The notes beneath the pieces were generated by a model. The model had not been told where the DNA came from and did not search any database. It saw nothing but the letters and a program-made list of their open reading frames with translations. Shown here one piece after another: positions 1 through 53,309 of a stretch of 53,309 bases of DNA. Both the position numbers and the translations under genes were made by a program. Position 1 is the first letter of the stretch, and every line of letters starts with the position of its first letter. Source of the stretch: an uncultured Lachnospiraceae bacterium (GTDB taxonomy: Bacteria; Bacillota; Clostridia; Lachnospirales; Lachnospiraceae); contig CANQSB010000007.1 of NCBI GenBank assembly GCA_947626435.1, positions 78,243 to 131,551 of the forward strand. The letters are read 5' to 3'.

Positions 1-599
1 TTCGCCAACAGATTTTCGTTGTTCCATAACTTCAATAATCGGTTTCTTTCCTGTTCCTGCTTGACAATCTTTTCATTTAAGATTTCTTGCTGCTGCTTTT
101 TTATCTGCGCCCTCTTTTCCAAATATTCCTCCAAAAGTTCTTTTTGTTCCTTTTTTTCGCTCCCATTTGTCTTTTTATAAAAACTGTCCCGAGAACGAGC
201 GGAAAATTCTGAGTCATTATTGACAGACCAAGCATCCGCTCTATAATCTTTAAGAGTAGCTCCTACCGTAATCAGCAAAGAACAATCCGGCGCAGGAGCA
301 ACCGAGGCGCTCAGATCTCGCTTAATCACAGACATTACTTTTTCTCGATATTCCGGATTGTCCTTCATATTCTGAAATGCTTGCTCTGATATATTGATAG
401 CTACATTTGCTATCGTTCTATCAACTTCCAGTTTTTCCAAATCTGCATAAAATTCCTTTTTAAAAACTGCCATTTCTTCCGCTTCTGATAACTCTTTTGA
501 ATAAGCTGTTTTCTCTGCCCCATTTGGCATTTCCGCTGTTTCCTTTTTATCGACATATCCTGTCGGATAATAGTCTGCTGATATTCCATTGACAGCCAT
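1..599 (-). CDS. Hypothetical protein, paralogue of the 1719-2306 protein (3' end outside window)
   Basis: About 199 codons are open from an ATG at 599 to the window edge with no stop, so the C-terminus lies outside. A GGAGG sits 8 bases upstream of the ATG. The N-terminus reads MAVNGISADYYPTGYV. Residues around 40-100 resemble the protein at 1719-2306: an ELS-x-AE segment, FKKE, then AF-x3-M-x3-P/S-x-[FY]-[RK]-[DE]-[RK] followed by SVI. The last visible part is a charged, Gln/Lys/Glu-rich likely coiled coil. No catalytic motif, signal peptide or membrane segment is visible. It is the last visible member of the small-protein cluster. I do not recognise a named family, and function is unknown. 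Confidence 0.7.
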   Translation of the reverse strand, partial: MAVNGISADYYPTGYVDKKETAEMPNGAEKTAYSKELSEAEEMAVFKKEFYADLEKLEVDRTIANVAINISEQAFQNMKDNPEYREKVMSVIKRDLSASVAPAPDCSLLITVGATLKDYRADAWSVNNDSEFSARSRDSFYKKTNGSEKKEQKELLEEYLEKRAQIKKQQQEILNEKIVKQEQERNRLLKLWNNENLLA

Positions 600-654
600 T
601 TCTATAAACCTCCGTTTCTTTCTGATCGGTCCCTCTGTCAGTCAGAACCGTTAA

Positions 655-677
655 GCGCTGCCACACTCTGGCAGTGC
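655..677 (-). other. Intercistronic hairpin
   Basis: A 9-bp stem (GCGCTGCCA with TGGCAGTGC, one G-T pair) closes a 5-base loop between the genes at 708-1274 and 1-599. It has no T-run on either side, so it looks more like a processing or stabilising hairpin than a terminator. Confidence 0.4.
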
Positions 678-707
678 TTTCGCTCTCTTATAAAGTCCAA
701 GCCTTTC

Positions 708-1274
708 TCATCTCTGCTCTAAGCAATCCAAAAACTGCTTATATTTTACATAGCCAGCCAGATTCCCGGCATCATATTGCATCTGCATCATATCCCTGAT
801 AATGCCAAGCCAATCTGTTTTATCAAAATAAGAATACCCGCTGTCAGAATTGTAAATTGCATTTGCACCTGTGAAAGCGCCCTGTGCATCAGGGCATTTC
901 CCACTATCCGCCAAATGGCTGGCATAGGCGAACATATCCAGATAATCCGCACTGTTCGGATCAACCTCTGCGACATCCACCATGCGTTCCGCTGTCACAT
1001 TACCCTCTGCATCCCACGCTTTCACTTTATAAACCGGATGTGACGGATCAAAACCTTTCGGCTTGTATACGGTCACAGAACCGTTTCGATCTGCACTGGA
1101 GCCAATCGACTGCCCGTCTGCCTCGTTGGAAATGTGCAGCGCAAACGAAGTGTTTTGCGTTGCTGCGGTCTTGCCCATGTTTCCCACAAAGCTTGCGCCC
1201 GCTATATTTGCCTTATTTTTTACATTTGTATATTTTGTCTCATAATATCCTGTTGATATTCCATTGATACCCAT
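708..1274 (-). CDS. Hypothetical protein sharing its N-terminus with the 1-599 protein
   Basis: 188 residues from the ATG at 1274, which has GGAGG 8 bases upstream. The open frame extends further upstream, but that extension lacks a ribosome binding site. The initiation region and first codons are almost the same as those of the gene at 599 (MGINGIS versus MAVNGIS), which points to duplication. The middle contains Gly/Ser-rich sequence and a segment resembling an extracellular or beta-rich protein (KVKAWDAEGNVTAERMVDV). The C-terminus is helical with FDKTDWLGIIRDMMQMQ. There are no obvious signal peptide or membrane segments. Function is unknown; it probably belongs to the transcript starting near 2389. 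Confidence 0.7.
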   Translation of the reverse strand: MGINGISTGYYETKYTNVKNKANIAGASFVGNMGKTAATQNTSFALHISNEADGQSIGSSADRNGSVTVYKPKGFDPSHPVYKVKAWDAEGNVTAERMVDVAEVDPNSADYLDMFAYASHLADSGKCPDAQGAFTGANAIYNSDSGYSYFDKTDWLGIIRDMMQMQYDAGNLAGYVKYKQFLDCLEQR

Positions 1275-1294
1275 TTTTATAAACCTCCGTTTTT

Positions 1295-1513
1295 TCAAAT
1301 ATTTTCTATCGCACTGCTGCTGTATGTGCTGATTGCACTCTCATAAGCCGCTGTCGCCGCTGACATTTGCGGCTGACTGATGAAATGATAATTTGCACCG
1401 TAAGCCTCCAAATTTATCTTTTCTTATAAGAACGAACTTTCATATTTATTTTGATAATACTCTTTATTCAGCCGTGCCTGTTTCTCACTGCGCTCTAAAG
1501 CGCTTTCCTCCAT
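1295..1513 (-). pseudogene. Small ORF interrupted by an in-frame TAA
   Basis: Starting 3 bases after the stop of the 50-residue gene, an ATG at 1513 opens MEESALERSEKQARLNKEYY and meets TAA at 1424-1426. The same frame then stays open for 42 more codons, ending at TGA (1295-1297) with a Ser/Ala-rich tail (QPQMSAATAAYESAIS). The whole would be about 72 residues with one stop. It could be a nonsense-disrupted gene, or a real 29-residue peptide followed by chance open sequence. Codon use in the downstream part looks protein-like. The internal ribosome binding site is weak. Confidence 0.4.
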
Positions 1514-1516
1514 TAT

Positions 1517-1669
1517 TTACATATACTTGGCTCTCCGCTTTCGTTTTGCCGCCTGTTCCGCCTCAAACTGCCGCATTTCTGCTTCTGTCGGACCAGTAAA
1601 GTTACCACCATGACTTGAAGCTCGAGAACGTGCGATTTCTCCATTTTCACCTAAAACGATTACTGCCAT
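1517..1669 (-). CDS. Short hypothetical protein (50 residues)
   Basis: It starts at the ATG at 1669 (MAVIVLGENGEIARSRASSH), behind AAGGAGG with about 7 bases of spacing, which is better than the upstream start at 1711. A Gly/Ser-rich front half is followed by an acidic helix and a very basic tail (AAKRKRRAKYM). It has no signal sequence or cysteines. It lies between the 195-residue protein and the interrupted ORF with short gaps, so it is probably co-transcribed. Function unknown. The small size and basic tail would fit a nucleic-acid-binding or secreted peptide, but nothing proves either. Confidence 0.55.
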   Translation of the reverse strand: MAVIVLGENGEIARSRASSHGGNFTGPTEAEMRQFEAEQAAKRKRRAKYM

Positions 1670-1718
1670 AGTTTTGTCCTCCTTGATTAAATTTATATAA
1701 TTTATTTGCAAAAATAAA

Positions 1719-2306
1719 TTATATCTGATTCACTACCGTTTTTTCCTCATACAACCTCGCAATGTCCGCTTTATGCTTATACACGCTATTCAAATAACGA
1801 GTCCTTTCATATTTTTCATCTAATAACTCTCGTTGTTCCTGCCGTTTCTGTTGCCGTTTCAACCATATCTCATTCAAATCGTCTTTGTTCTTTGCCTTAC
1901 GCACAAAAAAAGTGTCCTTATGATTGGAATGTGCTTTAAAGGCTATAAATCCTGCATTGTTATCTATATAAGAAAAACCTTTATATCCACTTTCATCAAT
2001 CCATGTTAAACTCACATTCCCCGGCGGCTTTGCTGCAATAGATTCTTTTTGAATAACACTAAGCATCCTATCCTTAAAATCAGAATCTTCCATCATACGT
2101 TTAAATGCTCCATCTGTTATTTGAATGGATATGTTCATACTTTTATTCCAAGGAAATGAGTTTATTTCACCCCATATTTCTTTTTTGAAATTTTCCAACT
2201 TTTCCGCATCTGACAATTCCTTTACTTCCATTGTTGATTCAACCTGCGAAGTAGTTTTTTCGTTATTTTTCACATAAGTGCTGCTTAAAACTGAACCAAT
2301 TTCCAT
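1719..2306 (-). CDS. Hypothetical protein, first gene of the putative LytTR-controlled cluster
   Basis: 195 residues, with a GGAGGAG ribosome binding site just upstream of the ATG at 2306. The layout is a Ser/Thr-rich N-terminus, a middle domain with AFKRMMEDSDFKDRMLSVIQ, then a beta-rich portion (SLTWIDESGYKGFSYI) and a long charged helix (about 135-185). It is clearly related to the partial protein at 1-599. No signal peptide or membrane helix is visible. The upstream 113 bases hold a pair of direct repeats matching those in front of the regulator operon, so expression is probably under that regulator. I cannot assign a function or a named family with confidence. Confidence 0.7.
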   Translation of the reverse strand: MEIGSVLSSTYVKNNEKTTSQVESTMEVKELSDAEKLENFKKEIWGEINSFPWNKSMNISIQITDGAFKRMMEDSDFKDRMLSVIQKESIAAKPPGNVSLTWIDESGYKGFSYIDNNAGFIAFKAHSNHKDTFFVRKAKNKDDLNEIWLKRQQKRQEQRELLDEKYERTRYLNSVYKHKADIARLYEEKTVVNQI

Positions 2307-2388
2307 TTTGTTCTCCTCCTACTCCTTCTTTTTTATTTTATCTATTCAATTTATCGTCCATTCTTCCTAAAAACTATACCCACCCTTG

Positions 2389-2419
2389 CACCAGATTCCC
2401 ATTTTTGACACCGAATGAC
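2389..2419 (-). promoter_or_regulatory. Putative LytTR regulator binding site (two direct repeats)
   Basis: In minus-strand orientation the repeats are GTCATTCGGTG (2419-2409) and GGAATCTGGTG (2399-2389), 20 bases apart start to start. The second is followed by CAAGGG and, 10 bases after the repeat, TATAGT. The arrangement copies the perfect pair at 4497-4527 (also period 20, also followed by CAA-x-GG). Paired direct repeats about two helical turns apart are typical of AgrA/LytTR regulators. The site starts at the kinase stop codon and faces the gene at 1719-2306. Confidence 0.6.
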
Positions 2420-3693
2420 TATAACATAATTGCCACCCGAAACTCCTTATCGTCACAGTCAAGCGCCATATCACCCTGATACTTCTCCACCACCGCCTTT
2501 ACATTCAGCAGTCCGATCCCATGACCGTCTGTATATTCCTTCCAGACGGTATTATCTTCAATCACTACTTTTTCCAAAACCGGGTTTTTGACACACAAGA
2601 TCAGCTCTCCATCTTCCATTGCCATCTTCAAAAAGATAACGGCTCTCCTTGCCCCGTCCGCAAGCACCCTTCCGCACTCCGCTATGGCGTTGTCCAACAG
2701 ATTGGAGAGCAGAATCACCGTTTCCTCCTCGTCCAGCCGCAGCCCGCCCATGTCACCCACCTGAAAGGTCATTGACACGCCCTGCTCCCTCGCGGCATGA
2801 AACTTCTGGTTCAGGACGGCGTCCACCACAGGATGGTTCGTGCTGACCGACGCCATCTCCGCCGATATGCTCTCCGTCAGCCGCTCCGCCAGAGCAGCGG
2901 CGGTCTGCGCATCGCCTTTTTTCAGCAGCGCCTGCATCGTCCTGATCTGGTTATTATAATCGTGCATCTTCCTCCCCTGCCGCTCATAGAGCGCCTGCAT
3001 ATCCCGGTAATGGGCAAGCTGGCTCTCTTTCTTCTGCCCAGCCAGCACACTTTCCCACAGCAGATCCTCTTTTTCAAGGATTCCCTGCAGAAGCTCTATG
3101 ACAAAGATATTGATAAAAATCAGCCCCGCCGACAGAAAGAGGTATACCGTCTGCACCTTTTCCTCCACACTGCCGCAGAAGAACATAAGCAGCATGGCTC
3201 CCACCGTAATCAGTGGGATCATTGAAAATTCCAGCCACTCCTTACGGGAAAGCTCCCCGTAATTGTTCCGCCCTTTCCATATTTTCCGCACGATAAAAAC
3301 CACACAGAGCCTTGCCATTTTTGAGGGCAGGAGAAAAAAAGTAAGCTCATCGCTTTCGGAACCAAGCGTTTTTTCCATTTGCAGCATAAAAAAATCAGCC
3401 AGAAGCAGCAGCGAATAATTCAGCGCTGAAAAGAAGACGCACTGTTTCCATTCCGCTTCATAAAACAGCGCACAGAATGCCGTCAGGAGCAAAACGAACA
3501 GCAGCGCTTTCATTCCCATCAGAACAGGATTCCTCACAAGATACGCCAAAACAAAACCAGAAGCAAACAGAATAACATATCTGCATTTGCCCAGCCGCCC
3601 CCTGTCCTTTTTCTTCAGAAAAGTGTCTAAAAAATAGAAATGCCCCCATGTTTCGATCGCTATGATACAGGATGAAAGTATCCACCATGCCAT
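2419..3693 (-). CDS. Sensor histidine kinase, GHKL family (AgrC-like)
   Basis: About 424 residues from the ATG at 3693 (GGAG 5 bases upstream); a GTG at 3699 overlapping the regulator stop is possible. The first about 210 residues form around six membrane helices. A cytoplasmic part follows with the short H-box HDYNNQ (His near 245), N-box NLLDNAIAE (about 335) and G-box GHGIGLLNV (about 395). This is the peptide-sensing AgrC/BlpH class that hands phosphate to LytTR regulators. It is coupled directly to the regulator gene upstream. No agrB or agrD homologue is nearby, so the signal is unknown. Confidence 0.9.
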   Translation of the reverse strand: MAWWILSSCIIAIETWGHFYFLDTFLKKKDRGRLGKCRYVILFASGFVLAYLVRNPVLMGMKALLFVLLLTAFCALFYEAEWKQCVFFSALNYSLLLLADFFMLQMEKTLGSESDELTFFLLPSKMARLCVVFIVRKIWKGRNNYGELSRKEWLEFSMIPLITVGAMLLMFFCGSVEEKVQTVYLFLSAGLIFINIFVIELLQGILEKEDLLWESVLAGQKKESQLAHYRDMQALYERQGRKMHDYNNQIRTMQALLKKGDAQTAAALAERLTESISAEMASVSTNHPVVDAVLNQKFHAAREQGVSMTFQVGDMGGLRLDEEETVILLSNLLDNAIAECGRVLADGARRAVIFLKMAMEDGELILCVKNPVLEKVVIEDNTVWKEYTDGHGIGLLNVKAVVEKYQGDMALDCDDKEFRVAIML

Positions 3694-3695
3694 GA

Positions 3696-4403
3696 TCACT
3701 CCGCCCCCTTAAACAATATATACCGCCGTTTTACTTCCGCATATCTGGACTTCGGCACCGATATTTCTTTCCCTGTGGTCAGTGTCATCACATAACTGCT
3801 GATCTTTTTGATATAGCGCATATTGACCAAAAAACTCATATGTATCCTCACAAAACCATACTCCCGCAGCTCCTTTTCGATCTCGTCCAACTTTTTGTAA
3901 ATCTGGAAGTTCCCGTTTTTGGTATAAAATATGTTCTTGTGCCTTGCCGTTTCAATGTAAATAATGTCGCTGACCTTCAGCCGGATATTCCCCTCCACAA
4001 AGGAAAAATCCATGACCTGCGCGTCCAGTCCCAGCTTTCTGAGCAAAGTATCCATGCACTCAGTAATGGAAGCCTCCAAATCATCCTTTACCAAGAAGCG
4101 GCTTGCCTCCACCTTGTACCCCTCCAGTGCATAACCGATATACGCCGTCACAAGCACAATACTGATTTTCGGGTGCAGGCTCTTAATCTGCGCCGCCGCA
4201 TCCAGCCCGTCTGTACCCTCCATATTGATGTCCAGAAATAAAATGCTGCCATCCTGCAATTTATCCATATTCTTTAGCAGCGCTACCCCACTGTCATATT
4301 CTGTCATGTCAAAGGTCAGCCCTTTTTTCTTTTCATAATCCCGCAACAGCCGGATCAGATTTTCCCTGTCCGTTCCGCTATCGTCACATACAATGATTTC
4401 CAT
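3696..4403 (-). CDS. LytTR-type response regulator (AgrA/LytR-like)
   Basis: 235 residues. The receiver domain (1-120) has the acidic pair at D7-D8, phospho-acceptor D58 in ILFLDINM, and the conserved VTAY and K (FLVKDD) positions. Residues 130-235 are a LytTR DNA-binding domain (IYIETARHKNIFYTKNG ... VRIHMSFLVNMRYIKKI). It is the partner of the kinase whose gene follows with overlapping or adjacent ends. LytTR proteins bind pairs of direct repeats; such a pair lies 94 bases upstream of this start and another in front of the 1719-2306 gene, suggesting autoregulation plus control of the small-protein cluster. Confidence 0.92.
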   Translation of the reverse strand: MEIIVCDDSGTDRENLIRLLRDYEKKKGLTFDMTEYDSGVALLKNMDKLQDGSILFLDINMEGTDGLDAAAQIKSLHPKISIVLVTAYIGYALEGYKVEASRFLVKDDLEASITECMDTLLRKLGLDAQVMDFSFVEGNIRLKVSDIIYIETARHKNIFYTKNGNFQIYKKLDEIEKELREYGFVRIHMSFLVNMRYIKKISSYVMTLTTGKEISVPKSRYAEVKRRYILFKGAE

Positions 4404-4496
4404 ATTCCATCCTCACTTGTACTGCCATACTTTAATGTTTGTAAAATACCCAACATTATTATCGGCTGTTTTTCATTTGCTGCACTATGTCCATTG

Positions 4497-4527
4497 CACC
4501 AAATGACTATTTTCGTCACCAAATGAC
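4497..4527 (-). promoter_or_regulatory. Putative LytTR operator, perfect direct repeat
   Basis: In minus-strand orientation GTCATTTGGTG occurs twice (4527-4517 and 4507-4497), separated by 9 bases, giving a 20-base period. It sits upstream of the regulator/kinase pair. The match in spacing, sequence and following bases to the site at 2389-2419 argues that both are bound by the same regulator. Confidence 0.65.
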
Positions 4528-4579
4528 CACATTTCCCCATTACCCCTACATCTCACAAACACCCACAGCCAGCCATTAG

Positions 4580-4810
4580 AAACCGCTTGGCTATATCAGT
4601 CAGGCATACCCAGACGACAAATGGGGATTTTCTTATACAATGATAGAACACCAGAGGTTGATTTGCCACGGAAGGCAAATCAAGGCGCACGGAGCCATGG
4701 ATGGCGACTTGCGCCGACCTCGTCCGCCTTAGAACACCTAAATTTCATTGTATTAGAAAATCCCCATTTGTCGTCTCAGCGTATGCAGGACTGATATAGC
4801 CAAGCGGTTT
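4580..4810. repeat. MITE-like inverted-repeat element with internal hairpins
   Basis: Arms of 64 bases (4580-4643) and 66 bases (4745-4810) are inverted copies with only a few mismatches and a 2-base gap. The 101-base centre has two hairpins: 4658-4683, a perfect 10-bp stem with hexaloop ACGGAA, and 4684-4715, GGCGCA/TGCGCC enclosing GCC-ATGGAT-GGC. TAGAACACC occurs near both inner ends of the centre. No ORF is inside. The element fills most of the 456-base gap between tyrS and the regulator. It could be a non-autonomous mobile element or a structured RNA or terminator. Confidence 0.7.
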
Positions 4811-4859
4811 CGCCCCCAGGGCTATCACCACCAAACACTCTCGCCCCTACAATCCACCT

Positions 4860-6080
4860 CTAAATCTCCACCCTCATAAAACTCTTCTTCCCTTTCTTAA
4901 CAATAAACTCACCCTCAAACGCACTCCTCCCAAACACAGCCTTCACATCCGTAACCTTCTCCCCATTCACAGACACTCCGCCCTGCTCCACAGCGCGCCT
5001 AGCCTCAGACTTGGAAGCCGTCATCCCAGCCTTAACCATAATCGACAGAATATCAATATTCCCATCCGCAAAATCATCATCCGAAAGCACAGTCCTAGGC
5101 ATATTCTCACTGTTACCGCCCCCCGCAAACAGCGCAGCAGCAGCAGCCTTAGCCTTGTCAGCTTCCTCCGCGCCATGCACAAGCTTAGTCAGCTCATACG
5201 CCAAAATCTCCTTCGCCTTGTTGAGCTCACTGCCCTGCCAGCTCTCCATCGCCTCAATCTCCTCAAGCGGCAGGAAAGTAAGCATCTTCAGGCACTTTAT
5301 GACATCGGCGTCAGCTACATTCCTCCAGTACTGGAAAAACTCATATGGAGAAGTCTTCCCAGCATCAAGCCATACCGCGCCTGACTCAGTCTTGCCCATC
5401 TTTTTACCCTCAGAGTTAAGCAGCAGATTGATTGTCATAGCATATGCATCTTTTCCAAGCTTGCGGCGGATAAGTTCAGTACCACCAAGCATATTGCTCC
5501 ACTGGTCGTCGCCGCCAAACTGCATGTTACAACCGTATCTCTTAAATAGCTCCATAAAGTCATAGCTCTGCATAATCATGTAGTTGAACTCCAAAAAGCT
5601 AAGCCCCCTCTCCATTCTCTGCTTGTAGCACTCCGCCGTCAGCATTCTGTTCACGCTGAAATGCGGTCCCACCTCGCGCAGAAGGTCAATATAGTTCAAA
5701 TTCAAAAGCCAGTCGCCATTATTTACCATTATCGCCTTGTCCTCGCCAAACTCAATAAAACGGCTCATCTGCATTTTAAAGCACTCAATATTGTGGTTGA
5801 TGTCCTCTTTCGTAAGCATTTTCCTCATATCAGTTTTTCCCGACGGGTCGCCTATCATGCCAGTACCACCTCCAAGCAGCGCTATAGGCTTGTTGCCTCC
5901 CATCTGCAGGCGCTTCATCAAGCACAGCGCCATAAAATGCCCTACATGCAGACTGTCCGCCGTCGGATCAAAGCCGATATAAAATACCGCCTTCCCCGCA
6001 TTAATGAGCTCCCTGATTTCCTTTTCGTCCGTCACCTGGGCTATAAGCCCCCTTGCGACAAGTTCGTCATACAATTCCAT
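4860..6080 (-). CDS. tyrS: Tyrosyl-tRNA synthetase
   Basis: 406 residues from the ATG at 6080 (AAAGGAG 7 bases upstream), preferred over the ATG at 6098. It charges tRNA-Tyr in the cytosol. Class I signatures: HIGH as HVGH in [14 protein letters not shown] (about 40-55), YMIMQSYDF and GGDDQWSNM for tyrosine binding, KMSKS as KMGKT (about 232), and a C-terminal S4 RNA-binding domain (about 340-406). Length fits the bacterial TyrS family. The gene stands alone behind its own consensus promoter and T-box leader, so it should be induced when tRNA-Tyr is uncharged. Confidence 0.97.
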
Positions 6081-6151
6081 AATTTTTCTCCTTTCCATAC
6101 GTTAAATTGCGGCAGCAATAGAAAACACTCTCTGCGAATTTCCTATCGCCA

Positions 6152-6194
6152 TAAATAAAAAATCCCCGTCCCTTGAATCAATCAAAGGACGAGG
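6152..6194 (-). terminator. T-box regulated terminator of tyrS
   Basis: On the minus strand, CCTCGTCCTTTGA pairs with TCAAGGGACGGGG around a 5-base loop, followed by TTTTTTATTT. The competing antiterminator would use the T-box bases just upstream. Confidence 0.88.
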
Positions 6195-6493
6195 TTAATA
6201 CCGCGTGTTACCACCTTTTTTCGCATACTGCTCACGCAAATATGCCTCATTAAGTACGGGATTAGACGCTTGCGCCAAATCCGATACTCTCCCGATATAA
6301 CGTCCGGGTATACGTCACAGCCTACTCTTATCTCATCATCACATTCAAAAATACAACGAAATAATTTTAGTGTGCGACTCCAAGATGTATTCACCCCTGC
6401 TATCCCCTGCGCCTCTCATCAACCGGCAACTTTCTGTAGGTTCTATGCAAAAGCTACTTATTCCTTTCACAGCCTTTTATCCTTTTCATTTAT
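6152..6493 (-). promoter_or_regulatory. T-box riboswitch leader, tyrosine-specific
   Basis: Minus strand upstream of tyrS. It holds a Stem I region (AGAAAGTTGCCGGTTGATGAG and neighbours), a candidate UAC tyrosine specifier at 6387-6389 in GAATACATC, the T-box sequence GGTGGTAACACGCGG (about 6200-6216), and then a terminator. The TGGT would pair with a tRNA acceptor end having discriminator A. The terminator stem overlaps the end of the T-box domain, as expected for transcription antitermination. The start point is inferred from the promoter at 6500-6528. Confidence 0.9.
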
Positions 6494-6499
6494 AAAGCG

Positions 6500-6528
6500 A
6501 TTATAGCCGTTTATAACCATTTTGTCAA
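6500..6528 (-). promoter_or_regulatory. Sigma-A promoter of tyrS
   Basis: Consensus TTGACA (6528-6523) and TATAAT (6505-6500) with a 17-base spacer, directly upstream of the T-box leader. Confidence 0.9.
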
Positions 6529-6560
6529 ATGTTTTTTTGAAATATGTCAGTTGAAATATA

Positions 6561-7166
6561 TCATACCCGAAGCCACTCCGAAAGCAGCTTCCCAAAATAT
6601 TCATACTCTACAAGCGAATTGGCAGCCTCATCGCTTATGTCATAGTAATATTTGCCGCTTTTGGGCTCGAGGGAAAGACTGTCAAGCGGAAAGCCCACTT
6701 TCCTGATGCGATGCGGCGTACTCGTTATGATAAAACGCTCTCCCCACAGCCTTTCATCCGCGCTCTCGTAAATATGTTCTTTGTCCGCGATAAAGCATAT
6801 GCCATTCATATATCGGGCTGTTATGTCCCCAAAACGCCTTACCAGACCGCCATAATATTCAATCATCTCGTCATCTGTTAAGTATCTGCCGTTTACTGTC
6901 CTCACATGTATACCAGGCTGCAGCTCATCGGGAAGCCCCTCAAGCAAAAGCCCTGAATCGCACGAAAATACCGGCATTTTATAATGCTCATAGTATATAT
7001 GCGCCTTCTGGCGGGCATTTTCCAATACCGTTTTACCGTCTTCAGGAGCAGGCGGTACCTCGCCCTCCATATCCTTTAAACCCACTATATCTATCCCAAT
7101 GGTTTTCAAATAATCACGCATGTGTATGAATTTCGACGGATTACCCGTACCATATAATATTTTCAT
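6561..7166 (-). CDS. RdgB/HAM1-like non-canonical purine NTP pyrophosphatase
   Basis: 201 residues from the ATG at 7166; a GTG at 7175 is too close to GGAGG. Family enzymes hydrolyse XTP, dITP and ITP to monophosphates, cleaning the nucleotide pool. The substrate loop TGNPSKF (residues 6-12), ENARQKA helix and SCDSGLLLEGLP with the conserved acidic residue are present. The usual SHR near the C-terminus is not seen; instead the tail reads DISDEAANSL. It is therefore a divergent member. The tail differences leave room for altered specificity. A conserved leader motif lies about 50 bases upstream. Confidence 0.8.
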   Translation of the reverse strand: MKILYGTGNPSKFIHMRDYLKTIGIDIVGLKDMEGEVPPAPEDGKTVLENARQKAHIYYEHYKMPVFSCDSGLLLEGLPDELQPGIHVRTVNGRYLTDDEMIEYYGGLVRRFGDITARYMNGICFIADKEHIYESADERLWGERFIITSTPHRIRKVGFPLDSLSLEPKSGKYYYDISDEAANSLVEYEYFGKLLSEWLRV

Positions 7167-7217
7167 GAACCGCACATCCTCCTTACCGGCACATTATATA
7201 ATAGGCATTTGCGAAAC

Positions 7218-7258
7218 GCGGCGTCCTTTGCCGCCTTAGAGTCCCTTAATGTTTTGCA
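7218..7258. repeat. Leader motif, copy 1 (upstream of the ITPase-like gene)
   Basis: On the plus strand a 5-bp stem GCGGC-N7-GCCGC is followed by CTTAGAGTCCCTTAATG and TTTTGC. The same arrangement occurs at 19917-19955 with stem GCAGC/GCTGC and the following 25 bases nearly identical. The stem change is compensatory (G-C to A-T). There is no T-run after the stem, so it is not a plain terminator. Function unknown. Confidence 0.55.
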
Positions 7259-7394
7259 CACAATGCACAAACCAATTATTACACATCATTTCTTTACAAT
7301 TTTATTATATAAATCATTTGCAATTTCTACACATACCCATTAAAAATATGCCATGACATTATCTTTGTGCATATTTGTAATTTCTGTTTGTACA

Positions 7395-7943
7395 TTATGC
7401 CTCAAATATATCAAGACACCTTGTCCTTTTTTTGACAATATAGAGCAAAAACGCACCAAGACAGCTTCCAAAAAAATTAAGAATTACATCATCAATATCT
7501 GTCTTTCTTTCTATAAAAAGCTGCGCCGTTTCTATAAACAGAGTAAGCATCAAGGAATGAAAAATGATTTTTGGTATTGAGCGGTTTTTCCTCCAAAACA
7601 TTGAAAGTCCAAATCCCCAAGGCATAAACATGACTATATTGCCTACTATATTTATCATAAAATCTTCAAATTCAAAATATTTGAAATATGGAATTATCGT
7701 CGAAAACGGGCGAAGATTTATTTTCCCTTTTGTGCATATTCTATTCCATGCACGCGCAATCATCACCGACGGTGCCCGATAGTCACCCTCCAGCGTCAAT
7801 ACGAGCAGACCACACATAAACAATATAAACACCGCAAGAGCCGCCTCCCTTTTATGCGGTCGTTTCCAAGGTCTGCGGATTATCAGATAAAACGGCAGAA
7901 TAATGACGGCTGTTATTACAAGCCTTAAAATATAATGCAGCAT
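7395..7943 (-). CDS. VanZ-family membrane protein
   Basis: 182 residues with about five hydrophobic helices. VanZ hallmarks: NLRPF after the first loop (about 78), NIVGNIVMFMPWGFGLS (about 100-116), ETAQLF, and the acidic RKTDIDDVILNFFGSCLG near the C-terminus. The family is named after a teicoplanin-resistance accessory protein, but most members, including those without a van cluster as here, have no known role in the envelope. No resistance genes are nearby. It is transcribed in the same direction as the flanking genes with wide gaps, so it is likely monocistronic. Confidence 0.88.
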   Translation of the reverse strand: MLHYILRLVITAVIILPFYLIIRRPWKRPHKREAALAVFILFMCGLLVLTLEGDYRAPSVMIARAWNRICTKGKINLRPFSTIIPYFKYFEFEDFMINIVGNIVMFMPWGFGLSMFWRKNRSIPKIIFHSLMLTLFIETAQLFIERKTDIDDVILNFFGSCLGAFLLYIVKKRTRCLDIFEA

Positions 7944-8022
7944 AAGTCGCCTTTCTTTATCATAAAATTTTGCAACATTTTATATATTTCTCAATATTTT
8001 TTAATGCACATTATGCCATGCA

Positions 8023-8382
8023 TCAGAGCTGTTCATGCTTAGGAAAGCTTCTAAATACTATCCTGTTGCCGTCGGGGTCGGCAAAAGTCATATTTTTAGC
8101 GCCCCAAGGCCTTACCGTGGGCGGTTTAATAATTTCCGCCCCAAGCGTTTTCAGGCGCTCGTACTCTACATCCACGTCATCAACCGTAAAAGCTATGCTG
8201 ATATTTGAACCGCCAAGGCTCTTGCCGTTGCCGTCGTTATATATCGTAAAATTCGTATCTTCATTTATGATATACTGATGCACCGTATCATTGCTGCCGT
8301 TGTCAACTCCAAACAACTCCTTATAAAAATTCGCAAGCCGCACCACATCATTTGTATGCAGACATACCTCACCTATTTTCAT
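8023..8382 (-). CDS. VOC (glyoxalase/bleomycin-resistance fold) protein
   Basis: 119 residues with the repeated beta-alpha-beta-beta-beta fold: VCLHTNDVVRLANFYKELFG at the N-terminus, SIAFTVDDVDVEYERLKTLG in the middle, and FADPDGNRIVF near the end. Metal-ligand positions are plausible (His at about 8, Glu or Asp in the later strands), but the substrate cannot be read from sequence. The start codon lies inside the end of the hisI-like gene (14-base overlap), so the two are translationally coupled and probably one unit. Confidence 0.85.
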   Translation of the reverse strand: MKIGEVCLHTNDVVRLANFYKELFGVDNGSNDTVHQYIINEDTNFTIYNDGNGKSLGGSNISIAFTVDDVDVEYERLKTLGAEIIKPPTVRPWGAKNMTFADPDGNRIVFRSFPKHEQL

Positions 8383-8806
8383 TTGACATTCTCTTCCTTT
8401 TATTCTCCTCGTTCATATTTACCAGCTTCATGCTCTCCATATCAAGCCGCCTGTAAAAGCAGTTATTCGCCACACCATTATATGATGTGTGGCAGATATT
8501 CCCCTTTAGCGGCCGCGCCTTGTATACCAATGAATTTTGTTCGCAATTTACGAATATATCCACAAGCTCAAACTCGTTTCCCGAGGTTTTACCCTTATGC
8601 CACAATTCATTGCGGGATGTGCTCCACAACACTACGCGCCGCAGGCTTATTGACTTAAGCAGTGCCTCCTCGTTAGTGTAAGCAATCAATATGACCTCGT
8701 TTGTATCCGCATTCTGCACGGCGATAGGTATAACCTCCTGCCCTGCCATTGATGCGATTTTTTTGAAATCAAGCTTTAACTCGTCCGTTTCTTCTATATA
8801 TCCCAT
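8369..8806 (-). CDS. HisI-like phosphoribosyl-AMP cyclohydrolase homologue
   Basis: 145 residues. HisI opens the purine ring of phosphoribosyl-AMP in histidine synthesis. Conserved here: VLMIAY-like VILIAYTNEEAL, the TSRNELWHKGKTSGN segment, and zinc cysteines in CHT and NNCFYRR. However, the acidic metal-binding D-C-D-x-D signature reads NCEQN, losing the outer aspartates. No other his gene is in the window. It may be a divergent cyclohydrolase or a related enzyme with a different substrate. It overlaps the VOC gene downstream. Confidence 0.75.
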   Translation of the reverse strand: MGYIEETDELKLDFKKIASMAGQEVIPIAVQNADTNEVILIAYTNEEALLKSISLRRVVLWSTSRNELWHKGKTSGNEFELVDIFVNCEQNSLVYKARPLKGNICHTSYNGVANNCFYRRLDMESMKLVNMNEENKRKRMSNENR

Positions 8807-8873
8807 TTTTCCTCTTTTCTATGCCGTATTTATTAAACCTGTACCGGCAGCGAATGCGGCGCAGACAAAAATA

Positions 8874-9803
8874 TTATACCAGCATCATAAACGCTCCCAA
8901 ATTTCCTCTTTTCCCTTTGCTCGCCCTATGGCTGAACAAAAGTTTTGAATTACAGCAGGTACAAACATCCGTTATCTCGATATTTTCATTCGGCACGCCC
9001 GCATCGCGGAATACGCGGAAATTGGCGTACCAGAGATTAAGCTGATATTTGCCGTTTGTCTTTTTGTATGACAGACAATCCTCAATATCCTTATCGGTAA
9101 TATGAGATTTATAACGCGCGAGGTATTCCACTGCTTTGTCATCATCACGCTTAAAGCCGCCTAAAAACGCCTCCGCCACATCAGCGTCCACCTCGTAGCA
9201 CGATTGGCATATTGACGGGGCTATCGCCGCTTTCACATCTTTCGGCGTTGTGCCATACGCTTTTGACATCGCCTCAAGCGTTGCCTGCCCCATTTTTCCC
9301 ACCGTGCCGCGCCAACCCGAATGTGAGAGTCCTATCGCCTTATTGCGCGTGTCCACAATAAAGAGCGGCACGCAATCGGCGTAAAATGTTGCAAGCACTA
9401 TTCCCCGCTCATTCGTAATCAATCCGTCCGTATCACTGTAATCGCGTTCCTTTGTCACGCCTTTTCCCTTGTCATCGGCTGTCACCATACGCACGTTTGT
9501 GGTGTGCGTCTGCACCGAGCAAACTATATCGTCCGGAGTTTTCCCGAATACTGCCGCCGCCCTGCGGAAATTCTCGTCAACACATTCCTTTTTATCGCCG
9601 CGCGTGTAGCTGAAATTGAGAGTTGAAAAACAGTCCCCGCTCACGCCGCCGTTTCTGGTGGTAAACATATGCTTAACAATGCCCGTTCTTTCCAGGCTGT
9701 CAAACGTAAAATATTCAATGCCGCTATCCGATCCACGGTCCGCGCCGCCATATTTTATTTTGCAGACTTCATTTGCGCCGTATCGTTTAATCCGACTTTT
9801 CAT
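8874..9803 (-). CDS. pgeF: Laccase-domain protein, purine nucleoside phosphorylase/PgeF (YfiH) family
   Basis: 309 residues from the ATG at 9803 (GGAG 7 bases upstream; a TTG is one codon earlier). Family signatures: VQTHTTNV, ATFYADCVPLF, LSHSGWRGTVGKMG and PSICQSCYEVD, giving the His/Cys metal site of the copper/zinc-binding laccase domain. Characterised members are adenosine/inosine phosphorylases or deaminases and, in E. coli, a peptidoglycan editing factor. The annotation polyphenol oxidase is likely historical. It is followed by the hisI-like gene on the same strand. Confidence 0.88.
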   Translation of the reverse strand: MKSRIKRYGANEVCKIKYGGADRGSDSGIEYFTFDSLERTGIVKHMFTTRNGGVSGDCFSTLNFSYTRGDKKECVDENFRRAAAVFGKTPDDIVCSVQTHTTNVRMVTADDKGKGVTKERDYSDTDGLITNERGIVLATFYADCVPLFIVDTRNKAIGLSHSGWRGTVGKMGQATLEAMSKAYGTTPKDVKAAIAPSICQSCYEVDADVAEAFLGGFKRDDDKAVEYLARYKSHITDKDIEDCLSYKKTNGKYQLNLWYANFRVFRDAGVPNENIEITDVCTCCNSKLLFSHRASKGKRGNLGAFMMLV

Positions 9804-9913
9804 CAAATTTCTCCACTTTCAATATTTTCGCCAATTATAAAATTTTATTTCATAATTTAACTAAAATATACAGAATATCCGTTTTTATGAATTTAATCAA
9901 AGTTTATGGATAT

Positions 9914-10270
9914 TTATCTGTAAATATGTTCAAACGCGTTTTTATACCATTTCAATTCATTGCCGCATATTGCGATGACATCATACCGCACGGGCTCAAA
10001 GTCGCCTATTTTGTGCGACATTCTGTAATAATCCGCCACCCTGCAGATTTTTCTCTGCTTACCGTAATTCACCGCCTCCTCGGGATTGCCTTTCAAGTTG
10101 TCTTTTCGATATTTGACCTCAAAAAACACGAGATATTCCGCATCCTTGCCGATAACGTCAATCTCGCCCTGACGATTTCTGTAATTGCTTTCGAGGATAT
10201 GGACGCCTTGTTTTTCTAAGTACTCAAGCGCCTTTTGCTCGTATTCCGCGCCCTTTTTTCTTGTATTCAC
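9914..10270 (-). CDS. yraN: UPF0102 nuclease-fold protein YraN
   Basis: 118 residues. The order is RKKGAEYEQKALEYLEKQG, then the PD-(D/E)XK-like core NYRNRQGEIDVIGKDAEYLVFFEVKYR with G-E-I-D and E-V-K. The family is a Holliday-junction-resolvase fold with unproven activity. The start ATGA overlaps the stop of the FlhB-tail gene, so they are coupled. The gene ends the rnhB-FliK-like-FlhB-like-yraN run often seen next to rnhB in Firmicutes. Confidence 0.92.
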   Translation of the reverse strand: MNTRKKGAEYEQKALEYLEKQGVHILESNYRNRQGEIDVIGKDAEYLVFFEVKYRKDNLKGNPEEAVNYGKQRKICRVADYYRMSHKIGDFEPVRYDVIAICGNELKWYKNAFEHIYR

Positions 10271-10572
10271 TGCTTCTGCCTTTCCTGATACGCCTTAACC
10301 TTTGACTTAATCTTATCCATACTGTCCACGAACATAAGGATTTCGGCAACCACCTCGTACAGCTCGGGCGGTATCATATCGCCTATCTGCAGCTTTGAGA
10401 GGGTATCGGCAAGCTTGTCGTCTCTGTGGATTGGCACGTCTGCCTGCTTTGCATGCTCTATGATTTTTTCCGCGAGCGCGCCGCGTCCTATCGCCACTAC
10501 CTTAGGCGCGCTGTCTTCAGGATTGTATTCCAGAGCTACCGCCTGTTTTACCTTTTTATTTTCCTCTGCCAT
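10267..10572 (-). CDS. FlhB C-terminal-domain protein (YlqH-like)
   Basis: 101 residues matching only the cytoplasmic tail of the flagellar export protein FlhB: VALEYNPEDSAPKVVAIGRG, IIEHAKQADVPIHRDDKLADTL and IPPELYEVVAEILMFV. The membrane part and the NPTH autocleavage site are absent. Such short copies (B. subtilis YlqH) lie outside flagellar operons. It is sandwiched between a FliK-like gene and yraN, with a 4-base overlap to the latter. In flagella, FliK acts on the FlhB tail to switch export substrates; whether this pair does so is unknown. Confidence 0.85.
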   Translation of the reverse strand: MAEENKKVKQAVALEYNPEDSAPKVVAIGRGALAEKIIEHAKQADVPIHRDDKLADTLSKLQIGDMIPPELYEVVAEILMFVDSMDKIKSKVKAYQERQKQ

Positions 10573-10588
10573 TTAGCGCCCACTCCTT

Positions 10589-12553
10589 TTACGTTCTCAT
10601 ATCAAAGGTTTGATAACTGAGCGAAACCGCACCGCCGCCTGCCTGCTCCTCTATGTGCTCAATAACTGTCTTGTCCTCATCGCGAGGCTGTATCATATGC
10701 TTGCAATTATATCCTTTTTTTGCAAGCCGCTGTACAAGCTCACCGATATGCTCCTCCATAAGTCCCATCGAATCCTCCGGCAAGTAAAATTTGGTGAGCA
10801 CTTCGTTTTTTTCAGTCTGGAGTGCAATGCTGACATCAATGCCGCCGAGATTTTCCATGTCAAGATGAAGAAAAGCCGTAAGCATGCCATCCCTGCGGGC
10901 AAGATTTTTCTTGTTCGTATATACGTATAAATCGCCATGAGCCTGCGAGTTTGTAAATTTTAGCGGTAGCTGCACATAAGTGTAAAGCTGATTCATCTGG
11001 TTCATAAATTCCACATTTTCATGAATATTGGCCGCCGCCTTGCTTTGAAACGCTCCCGCCTCACTGCCGTCACCGCCTGCCGCTGCCTCGTTCATAAGCT
11101 GCGCAAGTTTTCCGCTCTGGCGCGCAAGCTTTTCGTAAAATTCCTGAACCTTGCCATCCTCCACAAGCTCATTTGGCGCGATTGTCCACTGCCTTTGAAG
11201 TCCGTTCTTTACCAGCGCCCTAAAAGATTCCGAGCTGAAAATGTCATTTTTAATCTGCGATGTAAGGTTTTTTGAAATTGATGAATCCGACAGAAAGCTT
11301 TTTATATCCTTTAGGTCTATTCTTCCTTCTTTCATATAATTTATTATTTTGTCGGAAATCTCCTTGCCGTTCAGACCGCCAAGCTGGCGCACTTCCGTCT
11401 CTGTCAGCGGCATTGACGCCTTATGTCCTGTGCCATCTTCATTCGGTCGGATATTCTGTGTCAAACTGTCTGTTTTCCCGTCTATGCTATCGCTGTCTGA
11501 TGCCTGCGCGCCGTAACCGTCATTTATCTTGTCTTTGCCTGGCATTATTTCATTGTTCGCTGCCGCTGCGTTCTGCTGAACCTGACCGCCTTTTACCGCT
11601 CCCTGCAAAGGTTCATTGACTGACACGCTCTTGTCACCCAATTGCCCGTCCAACACCTGACCCTCGCCTGCCGCCTGATTGGCTTTTGCCGTTTCACTGC
11701 CTGTCAGTTGCCCGTCTTCCGCCTGCTCTTTACCTGCGGCGGCAACATCGCCCGACATCTGCGCGTCCTGCACCGTCTGTGCCTCTCCGTCTTCCGTAAG
11801 CAGATTTATTATCTGCTCCATATATTTTCCTGCGTTCTCAACGCCTGCGCTTATCGCGCCATTGGCTCCCTCGTAAGCCGCCGTCCCGCTCTCCCCGTTT
11901 GCAAGCGCGTCATAAAGCTTCATTATTTCCTCCGAAGCGTCTTTTATGCCGTCAAGGAGCCTATGCTCTAAATTCTGATAATTCTCATACTGCGAAAGAT
12001 TAGCATCCGTCACAGGAAGCTGAAGCTTGACAAGCTTGATAATATTATCCAGACTTTCAGCGGGGTGCTGCAGCGCAAGCCTGTTAAATGTCATAAGCGT
12101 ATTTTTATTTATCGACATTCCATTTTCTATGAGCTTTGCCACCAGCTGCAGATTTCTCTCGTTTATGGCAAGGTTTGCCGCTTTCAACGCCGCCGCGCCT
12201 ACTCTCTGCATCTGGACATTGCCGTCCGGTACAGGCTTTAACACTATCTTATTGTCCTTGTTGGACTTTACCTGCAAATTCAGTACCTGCCCTATCGCTA
12301 CCTGTACATCGCGCTCAAGCCTCGCCGCCATATATTGACCGTTTGTAAGCAAAATCTGCACGTCTTCGCCGTTCACTGACACAATTTCACCCTTGAAAGA
12401 ATCGCCTTCCTTTAGCTGCGTGACATCCGCACTCTGCTGATTGGAGCCTCCTGACGCGTTGCCGGTTCCCTGAGTTCCCGACGGCTGGCGCTGAACCGAC
12501 TCCCGGTTCGGCATTGAAAGATTATTGGAATAGCCTGATAAAAAGCTGTCCAT
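10589..12553 (-). CDS. FliK-like (hook-length control C-terminal domain) protein, YlqG-like
   Basis: 654 residues. The N-terminal about 60 residues are Ser/Gln/Gly-rich, followed by an OB-like segment (SFKGEIVSVNGEDVQILL) at about 50-110. A helical region and a long low-complexity Gly/Gln/Asp/Ala stretch (about 230-385) come next. The C-terminus (about 540-640) resembles the FliK Flg_hook domain: LPLKF, GDLYVYTNKK, LHLDMENLGGIDVSIAL, then LVQRLAKKGYN. It sits directly upstream of the FlhB-tail gene, mirroring the FliK-FlhB interaction. No other flagellar gene is present. It resembles B. subtilis ylqG in position. Confidence 0.7.
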   Translation of the reverse strand: MDSFLSGYSNNLSMPNRESVQRQPSGTQGTGNASGGSNQQSADVTQLKEGDSFKGEIVSVNGEDVQILLTNGQYMAARLERDVQVAIGQVLNLQVKSNKDNKIVLKPVPDGNVQMQRVGAAALKAANLAINERNLQLVAKLIENGMSINKNTLMTFNRLALQHPAESLDNIIKLVKLQLPVTDANLSQYENYQNLEHRLLDGIKDASEEIMKLYDALANGESGTAAYEGANGAISAGVENAGKYMEQIINLLTEDGEAQTVQDAQMSGDVAAAGKEQAEDGQLTGSETAKANQAAGEGQVLDGQLGDKSVSVNEPLQGAVKGGQVQQNAAAANNEIMPGKDKINDGYGAQASDSDSIDGKTDSLTQNIRPNEDGTGHKASMPLTETEVRQLGGLNGKEISDKIINYMKEGRIDLKDIKSFLSDSSISKNLTSQIKNDIFSSESFRALVKNGLQRQWTIAPNELVEDGKVQEFYEKLARQSGKLAQLMNEAAAGGDGSEAGAFQSKAAANIHENVEFMNQMNQLYTYVQLPLKFTNSQAHGDLYVYTNKKNLARRDGMLTAFLHLDMENLGGIDVSIALQTEKNEVLTKFYLPEDSMGLMEEHIGELVQRLAKKGYNCKHMIQPRDEDKTVIEHIEEQAGGGAVSLSYQTFDMRT

Positions 12554-12588
12554 GGGCTCACCCCCTGATTTATGTGCTTCCTAACAGT

Positions 12589-13344
12589 TTACATATTTTT
12601 AATAAAGGTCTTCCTATGTATCGGCACAGACCCATATTTCTTTAGCGCCTCTATATGCGCCGCGACGCCATAGCCCTTATTTTCCGCGAAATGATATTCC
12701 GGATAGCGCTTGTCATATTCCAGCATAAGCCTGTCACGCGTCACCTTCGCGACAATGCTTGCCGCGGCTATCGACACGCTCTTTGCGTCACCTTTGATAA
12801 TGGATACCTGCAAAATGTCCATATTTGGAATTTTAACCGCATCATTTAATAATATATCGGGTTTTTTGCTCAATTTGCTGATAGCCTCGCGCATAGCTTC
12901 ATATGTCGCCTGCAGGATATTTATCTCGTCTATGCGCTCATTTGAGGCATATCCTACTCCTACAGCTATCGCTTCACGCATAATTATATCATACAGTTCC
13001 TCGCGTTTTTTTTCACTAAGCTGCTTTGAATCGTTTAAATACAGTATCTCGCAATCCTTTGGAAGTATCACTGCGCCCGCCACTACAGGTCCTGCAAACG
13101 GTCCCCTTCCCGCCTCATCAACACCGCATATATATTCGTATTGTGAATACTGTTTTTCATATGCTTTCATAAGCTCTATTCTCTGCCGTTCCTTTTCATA
13201 GTCCGCAATAAGCTTGTCCGCCCTTGCCACGAGCTTCTGTACGCTGCCGCGTCCATCATTTCTGTATGTTTCTGCAAAAAGCGGCAGCTCACTGATGTCT
13301 GCTGCCGTAAATTCATTTTTTATGTCGCTGATTTTTTTCTCCAT
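12589..13344 (-). CDS. rnhB: Ribonuclease HII
   Basis: 251 residues with GGAGG before the ATG. It removes ribonucleotides and RNA-DNA hybrids. The catalytic tetrad is visible: D and E in CGVDEAGRGPFAGP (about 75-88), D in LNDAVKIP or the nearby LYLNDSKQLS, and the later acidic position in the SIAAASIVAKVTRD region. A 70-residue N-terminal extension precedes the catalytic core, as in many Firmicutes. It lies in the rbgA-lepB-rnhB neighbourhood. Confidence 0.95.
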   Translation of the reverse strand: MEKKISDIKNEFTAADISELPLFAETYRNDGRGSVQKLVARADKLIADYEKERQRIELMKAYEKQYSQYEYICGVDEAGRGPFAGPVVAGAVILPKDCEILYLNDSKQLSEKKREELYDIIMREAIAVGVGYASNERIDEINILQATYEAMREAISKLSKKPDILLNDAVKIPNMDILQVSIIKGDAKSVSIAAASIVAKVTRDRLMLEYDKRYPEYHFAENKGYGVAAHIEALKKYGSVPIHRKTFIKNM

Positions 13345-13371
13345 ATATCCTCCAATTTATGCCGCATCCGC

Positions 13372-13911
13372 TTATCCGTGCTTCAATATGCCAAATTTTG
13401 ACAACGGCCAGATACGTATGAATGCCCGTCCTATAATGTCCCTCCTGTGTATGTTTCCTACCGCAGGATCCCGGCTATCCGAACTGTTGTTCCTATTGTC
13501 GCCCATGACAAAGTATTCGTCCGCGCCAAGCTTTATCGCCTCTGACGCCCGCCCGGGATCCCGTATGACTTCCTTGCCGTAATTTTCTTCAAGCGGCTTG
13601 CCGTCTATATAAATCGTACCGTCATCATCAATCTGCACTGTCTCGCCCGGCATGCCTATAATGCGCTTTATGTAGTATTTTTCTTTGTCATATTGAAACG
13701 GAAATACTATGATGTCAAAACGCTTAGGGTCTTTTATCCTATATGAAATTTTGTCCACTATAAGCTGGTCCTCATTGCTGAGCGTCGTTTCCATACTGCT
13801 GCCGCTTACCTGCGTCCTCTGCCCTACAAATGTCACTATCAGATACGCTCCAAGCAGAACCAAAAGCAGATATACGCTCGTACTTAATATTTCCTTTAAT
13901 ATACCTTTCAT
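13372..13911 (-). CDS. lepB: Type I signal peptidase
   Basis: 179 residues with one N-terminal membrane helix (about 8-28). It cleaves signal peptides from exported proteins at the outer membrane face. The catalytic Ser is in SGSSMETTLSNEDQ (box B), the general-base Lys in YYIKRIIGMPG (box D), and box E is MGDNRNNSSDSR. Gram-positive-type length. It is one of two lepB genes flanking rbgA here; the second, at 14872-15453, is less conserved at the C-terminus. The two may have different substrate ranges or growth-phase use. Confidence 0.94.
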   Translation of the reverse strand: MKGILKEILSTSVYLLLVLLGAYLIVTFVGQRTQVSGSSMETTLSNEDQLIVDKISYRIKDPKRFDIIVFPFQYDKEKYYIKRIIGMPGETVQIDDDGTIYIDGKPLEENYGKEVIRDPGRASEAIKLGADEYFVMGDNRNNSSDSRDPAVGNIHRRDIIGRAFIRIWPLSKFGILKHG

Positions 13912-13966
13912 TTTAATCCCCCATGCCTCTTTAATGGTTCAGTATAAATATGAAAACACTACCGCG

Positions 13967-14821
13967 TTACTTATCACATTTTTCTAAAGTAATTCTTCCA
14001 AGCCGCCCACTCCTGAAATCGTCAATGATTATTGCCGATGCCTTCATAATGTCGGGAGCCTCGCCTTTCAGAAAGCACCTGCGGCTTATGCACACCGACT
14101 TGATTATGTCGTATGCCTCAGCTATGTTCTCTGTGCTTATATCATACCGCTCATCTATAAGGCCTTTATATTCGCTTTGCAAAAACTTAATCAGGTCGCA
14201 CGCAAGTTCATCCGCATTTATTATATCATCATTTATCGAACCGATAAACGCCAAATTCATTCCCACTTGGGCATCTTCAAATTTAGGCCACAAAATGCCC
14301 GGAGTGTCAAGCAATTCCACGTTTTTGTTGAGCCTAATCCACTGCTTGCCCTTTGTAACGCCCGGCTTATTGCCTGTCTTTGTGCATGCCTTTCCGGCAT
14401 ACGTATTTATAAAAGTAGACTTGCCGACATTTGGTATGCCCGCAACCATGGCGCGAACCGGTCGATTTATAATTCCCCGTTTTCTGTCACGCTCTATCTT
14501 CTCCCTGCATGCCTCCTGTACCGCACTGTTAATCGCCTTGATGCCCGCACCTGTTTTTGAGTTTATCTCTACAGCCTGAAAACCTTGACTTTTAAAGTAT
14601 TCAAGCCACTGCTTATTTCTGTATGCGTCCGCCAAATCAGACTTGTTTAGCAGTATAAGCCTTGATTTGTTCTTTCCCAGCTCATCTATATCAGGATTGC
14701 GGCTGCTGAGCGGCGCTCTCGCATCCACCAGCTCTATAATCAAGTCTATAAGCTTAATATCCTCCTGCATCATACGCTTAGCCTTAGTCATATGCCCCGG
14801 ATACCATTGATAATTGGCCAT
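13967..14821 (-). CDS. rbgA: Ribosome biogenesis GTPase RbgA (YlqF)
   Basis: 284 residues with circularly permuted GTPase motifs: G4 LLNKSDLAD (about 57-65), G1 GIPNVGKSTF (about 128-137), G3 DTPGI (about 172-176), and N-terminal YPGHMTKAKR. RbgA is needed for late 50S assembly, installing L16 and others. It lies between two lepB genes and near rplS and rnhB, as in Bacillus. The C-terminal helical domain ends the protein. Confidence 0.95.
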   Translation of the reverse strand: MANYQWYPGHMTKAKRMMQEDIKLIDLIIELVDARAPLSSRNPDIDELGKNKSRLILLNKSDLADAYRNKQWLEYFKSQGFQAVEINSKTGAGIKAINSAVQEACREKIERDRKRGIINRPVRAMVAGIPNVGKSTFINTYAGKACTKTGNKPGVTKGKQWIRLNKNVELLDTPGILWPKFEDAQVGMNLAFIGSINDDIINADELACDLIKFLQSEYKGLIDERYDISTENIAEAYDIIKSVCISRRCFLKGEAPDIMKASAIIIDDFRSGRLGRITLEKCDK

Positions 14822-14871
14822 ACTGCTTTCGTCCCTTTCTGCTTTTGACTACCCGAGCCGCAAAATATGCT

Positions 14872-15453
14872 CTATTTTACCAAGCCTATGCTGCTGTCCC
14901 CGGCTGCCATCTTAAACCATGCCTTTCCTATTATGTACTCTTTTTTGATACTGCCAATATTTGCCGAGCGGCTGTCCTCGCTGTTGTTGCAGTTATCACC
15001 TATCACAAAATATTCGTCATCCTCCAGCGTAAGCTCATTTTCCAATATTCCCGCCTCGGCTATCCTGTCATTAAAATATATTTCCTGCGGCTCGCCGTTT
15101 ACATATAGCACGCCGTTTTTGATTTGCAAAGTATCTCCCGGCACTCCCGCCACCCGCTTCACGTAATAATGCGACTTTTCGTTGCCGTTCGGCAAAAATA
15201 CCACGACGTCGCCCGCTTTGGGGTCCGATATCTTGTATACGAGCCTGTTCAAGAATATTGACTGTCCATTGTACATCCTTGGCTCCATGGACGCGCCAAT
15301 GACGCTTATCTTCATGCCGACACAATAAACAGTCACAACTGCCACAAGCATTGACGCAAATATCCAGAATATCCAGCTTATAATCTCTCTCACGAGCGCC
15401 ATATTCATTTTTTTCTTTTTTTGATAAAAAGAAAGCCCTCTTTTTTTCGCCAT
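14872..15453 (-). CDS. lepB: Second type I signal peptidase
   Basis: 193 residues from the ATG at 15453 (a TTG precedes it). It has a basic N-terminus and one membrane helix (about 22-45), then IGASMEPRMYNGQSIFLN with catalytic Ser, YYVKRVAGVPGD with catalytic Lys, and IGDNCNNSEDSR. It differs from the first lepB in the residues around the Ser and in its C-terminus (EYIIGKAWFKM), so it is a true paralogue rather than a copy error. It ends the unit after rplS. Confidence 0.92.
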   Translation of the reverse strand: MAKKRGLSFYQKKKKMNMALVREIISWIFWIFASMLVAVVTVYCVGMKISVIGASMEPRMYNGQSIFLNRLVYKISDPKAGDVVVFLPNGNEKSHYYVKRVAGVPGDTLQIKNGVLYVNGEPQEIYFNDRIAEAGILENELTLEDDEYFVIGDNCNNSEDSRSANIGSIKKEYIIGKAWFKMAAGDSSIGLVK

Positions 15454-15469
15454 CAAAATTGCCCTTTAC

Positions 15470-15500
15470 AAAAAACGGAGCCTTGTTAAAGCCCCGTTTT
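15470..15500 (-). terminator. Terminator downstream of rplS
   Basis: On the minus strand, AAAACGGGGCTT pairs with AGGCTCCGTTTT (two G-U pairs) around a 6-base loop and runs into TTTTTTG. The pairing is complete only as minus-strand RNA, which fixes the orientation. Confidence 0.75.
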
Positions 15501-15523
15501 GTCACGAAATAATTATTATTTAA

Positions 15524-15868
15524 CTACTTCACTTCTTTAACCCTTGCACTCTTGCCAACGCGTTTTCTTAAGTAGTTAAGCTTAGCGCGTCTAACCTTGC
15601 CTCGTCTTACAACCTCTACCTTTTCTACATTAGGTGAATGCAAAGGCCATGTTCTCTCTACACCGATACCATTTGAAATCTTTCTTACAGTGAAAGTAGC
15701 CCTGTTGCTGCCGCCCTGCATCTTTAACACGATGCCTTCAAAAATCTGGATTCGCTCGCGATTACCCTCTTTAATCTTGGCATATACCTTGACGGTATCG
15801 CCTACGTTGAACTTGTCAACGGATTCTTTCATCTGCTCCTGCTCGATTTCTTTGATTAATTCATACAT
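15524..15868 (-). CDS. rplS: 50S ribosomal protein L19
   Basis: 114 residues. L19 lies at the 30S-50S interface. Family signatures: [34 protein letters not shown] and [21 protein letters not shown], with the conserved lysine/arginine-rich C-terminus. It is preceded by AAGGAGG. It appears to have its own promoter (15955-15983) and terminator, separating it from trmD/rimM and lepB. Confidence 0.98.
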
Positions 15869-15954
15869 TGTAAATTTGCCTCCTTAATTGTTTCGACGTT
15901 CTTAATACATTAGTTTACCGTACCAGAGGACCATCTTTTATTCGCAACATTAAT

Positions 15955-15983
15955 AACTTACCACACTTTGCGCCTTATTGCAA
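15955..15983 (-). promoter_or_regulatory. Probable rplS promoter and leader
   Basis: TTGCAA (15983-15978) and TAAGTT (15960-15955) are 17 bases apart. They are followed by a leader of about 80 bases up to rplS that may contain a small stem-loop. An L19-type autoregulatory leader is possible but not demonstrated. Confidence 0.5.
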
Positions 15984-16016
15984 GCGTTTTTGAAAATTAT
16001 TCAAAATTATTAAAAA

Positions 16017-16805
16017 TTATTCAATATACTTTTCGTACATATCGGGACGTCGCTGCCGCGTGCGCTCAATGGCCTGCTCATTGCGCCATTTCTCGATATT
16101 TGCATGATGTCCGCTCAGCAGCACTTGCGGAACGCGCCTGCCATGCCACTCCTCGGGACGTGAATACTGCGGGTACTCCAAAAGGCCGTTTGAATGTGAT
16201 TCAGTCTGCGCCGATTCGTCATTACTCAACACTCCGTTCACAAGCCTTGATACCGCGTCTATAATTACCATAGCAGGCAGTTCTCCTCCCGTAAGGACAT
16301 AATCGCCTATCGAAATATAATCAGTAACTATCTCCTCCAGAACCCGTTCATCAACGCCCTCGTAATGACCGCATAGAAATATAAGGTCCTCCTCCTTTGA
16401 AAGCTCGACCGCCTTTTTTTGGCTGAAAAGCTCACCCTGCGGCGTGACGTATATCACTCTGGGGCTGCTGTTGTGTGTGCTTTCTGCATTATCTACGCCC
16501 TCTGCACTGCCTACGCTGCTTTCATTATCTGTGGAATTTTCTTTTTTCCCTGCGCTTGATTTTCGCGCGTCTATATTGTCCATAACGGCTTTATAGCAGT
16601 CATATATAGGCTGTGCCTGCATGAGCATTCCCGCACCGCCGCCATATGGATAATCGTCAACTCTATTGTGCTTGTCAAGCGTATAGTCACGTATATTGAA
16701 TGCCTCGACAGTAATTATACCATTTTCCTCCGCTCTCCCGATAATGCTTGTATGCAGGCCGTCAAGCACCATCTGCGGGAATAAAGTCATAATGTGAAAA
16801 TGCAT
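16017..16805 (-). CDS. trmD: tRNA (guanine-N1-)-methyltransferase
   Basis: 262 residues. TrmD methylates G37 of tRNAs using SAM through its trefoil knot. Motifs: [38 protein letters not shown] and [15 protein letters not shown], then NGVL. Residues about 72-103 form a Ser/Asn/Gly-rich insertion ([15 protein letters not shown] and so on) not seen in ordinary TrmD. It likely forms a surface loop that does not disrupt the knot. Coupled to rimM upstream. Confidence 0.95.
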
Positions 16806-16816
16806 GGCGCCTCCCG

Positions 16817-17323
16817 CTACAAAAGCCCGTCCAAAATATGGACTTTCATCCTTTTGTTTTCTATATCGACATCAAGAATACACTGCTTGATAGCAGGCAA
16901 AAGCAGCTCCTGTGAATTTTCAAGTTCTATTGAGTACACGTCATTTGCTCCCGTCTCAATCACGTCTTTCAATACGCCAAGCTTTTTGTCTTCCTCGTCA
17001 AAGACATCAATGCCGATTAAATCCGCTATGAAATACTCATCCTTTTTCAGCTTTACCGCATTTTCACGCGTGACGTACAGGCTTTTTCCGATATTTCTTT
17101 CTATATCGTTTATATTGTCAATGCCCTTGAATTTAAGAATGACAAGATTTTTAAAAAACCGCACTCCCTCTATCTCAAGCGTAAGCTTTTCCTTGCCTGT
17201 ATCAAGAATTACCTCTTTAAGCTTTTTAAAGCGGCGCACATCGTCAGTCGTTGGAAAAACCTTGACTTCTCCGCGAAGTCCATGCGTCTTTGTGATTATC
17301 CCTACCTGTAATAAATCCTCCAT
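16817..17323 (-). CDS. rimM: Ribosome maturation factor RimM
   Basis: 168 residues. RimM binds S19 and helps 30S head maturation. N-terminal domain [20 protein letters not shown] and C-terminal PRC-barrel ([16 protein letters not shown] ... DVYSIEL). Gene order khpA-rimM-trmD matches other Firmicutes, but here a strong terminator (17434-17476) stands between khpA and rimM, so rimM-trmD may begin a separate unit. Confidence 0.95.
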
Positions 17324-17433
17324 TATGCAAGCCTTTCTCTCTTTCCATCAGGCAATTGTAAAAAATTCCCCATAATAAATGAATTAAGCAAACTTCCACA
17401 AATGCACATAAATAACCGAAATATTGTCATAAA

Positions 17434-17476
17434 TAAGAAAAAACAAGGTGTTTCCTAAATCTAAGAAACACCCTTG
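17434..17476 (-). terminator. Terminator after khpA
   Basis: On the minus strand, CAAGGGTGTTTC pairs with GAAACACCTTG around a 10-base loop and is followed by TTTTTTC. It closes the rpsP/khpA unit before rimM. Confidence 0.9.
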
Positions 17477-17479
17477 CCT

Positions 17480-17707
17480 TTATATAATCTCAACATCAAC
17501 CCTGATATTATCCTTGGAAGATGCCGCTTTGACAACAGAACGTATTGCTTTCGCAATCCTGCCCTGCTTGCCGATTACCTTACCCATATCGGACGATGCC
17601 ACGTGCAGCTCTATGGTAATGTTTTTACCGCTGCCCTTTTCTGTAACGACAACTTCATCAGGGTTATCTACTAAAGCTTTGGCTATAACCTCGACTAATT
17701 CTCTCAT
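17480..17707 (-). CDS. khpA: KH-domain RNA-binding protein KhpA (YlqC)
   Basis: 75 residues, one KH domain with the VIGKQGRI (GxxG) loop and the helices ALVDNPDEVVV and RSVVKAA. KhpA works with KhpB in RNA binding and cell elongation in Firmicutes. It lies downstream of rpsP in the usual ffh-rpsP-khpA order and ends at a strong terminator. Confidence 0.95.
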   Translation of the reverse strand: MRELVEVIAKALVDNPDEVVVTEKGSGKNITIELHVASSDMGKVIGKQGRIAKAIRSVVKAASSKDNIRVDVEII

Positions 17708-17751
17708 TATTTACCTCATTTCTATGCTGCTCTTGCGCATCATTTAAAGTC

Positions 17752-17997
17752 CTATTTCTCAATGCCTGCTGCCTTAAAAATCTTAGCTACGGTATCGGTA
17801 GGCTGCGCGCCGTTGGCAAGCCATTTCTTTGCAAGTTCCTCGTTTACCTTGAATTCGCTTGGGTCTGTGTTGGGATTGTACGTACCAATCTCCTCGATAA
17901 ACTTTCCGTCTCTGGGCGACCTTGAATCTGCTACAATGATTCTATAAAAGGGCGCCTTCTTCTTACCTAACCTTGTCAATCTGATTTTTACTGCCAT
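17752..17997 (-). CDS. rpsP: 30S ribosomal protein S16
   Basis: 81 residues from the ATG at 17997 ([20 protein letters not shown]), preceded by GAGG. A longer reading from a GTG three codons upstream is less likely. Signatures: [24 protein letters not shown] and the [11 protein letters not shown]-like end. S16 stabilises the 30S body. Position: ffh-rpsP-khpA. Confidence 0.98.
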
Positions 17998-18074
17998 TTT
18001 TTTCACCTCATAATCTTTCTTTGAAATTTTATTTTATGTCAAACGCAAATTTTAACTGCGTCTGCCTGCATCTG

Positions 18075-19430
18075 CTAAAAAGGGAGCTTAAAACGTCCTT
18101 TTTTGCCTCCCAAGCCTCCCATCATATTCGGAAGCTGCTTCATCATCTTTTGCGACTGCTCAAACTGCTTGATGAAGCGGTTCACTACCGCAATGTCAAC
18201 ACCCGCTCCATTCGCTATACGGTGCTTTCTGCTCGGATTTAGGAGTTTCGGGTCTTTGCGCTCGGCAGGCGTCATGGACAGGACTATTGCCTCCATACGC
18301 GCAAGCTGCTTGTCGTCTACCGCCGCCTCAATATCGCTTGTCTTAATCCCCATGCCCGGCATCATACCCAGAATGCTTGACAGACCACCAAGCTTTTTCA
18401 TCTGGCTCATGCTTTCGAGGTAATCTTCAAAGTCAAACTTGCCTTTTTTGAGACGCGATGCCATCTCCTTTTCTTTCTCGGCATCCATCTCAAGATTTGC
18501 CTCAGCCACCTTGTCTATGAGAGTGAGCACATCGCCCATTCCCAATATGCGGTTTGCCATCCTGTCGGGATAAAACTGCTCTATGTCAGTAAGCTTCTCG
18601 CCTGTGCTGACAAAAATAATCGGCTTGCCCGTAACCGCCTTGACCGAAAGTGCCGCACCACCTCTCGTATCTCCGTCCATTTTGGAAAGAATAACGCCGT
18701 CAACGCCTATCCTCGTGTCGAACTCCTGCGCCACGTTTACCGCGTCCTGACCTGTCATGGCGTCGACCACGAGCAAAGTCTGATGTACTGTGACGTTTTC
18801 CTTTATCTCCTGCAGCTCACGCATCATATCCTCATCGATATGCAAGCGTCCTGCGGTATCTATGATTACAATGTTGTTGTTATTTTTAGCGGCATGCTCC
18901 AGCGATGCCTTTACTATATCAACGGGCTTGTGGCTCGTGCCCATTGAAAAGAAATCCACTTCCTGCTTCTGCGCATTGAGCGAGAGCTGCTCTATGGCGG
19001 CGGGTCTGTAGATATCGCACGCGACCAAAAGCGGCTTTTTGCCCTTTAGTTTAAGCTTGCCTGCGATTTTTGCCGTCGCTGTAGTCTTGCCCGCACCCTG
19101 AAGTCCACACATCATAATGACCGTCGTAGCCTTGCCGGGCTGCAATTCCAACTCCGTCGTCTCCGAACCCATGAGCGAAACCATTTCTTCGTTCACTATC
19201 TTGATAACCATCTGGCCGGGGTTGAGCCCGTTCATCACGTCAGCGCCTATAGCCCGCTCCTCTACCGACTTGACAAACTGCTTGACTACCTTAAAATTGA
19301 CGTCCGCCTCCAAAAGCGCCATTTTGACCTCTTTCAGAGCAAGCTTTACGTCCGCCTCCGTCAAGCGTCCCTTGCTTCGCAAATTTTTAAATACATTCTG
19401 CAGCTTATCCGTTAAACTTTCAAACGCCAT
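18075..19430 (-). CDS. ffh: Signal recognition particle protein Ffh
   Basis: 451 residues. N domain (1-90), G domain with GLQGAGKTTATAKIA (about 107), DTAGR (about 191), TKMDG-like LSKMDGD (about 250), and a Met-rich M domain (about 330-440) that binds SRP RNA and signal sequences. It ends with a Gly/Lys-rich tail (GGKKGRFKLPF). Its receptor FtsY is encoded at 25468-26436, outside the immediate operon. The ylxM gene just upstream is co-directional with a 4-base gap. Confidence 0.97.
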   Translation of the reverse strand: MAFESLTDKLQNVFKNLRSKGRLTEADVKLALKEVKMALLEADVNFKVVKQFVKSVEERAIGADVMNGLNPGQMVIKIVNEEMVSLMGSETTELELQPGKATTVIMMCGLQGAGKTTATAKIAGKLKLKGKKPLLVACDIYRPAAIEQLSLNAQKQEVDFFSMGTSHKPVDIVKASLEHAAKNNNNIVIIDTAGRLHIDEDMMRELQEIKENVTVHQTLLVVDAMTGQDAVNVAQEFDTRIGVDGVILSKMDGDTRGGAALSVKAVTGKPIIFVSTGEKLTDIEQFYPDRMANRILGMGDVLTLIDKVAEANLEMDAEKEKEMASRLKKGKFDFEDYLESMSQMKKLGGLSSILGMMPGMGIKTSDIEAAVDDKQLARMEAIVLSMTPAERKDPKLLNPSRKHRIANGAGVDIAVVNRFIKQFEQSQKMMKQLPNMMGGLGGKKGRFKLPF

Positions 19431-19434
19431 TAAA

Positions 19435-19812
19435 TCAAAGCTCCTCTATTATCTCCTCCGACAGACGCCTTATTTCATCGCTGTCTGTCATCCTACTGAT
19501 TTTGTCAACTTTTGTCCTTATTCTTGTAAACTTCCCTACAAGATGAAGCTTATCCTCGTAGTCATTTAAAATCTTGTCGCACCGCTTTATAAGGTCATGC
19601 ACGCCCTGCCTGCTTATCCCCTGCTCATCCGCTATCTCGCCAAGCGACAGGTCGTTGAATACGGCATCCTCATAAATCTTCTTTTGATGTTGTGTCAAAA
19701 GCTCACCGTAAAAATCGTAAAGCATCCCTCTGTACTCGATTTTTTCAAGCTCAGGATTTTTTCCAAGCAGGTTTTCAGTATTGGAATTATTTTTAACAGG
19801 CTCCGCTTTCAC
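19435..19812 (-). CDS. ylxM: UPF0122 helix-turn-helix protein YlxM
   Basis: 125 residues from a GTG with GGAGG upstream. It has a sigma-region-4-like helix-turn-helix ([27 protein letters not shown]), as in the YlxM/p13 family that binds SRP components in some Firmicutes. It sits directly before ffh, as is usual. A leader motif found also near the ITPase-like gene lies about 105 bases upstream. Confidence 0.93.
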
Positions 19813-20176
19813 GATTTACCTCCACGCTGACTTTGAGATTCCGTTTGGCAGAATTTCAAAATTCTGTGAGAAATGCCTGTCTTTGGCATTTTTCTAAACA
19901 TTTAGGGGAGTCTTTGGCAGCGTTATTGGCTGCTTTAGAGAGCCTTAATGTTTTGCGACTATACAAGAATACTACATAACGAGGCGGGTGTCAAGTATTT
20001 TTTCTTTACGAACTTTTGTTCGTGTTTGTTCGTCTTGCGTTAGCTTATTTCAAGCCGCTGTGTAATTAACTCAAATACCACAGGCAAGCGGTTTATGCCT
20101 TTTTATGGGTTAATGCATTGATTTTTCAAAGATTAACACACCATACGGTGTGGGAAATTTGAATAAATTAATTATC
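19813..20176. other. Intergenic region between ylxM and the orphan protein
   Basis: 364 bases without a credible gene. It contains the leader motif copy 2 (19917-19955), a palindrome CAGAATTTC/GAAATTCTG near 19850, and a small CACACC-ATAC-GGTGTG hairpin near 20137-20152 that could end the orphan gene transcript. A TTGTTCGTG-type AT-rich stretch around 20015-20040 is repetitive. No strong promoter is seen. Confidence 0.4.
19917..19955. repeat. Leader motif, copy 2 (upstream of ylxM)
   Basis: Stem GCAGC-N7-GCTGC followed by TTTAGAGAGCCTTAATG and TTTTGC, matching the copy at 7218-7258 with a compensatory change in the stem and the same 7-base loop length. Both copies precede a minus-strand gene. 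Confidence 0.55.
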
Positions 20177-20515
20177 TTACCAATAAAGCAACTGTCTTAT
20201 TTCATCAGATATTCTCAATAATCTTTTCCATTCCTCAGAGGTTCTTACTGCTTCAACGCTAAGTAACTCTGCATTTTTTTCTAATTGCAAAAACAAATTT
20301 CTTAATTCTATGCTTTTTTCTAGTATCTCATTATCAATCATGCCTTCATCCAAGAAAAGATTTAATGTATCCTCATAAAGAAAACTAATAACATCTATCG
20401 AAAATTCTTCAAAAAGATTATGTTTTACTGTATCATCACTTTCCGTCAATAAATAACTCCCACATTCTTGTATTGTTCTTTTAAAGTTTTCATACTTTTC
20501 TTCTAATGAAATCAT
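20177..20515 (-). CDS. Small orphan hypothetical protein
   Basis: 112 residues, acidic and helical, with FEEFSIDVISFLYEDTLNLF and SEEWKRLLRISDEIRQLLYW. No signal peptide or catalytic motif. Size, charge and lone position suggest an immunity-protein-like or regulatory helical protein, but this is a guess from the look of the sequence only. It lies between yfhO and ylxM and its AT-richness is higher than its neighbours. Confidence 0.65.
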   Translation of the reverse strand: MISLEEKYENFKRTIQECGSYLLTESDDTVKHNLFEEFSIDVISFLYEDTLNLFLDEGMIDNEILEKSIELRNLFLQLEKNAELLSVEAVRTSEEWKRLLRISDEIRQLLYW

Positions 20516-20557
20516 TATCCCATCACCTAATCATATTATAGTTGGCTCTATGTTTTC

Positions 20558-23134
20558 CTATTGATGATTAGCCTTTTTTCTGCGCATAACAGTAAAAACA
20601 ATGATTATTATTGAAAGCGCTGAGATAGCCGCGCCTGCCCTTATGCCTGGAGTTATATAATGAAACTCTATATTATGTTCTCCTGCTACCACATCTATGC
20701 CTATAAATAAATCATTTACGCGATAGATATCCACATTTTTTCCATCTATCTTTGCATGCCAACCTATGGAGTAGGGAAACGCAAGGCAGAGCATTTTATT
20801 CTTGTCAAAATCGACATTTCCCTTGACACTATTTGTTTCTACCGCAAACTTGCCTTTTGTGTCCTTACTCAGCTCATCCGTGTATTTTTCATAATTAGTA
20901 AAATCATAATACATAAGCTTCAGCTCGGCTCTGTCCAAGTCAGCATCACTGCCAACGGTTATGTCCGCCTCTATTATCTTATCTGTTTCTGCCGCGCCCA
21001 GATTTATCGTAATCGGAGATGTTGGGCGGATACTTTTCGCATATTCAACATCTGTTTTTAGTTTCACATTTGAAAACACACCAACAGGAGTATTAAAAAC
21101 AAGATAATTTTCGCAGCCTGCCTTAACTCTTGCAGAAAGAGTTATTACATCTCCCGCCATTACTTTTATTATATCACCTTCTAAAACTTCTCCTTGTGCA
21201 TTTTTTAATATATATTCACCTTCATGCATAAAATCCTCATATTTTTCGGTTTCATCAAGCGTGCCGTCATAGTTTTCCACAGCTGCCGCCTGAAGCATCA
21301 CCTGCTGCTTGTCCAATTTTTGAATTTTATGCCATGCCTCCTCATTATACACCTTTTCATATGCATAAACTATCGGCAGCGCATATTTATTTTCATAAAG
21401 CCGCCACTCTCCATCATCCGTGGACTTAACATATTCAAATCCATACGGAGTAAGCGCTGCAAATTCTGGACGCACCACAAAATATTTTACGCTGCTCATA
21501 GTTTCAATGACAGCGCGCTGATCCATCCCATGGCTATTATGTCCCGTATCTGACATTCCCCATTTTTCAAACGCCGAAGCATAGCTGTTATTTTGTATGC
21601 TTACATACTCCATAACTCCGTTAAAGCCCTGATACAATGAAAGATTTTTTCGGATTTTAGGCTCCGCAAATGCCCTCTCGTTGTCTATTCTGTAAAAATC
21701 AGAATCCTGTTCATTCCCTAAAAGCTCCTCCACAGCATTTCTTTCATACAAAATTGTTATTTCCCTGTCGCGGGCAATCACCTTCCAATTAGCGCATACT
21801 GTTATATACACTAATATAAACGTTAAAAATTTTCCTATTTTTTCTTTTTTTAATTTCCCTGACAACGGCATGATGATTACTATAGCAATCAGTATTATTC
21901 CATATGCCTTTATTGTCTGTCCAAATCTCTCATGCTCCAATATGCCTTCAAGCTTTGCGTATATGCCTAATCCGCCATACAATAAAACTACGCCGCCTTT
22001 TTGGATAATCGACAACTCACCCAGCTCATCCCACAAGCTTACGGTCAAATATGCTATGTACATATCCAATACCAGCTCCCAACGCTCATAGCACTCGCCA
22101 AAACCTGACATTACACAGCTTACCAAAGGAATTATCGCTGTTATAAATAACAACGCTATGTTAATTTTTTCTCTTTTTTTATTCTTCGCAAGCAAAACAC
22201 ATACAATTATTATAACACCGATTGTACATACCGCCAACTCCTGATCGGAATCATAGGATGGCAAAAACATATTTATTAACAAATTCCGTATCTCTGTCCA
22301 TGGCATCATAAATTCCAGACCAGACTTTATTCCTGCCCTGTCGCTTCCCAAAAATCCCACAATGCCTGGTATGAATATTATTGCCGATACTCCTAAGCCA
22401 AGCAGATACTCCGCTATTAGCTCACATATTTTTAACAGTGCCTTCTTTAACTTCTCCCTTCTCTGCAAGAGCCTGTAGATTACATACACAGCCAGGGAAA
22501 CAGAGCCTATATACAAAAAGTAAAAGCCGGAAAGCGCAAAGCACATTGTGGTTATAAGCAGCAATCCCCTTTTCTTATTGTTGATTACTCTCTCTGCCCC
22601 TAAAAACATAAGCGGTATATAAAGCATAGCATGAACAAAAATAACATGCATATTGCTCTGCAGCGTAAATCCATTAAACGAATATACTAACGCACCTATT
22701 ACATATGCCGCGCTGCTCCTTTTGTTATCCAGCTCTGAAACCATGGCAATAAATGCGATGCCCCCCCCCAGATACACCCTGAAGTAAAACAGGATAGAGT
22801 AAAAATACGGCAGATTCTGTTCTGACGAAAAAACGGACAAAAGGTAAAACGGATCTCCAAAACCATGCCAATTTAACGCGGCAATATTGTCATCACCCAT
22901 TCCGAGCGTAGTATTCAGCATAGGAAACGTAAATTTTGTCCCAGTAAATATCGAATTTATAAACTCATCCAATAATCGCTTTGTATACAGCATAACCGGA
23001 TATATCTGTGATATAGCATCTGAGGTTCCAATTGTAACTAATCCTAATGAAAAAATATACGCCAGCAGCGGTCCTATAAAAGCCCAGAAACATACTGTGT
23101 ATAATATATATTTATTGGTTATAGCTTTTTTCAT
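20558..23134 (-). CDS. YfhO-family membrane protein
   Basis: 858 residues with about 12 membrane helices, a short N-terminal loop, and a large extracytoplasmic region (about 460-830) before a final helix and basic tail (MRRKKANHQ). The layout LPYFYSILFYFRVYLGGGIAF and MPWTEIRNLL is typical of YfhO, a GT-C-like family linked in Listeria and Bacillus to glycosylation of teichoic acid or other envelope polymers. The substrate here is unknown. It is likely expressed alone. Confidence 0.85.
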   Translation of the reverse strand: MKKAITNKYILYTVCFWAFIGPLLAYIFSLGLVTIGTSDAISQIYPVMLYTKRLLDEFINSIFTGTKFTFPMLNTTLGMGDDNIAALNWHGFGDPFYLLSVFSSEQNLPYFYSILFYFRVYLGGGIAFIAMVSELDNKRSSAAYVIGALVYSFNGFTLQSNMHVIFVHAMLYIPLMFLGAERVINNKKRGLLLITTMCFALSGFYFLYIGSVSLAVYVIYRLLQRREKLKKALLKICELIAEYLLGLGVSAIIFIPGIVGFLGSDRAGIKSGLEFMMPWTEIRNLLINMFLPSYDSDQELAVCTIGVIIIVCVLLAKNKKREKINIALLFITAIIPLVSCVMSGFGECYERWELVLDMYIAYLTVSLWDELGELSIIQKGGVVLLYGGLGIYAKLEGILEHERFGQTIKAYGIILIAIVIIMPLSGKLKKEKIGKFLTFILVYITVCANWKVIARDREITILYERNAVEELLGNEQDSDFYRIDNERAFAEPKIRKNLSLYQGFNGVMEYVSIQNNSYASAFEKWGMSDTGHNSHGMDQRAVIETMSSVKYFVVRPEFAALTPYGFEYVKSTDDGEWRLYENKYALPIVYAYEKVYNEEAWHKIQKLDKQQVMLQAAAVENYDGTLDETEKYEDFMHEGEYILKNAQGEVLEGDIIKVMAGDVITLSARVKAGCENYLVFNTPVGVFSNVKLKTDVEYAKSIRPTSPITINLGAAETDKIIEADITVGSDADLDRAELKLMYYDFTNYEKYTDELSKDTKGKFAVETNSVKGNVDFDKNKMLCLAFPYSIGWHAKIDGKNVDIYRVNDLFIGIDVVAGEHNIEFHYITPGIRAGAAISALSIIIIVFTVMRRKKANHQ

Positions 23135-23189
23135 ACATACCTCTATACATTATATAATACGCAAAATAAATACCATTGAAAATATTCTT

Positions 23190-24053
23190 TCAAATCCTAT
23201 CCCCCGTAATATCCTTATATCCCTCGCCAAATATCTCACTCGCGGAAGACACTATCATAAACGCCCCCGTATCTTCCTCCTTGACAATCTCCTCAAGTTT
23301 CGGCGCTGTCTGTTTTTTGGTGACTATCATAAGCATTTCTTTGTTTGTGTTGGAATACGCACCGATTGCGGGTATTATTGTAGCGGTTATATCGAGTTGC
23401 TCCATTATTTTCTGCTTTATATGGTCGGGATTGCTGCTTATAATATAGATAAGCTTTGCCTCGTCGGGTCCATAAAGCACATAGTCCATTACAATAGAAC
23501 TTACCACTACGGAAACGCCCGCATAAAACGCCACTGTGATATCCCCAAAGGTAAGCCACGACGCAAAAATGACAAAACTGTCAAATGCGAGAAAAAATAT
23601 ATTTGTTTTTATGTGCGGCCATTTTAGGCGCAGCACCTTTACTATTATGTCCGCACCGCCTGTCGTCGCTCCTGCCTTGAAAACCATCGCAAGAGCTATC
23701 GCCACAAGTACACCGCCGATAACCGCCGCGATGAGCAAATCGTCTGTCACCGCTCCATATGGCGAAAGCATATTAATAAAGACTGTTATAAGCGCCAATG
23801 CATAAAGAGTTGAACATATAAAACGCCACCCAAATTTCCACAATCCGAGCAAAACAATCGGTATATTGAGCAGCATATTTACCGTACCTGTAGATATGGC
23901 GGTAAAACGGTTGACAAGTATTGCTATACCCGTCACTCCTCCCGGCGCAATGTCGTTCGGGTCAAGGAAAAGTCCTATCGCGGCGGAATATATTACCGCC
24001 GCGATTGTAACCAAGATATAACACTTCAACCTTTTTGCCGCTAATTTTGTCAC
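23190..24053 (-). CDS. YitT-family membrane protein (DUF161 plus DUF2179)
   Basis: 287 residues from a GTG at 24053 with GGAGG 6 bases upstream. This gives the family's usual length and avoids an unlikely 32-residue Cys/Trp-containing leader running from the frame start at 24149. Five or six membrane helices (1-205), with SAAIGLFLDPNDIAPGGVTGIA and KAGATTGGADIIVKVL, are followed by a soluble DUF2179 domain (about 210-287). Role unknown; neighbouring to threonine ammonia-lyase. Confidence 0.88.
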   Translation of the reverse strand: MTKLAAKRLKCYILVTIAAVIYSAAIGLFLDPNDIAPGGVTGIAILVNRFTAISTGTVNMLLNIPIVLLGLWKFGWRFICSTLYALALITVFINMLSPYGAVTDDLLIAAVIGGVLVAIALAMVFKAGATTGGADIIVKVLRLKWPHIKTNIFFLAFDSFVIFASWLTFGDITVAFYAGVSVVVSSIVMDYVLYGPDEAKLIYIISSNPDHIKQKIMEQLDITATIIPAIGAYSNTNKEMLMIVTKKQTAPKLEEIVKEEDTGAFMIVSSASEIFGEGYKDITGDRI

Positions 24054-24152
24054 AATAATCCTCCATGCCGCTCCTAACGGCTCAAATAAATATGAAATAC
24101 ACTGCCCTTGCAATTTTGCAGCAGTCCACCCGCAAGCAGAATGCGGCACCCC

Positions 24153-25373
24153 TTATATAATCGTTCTGACCTGTCTTGGCTGGTAACCGCTCTCCTCAAG
24201 CGCCCTGATAATCTGGTTCTTATGCTCTGTGCCAAATGTTTCAAGCGTAATCCTAAGCTCCACTGCAGCATTTCTGTTTATCGAAACAAACTGATTGTGC
24301 TCGAGCTTTATTACATTGCCATTCTGCGCCGCGATAACTTCTGACACCTTTGTCAGCTCGCCTGGCTTATCAGGCAGAAGCACGGACACGGTAAATATCC
24401 TGTCCCTGAAAATAAGTCCCTGCTGGACAACTGACGACATTGTTATAATGTCCATATTTCCGCCGCTTAATATAGATACGACCTTTTTATTTTTTACATT
24501 CAAATGTCTTAACGCGGCTACAGTCAAAAGTCCTGAATTTTCAACAATCATTTTGTGGTTTTCAACAATATCAAGGAAGGCAACCACAAGTTCTTCGTCG
24601 GGCACTGTAATTATATCATCAATATTTTTCTGTATGTATGGAAAAATATTTTTGCCAGGCGTCTTGACTGCCGTGCCGTCGGCAATAGTGTTCACGCTGG
24701 GAAGCGTCACAACCTCGCCCGCCTTTAGCGACTCCTGCATACAGTTTGCCTGCGCGGGTTCTACGCCTATAACGGTTATCTTGGGATTTAAAAGCTTTGC
24801 CAAAGTTGACACGCCTGTCGCAAGTCCGCCTCCGCCGATAGGCACCAAAATCACGTCCACAAGAGGCAGCTCCTTGAAAATTTCCATCGCGATAGTACCC
24901 TGCCCTGTGGCTACCGCAAGGTCGTCAAACGGGTGGATAAATGTGTAGCCTTTTTCATCTGCGAGCTGGTACGCATACTCGCATGCTTCGTCATATACAT
25001 CTCCCTTTAAAATAACCTCCGCGCCATAGCTCTTTGTCCTGTTCACCTTCATTAGCGGAGTGGTCGTTGGCATAACTATTGACGCATGTACGCCGTATTT
25101 TTTAGCCGCATACGCCACGCCCTGAGCATGATTGCCTGCTGACGCCGTAATCAGTCCCTTCTCACGCTCCTCAGGCGAAAGGGTGCTTATTTTATAGTAT
25201 GCCCCCCTAAGCTTATACGCGCCCGTAAGCTGCATATTTTCAGGCTTTAAATATACCTTGTTGCCCGTCTGCGAACTCAAAAAATCGCTGTAAATCAGCT
25301 TCGTCTCCGACGTAACCTTTTTTACGATTTCCGATGCCTCCTCAAATTTTTCAAGCGTCAACATCTCTGCCAT
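24153..25373 (-). CDS. ilvA: Threonine ammonia-lyase (threonine dehydratase) with ACT domain
   Basis: 406 residues. It converts threonine to 2-oxobutanoate and ammonia, feeding isoleucine synthesis or fermentation. PLP-binding Lys in GAYKLRGAYYKI (about 53), SAGNHAQGVAYAA, and Gly-rich GGGGLATG. One C-terminal ACT domain (about 325-400) begins SVLLPDKPGEL. The single ACT is of the shorter catabolic or anaerobic type rather than the two-domain E. coli IlvA; allosteric control by isoleucine is not certain. Confidence 0.9.
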   Translation of the reverse strand: MAEMLTLEKFEEASEIVKKVTSETKLIYSDFLSSQTGNKVYLKPENMQLTGAYKLRGAYYKISTLSPEEREKGLITASAGNHAQGVAYAAKKYGVHASIVMPTTTPLMKVNRTKSYGAEVILKGDVYDEACEYAYQLADEKGYTFIHPFDDLAVATGQGTIAMEIFKELPLVDVILVPIGGGGLATGVSTLAKLLNPKITVIGVEPAQANCMQESLKAGEVVTLPSVNTIADGTAVKTPGKNIFPYIQKNIDDIITVPDEELVVAFLDIVENHKMIVENSGLLTVAALRHLNVKNKKVVSILSGGNMDIITMSSVVQQGLIFRDRIFTVSVLLPDKPGELTKVSEVIAAQNGNVIKLEHNQFVSINRNAAVELRITLETFGTEHKNQIIRALEESGYQPRQVRTII

Positions 25374-25467
25374 TTCTTTATCCTCCTACTATTTTTTATA
25401 TTTTATACAATTATAAAATTTGGTTTCATAATTTAAAATTAATCAAAACCCTAAGACAAGCGAAGAT

Positions 25468-26436
25468 TTACATATCCTCATCATGGTCCGTAAATATAGG
25501 CGTTATCTCCTCCATGTCAAACAGCGCATTCACGAAATCGTCAGCGTTGAACTTCTGCAGGTCGTCAATTTTCTCGCCCACACCGATGTATTTCACAGGC
25601 ACATTGAGCTCTGACTGTATCGCTACCGCAATGCCGCCCTTCGCTGTGCCGTCCATCTTTGTGAGTATGATTCCAGTAAGGTCTGCCGCCTCGCCAAACT
25701 CCCTTGCCTGAGCGAGCGCGTTCTGCCCTGTAGTGCCGTCTAGCACTATAAGGTTTTCCCTGTGTGCATTCGGAAATTCCCTGTCAATAATGCGGTTCAT
25801 CTTTTTTAATTCTTCCATGAGGTTTTTCTTGTTGTGGAGCCTGCCCGCCGTATCGCAGATTAGTACGTCTACGTTTCTTGCCTTTGCCGCGTTTACCGCA
25901 TCATATATTACGGAAGCGGGGTCTGCGCCGTCTGAGCCGCCAATCATATCGACGCCCGCGCGGTTTGCCCATTCAGCGAGCTGGTCGCCCGCCGCCGCCC
26001 TGAATGTGTCCGCCGCGGCAATCAAAACCTTTCTGCCCTGCCCCTTCAAAATGCTTGCAAGCTTTCCTACAGAGGTGGTCTTTCCTACGCCGTTTACGCC
26101 TATTATAAATATTACCGACTGCTTTTTTTCAAAATCGTATGCCATATCCTCAACGCGCATCTGCTCCTTGATGCTCTCCACTAGAAGCTCCTTGCACTCG
26201 TGCGGATAATGGAGATGCCTTTCCTTTACCTCGTTCTTCATTCTCTCCACAATATCGCTTGTCGCGTTCACTCCGATATCGCCCATTATCAGGGTTTCCT
26301 CCAGCTCCTCGTAAAAGTCGTCGTCTATCTCAGACGCGCCGTTAAATACTGCGTCAATCCCCGCCACTATATTGTTTCTCGTCTTATTCAAGCCTGCCTT
26401 CAGCCTGCTGAAAAAGCCTTTTTTCTCCTCTGCCAT
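25468..26436 (-). CDS. ftsY: SRP receptor FtsY
   Basis: 322 residues. N domain (1-115) and G domain with GVNGVGKTTSVGKLA (about 117), DTAGRLHNKK (about 200) and TKMDGTAKGG (about 265). It lacks the long acidic N-terminal region of E. coli, as is common in Firmicutes. TGATG joins it to smc upstream, giving a 1-base overlap (smc stop/ftsY start), so they are coupled. Confidence 0.97.
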   Translation of the reverse strand: MAEEKKGFFSRLKAGLNKTRNNIVAGIDAVFNGASEIDDDFYEELEETLIMGDIGVNATSDIVERMKNEVKERHLHYPHECKELLVESIKEQMRVEDMAYDFEKKQSVIFIIGVNGVGKTTSVGKLASILKGQGRKVLIAAADTFRAAAGDQLAEWANRAGVDMIGGSDGADPASVIYDAVNAAKARNVDVLICDTAGRLHNKKNLMEELKKMNRIIDREFPNAHRENLIVLDGTTGQNALAQAREFGEAADLTGIILTKMDGTAKGGIAVAIQSELNVPVKYIGVGEKIDDLQKFNADDFVNALFDMEEITPIFTDHDEDM

Positions 26437-29400
26437 CAGCTTTCCTCCTTCTTATCCCACTCATCAATCGCGCTGTCCACCAGATTTACGCTTACAAGCG
26501 TCGAAACCCCTTTTTCCTGCATAGTGATGCCGTAGAGCCTGTCCGCCTGCTCCATTGTACCGCGCCTGTGGGTGATTACTATAAACTGCGTGCTTTTTGT
26601 AAGCTTTGTAAGGTATTTTGCAAAACGGCTTACGTTCTGCTCGTCAAGCGCCGCTTCAATCTCGTCAAGCAGGCAGAACGGCGACGGTTTCAGGTTTTGT
26701 ATCGCAAATAAAAGCGCTATCGCGGTAAACGACTTCTCGCCGCCTGAAAGCTGCATCATATTTTGAAGCTTTTTGCCAGGCGGCTGCGCTATGATTTTGA
26801 TGCCCGCCTCCAAAATATCCTCGTCCTCAATAAGCTCCAGCGTGCCCTTTCCTCCGCCGAAAAGCTCCTTAAACACCTTATCAAACTCGCGCTTGATTTC
26901 CTCAAATTTTTCGGCAAACTGCTTCCGCATTGCCGTGTCCAGCTCCGTGATAATGCCTTCAAGCGTTTTTTCCGCCTCAATTAAATCGTCGTGCTGGTTT
27001 TTGAGGAAGGTATAGCGCTCCATCAACGCTTTATAATCCTCTATCGCGTTTACATTTACATCGCCAAGCTTTTTTATCTCGTCCTTGATTTCCTGTATCT
27101 GCCTGCGCATTGAAGGTATGTCGGTAAGCTCCTCGTTGCGCATAGGCGCTGCGCTGCTCAGAGTAAGCTCGTACTCATTCCACATATAATTTATCCTTGC
27201 TTCCTGATCTGCCTCCAGCTTTTCCTTCTGTGAATTAAGGCGGTAAACCTCCTTGTCAAGCGAGGTTTTTCTGTCCGAAATCTCCTCGCGCGTGTCAAAA
27301 AAGCCCTTCTGCTTCTGCGAAAGCTCGTCTTTTAGCTGCTGCTTTTCCTTTAAGGAAATCTCCGCGTCTGACTGTGTCGTATGCGACGCGCTGATAGTCT
27401 TTTCAAGCTCCTCTATACTGCGCTTTCGGTTTTCCATTTCCTCCATTGCCGCCGCAAGACTGCTCTCCACCTCTGAAAGTTCTTCCCTGTGGCGCGCAAT
27501 CTCACCCTCTACCCTGTCAAGATTGGTACGTTCAAATTCCTGCTGCTGCAGCACCTTTTCAAACGCGACCTCGCGCTCGCCGACACGCCCTGTCTTGTCT
27601 GATTCCTCCTCGCGGTATTTGTCAAGCTCCTTTTGGTATTCGGCAACCAGCATCTCTATATTTTTTTGTTCTTCCTCGGAGGTCTTCAACTCAGCCAGGG
27701 TCTTATCCCTCTCATCCTCGAGCTCCCTGACCTTAACGTCTATCTCCTGCTGCTCACTGCTCAGTGCGCCAAATCCTTGTTTTGCCTCGTTTTTTCTCTC
27801 CTCTGCCCCAATTACATTGAGGCGCGCCGTATTTTGCTTTAAATAAAGCTCCTGCAAAAGCGCCTTTTCGTCTTCAATCGCTTTTCTTAATACGTTGCGC
27901 TCATTCTTTATGCTTTCGATATCGCCCTCGGCGGCATCAAGCCTTGCCTTTGCATCTTTGGCGTTTTGTGCAAGCTCCTCAAGCTCTCGCCGTCTGCCAA
28001 GCAGATTTGAATTGTTTTTGTATGCGCCGCCGCTGATGGCGCCCCCCGGCACCAAAAGCTCGCCCTCAAGCGTAACCATTCTGACACTGTAGTCATATTT
28101 TCTGGCAATCTTTACGGCATTATCCACATGGTCTACGACAACAATTCTGCCAAGCAGCGTTTTTGCAACATTCGCATATTTTTTGTCCGTCTTGACAAGC
28201 GTATTGGCAAGTCCGATAACGCCATGCTCCTCCAAAACCCCCGACGCCCTAAACTCCTGCGGTTTGGTAATGCTTGTGAGCGGCAGGAACGTCGCGCGTC
28301 CAAAACGGTTATTTTTGAGGAAACCAATCATTTTTTTTGCTGTTTCTTCATCGTCCGTAACGATATTCTGTATATTGCCACCAAGCGCGGTTTCTATTGC
28401 CGTCTCGTATTCCTTGTCCACCTTGATAATGTCAGCCACAACACCGATAATACCGCTGTTTTTTTCTTTCTGCTCCATTACCTTTTGTATGCTGTTGCCA
28501 TATCCCTCATAACGCTCTGTAAGGTTTGAAATCGTGTCGAGCCTTGATTTTGCCCGTTGATACTCGCCCTGCAGCGCCCTTATCTCCTCGTCCTTTTTGC
28601 TAAGACGCCCGCGAAATGTCGCGGTCATCTTGTCCATCTCGGCAAGCTTTTCATTTGCCTCTATAATCCTGTCATTTATGTCCTTAAATTCGTGCTGCAG
28701 CGTTTCAATCTCCGCGTCTATTTCAGCCTCGTCGCTTTTTGCCCGCAAAAGCCTTGAATTGAGCTCCGCCTTTCTTATGCGCAGCTGCTCCATCATTGTT
28801 TTATAGCTGCCCAGCTTTGAATTTATCGCCGCCCTGTCATTTAAATTTTGATATATTTTATTTTTGCTTTCCTCTATTTGGTTATTCAGTTCTTCAATGC
28901 GAAGCTGTACCTCAGAAAGTGAACCGCGCGCCTCGTCTCTCTCCTTTTCAAGTTCAGCCACTTTTTTGTCAAGCTCGCCCTTGCTCTCCAGAATTTTATC
29001 GCGTTCAAGCTCACGCTCCCTAATCTGCTCCTTAATCGCCTCTATACGCTCATTGAAATGCTTTTCATTGCCCTGCGCGCTCTTAATCTGCTCACGCAGT
29101 ACATTAATCTCACCTTCAAGCCGTCCGCGCGTGACACTCGCATCCGTAAGTGTGTTTCTTGTCTGCTCTATCTCCTGCTCCAAAGTCTCAAGCCTTGACT
29201 GAATTTCATCGTACTCCTCGCGCACCTTGTCATATTGCGCCGATACGCTTTCGTACTCATTTCGCGCATTGTCATAGTCTTCTGTAACCTTGTCAATCTG
29301 CCTGGAAATGCTTTCGTTTTCAAGCAGGAACATGTTTACGTCAAGCGTCTTTAATTCATCTCTTTTTTTGAGGAAAACCTTTGCCTTTTCCGACTGGCGC

Positions 29401-30017
29401 TCCAACGGACCTACCTGCTTTTCAAGCTCACTCAAAATGTCATTTACGCGGATTAAATTATTTTTTTCGTCCTCAAGCTTTTTCTGCGACGCCGCCTTGC
29501 GCTTTTTAAATTTGACGATACCTGCCGCCTCATCAAAAAGCTCTCGTTTTTCCTCCGGTTTCCCGCTAAGTATCTTCTCAATCTGTCCCTGACCGATAAT
29601 GGAGTAGCCCTCTTTGCCTATACCCGTATCATAAAAGAGCTCGTTTACGTCCTTTAGTCGGCAGGGCGTGCCGTTTATTGAGTATTCACTTTCACCCGAA
29701 CGATACAGCCGCCTTGCGACTGTGACCTCATCATATTCAATCGCAAGCTTGTGGTCGGAATTGTCAAACGTAATTGCCACATATGCGTAGCCCAGCGGCT
29801 TCCTGAGCTCTGTGCCCGAAAATATTACATCCTGCATAGACTCGCCGCGAAGCTGCTTTATTCGCTGCTCGCCAAGCACCCATCTTACCGCATCCGCGAC
29901 ATTGCTCTTGCCTGAACCGTTTGGTCCCACTATGCCCGTAATTCCCTGATGAAATTTGAATATTATTTTGTTTGCAAAGGACTTAAAGCCCTGTACCTCT
30001 ATGCTTTTTAAATACAT
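26436..30017 (-). CDS. smc: Chromosome segregation protein SMC
   Basis: 1193 residues. Walker A GPNGSGKSNVADAVRWVLGE (about 31), long coiled coils, hinge (about 515-660), C-terminal signature LSGGEKSFTAIALLFA and Walker B PSPFCLLDEIEAALDE (about 1115-1145). It compacts and segregates the chromosome with ScpA/ScpB, which are not in this window. Gene order rnc-smc-ftsY is the classic Firmicutes arrangement. Confidence 0.98.
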   Translation of the reverse strand: MYLKSIEVQGFKSFANKIIFKFHQGITGIVGPNGSGKSNVADAVRWVLGEQRIKQLRGESMQDVIFSGTELRKPLGYAYVAITFDNSDHKLAIEYDEVTVARRLYRSGESEYSINGTPCRLKDVNELFYDTGIGKEGYSIIGQGQIEKILSGKPEEKRELFDEAAGIVKFKKRKAASQKKLEDEKNNLIRVNDILSELEKQVGPLERQSEKAKVFLKKRDELKTLDVNMFLLENESISRQIDKVTEDYDNARNEYESVSAQYDKVREEYDEIQSRLETLEQEIEQTRNTLTDASVTRGRLEGEINVLREQIKSAQGNEKHFNERIEAIKEQIRERELERDKILESKGELDKKVAELEKERDEARGSLSEVQLRIEELNNQIEESKNKIYQNLNDRAAINSKLGSYKTMMEQLRIRKAELNSRLLRAKSDEAEIDAEIETLQHEFKDINDRIIEANEKLAEMDKMTATFRGRLSKKDEEIRALQGEYQRAKSRLDTISNLTERYEGYGNSIQKVMEQKEKNSGIIGVVADIIKVDKEYETAIETALGGNIQNIVTDDEETAKKMIGFLKNNRFGRATFLPLTSITKPQEFRASGVLEEHGVIGLANTLVKTDKKYANVAKTLLGRIVVVDHVDNAVKIARKYDYSVRMVTLEGELLVPGGAISGGAYKNNSNLLGRRRELEELAQNAKDAKARLDAAEGDIESIKNERNVLRKAIEDEKALLQELYLKQNTARLNVIGAEERKNEAKQGFGALSSEQQEIDVKVRELEDERDKTLAELKTSEEEQKNIEMLVAEYQKELDKYREEESDKTGRVGEREVAFEKVLQQQEFERTNLDRVEGEIARHREELSEVESSLAAAMEEMENRKRSIEELEKTISASHTTQSDAEISLKEKQQLKDELSQKQKGFFDTREEISDRKTSLDKEVYRLNSQKEKLEADQEARINYMWNEYELTLSSAAPMRNEELTDIPSMRRQIQEIKDEIKKLGDVNVNAIEDYKALMERYTFLKNQHDDLIEAEKTLEGIITELDTAMRKQFAEKFEEIKREFDKVFKELFGGGKGTLELIEDEDILEAGIKIIAQPPGKKLQNMMQLSGGEKSFTAIALLFAIQNLKPSPFCLLDEIEAALDEQNVSRFAKYLTKLTKSTQFIVITHRRGTMEQADRLYGITMQEKGVSTLVSVNLVDSAIDEWDKKEES

Positions 30018-30048
30018 TGTTCCCCTTATCCTGCCGCTTTAGCCGTCA

Positions 30049-30753
30049 TTACAATCTCTTACCGCCTTTAATGTCCATAAGCGCCTTATACGCCGCCTGC
30101 TGCTCCGCCGCTTTTTTTGTTTTGCCTGTACCTATCCCTATCAGTTTATCGCCAAGATATGCCTCAACGCTGAACTCTTTGTCGTGGTCAGGTCCCTGTT
30201 CGCCGACAAGCTCATATCTAATCTGCGTCGTGCTGTATTTTTGTATTTCCTCCTGCAAAAGCGTCTTGCTGTCGAGGAAAAGTATTTTATTCTCCAAATC
30301 AGACAGCACAAAACCATTTATAAACCTTTTCGCCTCATCAATGCCGCCGTCAAGAAAAATGGCGCCGATAACCGCCTCCATGACGTCCGAGATAATCGAG
30401 TCACGATTTCTGCCGCCTGTGCTTTCCTCGCCCTTCCCCAAAAGTATGTATTTGTCCAGCTCTATGTCACGCGCGCAATACGCAAGCGCAGGCTCACACA
30501 CCATCGAAGCGCGCAGCCTTGTGAGCTGTCCCTCCGGCATATCCTTATTTTCCTTAAACAGAAACTCGCTCGTGACAAGTTCAAGTACGGCATCACCCAA
30601 AAATTCAAGCCGCTCGTAGTTTCCCAGCTTATTTATCTTTTGCTCATTCGCAAAGGAACTGTGTGTCAGCGCCTGTTTTAAGAGCCTTTCATCCTTAAAG
30701 GCATAAGCTATCTTATCCTGCAGCTCTTTCAGACTTTCCTTTATACCAAGCAT
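30049..30753 (-). CDS. rnc: Ribonuclease III
   Basis: 234 residues from the ATG at 30753; a GTG at 30765 would overlap the ribosome binding site region. RNase III signature NYERLEFLGDAVLELVTSEFLF, later E-A-V-I-G-A-I-F-L-D-G-G, and a C-terminal dsRNA-binding domain (about 165-230) ending in GTGKTKKAAEQQAAYKAL. It matures rRNA and processes dsRNA. The smc gene follows after 31 bases. Confidence 0.97.
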   Translation of the reverse strand: MLGIKESLKELQDKIAYAFKDERLLKQALTHSSFANEQKINKLGNYERLEFLGDAVLELVTSEFLFKENKDMPEGQLTRLRASMVCEPALAYCARDIELDKYILLGKGEESTGGRNRDSIISDVMEAVIGAIFLDGGIDEAKRFINGFVLSDLENKILFLDSKTLLQEEIQKYSTTQIRYELVGEQGPDHDKEFSVEAYLGDKLIGIGTGKTKKAAEQQAAYKALMDIKGGKRL

Positions 30754-30792
30754 ATCCGCACGCACTCCTTTCTCAAAACATGCAAGCCATAC

Positions 30793-30824
30793 AAAAAGCC
30801 CCTTTTTTAATATCAGGGCTTTTT
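30793..30824 (-). terminator. Terminator overlapping the acpP stop
   Basis: On the minus strand, AAAAGCCC pairs with GGGCTTTT. The upstream arm includes the last codons and stop of acpP, and the downstream arm continues into T. It ends the rpmF-plsX-acpP unit before rnc. Confidence 0.85.
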
Positions 30825-31046
30825 AATATTTTTTATTAAATCAACTGCTTCCCTTACTGTGGTTATCCCGTCAAGCGCTTCGGGCGGAATCTTTATGTCA
30901 AGCTCTCCCTCAACGCCCTCGACTATCTGATAAATGTCAAGTGAGTCCGCACCTAAATCCCTAAGAAAGGTCATATCCAATTCTATTTCTTCCGGATCCA
31001 TACCCAAAATTTCGGCAGAAACCCTCCTCAAAACATCCAGCTCCAT
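30813..31046 (-). CDS. acpP: Acyl carrier protein
   Basis: 77 residues. The serine that takes phosphopantetheine is in GADSLDIYQ (about 37), within the four-helix fold. It carries acyl chains in fatty acid synthesis, and its neighbour PlsX uses acyl-ACP. The terminator arm includes its C-terminus. Confidence 0.97.
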   Translation of the reverse strand: MELDVLRRVSAEILGMDPEEIELDMTFLRDLGADSLDIYQIVEGVEGELDIKIPPEALDGITTVREAVDLIKNIKKP

Positions 31047-31064
31047 ATTTCATACCCCTTGTCC

Positions 31065-32075
31065 TTAATCCTTTAAGATAACCTTCTCCCTTATCTTTTC
31101 GTTGATATTCTGCTCCTTAAACGTCACGCACTGTAAGACCGAATTTTTGATTTCTATGGATTTAGAACTGCCATGCGTCTTGACCACAAGTCCGTTAAGC
31201 CCCAAAAGCGGCGCGCCGCCATGCTCCTCAAGGCTGAACCCTTTCAGCGTCTTCTTTAACGCCGGCTTCACAAGCAGCGCGCCGATTTTACTCCGAAGAC
31301 TTCCCATCATGCCCTGCTTTACCATTTTTATAAGCGTCGCTCCCACGCCCTCATACAGCTTTAGGATAATATTGCCCGCAAATGCCTCGCATACGATTAC
31401 GTCAGCATAGCCCGAGGGAATGTCGCGCGCTTCTATGCTGCCGATGAAATTAATCTCCGGACAGTTTTTAAGCAGCGGAAAAGTTTCCTTTACAAGCGCG
31501 TTGCCTTTCTCCTCCTCCGCGCCGATATTTACGATTGCCACTTTCGGCTTGTCCACGCCCATGACGCTTTCCATATAGACAGAGCCCATCTTTGCAAACT
31601 GTACAAGATGCGACGGTCTGGCGTCAACATTCGCTCCGCAGTCAATAAGCAGGGATACGCCCTTTTCCGTAGGAATCAGCGGAGCTAAAGGAGGTCTTTC
31701 CACGCCTTTAATCCTGCCTACTATAAGCTGCCCGCCCACAAGTACGGCGCCCGAGCTGCCCGCCGATACAAACGCATCGCAGGTGCCGTCCTTTACAAGG
31801 TTGAGCGCCACCACTATGGATGAATCTTTCTTTTTCCTGATTGCCATTACGGGCGGTTCTGCCGTTTCTATAATCTCCGTCGCGTTTACGACCTCTATAC
31901 GCTGCTTGTCATATGTGTATTTTGAAAGCTCCGCTTCTACCGCGTCCTGCTTTCCTACCAGGTAAACCTTGATTTTACTATTTTCCTGCACTGCCTCCAC
32001 AGCGCCTTTTACTATCTCAAACGGCGCATTGTCTCCGCCCATTGCGTCAACCGCGACCTTAGTTATTTCCTCCAT
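31065..32075 (-). CDS. plsX: Phosphate acyltransferase PlsX
   Basis: 336 residues from the ATG at 32075 (GGAGG 9 bases upstream), with VAVDAMGGDNAP near the start. PlsX makes acyl-phosphate from acyl-ACP for PlsY in phosphatidate synthesis. SAGSSGAVLVGG, the TEKGVSLLIDCGAN segment and the EEHGGAPLLGLNG end are family-typical. The neighbours acpP and rpmF fit the standard rpmF-plsX-acpP arrangement. Confidence 0.97.
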   Translation of the reverse strand: MEEITKVAVDAMGGDNAPFEIVKGAVEAVQENSKIKVYLVGKQDAVEAELSKYTYDKQRIEVVNATEIIETAEPPVMAIRKKKDSSIVVALNLVKDGTCDAFVSAGSSGAVLVGGQLIVGRIKGVERPPLAPLIPTEKGVSLLIDCGANVDARPSHLVQFAKMGSVYMESVMGVDKPKVAIVNIGAEEEKGNALVKETFPLLKNCPEINFIGSIEARDIPSGYADVIVCEAFAGNIILKLYEGVGATLIKMVKQGMMGSLRSKIGALLVKPALKKTLKGFSLEEHGGAPLLGLNGLVVKTHGSSKSIEIKNSVLQCVTFKEQNINEKIREKVILKD

Positions 32076-32294
32076 TGCTTTAGCCCTCCGAATTGTTTTC
32101 AAATTATTTTTCTCTTTAGCTCGTGTGCTTCCGACTCTAAAAAATTAACTTTAATAGCAAATACTTTTACTTCTTTGCTCAATTTCCCAATTTCATAGTT
32201 CCATACGAACTTCTTTGTATATTTTCTATTATAGCAAATTTCACAGTGTTTTCAATGTTTATTTTTTATTCAAAATGTCCATAAAAAACATAAA

Positions 32295-32324
32295 GGATAA
32301 AGGTACGCAAATATACCTTTATCC
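32295..32324 (-). terminator. Terminator after rpmF
   Basis: Perfect 11-bp stem GGATAAAGGTA/TACCTTTATCC with an 8-base loop, followed on the minus strand by TTTATGTTTTTT. It would separate rpmF from plsX, at least partly. Confidence 0.85.
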
Positions 32325-32351
32325 CCACGCTTTAAAAATTTTTAATTTTGA

Positions 32352-32531
32352 TTAGCCAACCTCGATAATCTCTTTCTTATTATAAGAGCCGCAAGCCTTG
32401 CACATTCTATGCGGTACCATAAGCGCGCCGCACTTGCTGCACTTTACTAATGTAGGAACTGTCATCTTCCAGTTCGCTCTTCTCTTGTCTCTCCTTGATT
32501 TAGAAGATTTATTCTTTGGGCAAATAGACAT
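32352..32531 (-). CDS. rpmF: 50S ribosomal protein L32
   Basis: 59 residues, ATG at 32531. MSICPKNKSSKSRRDKRRAN is followed by a C-x2-C ... C-x2-C zinc ribbon (CSKCGALMVPHRMCKACG). The four cysteines are present, so this is the zinc-binding form. It is expressed from the promoter at 32624-32652 and ends at its own terminator. The DUF177/YceD gene usually just upstream of rpmF is not here. Confidence 0.95.
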   Translation of the reverse strand: MSICPKNKSSKSRRDKRRANWKMTVPTLVKCSKCGALMVPHRMCKACGSYNKKEIIEVG

Positions 32532-32623
32532 AATTACACCTCCTTATTCACATTAAAAATATCCTTAACAGCCGCCATGCACATACATGTGACAGCGGCA
32601 TTGATTTATCCGCATACTCATTT

Positions 32624-32652
32624 ATTATACACAGCCGGATAAGGTTTGTCAA
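32624..32652 (-). promoter_or_regulatory. Sigma-A promoter of rpmF
   Basis: TTGACA (32652-32647) and TATAAT (32629-32624) with a 17-base spacer. A leader of about 90 bases follows, including the GCCGC/GCGGC hairpin near 32572-32600. Confidence 0.88.
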
Positions 32653-32684
32653 CTGTTTTATTCACCGAATTTTCAACCGAATTT

Positions 32685-33950
32685 TCAAGGCTGAATTTTT
32701 TCAATCGCAGCCTCAAGGTTTTTTTCAAACACCTTAAATCCGTCCCTATTATTAAATATTTCCCAAACGCCATCCGCGGCATGCACTATAAGGTACATAC
32801 ATTTTGTGATGTTGTCCGCCTCTTCGAGTGTCTCATCGACATCGCATATGCAAAAGGTATTGTCGACATCACTTGCGCAGTGTTCAAGAATATCCCACAT
32901 CAGCTCCGCCATATTGGGGTTTTTGACGGTAAGCCAGTCACTTAATTCATATTCATCTCCCTTTTTGCTTATCTGCAGCACACGCGGTTTCCTCGCCATC
33001 GGATCATCAGGCAAAAACATCATGTGGCTGCGTATTTTAAGGTTTTTGGTTTTGTCAGATTCCTCATCCGTATATTGGCAATATTTCCGGAAATAACCGT
33101 CCTCTCCATACAATATATCCATAAATTTTTCAAACTCATATTCACAGACAAATTCCCCCAAACGCTTGCGTGAATCATTTATATTCACAATCTCATGAAG
33201 TTTTTCGAGCACATTGGGTAAATCCTTACCCCAGTGATATTCAAATTCCATACTCAAGCAAATTTCTTCTATATAGTATCTGCCGTCTTTTTTATAAATC
33301 CGCGAATATTCTTTATGCTTCCAAGTATCCGCCCCCTGTTCGTGGACACAATCTTTTGAGGACATAAGCCTTTTATAGCCTTCCTCCTCATCAAGGCTTG
33401 CGTTGATAATATACAGTGGAACTACGCCAACGCCATTTACAGGACAATTAACTACCTGCGCAAGTATCCTGTTATCTTCTATATGCGGTAAATCATGCAG
33501 TTCGAAACTAAGGTATCTTAAATCTCTCAAATCCACGCCAATCATAATATCTATGTCAAACTCCAAATCCGCTATAAAACGCAAAGTATTGTGGCAAATT
33601 CCCAAACTCTGCCCGCGCATATCCAGTATCATGTTTTTCAACGAAAAATAAATCACCTGAATGCCGAATTTGACACATCTGTCATATGTAAGGATACATT
33701 CTTTAGATGGTTTCGGATACAAATGCGTATCAACACACATAAAAGGATTATCAGGAAACAGGGTTATGCCGAACTTTTCCAAAAATCTCTCCATATATTT
33801 ATTGTACAGAAAATCCTTGTTTTTCTCCATATCATGACAAACCATTTCACAAATAGACACCAGTCCTTCGTCATAGTACTGCGCTACATTTTTACCCTCA
33901 TAGCTTTTCGGCATAAAATCATTATCATCAAAAATCACAAATTTAATCAT
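32685..33950 (-). CDS. Unknown cytosolic protein (421 residues)
   Basis: Acidic, with no signal peptide or membrane helix. It opens MIKFVIFDDNDFMPKSYEG, with a D-D start resembling phosphotransfer or nucleotide-binding proteins but no clear receiver fold. The middle has an amphipathic Phe/Leu/Asp-rich region and the end is EKNLEAAIEKIQP. I do not recognise the family. It is separated from rpmF by a promoter and from tmcAL by about 300 bases, so it probably stands alone. Confidence 0.65.
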   Translation of the reverse strand: MIKFVIFDDNDFMPKSYEGKNVAQYYDEGLVSICEMVCHDMEKNKDFLYNKYMERFLEKFGITLFPDNPFMCVDTHLYPKPSKECILTYDRCVKFGIQVIYFSLKNMILDMRGQSLGICHNTLRFIADLEFDIDIMIGVDLRDLRYLSFELHDLPHIEDNRILAQVVNCPVNGVGVVPLYIINASLDEEEGYKRLMSSKDCVHEQGADTWKHKEYSRIYKKDGRYYIEEICLSMEFEYHWGKDLPNVLEKLHEIVNINDSRKRLGEFVCEYEFEKFMDILYGEDGYFRKYCQYTDEESDKTKNLKIRSHMMFLPDDPMARKPRVLQISKKGDEYELSDWLTVKNPNMAELMWDILEHCASDVDNTFCICDVDETLEEADNITKCMYLIVHAADGVWEIFNNRDGFKVFEKNLEAAIEKIQP

Positions 33951-34251
33951 ATCATTACCTCGCTTTTTTTATTTTAATTGGCATTTGCAAAGTTCTATTT
34001 GACAATGTAGAATTTAGAACATATCCCGCAATTACCTATATATCTTTATTATACATGCATATGCCTTGCAATATTGCGTGGTTTCGTATTTTGCCGATTG
34101 CTCCCCCAAATTTATTTTATATTCAAATTTTTTATACAAATCTCAAATAACAATTTTATTATAATTTATTTCATGATAAAATAACATAAAAAGTGACGGT
34201 CGCGCTGATATCTGCAACGACTCAGCCATGCCGTCCAAAAGGAGGCCGTCA
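33951..34251. other. Gap between the unknown protein and tmcAL
   Basis: 301 bases, AT-rich. A TATAAT-like -10 around 34160 (TTATTATAATTT) may serve tmcAL, but no clear -35 is seen. There is no RNA gene or repeat that I can support. It is a divergent intergenic region, so both neighbours' promoters should lie here. Confidence 0.4.
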
Positions 34252-35556
34252 ATGAAAATTGCCGCCGTTATTGCAGAATACAATCCGTTTCACAACGGGC
34301 ATTTATATCAGCTTAATTTTATACGCGACAGGCTTAATGCCGACCGCATAATAGTCCTTATGAGCGGCGATTTCGTACAGCGCGGCGAGCCTGCCGTCAT
34401 CGACAAATACAGACGCTGCGAAATGGCGCTCATAGGCGGCGCCGATTTAGTGCTTGAACTTCCCTCCTATTTTGCCCTTGGGAGCGCGGAATATTTTGCG
34501 AAAGGCGCGGTATCGCTGCTCGACAAGCTGGGCGTTGTGGATATGCTGCATTTCGGGAGTGAGTGCGGCGATATTGACACGCTTCTTAAATGCGCCCGCT
34601 TTCTTGCCACTGAACCCCCAACATACAAAGAGGCTTTAAATTTCTTTTTAAAGCAGGGATTTTCATTTCCAACCGCGCGTTCAAAAGCTTTTGAAAAATG
34701 CTCCGGACTTGACAAGCGTATTTTATCGGGTGCAAACAACAGCCTTGCCATAGAATACATAAAGGCGCTTTTGCAGCGAAAAAGCTCAATCGTGCCCATG
34801 ACATTTAAAAGAAGCGGTGAAAAATACAGCTCGGATAAACTCATAAGCGGTAAATTTGCCTCGGCAAACGCAATCAGACGCTCGCTTTTCGACATTTACT
34901 GTCAAAAAAGCGCTTATGAAAGTGTCAATTTTTTGAAAGAATTTGTACCTGAATATGTCTTCAAATGTTTAACTCCCGACAGCAGCTCTGACGAAAACAT
35001 GCTCATGTTTGCCGACGATTTTTCGTATCTTCTGCATTACAGGCTTTTAAACGAACAATTGGCAGACTTTCAAAATGACACTGGACGAAAGCCCTATTAT
35101 GACGTCAATGACACCCTTGCAAACACCATCTTTAATAAACTACCGCACTTTACCTCTTTCTCGAAATTTGCGCTGTCCTGCAAGTCCAAAAACATTACTT
35201 ACTCTCACATCAGCAGAGGGCTTATGCACATAATTCTTGGCATGACGCAGGAAAATGCCGATTTATTAAAGGAAAGCGACTATTCGCAGTATGCCCGCGT
35301 ACTTGGATTTTCCGACAGAGGAAAAGATATTCTGAAATCAATTAAGGCAAACTCATCTATTCCGATAATAACAAAGCCGTCAAAAGCTCTCAAAGAGCTT
35401 GACGGCATAAGTCTTATCTCTTTCAAAAATGACATTCATGTCACAAACATTTACAACAGCGTGCGCCTGCAAAAAATGACGCTCATGTCACAAAACAGAG
35501 TATCGCGCACAATGCCGCACGAGCTTACGCGCAAACTGATAAAAATTAATTCTTAA
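34252..35556 (+). CDS. tmcAL: tRNA(Met) cytidine acetate ligase TmcAL
   Basis: 434 residues from the ATG at 34252 with AGGAGG 6 bases upstream. TmcAL makes ac4C34 in elongator tRNA-Met using acetate and ATP. Nucleotidyltransferase signature [18 protein letters not shown] with HxGH-type HNGH, then [20 protein letters not shown]. Typical length. It is the only plus-strand gene here and converges on the UPF0210 gene with an 11-base overlap of the two stop regions. Confidence 0.93.
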
Positions 35557-36910
35557 AGCTATGTATCGGCGCAGGTATTCTGCCTCCGCGGTTTACAAAC
35601 GCGTCACACGAAAAACCGTTTACCGGCATTATCGGCGCATGTCCTAAAAGACCGCCAAACTCCGCATTATCCCCTACAGTTTTTCCAACTACGGGTATGA
35701 CGCGTACCGCCGTTGTCTTTTGATTTACCATTCCGATTGCAAGCTCATCGGCGATAATGCCTGATATCGTCGTGGCTTTGGTATCACCAGGTATTGCTAT
35801 CATATCAAGTCCTACCGAGCACACGCAGGTCATAGCCTCCAGCTTTTCAAGCGTAAGCGCGCCCGCATTTACCGCGTCTATCATTCCCTGGTCTTCGCTT
35901 ACGGGTATAAACGCACCGCTTAACCCTCCCACATACGATGACGCCATAACTCCGCCTTTTTTGACCTGGTCGTTTAAAAGTGCAAGCGCCGCCGTAGTGC
36001 CGGGCGCCCCCGCGTGCTCCAAGCCTATCTCGCATAATATGTCCGCCACGCTGTCGCCGATTGCAGGCGTGGGCGCAAGCGACAAGTCCACAATTCCAAA
36101 CGGTATGCCAAGCCGCTTTGACGCCTCCTGAGCGACAAGCTGTCCTACGCGCGTCACCTTAAATGCCGTCTTTTTGATTGTCTCGCAAAGCACCTCAAAA
36201 TTTTCGCCGCGCACATTTTCAAGCGCGGTCTTGACTACTCCCGGTCCGCTTACCCCGACATTTATTATCAAATCCGCCTCCGTCACGCCATGAAACGCCC
36301 CCGCCATAAAAGGATTGTCGTCCGGCGCATTGCAGAATACGACAAGCTTTGAACAGCCGATAGAGTCATTCTCCTTTGTAAGCTCCGCCGTTTCCTTGAT
36401 GATATCACCCATAATACGGACGGCATCCATATTTATTCCCGTCTTGGTAGAGCCAAGATTGACAGAACTGCACACAAGCTCCGTCGCGGCAAGCGCTCTC
36501 GGTATAGAGCGCAGCAAAAGCTCATCCGCCCTTGTCATTCCCTTTGACACAAGCGCGGAATAGCCTCCGAGGAAGTTCACGCCCACATCCTTTCTCGCCT
36601 TGTCAAGTGTCTTCGCTATGGCGACAAAATCATCCGGCGTCCGACATGCCGCTCCGCCGACTATCGCTATCGGAGTGACGGAAATTCTCTTGTTTACGAT
36701 AGGTATACCAAATTCCTTTTCTATCGCGCTGCCCGTAGCGACCAAATCCTTGGCGGCTGTGGTAATTTTGTTGTATATCTTTTCATTGAGCCGCCCCAAA
36801 TCGGAGTCTATACAATCCAAAAGGCTTATACCCAGAGTTATCGTCCTGACATCGAGGTTTTCCTTTTCAATCATTTTGTTGGTTTCTATAACTTCACTAA
36901 TATTTATCAT
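35546..36910 (-). CDS. UPF0210 (PFL/DUF711) family protein
   Basis: 454 residues. Family segments include NIRTITLGI-like [14 protein letters not shown] and [15 protein letters not shown], plus [23 protein letters not shown] and the [18 protein letters not shown] end. The fold is related to pyruvate-formate-lyase/ribonucleotide reductase barrels, but no glycyl radical segment is visible and the function is unknown. It is often paired with an ACT-domain protein, which lies just upstream here (37003-37275). Confidence 0.9.
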
Positions 36911-36936
36911 TAAAGTCGACCTCCGTAACCTATCCC

Positions 36937-37004
36937 AGTGTGAGATTTAGAAATTCTTCACGAAACGCCCATTGGCGTGAGCGATTAGAATTTCTTCTCA
37001 CACT
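36937..37004. repeat. Intergenic palindromic element
   Basis: AGTGTGAGA plus AGAAATTCT on the left mirrors TCTCACACT and AGAATTTCT on the right, around an inner ACGCC-CATT-GGCGT hairpin. The right arm overlaps the stop of the ACT gene by 2 bases. There is no T-run, so it looks like a palindromic intergenic unit rather than a terminator. Confidence 0.55.
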
Positions 37005-37275
37005 ATAGCCTATGCATGCTATTGAAAATTTCCTCTCTCTGGCATTTTATAATAACGCCAATCTCCTCTCCAAGCCTGTCCAAATCATCTGTTACCTCGC
37101 TTATCGGCTTTACGGACTTGCTCATATCGGCAATCATCATCATATTAAAGTAATCGTCAACGATTGTCTGCGAAATATCCAATATATTTATCTTATTCTC
37201 CGCAAGATATGTACACACTCTGGCAATAATGCCGACCGTGTCCTTGCCTACCACCGTGATTATCGTTTTTTTCAT
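37003..37275 (-). CDS. ACT-domain regulatory protein (UPF0237)
   Basis: 90 residues, one ACT domain (TIITVVGKDTVGIIARVCTYLAENKINILDIS). The UPF0237 family is usually adjacent to UPF0210 genes, as here, and probably binds a small ligand to regulate the partner. Amino-acid or folate specificity cannot be read from sequence. Confidence 0.92.
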   Translation of the reverse strand: MKKTIITVVGKDTVGIIARVCTYLAENKINILDISQTIVDDYFNMMMIADMSKSVKPISEVTDDLDRLGEEIGVIIKCQREEIFNSMHRL

Positions 37276-37295
37276 ATCAATCCTCCATACCGCTT

Positions 37296-38093
37296 TTAAA
37301 ACTCTACCGCCTGCGACATCTCGCCGCGCTTTGCTATGTAAATCGGAAAATCATCCGCCTTGTACTCATTATCGGACATGGTAATTTCAAGCCTTACAGT
37401 CTCATACGCCAGCTCCGCCAGATTGTTTTCCTGGCTTAAATGCCCGAGAAACACCGTCTTTAAATGGTCGTTTAAAAGGCGACTCAAAAGCCTGCCCGAC
37501 AGTTCGTTTGAAAGATGCCCGCGCTTGCCAAGTATGCGTTGCTTTAAATAATATGGATACGGACCGACTTGAAGCATGTTTATGTCATGGTTTGCCTCAA
37601 GCATAAGCATATCCATCCCCTTTAGGCTCTCCACCGTATACTCGTCATATGTGCCTAAATCCGTGACTATCGCCATTCTGCTGCTGCCGTACTGAAATCT
37701 GTACGCGACTGGCTGCGCCGCGTCATGCGATATTTTCATAGGATTTACCGTGATATCCTTCAAAATCATCTTCTCGTCAGCCGCAACCTCGCAGAAAAGC
37801 GAGGAATCAATCTCGCCCAAACTGCCTATATTTTTAATCGCGTCTATCGTGCCTGCGGTCGCATATATCGGTATGCCGAACTTCCTGCTGATGACGCCAA
37901 GACCGCCTATGTGATCCGCATGTTCATGCGTAATCAAAATCCCGTCTATATCCCTGCATGTAAGCCCCAGACTGTTTAAGCCCTCCGTAATCCTTTTACA
38001 GCTTATCCCCGCATCCACTAAAAGATGCGTCGCCTCTGTACCCACATACACACAATTTCCACTGCTGCCGCTAGCAATACTGCACATTTTCAT
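37296..38093 (-). CDS. Metallo-beta-lactamase-fold hydrolase (YycJ/WalJ-like)
   Basis: 265 residues from the ATG at 38093, 4 bases after the stop of the upstream gene. Metal-binding HEHADHIGGL (about 58), SHDAAQPVAYRF, TDLGT, HLSNEL and LGHLSQENN provide the usual histidines and aspartate. YycJ proteins have been proposed as 5'-3' exonucleases linked to mismatch repair and cell wall signalling. No walRK genes are nearby. GAGG and the short gap suggest coupling to the CoaE-FtsA-like gene. Confidence 0.9.
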   Translation of the reverse strand: MKMCSIASGSSGNCVYVGTEATHLLVDAGISCKRITEGLNSLGLTCRDIDGILITHEHADHIGGLGVISRKFGIPIYATAGTIDAIKNIGSLGEIDSSLFCEVAADEKMILKDITVNPMKISHDAAQPVAYRFQYGSSRMAIVTDLGTYDEYTVESLKGMDMLMLEANHDINMLQVGPYPYYLKQRILGKRGHLSNELSGRLLSRLLNDHLKTVFLGHLSQENNLAELAYETVRLEITMSDNEYKADDFPIYIAKRGEMSQAVEF

Positions 38094-38097
38094 CTGT

Positions 38098-41000
38098 TTA
38101 ACCTCTCCCATGGTATTCTTTCCAGTATACTTCTATCTTGTCTCCATTAAAAAGCTCCTGAGTATACTGCGCATCCTTGCCGTTTACAGTAGTGACAATG
38201 CTTGAACCTCGCTGCGGCGGGTTTTTCGTGTCAAAATCAATATAGTCAAATATATCCACAAAAGCGTAAGTATTCCTGCCTTTCATAACTATAGGCTCAT
38301 TGTTTACTATCACTATGATTTTCTTCGCACCGCTCTCTGTCTCTTTTGGTTCAGGCGCTTTTTGTTTTTCAACCTTTTCGCTTTTTGCCGTCTTGGGAGC
38401 GCTTTCCTTTTTTACTTCCTGCGGGCTTTCCTGTTTTTCCTCTCCGGCATTTTCCTTTTCACCGTCGCCGCTCTTTGCCTTATCCTCTACATTGCCGACC
38501 GGGCTTTCACCTGCGTCAGGCTCTGCCTCAGTAGCAGATGCCTCAGTAGTCTCCTCGGCGCGTGCTTCCTTCTCGGCAGTTTTATTATTCTCCTCAGATG
38601 CCGCTTTTTCTACGGTCTCTCCGGTTTTCTCACTATCTGACTTTTCAAATGCCTTTGCCTTCTCCTCAGCTCGCTTTGCCTCCTCCTCGGCAGCGCGTCT
38701 TGCCTCCTCCTCGGCAATCCTTGCTTCCTCGGCTGCTTTCGCCGCCTCTGCGGCTCTTGCTTCTTCGGCAGCCTTGTATATGTTTTTCAGTTCTATTTCC
38801 TTTTTACTGTTTATGACAACAGTATCATTATTGTTGATTATCGTGCTTTCGTCCGCTTCCTCGCCGTTTACCGTCACAAGCGCATCGTCTACGGCGTAGC
38901 CCATGTATTCGACAAGCTCCTTATATGTGTACGATGAACCTATCGTAATAGTATCGCCATCCTTAATCAGATAATCCTCATTCTCCGTATTGCCGTTTAC
39001 AGTCACCGGCTTTGGCAATTGCATTTCCTTATTATTTATCGTAAGCGTAATCTTACCGTTGAAATCAACAAGGTCCGAAATATGCTCCTGCGCTTCCTTT
39101 CCGATAGTTGACTCCTCTATCACAATCTCGTCATTTGCCTTTATGCTGTGATTCATGTTTACGGCTTCGCCGTTTAAATATATATGCGCGCTTTCGCCGT
39201 ACTCGCCCTTTGTGACGCGATTTTTACCGTTTACCGTATAGCGAAGTTCCTTTCCGCGTCGCGGGAAAAGCCCGTCCTTATTAAACGACGCCTGCATTGC
39301 CGCGTCGACCACTGCAAGCTTATTGTTGTCATAAAGCTTCATCCTGCTGCCGTTGAAGGTAACATGGATAAAGCTGTTGTTCTGGTCAAAGTATGACAGG
39401 CATATGCCTATCGGCGTAATTATCGTAGAGTCCTTCAAACTGCCCTCCGGAAAATCCACGTCCCTCAAAATTTCCTCGCCCCTGAGCGCCACCCTGGATG
39501 GGTCAAGCCCCAGCTCGGACGCTATGATCTCACAGAAACCCGTTATTTTACCGCCGCCGCCGACAACGAACACCGCGCTCGGCGAATTGCCGCCATTGAG
39601 CTCTTTTATTGTCTGCGCCGTAATCTTAGCCATCTTCTCAATCTCAGGACGGCATATCTCCACTACTTTTTTGGCAGAAATCTTCTGCTCAATTCCCATA
39701 ATATCCTCATATGTAATCTCGTCCTGCTGCGTCGCCGCCGTCTTTATCATTTCCGCCGTCGCAAAATCAATAAGGCAGGTTCTTGCAAGTATTTCCGTAA
39801 GCGAATCGCCCGCATGAGGCAGCATGCCAAACGCCACAATGCTTCCGTCGTCCGTAATGGAAATATCCGACGTGCCCGCCCCCACATCAATCATCGCTAT
39901 GTTCAAAAGCCTGAACCTTTCAGGTATCGCCACGCGTATCGCCGCTATCGGCTCCAGAGTGAGGTTTGACACTTTAAGGCCTGCAAGCTCGACCGCGCTG
40001 TATAGACCATCCACCACGTCGTCAGGCAGAAACGTGGCTATCATGTCCGCGCCGATATTTTTCGCCTTGTGGTGCTCAGGCTGCCCCATCCACATGCCGT
40101 TTAAATAATATTTTACTACAGAATAGCCTACGCAGTAGAAATGTATGTCCGTATCGTTATTTTCGTGAAACTCTTGAAATGCCTTCTCTATGCCAAGAGA
40201 CACCAAGGTGCTCATGTCCTCCTTCGTGACATTGCGCTCCTTGTCCAAGTCCATATCAATGTGCAGATTCATAGTCCTGAGCATACGCCCTGCCGCCGCA
40301 ATGCAGACCTCTTCAAATTTGAGATTCGTCTTTGCCTCGATAGCTTCCCTGATATCGGCTATAGTGCGCGCAACCCTGTTGATGTCATGTATCTGCCCGT
40401 CCAACATAGCACGCGTCTGGTGCTGCCTTATCTCCTGTGCCAACACGACAAATCGCTCATCCTGTTTATAGCCTACCGTACCGACCACGTTTCTGGTGCC
40501 GATATCCAGTCCAAATACAAGCTCCTGCCCGCTAATCTGTAATTGCTCCATTTTGCAACCCTCCATTAAATCCCTAATCTGCCTATAGGTTTCCTCTATG
40601 TTACCGTTATTCGTTATGCTTCGCCTGCAATGCTTTCTAAATTCCGCCTCACTAAGCTGCTTTTCCATAATGCTGTCCGCTTTTTTTGCACTATAATGCC
40701 TGTCCCGCACAAGGCGCTGTTTGCGCACATGTTTATCCGCATGTATATACCACAACTCATCCGCAATCAGATCGTAGCGCTCCTCTATCAAAAGCGCCGC
40801 CTCTATAAAGAAAAAGTCAACCTTGCCTTTTTTCCTCTCATAATCTATCTCTTGTATAATATATTTTTTCACTTCGGGGTGAATAATCGCGTTGACTTGT
40901 TCAAGCAGATGCGTATCCCTAAAAATCGCCTCCGCCATCTTTTGCCTGTCAATATTTTTGTCCTTGTCCAATATAACCTCGCTAAGCAAACCGACAAGCC

Positions 41001-41145
41001 TTTCATAGCATGGCTTTCCACGCCGCTCAAGCAGATGCGCCGCCTCGTCCGCCCTTATCACTCTGCATCTGTAATGCGCCTCGATATATGATAGCACCTG
41101 TGTCTTGCCTGCGCCCACTCCACCGGTTATTCCTATAACAATCAT
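38098..41145 (-). CDS. CoaE dephospho-CoA kinase fused to an FtsA-like protein
   Basis: One 1015-residue frame. Residues 1-198 are CoaE: Walker A GGVGAGKT (8-15), RADEAAHLL, IIHPEVKKYI, and the RHYSAKKADSIMEKQL lid; this catalyses the last step of CoA synthesis. Residues 199 onward are an FtsA/PilM-like actin-fold protein: GLDIGTRN (212-219), later IDVGAGTSDIS. Then come beta-grasp-like repeats, an Ala/Glu-rich coiled coil (about 785-850), a charged low-complexity linker and a final small domain. M199 has GGAGGG 7 bases upstream, so it may also be an independent start. The neighbour polA-coaE order is standard. Confidence 0.8.
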   Translation of the reverse strand: MIVIGITGGVGAGKTQVLSYIEAHYRCRVIRADEAAHLLERRGKPCYERLVGLLSEVILDKDKNIDRQKMAEAIFRDTHLLEQVNAIIHPEVKKYIIQEIDYERKKGKVDFFFIEAALLIEERYDLIADELWYIHADKHVRKQRLVRDRHYSAKKADSIMEKQLSEAEFRKHCRRSITNNGNIEETYRQIRDLMEGCKMEQLQISGQELVFGLDIGTRNVVGTVGYKQDERFVVLAQEIRQHQTRAMLDGQIHDINRVARTIADIREAIEAKTNLKFEEVCIAAAGRMLRTMNLHIDMDLDKERNVTKEDMSTLVSLGIEKAFQEFHENNDTDIHFYCVGYSVVKYYLNGMWMGQPEHHKAKNIGADMIATFLPDDVVDGLYSAVELAGLKVSNLTLEPIAAIRVAIPERFRLLNIAMIDVGAGTSDISITDDGSIVAFGMLPHAGDSLTEILARTCLIDFATAEMIKTAATQQDEITYEDIMGIEQKISAKKVVEICRPEIEKMAKITAQTIKELNGGNSPSAVFVVGGGGKITGFCEIIASELGLDPSRVALRGEEILRDVDFPEGSLKDSTIITPIGICLSYFDQNNSFIHVTFNGSRMKLYDNNKLAVVDAAMQASFNKDGLFPRRGKELRYTVNGKNRVTKGEYGESAHIYLNGEAVNMNHSIKANDEIVIEESTIGKEAQEHISDLVDFNGKITLTINNKEMQLPKPVTVNGNTENEDYLIKDGDTITIGSSYTYKELVEYMGYAVDDALVTVNGEEADESTIINNNDTVVINSKKEIELKNIYKAAEEARAAEAAKAAEEARIAEEEARRAAEEEAKRAEEKAKAFEKSDSEKTGETVEKAASEENNKTAEKEARAEETTEASATEAEPDAGESPVGNVEDKAKSGDGEKENAGEEKQESPQEVKKESAPKTAKSEKVEKQKAPEPKETESGAKKIIVIVNNEPIVMKGRNTYAFVDIFDYIDFDTKNPPQRGSSIVTTVNGKDAQYTQELFNGDKIEVYWKEYHGRG

Positions 41146-41186
41146 TATACGATACCCTTTATCATTTTCACAAGAATAAATCTTTT

Positions 41187-43952
41187 TTATTTAGCCTCGT
41201 ACCAATCCGTCCCTGTATGCAAATCTATCTCCAGCTTGACCGCAAGCTCGCATACATTTTGCATTTCGTCCGACAGTATCTTTCTGACCTGCTCGACCTC
41301 GCCCTCTCTTACTTCTATCAGGAGCTCATCATGTATCTGCAGGATAAGCTTTGACTTCAAGCCATTTTTCTTTAAAGCGTCATACACGTTTACCATGGCA
41401 AACTTGATGATATCGGCGGCGCTCCCCTGAATCGGCGAATTCATTGCCACGCGCTCACCAAACGAACGCTGCATATAGTTTGATGATTTCAGTTCAGGTA
41501 TAGGACGACGCCTGCCAAACATTGATTCGCTGTAGCCTTTTGCCTTTGCGTCTGACACCAGCTTGTCCAAAAAGCGCTTAATCTCAGGATAAGTCTTGAA
41601 ATACTCATCAATATATACTTTCGCTTCCTTCTGTGAAATGCTCAAATCCTGACTGAGCCCAAACGAACTGATACCGTAGACGATGCCAAAATTTACCGCT
41701 TTGGCGTTTCTGCGCTGTAAATCTGTGACTTCCTCAAACGGCGTGTTGAATACCTTTGACGCCGTAATCCTGTGAATGTCCTCGTCCATTTTATACGCCT
41801 CAATGAGCTGCTCGTCGCCCGACATATGCGCCAGCACTCTAAGCTCTATCTGCGAATAATCCGCATCCATAAAGATACATCCCTGCTGTGGCACAAACAC
41901 TTTTCTGATACGCCTGCCGAGCTCTGTACGCATCGGAATATTCTGCAGATTCGGCTCTGTAGAGCTGAGCCGCCCTGTGGCTGTGATTGTCTGGTTAAAG
42001 CTCGTGTGTATCTTATTTTCGCCGTCTATAAATGCCGCAAGCCCATCGGCGTATGTCGATTTAAGCTTTGCAAGGCCCCTGTATTCAAGTATTTCCCCGA
42101 CGATAGGGTGTACGGGCACAAGCTTTTCAAGCACGTCCACCGCTGTTGAATAGCCCGTCTTTGTCTTTTTTCCACCAGTCAGCCCCATCTTGTCAAAAAG
42201 TATCTCGCCAAGCTGCTTGGGCGAATTGATATTGAAACTTGTGCCCGCGTGGTCGTAAATTGACTTTTCAAGCTCATTAATTCTGCCTGAAAGCACATCG
42301 CCATAAGCCTTCAATTCCTCGGGCTTCACCATGATGCCCTCTTTTTCCATATCGAAAAGGACATAGGACAGTGGCATTTCCAACTCGCAAAAAAGCCTGT
42401 GCATGCCGTTTTGCCTTAACGCTTCATCCAAGACGGGCTTTGCCTTTCTGAGCGCATATGCCTCGCCCGCAAGGTAGTGTATGCATTCTTCCTTTTTGCT
42501 GCGGTACACTGTGGCAAAGTCCGACTTTCCGAATAGCTCGCCCCATGTCTGCAGCGAAATGTTTAGATATTCGCCCGCTACGTCTTCAAGCTCATAATCG
42601 CTCTTTAGCGGATTGATAAGGTAGGCCGCTATTTTACAGTCAAATAAGCCCCTGGTAAGCTCATGGGCGGAAAGCTCTCTGTCAGCCTTTTTGGAAATTA
42701 TCACGTCATAGTCGGTCTTTACATCAAAGCATGCCAAATCTGCTTTTTCCGCCAAAACAACGTCCTGTATTCTTTCTATAATAAAGTCACGCGAAAGCTC
42801 GCCTCCCGTTTCAACAACGTATACCTTTTGGCCGCTGCTGTCTTTTTCGCCCGCAAGGCTTAAAATAAGCGCGAACTCCTCCTTTTTTTCCTCAAGCTGT
42901 AGAAACATCTGCCCGCTTGCCGATGAGCCGAAATCACCGGATGAGCTGTCCTTGATATTCACAAGGCGGTACGCCGCGCTCTCGCCCGCGCATATTCTTT
43001 CAAAAAGCGTACTCGCGTCCTCCTTGCTTTTGACATATATGATTTGAAGCTCTTTGTCCGCTAAATCAGTGCCTGCGCTCCGCGCATTCTGCTCAAACCT
43101 GCTTAAAATATTTTTAAATGAAAGCTGTTTGAATAACTCATATGCCTCCGGCGTAAACAGATTGCCAAGCTTAGCCTTTTCATACGAAAAGTCAATGTCG
43201 GCATTTACGTCAATCGTGGCAAGCGTCTTGCTCAAATCCGCAAGCTCCCTGTTTGCCGCAAGGCTTTCCCTGATGCTCTTTTTGGTAATCTCGGAAATCC
43301 GTTCATATATGGCGTCAATAGAGCCAAATGTCATCATAAGCTCCCTTGCCGTCTTTTCACCGATTTTTGGCACTCCGGGAATATTGTCGGAAGAATCCCC
43401 CATGAGCGCTTTCAGCTCTATAAACTGAAGCGGCGTCACGCCATATGCCGCCTCTACGTCTTTGGCATAGTAATCCTCAATCTCGGTCTTACCGCCTTTC
43501 GTCTTTGGGATGCGGATTTTTATATGCTCGGACGCAATTTGGAGCAAATCCCTGTCGCCTGAGACGAGCGATACATCCATGCCGTCGCGCTCCGAACGCT
43601 TGGCGATAGTGCCCATTATGTCGTCCGCTTCAAAACCAGCTTTTTCTACGATATGGACACGCATGGCAGCAAGTACGTCCTTTATCACTGGCACCTGCTC
43701 ATGCAGCTCGTCAGGCATTGGCTTTCTTGTGCCCTTATATTCGCTGTAAAGCTTGTGCCTAAATGTGGGCGCGCTTACGTCAAACGCCACTGTGAGATAT
43801 TCGGGCTGCTCCTCGTCAAGTATTTTAAATAAAATATTTAAAAAGCCAAAAATCGCGTTTGTGTGAAGACCTTTTGAATTTGTCAGCATCGGCACGCCGT
43901 AAAAAGCTCTGTTTAATATGCTGTGACCGTCAATCAATACTATTTTGCTCAT
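41187..43952 (-). CDS. polA: DNA polymerase I
   Basis: 921 residues. 5'-nuclease domain (1-290) with MLTNSKGLHTNAIFGF and VSGDRDLLQI. The middle domain has no clear DxE exonuclease motif, so proofreading is probably absent as in other Firmicutes. Polymerase domain (about 545-921) with DADYSQIELRVLAHMSGD, RRNAKAVNFGIVYGIS and QIHDELLIEV. It fills gaps and replaces RNA primers. The coaE-fusion gene follows after 41 bases. Confidence 0.97.
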   Translation of the reverse strand: MSKIVLIDGHSILNRAFYGVPMLTNSKGLHTNAIFGFLNILFKILDEEQPEYLTVAFDVSAPTFRHKLYSEYKGTRKPMPDELHEQVPVIKDVLAAMRVHIVEKAGFEADDIMGTIAKRSERDGMDVSLVSGDRDLLQIASEHIKIRIPKTKGGKTEIEDYYAKDVEAAYGVTPLQFIELKALMGDSSDNIPGVPKIGEKTARELMMTFGSIDAIYERISEITKKSIRESLAANRELADLSKTLATIDVNADIDFSYEKAKLGNLFTPEAYELFKQLSFKNILSRFEQNARSAGTDLADKELQIIYVKSKEDASTLFERICAGESAAYRLVNIKDSSSGDFGSSASGQMFLQLEEKKEEFALILSLAGEKDSSGQKVYVVETGGELSRDFIIERIQDVVLAEKADLACFDVKTDYDVIISKKADRELSAHELTRGLFDCKIAAYLINPLKSDYELEDVAGEYLNISLQTWGELFGKSDFATVYRSKKEECIHYLAGEAYALRKAKPVLDEALRQNGMHRLFCELEMPLSYVLFDMEKEGIMVKPEELKAYGDVLSGRINELEKSIYDHAGTSFNINSPKQLGEILFDKMGLTGGKKTKTGYSTAVDVLEKLVPVHPIVGEILEYRGLAKLKSTYADGLAAFIDGENKIHTSFNQTITATGRLSSTEPNLQNIPMRTELGRRIRKVFVPQQGCIFMDADYSQIELRVLAHMSGDEQLIEAYKMDEDIHRITASKVFNTPFEEVTDLQRRNAKAVNFGIVYGISSFGLSQDLSISQKEAKVYIDEYFKTYPEIKRFLDKLVSDAKAKGYSESMFGRRRPIPELKSSNYMQRSFGERVAMNSPIQGSAADIIKFAMVNVYDALKKNGLKSKLILQIHDELLIEVREGEVEQVRKILSDEMQNVCELAVKLEIDLHTGTDWYEAK

Positions 43953-43985
43953 ATAAATTTGTTCCTTATTTTTTACATTTGCCGT

Positions 43986-44285
43986 TTACAACAGATATAT
44001 ACACAGGATAACGCAGACAAGCAAAAAAAGACCGGCCTTTAACTGGCTGTATCGCTTTTTGCGGCGTCTTACGCGGTCCAGCCTTTCATCCAGTTCACTG
44101 TTTAAATCAATATCATCAGCATTTTCAAGCCTGCTGATGCCTTCTAGTAAAAGATACTCTATTGTGAGCTCCTCCATACATTCGTCGCAGGCCTGTACGT
44201 GCTCCACGAAATTTTCCGCAGTGCGCCTGTCAAGCTCATCCTTCAAAAACGCCTGCGCGCACCGCTGTGCTTCTCTACATTCCAT
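43986..44285 (-). CDS. Anti-sigma-like zinc-finger membrane protein (zf-HC2-like)
   Basis: 99 residues. C3, H29, C33 and C36 (HVQACDEC) match the zinc-binding HC2 pattern of anti-sigma factors. A cytosolic helical stretch is followed by one C-terminal membrane helix (LKAGLFLLVCVILCIYLL). No sigma factor is adjacent; the gene just downstream is polA. It could bind a sigma factor encoded elsewhere or have another role. Confidence 0.75.
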   Translation of the reverse strand: MECREAQRCAQAFLKDELDRRTAENFVEHVQACDECMEELTIEYLLLEGISRLENADDIDLNSELDERLDRVRRRKKRYSQLKAGLFLLVCVILCIYLL

Positions 44286-44423
44286 CTATATCCTCGTATC
44301 TGTGTCCTGTGACACACTTACTCAATTATTTATGATACACTATATTGGGGGATTTTAAAAGAGGTTTGTTGAAATTTTCGAATTTTTGCGAAGTAACGGG
44401 AGTTATATTGCCATAAATTTAAA

Positions 44424-44456
44424 GAACAGCCTGCGCTGCCGCGCCGCTGTCCTGTT
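44424..44456 (-). terminator. Likely terminator of the small protein gene
   Basis: AACAGG ... CTGTT outer pairing with a GC-rich inner hairpin, then TTCTTTAAATTT on the minus strand. The T-run is imperfect. Confidence 0.5.
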
Positions 44457-44466
44457 TACACTGATA

Positions 44467-44673
44467 TCAGGTCAATTTGCTGTCATCGCTTATTCTCTGT
44501 ATAAGCTGCTGCATTTCTTCCTTACTCTTTACGCCTTTGCTCTGCGCAATGAGCTTCTCTTTTTCATATTCAGTCAATCCCGCGTAATTTGTGAGCGCCT
44601 GCTCATCAAGCGCCATGCCAAAGGCAAGCCCCAGCGGAAGCGCGGGAGACTGCAAGCCATCTGAAAAATCCAT
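44467..44673 (-). CDS. Small hypothetical protein
   Basis: 68 residues from the ATG at 44673; GAGGAAA lies a few bases upstream, while the longer frame starts in an unlikely place. Sequence: SDGLQSPALPLGLAFGMALDEQ, then AGLTEYEKEKLIAQSKGVKS and an acidic end. No membrane helix. The GLT-x3-K-x2-L-I region resembles short proteins of unknown function in Lachnospiraceae. Function unknown. Confidence 0.65.
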   Translation of the reverse strand: MDFSDGLQSPALPLGLAFGMALDEQALTNYAGLTEYEKEKLIAQSKGVKSKEEMQQLIQRISDDSKLT

Positions 44674-44866
44674 ATTTTCCTCTTTTCTGCGCTGCTTTAT
44701 GTGCATAAAATATTTCCACTCTTCCTCTTTTCTGCTACAGTTTTTATTTTGTCCAATGGGCAGTAAATTATTTTGGTAAAATTTTCAGATTATACTATAC
44801 TAAGGATTTTGAATAAATGATATTTTGATATGGAAATGATTTGAACTATTTTTATCATATAATATA

Positions 44867-44906
44867 AAACGCTTAAACTGATTACATTATCACAGTTTAA
44901 GCGTTT
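44867..44906 (-). terminator. Terminator of tRNA-Leu
   Basis: 14-bp perfect stem AAACGCTTAAACTG/CAGTTTAAGCGTTT with a 12-base loop, then TTATATTATATG on the minus strand. Confidence 0.85.
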
Positions 44907-44911
44907 ATTAA

Positions 44912-44994
44912 TGCCGGTGGCCGGACTTGAACCGGCACGAGGTCGCCCCCGCCAGATTTTGAGTCTGGTGCGTCTGCCATTCCGCCACACCGGC
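44912..44994 (-). tRNA. tRNA-Leu (anticodon CAA)
   Basis: 83 bases. The acceptor GCCGGTG pairs with CACCGGC, A73 follows, and CCA is not encoded. The anticodon stem CCAGA/TCTGG encloses CTCAAAA, so the anticodon is CAA, reading UUG. A long variable arm (GCGGGGGCGACCTCGT) confirms the class II tRNA, and the T-loop is GTTCAAGTC. It stands alone, with a terminator just downstream. Confidence 0.95.
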
Positions 44995-45111
44995 AAGCGT
45001 GGCATCCTATCGCCAAGACAAATGATATGATACCACACTTTTCATTGATTAGCAATACCTAAATTTCAAAAAATTAACAGATTTTTTTCTGTATGCATCT
45101 TCACATAACAT

Positions 45112-46053
45112 CTAGCTGCCATAATGCTCACCATTCTTAAAACGCATTATCATTTCATTGGTAAGGCTTATCCCGTCGTATTCCGTAGGTATTTCCTCCC
45201 TGCGAAGCCATTTGCCTACGGAAAGCTCCTCCTCATCAAGCCTGATAGTGTCGTCACCGTCAAGCTCACAGAAAAATCCAAAAAGCATAGTATCAGTAAA
45301 CGACCATGGCTGGCTCTTGTAGTATCGAATATTTTTGACTTTTAAGCCGACCTCTTCCATTACCTCGCGCCGCACAGTTTCCTCTATAGTTTCGCCGATT
45401 TCAGCAAAACCCGCTATCAAGGCATACTTAGTATACGCTCTTCCCGCATATTTAGTCATCAGAAGCTTATCGCTATCTGTAACGGCTACTATAACTGCAG
45501 GCGATATCTTCGGATAATGCATAGCGCCGCACTTGGGGCAACGCATCATGCGCTCCTTTTTGTCATGCTCCAACAGTGCGCCGCAAGCGCCGCAATAACG
45601 TGTTGAAACATACCAGTTAGCAAGCTGACATGCAGTTACTCCCGCAAATGCCATGTAATCGGGCTTCTTTTCGCGAAAGATATTTTGCGGTTCATAACTA
45701 CAGATATTAAGCAATGAGCTTGGCAGCTTATCATTTTCACCTAGGAAAAATTTCATTGTGCCTTTGCTTGTTTCTATCTGAAACAGATATGTGAATTTCA
45801 TATTGTCTTTGATATTCTCACTATTTCCGTCATTTTCACTGATTCCCGTTTTTTTATTCGCAGCAGCCACGCACTCTGCTTTAGCTTTCACAAGCTCCTC
45901 TAGTTTCAGATATTCAAGTATTCCATTTCCCGCCAGAACACTCTTTTTCACCAGAACGCTGCGCCCCTTTACAAACATTATGTAATCACCACTTTCTGGC
46001 TCAATCGTCCTGTATTCATTGTGATAAACCGCGCCCGTTAATTCCTGTATCAC
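45112..46053 (-). CDS. nudC: NADH pyrophosphatase NudC-like Nudix hydrolase
   Basis: 313 residues from the GTG at 46053 (GAAGGG about 8 bases upstream). A longer frame to 46188 would run into the GH43 gene. Zinc ribbon CGACG ... CPKCG (about 198-220) and Nudix box GFAEIGETIEETVRREVMEEVG (about 245-266) with SQPWSFTDTMLFGFF (the NudC SQPWPFPxS-like motif). Family members hydrolyse NAD(H) and remove NAD caps from RNA. It follows the GH43 gene by about 60 bases. Confidence 0.88.
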   Translation of the reverse strand: MIQELTGAVYHNEYRTIEPESGDYIMFVKGRSVLVKKSVLAGNGILEYLKLEELVKAKAECVAAANKKTGISENDGNSENIKDNMKFTYLFQIETSKGTMKFFLGENDKLPSSLLNICSYEPQNIFREKKPDYMAFAGVTACQLANWYVSTRYCGACGALLEHDKKERMMRCPKCGAMHYPKISPAVIVAVTDSDKLLMTKYAGRAYTKYALIAGFAEIGETIEETVRREVMEEVGLKVKNIRYYKSQPWSFTDTMLFGFFCELDGDDTIRLDEEELSVGKWLRREEIPTEYDGISLTNEMIMRFKNGEHYGS

Positions 46054-46114
46054 TCTTGTATCCCTTCTTAAAATATATAATTCTAAGCATTTGAAAAACT
46101 CTATTCGAACCAGC

Positions 46115-47737
46115 CTATACAAACTTAAAATACTCAAACTCCGCACTTCCCGCTTCATCTTCGCCCTCATGGAAGCAGGAAATTCCATGCTTTACGCCTA
46201 CCCAACGTCCTGCCTTTGCAGGATATTTCAACGCCGTCTTAAATTCCTTATTGTCAATGCTGTACCCAAGCTCTATTTCCTCAGCAGGAATGGGGAACGT
46301 ATACGGTCCGTCGCTGTTTGTCTGCGTAGACGGCACCTTGCTTACCTTATTTGAAAAGTAAATTTCTTTTGTATCAAGCGGAATCTCCCCTAAGACCTCT
46401 ACCTTATCCGCCGCAGACGCCCTCTCATTTTTAAACTGCTGTTCTCCGCTTATCGCCTTAACAATAAACTTGTCATCCGCATGCTCGACAGCTACAGCGC
46501 CATAAGATACTCCAAGGCTCACTAATCCCGCCGTATCACCGCGTTTCAATCCCGAAAGGCAGAGCTTTGTCTGCGCACAGAACTCAGGCAGATGCCACTT
46601 CTGCAGCAAAAGGTTTGGCTGATTTGAGATAGAATCCGCGCTGCGCATAACAGCATTTAATATAAGCTTTCCATTTTCAAGCCTATACCAGCCTACTTCA
46701 TGATTTGCGTTCCACTGCCATTGGAATCCAAGTGCGCTTCCAGAAAAATCGTCCTCGGCATCAGGCGTAACTATCCTACTCGCACCTGCCCCGACATCAG
46801 GCTTTTTGTATGTTGTCACAGGCTTTCCTGCCACCTCTCCCGCGGCAAGCTCATCGTCAGATATTTCCCCGATTATCGGCCAGTCGTCCACCCAACGCAT
46901 AGGCTGTAGATGTATGATCCTGCCAGCCGCGTAAACATCCTGAAAATGCACAAACCAGTCCTCACCCGTCACGGTATCTACCCATGCCCCCTGATGAGGT
47001 CCGTTTACCTCGGTATCTTTTTGCAGCATGACAACCCTGTGCTCATAAGGTCCCCAGATATTTTTGCTGCGAAGGACAGTCTGCCACCCCTGCTTTACGC
47101 CGCCCGCGGGCGCGAATATATAATAATAGCCGTTTCTCTTGTAAAGCTTAGGTCCTTCAATCGTCACCTGATCTGTCACATTTCCGTCAAAAATATGCTT
47201 TTCACTGCCTATGATATGCAGACAGTCGGGCGTTATCTCGCACAGATTCAAAATGCTCTTGTAACCGATACGGCTCTTTGCCACTCCCGACACCATATAT
47301 GCCTTGCCGTCATCGTCCCAAAACGGACATGGATCAATCCAGCCCTTTCCCGCAAAAAGCTGCGTCGGCTCGTCCCATTTTCCCCATGGGTTTTTAGTCT
47401 TTACTACGTAAATCCCCTCGTCAGGCATCGGGAAAAATATAATGTATTCTCCATCGCGGTATCTGATAGCAGGCGCCCACACACCGCAGCCATGAAGTGG
47501 CTCGCTGTACTGCTTTTCAGGGATATTTTCAAGCGCGTAGCTTATCACCGTCCAATTTACCAAATCCTTTGAGTGCAAAACAGGCAGCGCAGGCGTATTG
47601 CAAAAGCTTGATGCCGTCATAAAGTAATCGTCGCCCACCCTGCATACGTCAGGATCAGAATAATCCGTATACAAAATCGGATTTGTAAACGTGCCGTCAC
47701 CATTGTCCGCAACCCATCTTTTCTTATCAACAATCAT
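46115..47737 (-). CDS. Glycoside hydrolase family 43 protein (beta-xylosidase/arabinofuranosidase-like)
   Basis: 540 residues from the ATG at 47737; an ATG at 47746 is too close to AAAGGA. No signal peptide, so probably intracellular. GH43 features: YTDYSDPDVCRVGDDYFMTA (catalytic Asp), DPCPFWDDDGKAYMV, IEGPKLYKRNGYYYIFAPAG (catalytic Glu) and an inner QGAWVDTV. A C-terminal beta-sandwich region (about 330-540) follows. It would degrade short plant-xylan oligosaccharides; precise specificity cannot be told. No sugar transporter lies beside it. Confidence 0.88.
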   Translation of the reverse strand: MIVDKKRWVADNGDGTFTNPILYTDYSDPDVCRVGDDYFMTASSFCNTPALPVLHSKDLVNWTVISYALENIPEKQYSEPLHGCGVWAPAIRYRDGEYIIFFPMPDEGIYVVKTKNPWGKWDEPTQLFAGKGWIDPCPFWDDDGKAYMVSGVAKSRIGYKSILNLCEITPDCLHIIGSEKHIFDGNVTDQVTIEGPKLYKRNGYYYIFAPAGGVKQGWQTVLRSKNIWGPYEHRVVMLQKDTEVNGPHQGAWVDTVTGEDWFVHFQDVYAAGRIIHLQPMRWVDDWPIIGEISDDELAAGEVAGKPVTTYKKPDVGAGASRIVTPDAEDDFSGSALGFQWQWNANHEVGWYRLENGKLILNAVMRSADSISNQPNLLLQKWHLPEFCAQTKLCLSGLKRGDTAGLVSLGVSYGAVAVEHADDKFIVKAISGEQQFKNERASAADKVEVLGEIPLDTKEIYFSNKVSKVPSTQTNSDGPYTFPIPAEEIELGYSIDNKEFKTALKYPAKAGRWVGVKHGISCFHEGEDEAGSAEFEYFKFV

Positions 47738-48086
47738 AATTTCCATGTCCTTTCTTTTTTATTTTATATCCTTTAGGCAATTGCAAAATGCTTTCTCAAC
47801 TGTCCTAATTTAGGCAAAATATATAAAAACGCGGCCAGATGCTCCGCAAGATGCCGCTTATTTTATATATTTTGCCTAAATTTTGTGTTGTTGAATGGGG
47901 TTTCGCAAACACCTATTATATCCTTTAACTAACAGCATACTACCGTACTACACATATAGCGGTGCCACATTCCAACTGTATTATTCAGTCCGCACATAGA
48001 AATAAATTGCGCGTCCAGCACTGCTTTTTATGGCTATATTATACTCCAACTCATAATCTAACTCAATCCGCAAATCAGACAACAAA
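47738..48086. other. Gap between the ceramidase-like gene and the GH43 gene
   Basis: 349 bases. It contains the 22-bp inverted repeat at 47807-47882. The rest is AT-rich with no gene or recognised RNA. A GH43 promoter presumably lies here, but I see no strong sigma-A match. Confidence 0.4.
47807..47882. repeat. Long perfect inverted repeat
   Basis: 22-base arms AATTTAGGCAAAATATATAAAA and its exact complement are separated by 32 bases that include a GCGG/CCGC helix. It could be a strong bidirectional terminator between the two genes or an operator/mobile remnant. Confidence 0.6.
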
Positions 48087-49877
48087 TTATTTGCACAAAA
48101 TTCTTTGAGCTACCACCACAGTATAGTCATCCGTATTATATGCGATGCCTGTCTTTGTGAAATGATTCTTATGCCAGAAATGCTCTGCCTGCGGATTACC
48201 TTTTACCCATCCAAGCCGAATGTACAAAAGCCCAAAATCTGCGAGATAACGGCACAGCTCATCTATTATCCTGCTGCCGACGCCGATATTCTGAACTGAC
48301 ACAGCTGTCATAAAGAAACCTATAAATGCCGTTTTTTCATCAGGGTACGCCATAATTAAATCCATCACTGCAATCAGTTTTTCCCCTTCATAATACCCTA
48401 TGTAATATTTGTCTGTCATTTCTTTGTTCGGAGGCAACGCTTTCATATCCTTAGCAATGCTCTGTTCTGTCACAAACGGTGGACAATATTGATAATATAA
48501 AGCATTTTTGCTGCACAGCGCATATATGTCCCCGACATCCGCTTCACCCATGCAGCGCACATTGTAAAAATCAGAAAATTGCGATACATCCATTCTCACA
48601 ACAAACGATATCACTGCATCGTCCGCCTCGCGCATATAAGGGTACACATGTCCGTAATCAGCATAATATATCAACATCGCCCAGTATACCTCATATCCGC
48701 CCAAATCATATTCTTCCTTTGTCGGGAAATAAGAACCGCAGCCGTTTGTATAGCCATTAAAATAAAAATAAGGATTTCTTAAAAGCCGCTCTGTTTCGAG
48801 CGCAAACTCCACCATAGTTTCATTGGGTATACCGCACAGACACCAATCGCCAACGCAGAAATATTGTATTTCCAAATGTTCCTCCTGTACGGAAATTCCC
48901 TTGTTTTGCAGACGTTCAATCTCATTCAGCCACTTTTTACCGTCTATACCGCAGAATTTCCGCGCGTCATCCGCTATTTTACGCGCTTCAGCCATACTTG
49001 GAACCTTTGACTGCAGCGTTATATATTTTGAATAAGCGCCTGTCCTAACGCTGCGTTTTGTGCATATTTTGTCAAATACATTTTCAACGCTGTCAAATAC
49101 TTCCTGCGCCATTTTATCCAACGCATCTTCGCAGTTTATATATCCTTCTCCCTGTCCGTCAACAGGTACAAAAGAGGCATTATAATATTTAGGAGCAATG
49201 TTTCCCGCCGAGCCTTGGACAACCATCACCGGACAATGGTACTTTTCCTTAAAAATTTTTCTGACAGCGCCAAAATAGTCAGCCGAAATTAAATAATTGT
49301 CACTTTTTAAGACATTGCAATGTGCTGTCATGCGCAGTATAATCAGCCGCAGCTTATCACTGTCTCCCGAATGGATTTTAAGTATACCGACCCGTCGGTC
49401 AATTTCGGCACCGGTATCACGCCTTTTTACGCCAATGACCGCTTCGGCATTACCCCAGCCCACCGCAGCTTCACTCATAGATGACAGCGCTTTTTCGGCG
49501 GCTTGACAAATTTTCGTGCAAAGCCCGGCGTAATACTCTTTTTCGATATCAGCATTAGGAGCCGAATGAGTATGTGAAAATGAGAGCATTACCTTTTCTT
49601 TGGGTGCTTTGATAATTGCTCCAATCTTATCCCTGAGCATATCCGCCTCTTTTTTATTAAAGCCGATACTGTCTATAGTAACTAAGCAGCATATCTCGTC
49701 GTTTTCCCAGACACATACCTGCGCTGCCAGGCAGTCCAGTATACCCTTTGAAATATTGTCCGCGCGGTTAAATCCAACTGTGGTAACAGGAGCGTCCGGC
49801 GTAATGTCAGTTTCGGCAAATCCCATTCTAAGCTTTGACAGGGAGCACATGTCCCTTAATCCCTCTTCGTTTTTCAT
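48087..49877 (-). CDS. Neutral ceramidase-like domain fused to a GNAT acetyltransferase
   Basis: 596 residues, ATG at 49877 with a GGGAG site. Residues 15-430 resemble neutral/alkaline non-lysosomal ceramidase: MGFAETDITPDAPVTTVGF, SFSHTHSAPN (metal His), ISADYFGAV and IPNETMVEF (metal Glu region). The usual GDxSP serine motif reads GNIAP, so classical amidase action is uncertain. Residues about 445-596 are a GNAT fold, with an acetyl-CoA loop near NIGVGSRIIDELCRYL (about 530-545) and WHKNHF later. No signal peptide. The combination is unusual; substrate unknown. Confidence 0.8.
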   Translation of the reverse strand: MKNEEGLRDMCSLSKLRMGFAETDITPDAPVTTVGFNRADNISKGILDCLAAQVCVWENDEICCLVTIDSIGFNKKEADMLRDKIGAIIKAPKEKVMLSFSHTHSAPNADIEKEYYAGLCTKICQAAEKALSSMSEAAVGWGNAEAVIGVKRRDTGAEIDRRVGILKIHSGDSDKLRLIILRMTAHCNVLKSDNYLISADYFGAVRKIFKEKYHCPVMVVQGSAGNIAPKYYNASFVPVDGQGEGYINCEDALDKMAQEVFDSVENVFDKICTKRSVRTGAYSKYITLQSKVPSMAEARKIADDARKFCGIDGKKWLNEIERLQNKGISVQEEHLEIQYFCVGDWCLCGIPNETMVEFALETERLLRNPYFYFNGYTNGCGSYFPTKEEYDLGGYEVYWAMLIYYADYGHVYPYMREADDAVISFVVRMDVSQFSDFYNVRCMGEADVGDIYALCSKNALYYQYCPPFVTEQSIAKDMKALPPNKEMTDKYYIGYYEGEKLIAVMDLIMAYPDEKTAFIGFFMTAVSVQNIGVGSRIIDELCRYLADFGLLYIRLGWVKGNPQAEHFWHKNHFTKTGIAYNTDDYTVVVAQRILCK

Positions 49878-50010
49878 CTCAACTCTCCCGCTTGAAAAGC
49901 GCTAAGCAAATTTTTCAGTATTTATCTTGGAAAAGGACTGCTATTTTCGCGCAAGGATACAGTATCAGGACATTTCATCCTCAAATGTTGATTTTTCTAT
50001 TCACACCGCA

Positions 50011-51186
50011 TCAATGATGAAACAGCCTAATCCCTGTAAAGCACATAGCCATTCCGTACTTATTGCATGTCGCAATAACATTGTCGTCGCGGATAGAACC
50101 GCCCGGCTGCGCGATATACTTCACGCCGCTCTTATGCGCTCTTTCGATATTGTCGCCAAACGGGAAAAACGCGTCGGAACCAAGTGACACATCTGTCATT
50201 TTGTCAAGCCACGCCCTTTTCTCCTCTCGCGTAAATACTTCCGGTTTTTCCGTAAAGAAATTTTCCCATACGCCGTCAGCCAACACATCCATATAATCGT
50301 CGCTCATATAAACGTCAATCGTATTGTCCCTGTCCGCGCGCCCTATATTTTCCTTGAACGGAAGCTTAAGTACCTTTGGCGACTGGCGCAGGAACCAGTT
50401 GTCCGCTTTGTTGCCCGCAAGCCTCGTGCAGTGTATCCTCGACTGCTGCCCCGCACCGATGCCGATTGCCTGACCGCCCTTTGTATAGCAGACAGAGTTT
50501 GACTGCGTATATTTTAGCGTAATCATCGCAATCGCAAGGTCTATGCGCGCCTGCTTTGTAATCTCCTTGTTGTCCGTCACTACATTTGCAAAAAGCTCGT
50601 CATTAATCACAAGCTCATTCCTGCCTTGCTCAAAGGTCACGCCGAAAACGTCCTTGTATTCTACAGGATTGGGCTTGTAATCAGGATTGATTTTGATTAC
50701 CGCATAATTGCCCTTTTTCTTCGCCTTTAAAATTTCAAGCGCCTCGGGCTCATATCCTGGCGCTATGATGCCGTCTGAAACCTCGCGCTTAATAAGCTTT
50801 GCCGTAGATATGTCGCACACATCGGAAAGCGAGATAAAATCGCCAAACGAAGACATTCTGTCCGCGCCCCTCGCCCTCGCATACGCGCTCGCCAAGGCTG
50901 AAAGCTCGCCCATATCGTCCACCCAGTAAATCTTTCTCTCAATCTCCGTAAGCGGAAGTCCTACTGCCGCGCCCGCAGGCGATACATGCTTAAATGATGT
51001 GGCTGCTGGAAGTCCTGTCGCTTTTTTGAGCTCGCTCACAAGCTGCCAACCATTAAACGCATCAAGAAAATTGATGTAGCCTGGCTTGCCGTTTAGCACT
51101 TCAATCGGAAGCTCCCCATCCTTCATAAAAATCCTTGACGGTTTTTGGTTTGGATTGCAGCCGTATTTTAATTCTAATTCTTTCAT
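50011..51186 (-). CDS. AICAR transformylase (PurH C-terminal half alone)
   Basis: 391 residues that correspond only to the formyltransferase half of PurH; the IMP cyclohydrolase N-terminal domain is missing. KHVSPAGAA (Lys-His catalytic), QSNSVCYTKGGQAIGIGAGQQSR, and PGGSIRDDNVIATC are diagnostic. It formylates AICAR with 10-formyl-THF, the penultimate purine step. Its missing partner activity is supplied by the PurO-type gene next to it (51413-52126). Confidence 0.93.
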   Translation of the reverse strand: MKELELKYGCNPNQKPSRIFMKDGELPIEVLNGKPGYINFLDAFNGWQLVSELKKATGLPAATSFKHVSPAGAAVGLPLTEIERKIYWVDDMGELSALASAYARARGADRMSSFGDFISLSDVCDISTAKLIKREVSDGIIAPGYEPEALEILKAKKKGNYAVIKINPDYKPNPVEYKDVFGVTFEQGRNELVINDELFANVVTDNKEITKQARIDLAIAMITLKYTQSNSVCYTKGGQAIGIGAGQQSRIHCTRLAGNKADNWFLRQSPKVLKLPFKENIGRADRDNTIDVYMSDDYMDVLADGVWENFFTEKPEVFTREEKRAWLDKMTDVSLGSDAFFPFGDNIERAHKSGVKYIAQPGGSIRDDNVIATCNKYGMAMCFTGIRLFHH

Positions 51187-51412
51187 ATTAATTCCTCTCT
51201 ATACTTTCTCATATATTTTGCAGAAAAAACCTTTATTTTAGCTGTTTGTGCAATGGTTTGTAAAGTTTCCGGCAATGGCTCACATTAATTAATAGGCGAA
51301 AACCTTGTCATTTCCAGTGTATGCACCCCTGTTTTCCACTCTAAACTCTATGCTTTTGCTTTGTGAAGCCACAAGTAATTAAGAAAAATGCCTGCCCTTT
51401 GCCGTTTACGCA

Positions 51413-52126
51413 TTATTCATTTTTATTAAAAATCTTCGTCTCATATTTTCCGGTCTGAATATCTATATAACGAATGAAAAGCGACACCTTGTTGTCCTCA
51501 TTAAGGCTTGTCCACACAAGATTCGCAAACTCCTCCATATCGTCCGGAATCTCAACGCGCTTAGGCTCGCCCTCAAAGCTTGGCAAGGGATTGCCATCGC
51601 CCATATATGTATGTATGAAATGCCCCTCGCCCGCTACAGGATTGCTGTATGCAAATGTAAACCTGTCACACGCGTCAGGATTTCCGTCGCTGCTCTTTAA
51701 TATCGACATAGCATAATTATATGTGCCATTTTCAATATGAAGTATTCCCGAAATGCGCGGCGTGTAGTTTGGCGCGTCGGGCTCAAATTCCCTCGTCCTA
51801 AGCGCCTGCTCAAAGGTCTGCTGCTTGTCCATAAGGTCATAAATAGTGTCAGTCTGGTCTCCGTTTGTCACAATCGTCTTGTTGCCAAGCACTCGGACAG
51901 GCGCGTAAATTATGAGGCTCGGATCGCTAAGCTTCGACGGATCAAACGCCTGTGTGCGTATACCCTCGCCGTCCTCGACAAATACGCGGTTTCTGCTGTT
52001 CTCGCTTCTGCCCATAATAAAATAGGCTATTGCCGCCTTTTTGCCGTCCTTAGTCTTGCCGATGACGATACCCCTGCCCGGGTATGCGTTCCCTTTTAGT
52101 TCCTGTTCCAATGATAGCATCTTCAT
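51413..52126 (-). CDS. IMP cyclohydrolase, PurO type
   Basis: 237 residues, ATG at 52126 with AAGGGG upstream. Resembles the archaeal-type IMP cyclohydrolase: NAYPGRGIVIG, AYFIMGRSENSRNRVF, DPSLIIYAPVR and RTREFEPDAPNYTPRISG, all characteristic of the PurO family. It closes the ring of FAICAR to IMP, complementing the adjacent transformylase. Gap of about 226 bases between the two. A hairpin-forming GCACTGCC/GGCAGTGC repeat lies in its 5' leader (52143-52182). Confidence 0.88.
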   Translation of the reverse strand: MKMLSLEQELKGNAYPGRGIVIGKTKDGKKAAIAYFIMGRSENSRNRVFVEDGEGIRTQAFDPSKLSDPSLIIYAPVRVLGNKTIVTNGDQTDTIYDLMDKQQTFEQALRTREFEPDAPNYTPRISGILHIENGTYNYAMSILKSSDGNPDACDRFTFAYSNPVAGEGHFIHTYMGDGNPLPSFEGEPKRVEIPDDMEEFANLVWTSLNEDNKVSLFIRYIDIQTGKYETKIFNKNE

Positions 52127-52232
52127 ATTTTACCCCTTTTCTGCACTGCCCCTTGTATATACCAAATCTGCGTCGGCAGTGCTGACACAAACTTGCAGGC
52201 AAATCCAACCTAGGCCCTAAACGCCGCCCAAA

Positions 52233-52571
52233 CTACAAATCCTCAAAGCGAACATTCTCATTGTCAAACCTAAGCCAAAAATAATCCCCCGTTAATCTAC
52301 CATGCGTTTTCCTACACAGCTCATACGCATCAAACTGTGAAAGCCCATAATATTCAAGAAATTCCTTCAAATCGGGTCTCTCCCTTGAAATACACCTGCT
52401 TTCAAACAGCCAGTAAAGGTTTTCTATATTCGGCGGTCTTTTTCCCAATGCCGTCATAAGTAACTCGTCAGTATAATTTTCTAACTCCACCTTCTTTGTC
52501 TGCAAATCCACTTCCATGTGCGTCATAACATCATTGCAATGCATATAATCTATAACCACTCTCCCAGCCAC
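52233..52571 (-). CDS. Small partner protein of a HipA-like kinase
   Basis: 112 residues from a GTG at 52571 (GGAGG 8 bases upstream), only 3 bases after the kinase stop. The C-terminal half (ESRCISRERPDLKEFLEYYG ... CRKTHGRLTGDYFWLRF) resembles a small protein often encoded beside HipA-like kinases in Clostridia. It could act as the antitoxin-like or accessory component, but no DNA-binding motif is visible. Translationally coupled to the kinase. Confidence 0.7.
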   Translation of the reverse strand: MAGRVVIDYMHCNDVMTHMEVDLQTKKVELENYTDELLMTALGKRPPNIENLYWLFESRCISRERPDLKEFLEYYGLSQFDAYELCRKTHGRLTGDYFWLRFDNENVRFEDL

Positions 52572-52574
52572 AGC

Positions 52575-53231
52575 CTACGCCTCCTCCCACGCAATACCCC
52601 GCATTTTTTCAAGTCTGCGCATTATCACATCAAACGCCCTCCTGCTCTCAGGCAATTTCTTATCCGCCATTTTTACAAATTTATCCGTATCAATCAAAAT
52701 TCTCTTGCCAAACCTAATCTGTTCCTCAAACCTTATCTGAAACGGTTTCGCCATTACCCGCGACAGATTTTCCTCAATGCTTACATCCATCGGATATGAA
52801 ACCTCGTCCGAAAGGCAGGCGGCTCCATTGTCAAAAATAGGTCCCACCGTATATTTGCCATCTTTTTCCAAAAGAATTATATTGTTAAAATGCCTGTCTT
52901 CATTATATGTTATCGAATCCAAATACAAAATTCTATTAATATAATCTGTAATGTCTATATGGCACATATCATAAACTGCATCTATCAGTTCATCATAATG
53001 TATGCTGTACGGCAACATATTCATTTCAAGTATCTTTCCTATTGTAATCTCCTCAACTCCACCAGACAAATAATTCTCTGAAAAACAACCATAACCAAGA
53101 AAAACTCCGTCCTCGCACACAGCACATCTTTTGTACTCAACAAAAGCCTCTATATCCGTACACTTTAAAAGTGTTGATACCATTTCCTCGGCAATCCCTT
53201 CATACCCCAGATTGTCCAGTTTGATGTACAA
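52575..53231 (-). CDS. HipA-like Ser/Thr kinase, N-terminally truncated
   Basis: About 218 residues from a TTG at 53231, which lacks a ribosome binding site. The kinase core is intact: DSITYNEDRHFNNIILL (N-x-D-R-H-x2-N catalytic loop, about 105-120) and PIFDNGAACL. The N-terminal lobe that HipA-like proteins normally have, including the ATP-binding part, is absent. Seven codons upstream an in-frame TGA appears and the sequence changes character, consistent with an insertion. Possibly non-functional. Confidence 0.65.
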   Translation of the reverse strand: MYIKLDNLGYEGIAEEMVSTLLKCTDIEAFVEYKRCAVCEDGVFLGYGCFSENYLSGGVEEITIGKILEMNMLPYSIHYDELIDAVYDMCHIDITDYINRILYLDSITYNEDRHFNNIILLEKDGKYTVGPIFDNGAACLSDEVSYPMDVSIEENLSRVMAKPFQIRFEEQIRFGKRILIDTDKFVKMADKKLPESRRAFDVIMRRLEKMRGIAWEEA

Positions 53232-53238
53232 ATTAAAT

Positions 53239-53309
53239 TGTACCCCTTGTCAAGGACATTTTTTTAATCTGTTATAGGGAATGTATGTTTGCCTTTGCTT
53301 TCGTTCACA
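53239..53309. mobile_element. Candidate insertion-sequence end interrupting the HipA-like gene
   Basis: TGTACCCCTTGTCAAGGAC at 53239-53257 resembles the TGTA...TTG-x-C terminal inverted repeat pattern of IS3/IS150-group elements. The frame of the HipA-like gene ends here at TGA. The window stops before any transposase gene is visible, so this is a proposal only. Confidence 0.35.

Follow-up and report, generated by a model that had tools for sequence, protein, structure and literature searches.

A recurrent coaE–ftsA-like gene fusion in Lachnospiraceae, attributed to stop loss in a tightly spaced gene pair, with a candidate internal start for the FtsA-like part

The window analysed here, the whole stretch of 53,309 nucleotides from an uncultured Lachnospiraceae bacterium, holds a single ATG-initiated frame of 1015 codons without internal stop that joins two unlikely partners, a metabolic kinase and an actin homologue of the FtsA type (Table 1). 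The locus raises the question whether this is a genuine fused gene, how it was formed, and whether the second protein may still be produced alone. The answer that we consider likely is an evolutionarily fixed fusion, formed by stop loss and carrying the only CoaE over the cut-off in the assembly, with a free FtsA-like product probably made as well.

Table 1: Features of the fusion gene and of its conserved neighbours in the window.
Feature	Position	Strand	Basis
coaE–ftsA-like fusion ORF	38098..41145	(-)	open reading frame, 1015 codons
CoaE (dephospho-CoA kinase) part, residues 1–198	40552..41145	(-)	Pfam/TIGRFAM matches
FtsA-like part, residues 199–1015 (817 aa)	38098..40551	(-)	profile matches and translation
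FtsA-type region, about 209–560, within FtsA-like part		(-)	profile alignments
ThiS-type match, 732–778, in FtsA-like part		(-)	domain search
Charged E/A/K-rich stretch, about 780–935, in FtsA-like part		(-)	translation
Conserved C-terminal end of FtsA-like part; Ub-Mut7C (ubiquitin-like) match, 986–1007		(-)	domain search
Shine–Dalgarno-like GGAGGG inside coaE 3' end	40559..40564	(-)	sequence; CCCTCC on (+)
TGC (Cys197) where unfused relatives have the coaE TGA stop	40555..40557	(-)	junction alignment
ATG, Met199, matching the start of the stand-alone FtsA-like gene of relatives; candidate internal start	40549..40551	(-)	junction alignment
polA, conserved upstream neighbour	41187..43952	(-)	ORF list and locus comparison
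Metallo-beta-lactamase-fold gene, conserved downstream neighbour, overlaps fusion end by 14 bases	37296..38111	(-)	ORF list, locus comparison

CoaE is the last enzyme of coenzyme A synthesis. The original prediction had put the end of this domain at about residue 198, with an FtsA-like protein following, and the domain matches agree with this division. Residues 1–198 exceeded both curated CoaE cut-offs: TIGR00152, 117.6 bits (cut-off 65.55); PF01121, residues 2–184, 107.5 bits (cut-off 27); nearest solved structure, 2if2. P-loop residues G8, G9, G11, G13 and K14 and the conserved D33, whose roles we assume to be those usual for CoaE, were invariant in 10 fused proteins. Unlike an ordinary CoaE, the window protein bears an 817-residue C-terminal partner. 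CoaE joined to extra sequence is likewise found in PRK03333.1 (NCBIfam, 395 positions), 6n39 (solved, 415 residues) and 2f6r (bifunctional coenzyme A synthase); the partners there are presumably an actinobacterial C-terminal domain (PRK03333.1/6n39 kind) and mammalian PPAT (bifunctional coenzyme A synthase), not an FtsA-like protein. A DNA glycosylase/dephospho-CoA kinase cluster is given in PMC3711429.

Assignment of the second part to FtsA was based on profile alignments. TIGR01174 (ftsA) aligned over 210–554 with 87.9 bits, below the equivalog cut-off of 175.85; PF14450 (FtsA) matched 417–550 with 40.3 bits, over the cut-off of 31.8. Using phmmer and a 17-row profile, FtsA structures 7q6d, 7q6g and 7q6f were obtained as top matches, followed by EutJ, PilM or MreB; hhalign against E. 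coli FtsA gave a probability of 98.5 over 321 columns (profile 1–332 on FtsA 9–347); PilM_2 matched all of the profile members too (17/17). CoaE residues were left in 2 of the 17 rows of the underlying alignment (A5), which was judged harmless for the FtsA part. The alignment runs through what we take to be the 1C subdomain of FtsA, and no SHS2/1C model was among the Pfam matches. The stretch DVGAGTSD, invariant in the 10 fused proteins, has the pattern DxGxGTxD, presumably the actin-family phosphate motif. The ftsZ match lies on contig C36 and the fusion on C7, so that the FtsA-like part is not beside ftsZ, a neighbourhood that we assume to be usual for ftsA. The part is named FtsA-like, not FtsA, because it falls below the equivalog cut-off and is away from ftsZ. 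It resembles FtsA in aligning along the FtsA fold and differs from it in a long charged and ubiquitin-like C-terminal extension and in its place in a polA–coaE locus. No protein over the FtsA equivalog cut-off was found in any of the 10 fused genomes (0/10); in the window genome FtsZ and SepF gave matches over their cut-offs, and the fusion thus points to a little-studied FtsA-like family. With a score below the FtsA cut-off, its role in division is putative. For C. difficile, PMC12548448 records no ftsA ortholog.

The route by which the two parts entered one frame was read from relatives of the same genus. The search covered 38 genomes; 30 junctions were aligned, five further ones (G008, G024, G026, G029, G031) were judged from the match table, and G023, G027 and G034, which gave no readable junction, were left out. 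Fused among the 35 readable junctions were three: the window genome (G000); G033, 95% identical to the window, with TGC at the stop position; and G035, 77% identical, with ATC at this position. Among the 30 aligned rows, five (L005, L008, L009, L011, L013) read exactly ATG GGG GAT TGA AGG ATG, and three more were one to three bases off; in relatives of this pattern the TGA is in frame with the next ATG, and the end of coaE contains the ribosome-binding site of the FtsA-like gene. Other relatives have ATGA-type overlaps or spacers. The junction of the window, ATG GAG GGT TGC AAA ATG, is unchanged in length relative to the TGA pattern. The original prediction had traced the 1015-residue fusion to a lost stop and pointed to related strains for comparison; this is borne out by the junction alignment, in which the in-frame TGA of unfused relatives stands against TGC in the window and a sense codon in G033 and G035. 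At sequence level the comparison shows that an in-frame TGA between coaE and the ftsA-like gene became a sense codon in the window lineage, the gene now encoding one 1015-residue protein with CoaE at its N-terminus and the FtsA-like part at its C-terminus. Readthrough or recoding of the TGA is not needed in the unfused relatives because an ATG with a Shine–Dalgarno (SD) sequence comes after it. One exact-pattern scan for a viral origin of the junction gave 0 matches and carries little weight.

To assess the wider distribution, 299 genomes sampled from the family were examined; among the matches listed, 128 of these genomes reach 2e-74 or better with an FtsA-like match (one split match included). 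Fused ORFs were confirmed in seven more genera (G239, G213, G113, G140, G297, G086, G157); together with G000, this brings the verified fusions to 8 of these 128 genomes, among the matches listed. Of 28 family loci fetched (L032–L059), 7 were fused and 21 separate; 14 more family genomes with long or uncertain frames, fetched as possible missed fusions, yielded 0 fused genes, two of them (G050, G319) showing no coaE match upstream of the FtsA-like gene; the rest of the 128 were excluded from the match table alone, their frames being too short for a fusion or containing internal stops. The fusion is the minority state in family and genus. A scan of named genomes gave 26 fused loci of 80 among the best matches listed, a set that was queried with the fused-protein alignment, is biased towards pairs that are fused or in frame, and shares loci with the other sets; some of the fused records are not marked as metagenome-assembled. 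All loci with both genes (n = 138, duplicates counted) comprised 36 fused and 102 separate ones. On a quick FtsA-core tree (138 rows, 115 of them distinct; branch support by SH-aLRT without bootstrap; biased sample) the fused/separate label required 9 changes, at least 6 of them being forced by well-supported branches (shuffle mean 31.6); fission may account for some. The window, G033 and G035 formed one clade, joined by L060 (row identical to that of G035); on the same tree 12 fused rows group together with support, and Butyrivibrio sp. NC2002 (L113) and G157 (L057, long branch) fall outside the window clade, beside separate genes. Judged by these gene sequences, the fusion is real and recurrent, not unique to the window organism. 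A locus from a record titled Alistipes sp. (Bacteroidota; L119) was placed among the Lachnospiraceae on the tree; the record is probably a mislabelled metagenome bin.

The surroundings of the pair are conserved. The upstream neighbour was named polA from its sequence, a name that we take as correct, and the downstream metallo-beta-lactamase-fold gene is presumably of YycJ type. Among the best matches listed, 78 named loci have 900 bases of room upstream, and all but two of these (76; not L103 and L104) carry polA there on the same strand, as do both named loci with less room; the metallo-beta-lactamase-fold gene was downstream in 73/73 named loci with room. In the relatives examined coaE adjoins the ftsA-like gene, and in many of them the genes overlap or the FtsA-like ribosome-binding site is within the coaE end. 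FtsA-like genes at greater distance were examined in eight fetched loci (L143–L150). Those of other families of the order (L146–L149) have polA, coaE, a solute-binding-protein-like gene and the FtsA-like gene in matched order; L150 has polA, the solute-binding-protein-like gene and the FtsA-like gene, with no coaE match; L143–L145, distant homologues inside the family, gave no coaE or polA match within the fetched stretch. The extra gene of L148, the sole copy scanned, is SBP_bac_5 (Pfam), and the other copies match it at 19–24% identity; a solute-binding-protein match was found in 0/80 named loci (1e-8, one query). In G144 the FtsA-like gene and coaE are on different contigs. The simplest history would be loss of the solute-binding-protein-like gene, adjacency of coaE and the ftsA-like gene, overlap, and then repeated fusion; living intermediates display the route from separate through overlapping genes to one fused gene, apparently taken more than once. 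In G298 (L144:861-8716) a spoIIIA-type operon (Spore_III_AA, Spore_III_AE, SpoIIIAH) is immediately followed by a distant FtsA-like gene of 878 aa; the sporulation role that this suggested was dropped, as the distant homologues L143 and L145 sit among other genes.

Both halves of the fused gene are under purifying selection, as estimated from 11 pairs (9 fused, 2 unfused): dN/dS of CoaE was 0.031–0.116 (finite for 9 pairs, saturated for 2), and that of the FtsA core 0.010–0.059 (11 pairs; rough, dS being >1 in most). In many of the pairs dS is near saturation. In each of 10 fused genomes a single CoaE exceeds the family cut-off and a single FtsA match spans almost the whole model, the remaining actin-type matches being partial (window genome: two frames, 338 and 343 codons). 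Since the fused CoaE is the sole copy over the cut-off in the window assembly, the fused enzyme presumably works.

Attention was then given to the linker. On the coding strand GGAGGG is followed by 7 bases (TTGCAAA) and the ATG of Met199, position and spacing being as originally described. The SD duplex energy is -9.8 at this internal site vs -4.5 at the primary coaE start; local folding is predicted to leave the ATG unpaired and GGAGGG partly paired. A linker ATG with an SD duplex of -4.5 kcal/mol or better is present in 28 of 33 distinct fusions, and one of -7 or better in 24 of 33, in agreement with the proposal that the old ribosome-binding site has been retained, in the window and in most distinct fusions alike. 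Counted per ATG, 39/53 linker ATGs vs 134/606 other in-frame ATGs of the same ORFs reach -4.5 or better, and 24/53 vs 18/606 reach -7 or better, in genes that are related, not independent, so that P-values of such a test are overstated. Of the 29 fusions with any linker ATG, 19 have a stronger SD at the internal site than at the primary start (one tie), a comparison that uses the best of several linker ATGs and favours the internal site. When synonymous codons were resampled at fixed amino acids, 2 of 29 internal sites had a stronger SD at P < 0.05 (median P 0.44), with a mean shift of -1.7 kcal/mol vs -0.2 in 89 control ATGs (0 at P < 0.05). In 16 hand-picked fused pairs, the aligned SD-preceded Met was kept in 9/9 close pairs (other aligned linker residues, 137/187 identical) and on both sides in 1/7 deeper pairs (L103/L104). 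The linker start is missing in 5 of the 33 distinct fusions (L033, L057, L093, L117, L131), and therefore the free form is not generally needed. In L093, which lacks an internal ATG, a strong SD (-10.0) precedes a linker Ile codon; it may be a relic or mark a non-canonical start.

Since the original ribosome-binding site and ATG survive, with a predicted strength above that of the primary site, internal initiation would probably yield some 817-residue FtsA-like protein; a second, free product is plausible, and the internal site is a relic that may still be able to work. The window fusion possibly shares with SpaO/SpaOshort and Cas11b an architecture in which one ORF gives two products. Internal in-frame initiation leading to a C-terminal isoform is described in PMC13059759 (SpaO/SpaOshort) and PMC11899642 (Cas11b).

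How far the fusion matters to the cell is a further point. In an in-frame overlapping pair it is one mutation away, a single substitution TGA to TGC being enough, and it may have arisen nearly neutrally. The reading in which it has no function of its own, adjacent co-translated genes in one frame occasionally losing the stop, both proteins tolerating the linker and the internal ATG being a decaying relic, is nearly an even call, leaning slightly towards no. It accords with fusions that are repeated but scattered on the tree, with the five fusions devoid of an internal start, with the mostly non-significant synonymous test, and with the solute-binding-protein-like gene that separates the pair in four loci of other families, which argues that tight adjacency is not generally needed; persistence of the clade of 12 fused rows, with strong purifying selection on both halves in the pairs tested from this clade (L077/L096, L082/L084, L035/L108, L088/L089), speaks against it.

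Functional coupling, in which an FtsA-like filament recruits or regulates CoaE, or the filament responds to the CoA/ATP state, with internal initiation controlling how much fused relative to free protein is made, is rather unlikely by our estimate; the tie between CoA synthesis and a cell-division-like actin protein in the original prediction is of this kind. It would account for the repetition of the fusion on the tree, the sole copies of both functions in fused genomes and the enrichment of linker starts with an SD mostly stronger than the primary one (19/29), but the FtsA-like gene is parted from coaE in G144 and has no upstream coaE match in G050, G319 and L143–L145. Speculatively, fused and free forms could co-assemble, CoaE being carried on an actin-like filament; that CoaE is such a cargo, and that the fused:free ratio sets its load and links CoA supply to growth or division in bacteria lacking a protein over the FtsA cut-off, we regard as improbable.

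Formation of two separate proteins after all, by proteolysis in the linker or by production of mostly FtsA-like protein from the internal start, is held to be similarly doubtful: the internal SD is the stronger one in the window (-9.8 vs -4.5), but CoaE free of its tail is impossible from an internal start and could come only from cleavage, and L057 is almost without a linker. The window does come from a 98-contig draft assembly, but a sequencing or assembly error that deleted a stop, the circumstance under which the original prediction would have failed, is ruled out for practical purposes by independent fused genomes in the genus, the family sample and the named genomes, G033 and G035 being other assemblies, the latter having another codon in place of the stop, and many further records containing fused genes.

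The preferred reading, a fixed fusion by stop loss with a probable free product, has an ordinary mechanism (stop loss in an overlapping pair) and unusual partners; no description of a coaE–ftsA-like fusion was found among the papers listed in searches of the open-licence literature on CoaE, FtsA, gene fusion and Lachnospiraceae.

Elsewhere in the window, the ORFs at 32685–33950 (421 aa) and 52575–53231 (-) (218 aa) gave no Pfam match at E 0.001. A composite 596-aa frame at 48087–49877 (-) combines a partial neutral/alkaline ceramidase match (325–396) with a GNAT acetyltransferase domain (485–573), and at 50011–52126 (-) a separate AICARFT-type ORF (391 aa) adjoins an IMP_cyclohyd ORF (237 aa), presumably of the archaeal PurO type.
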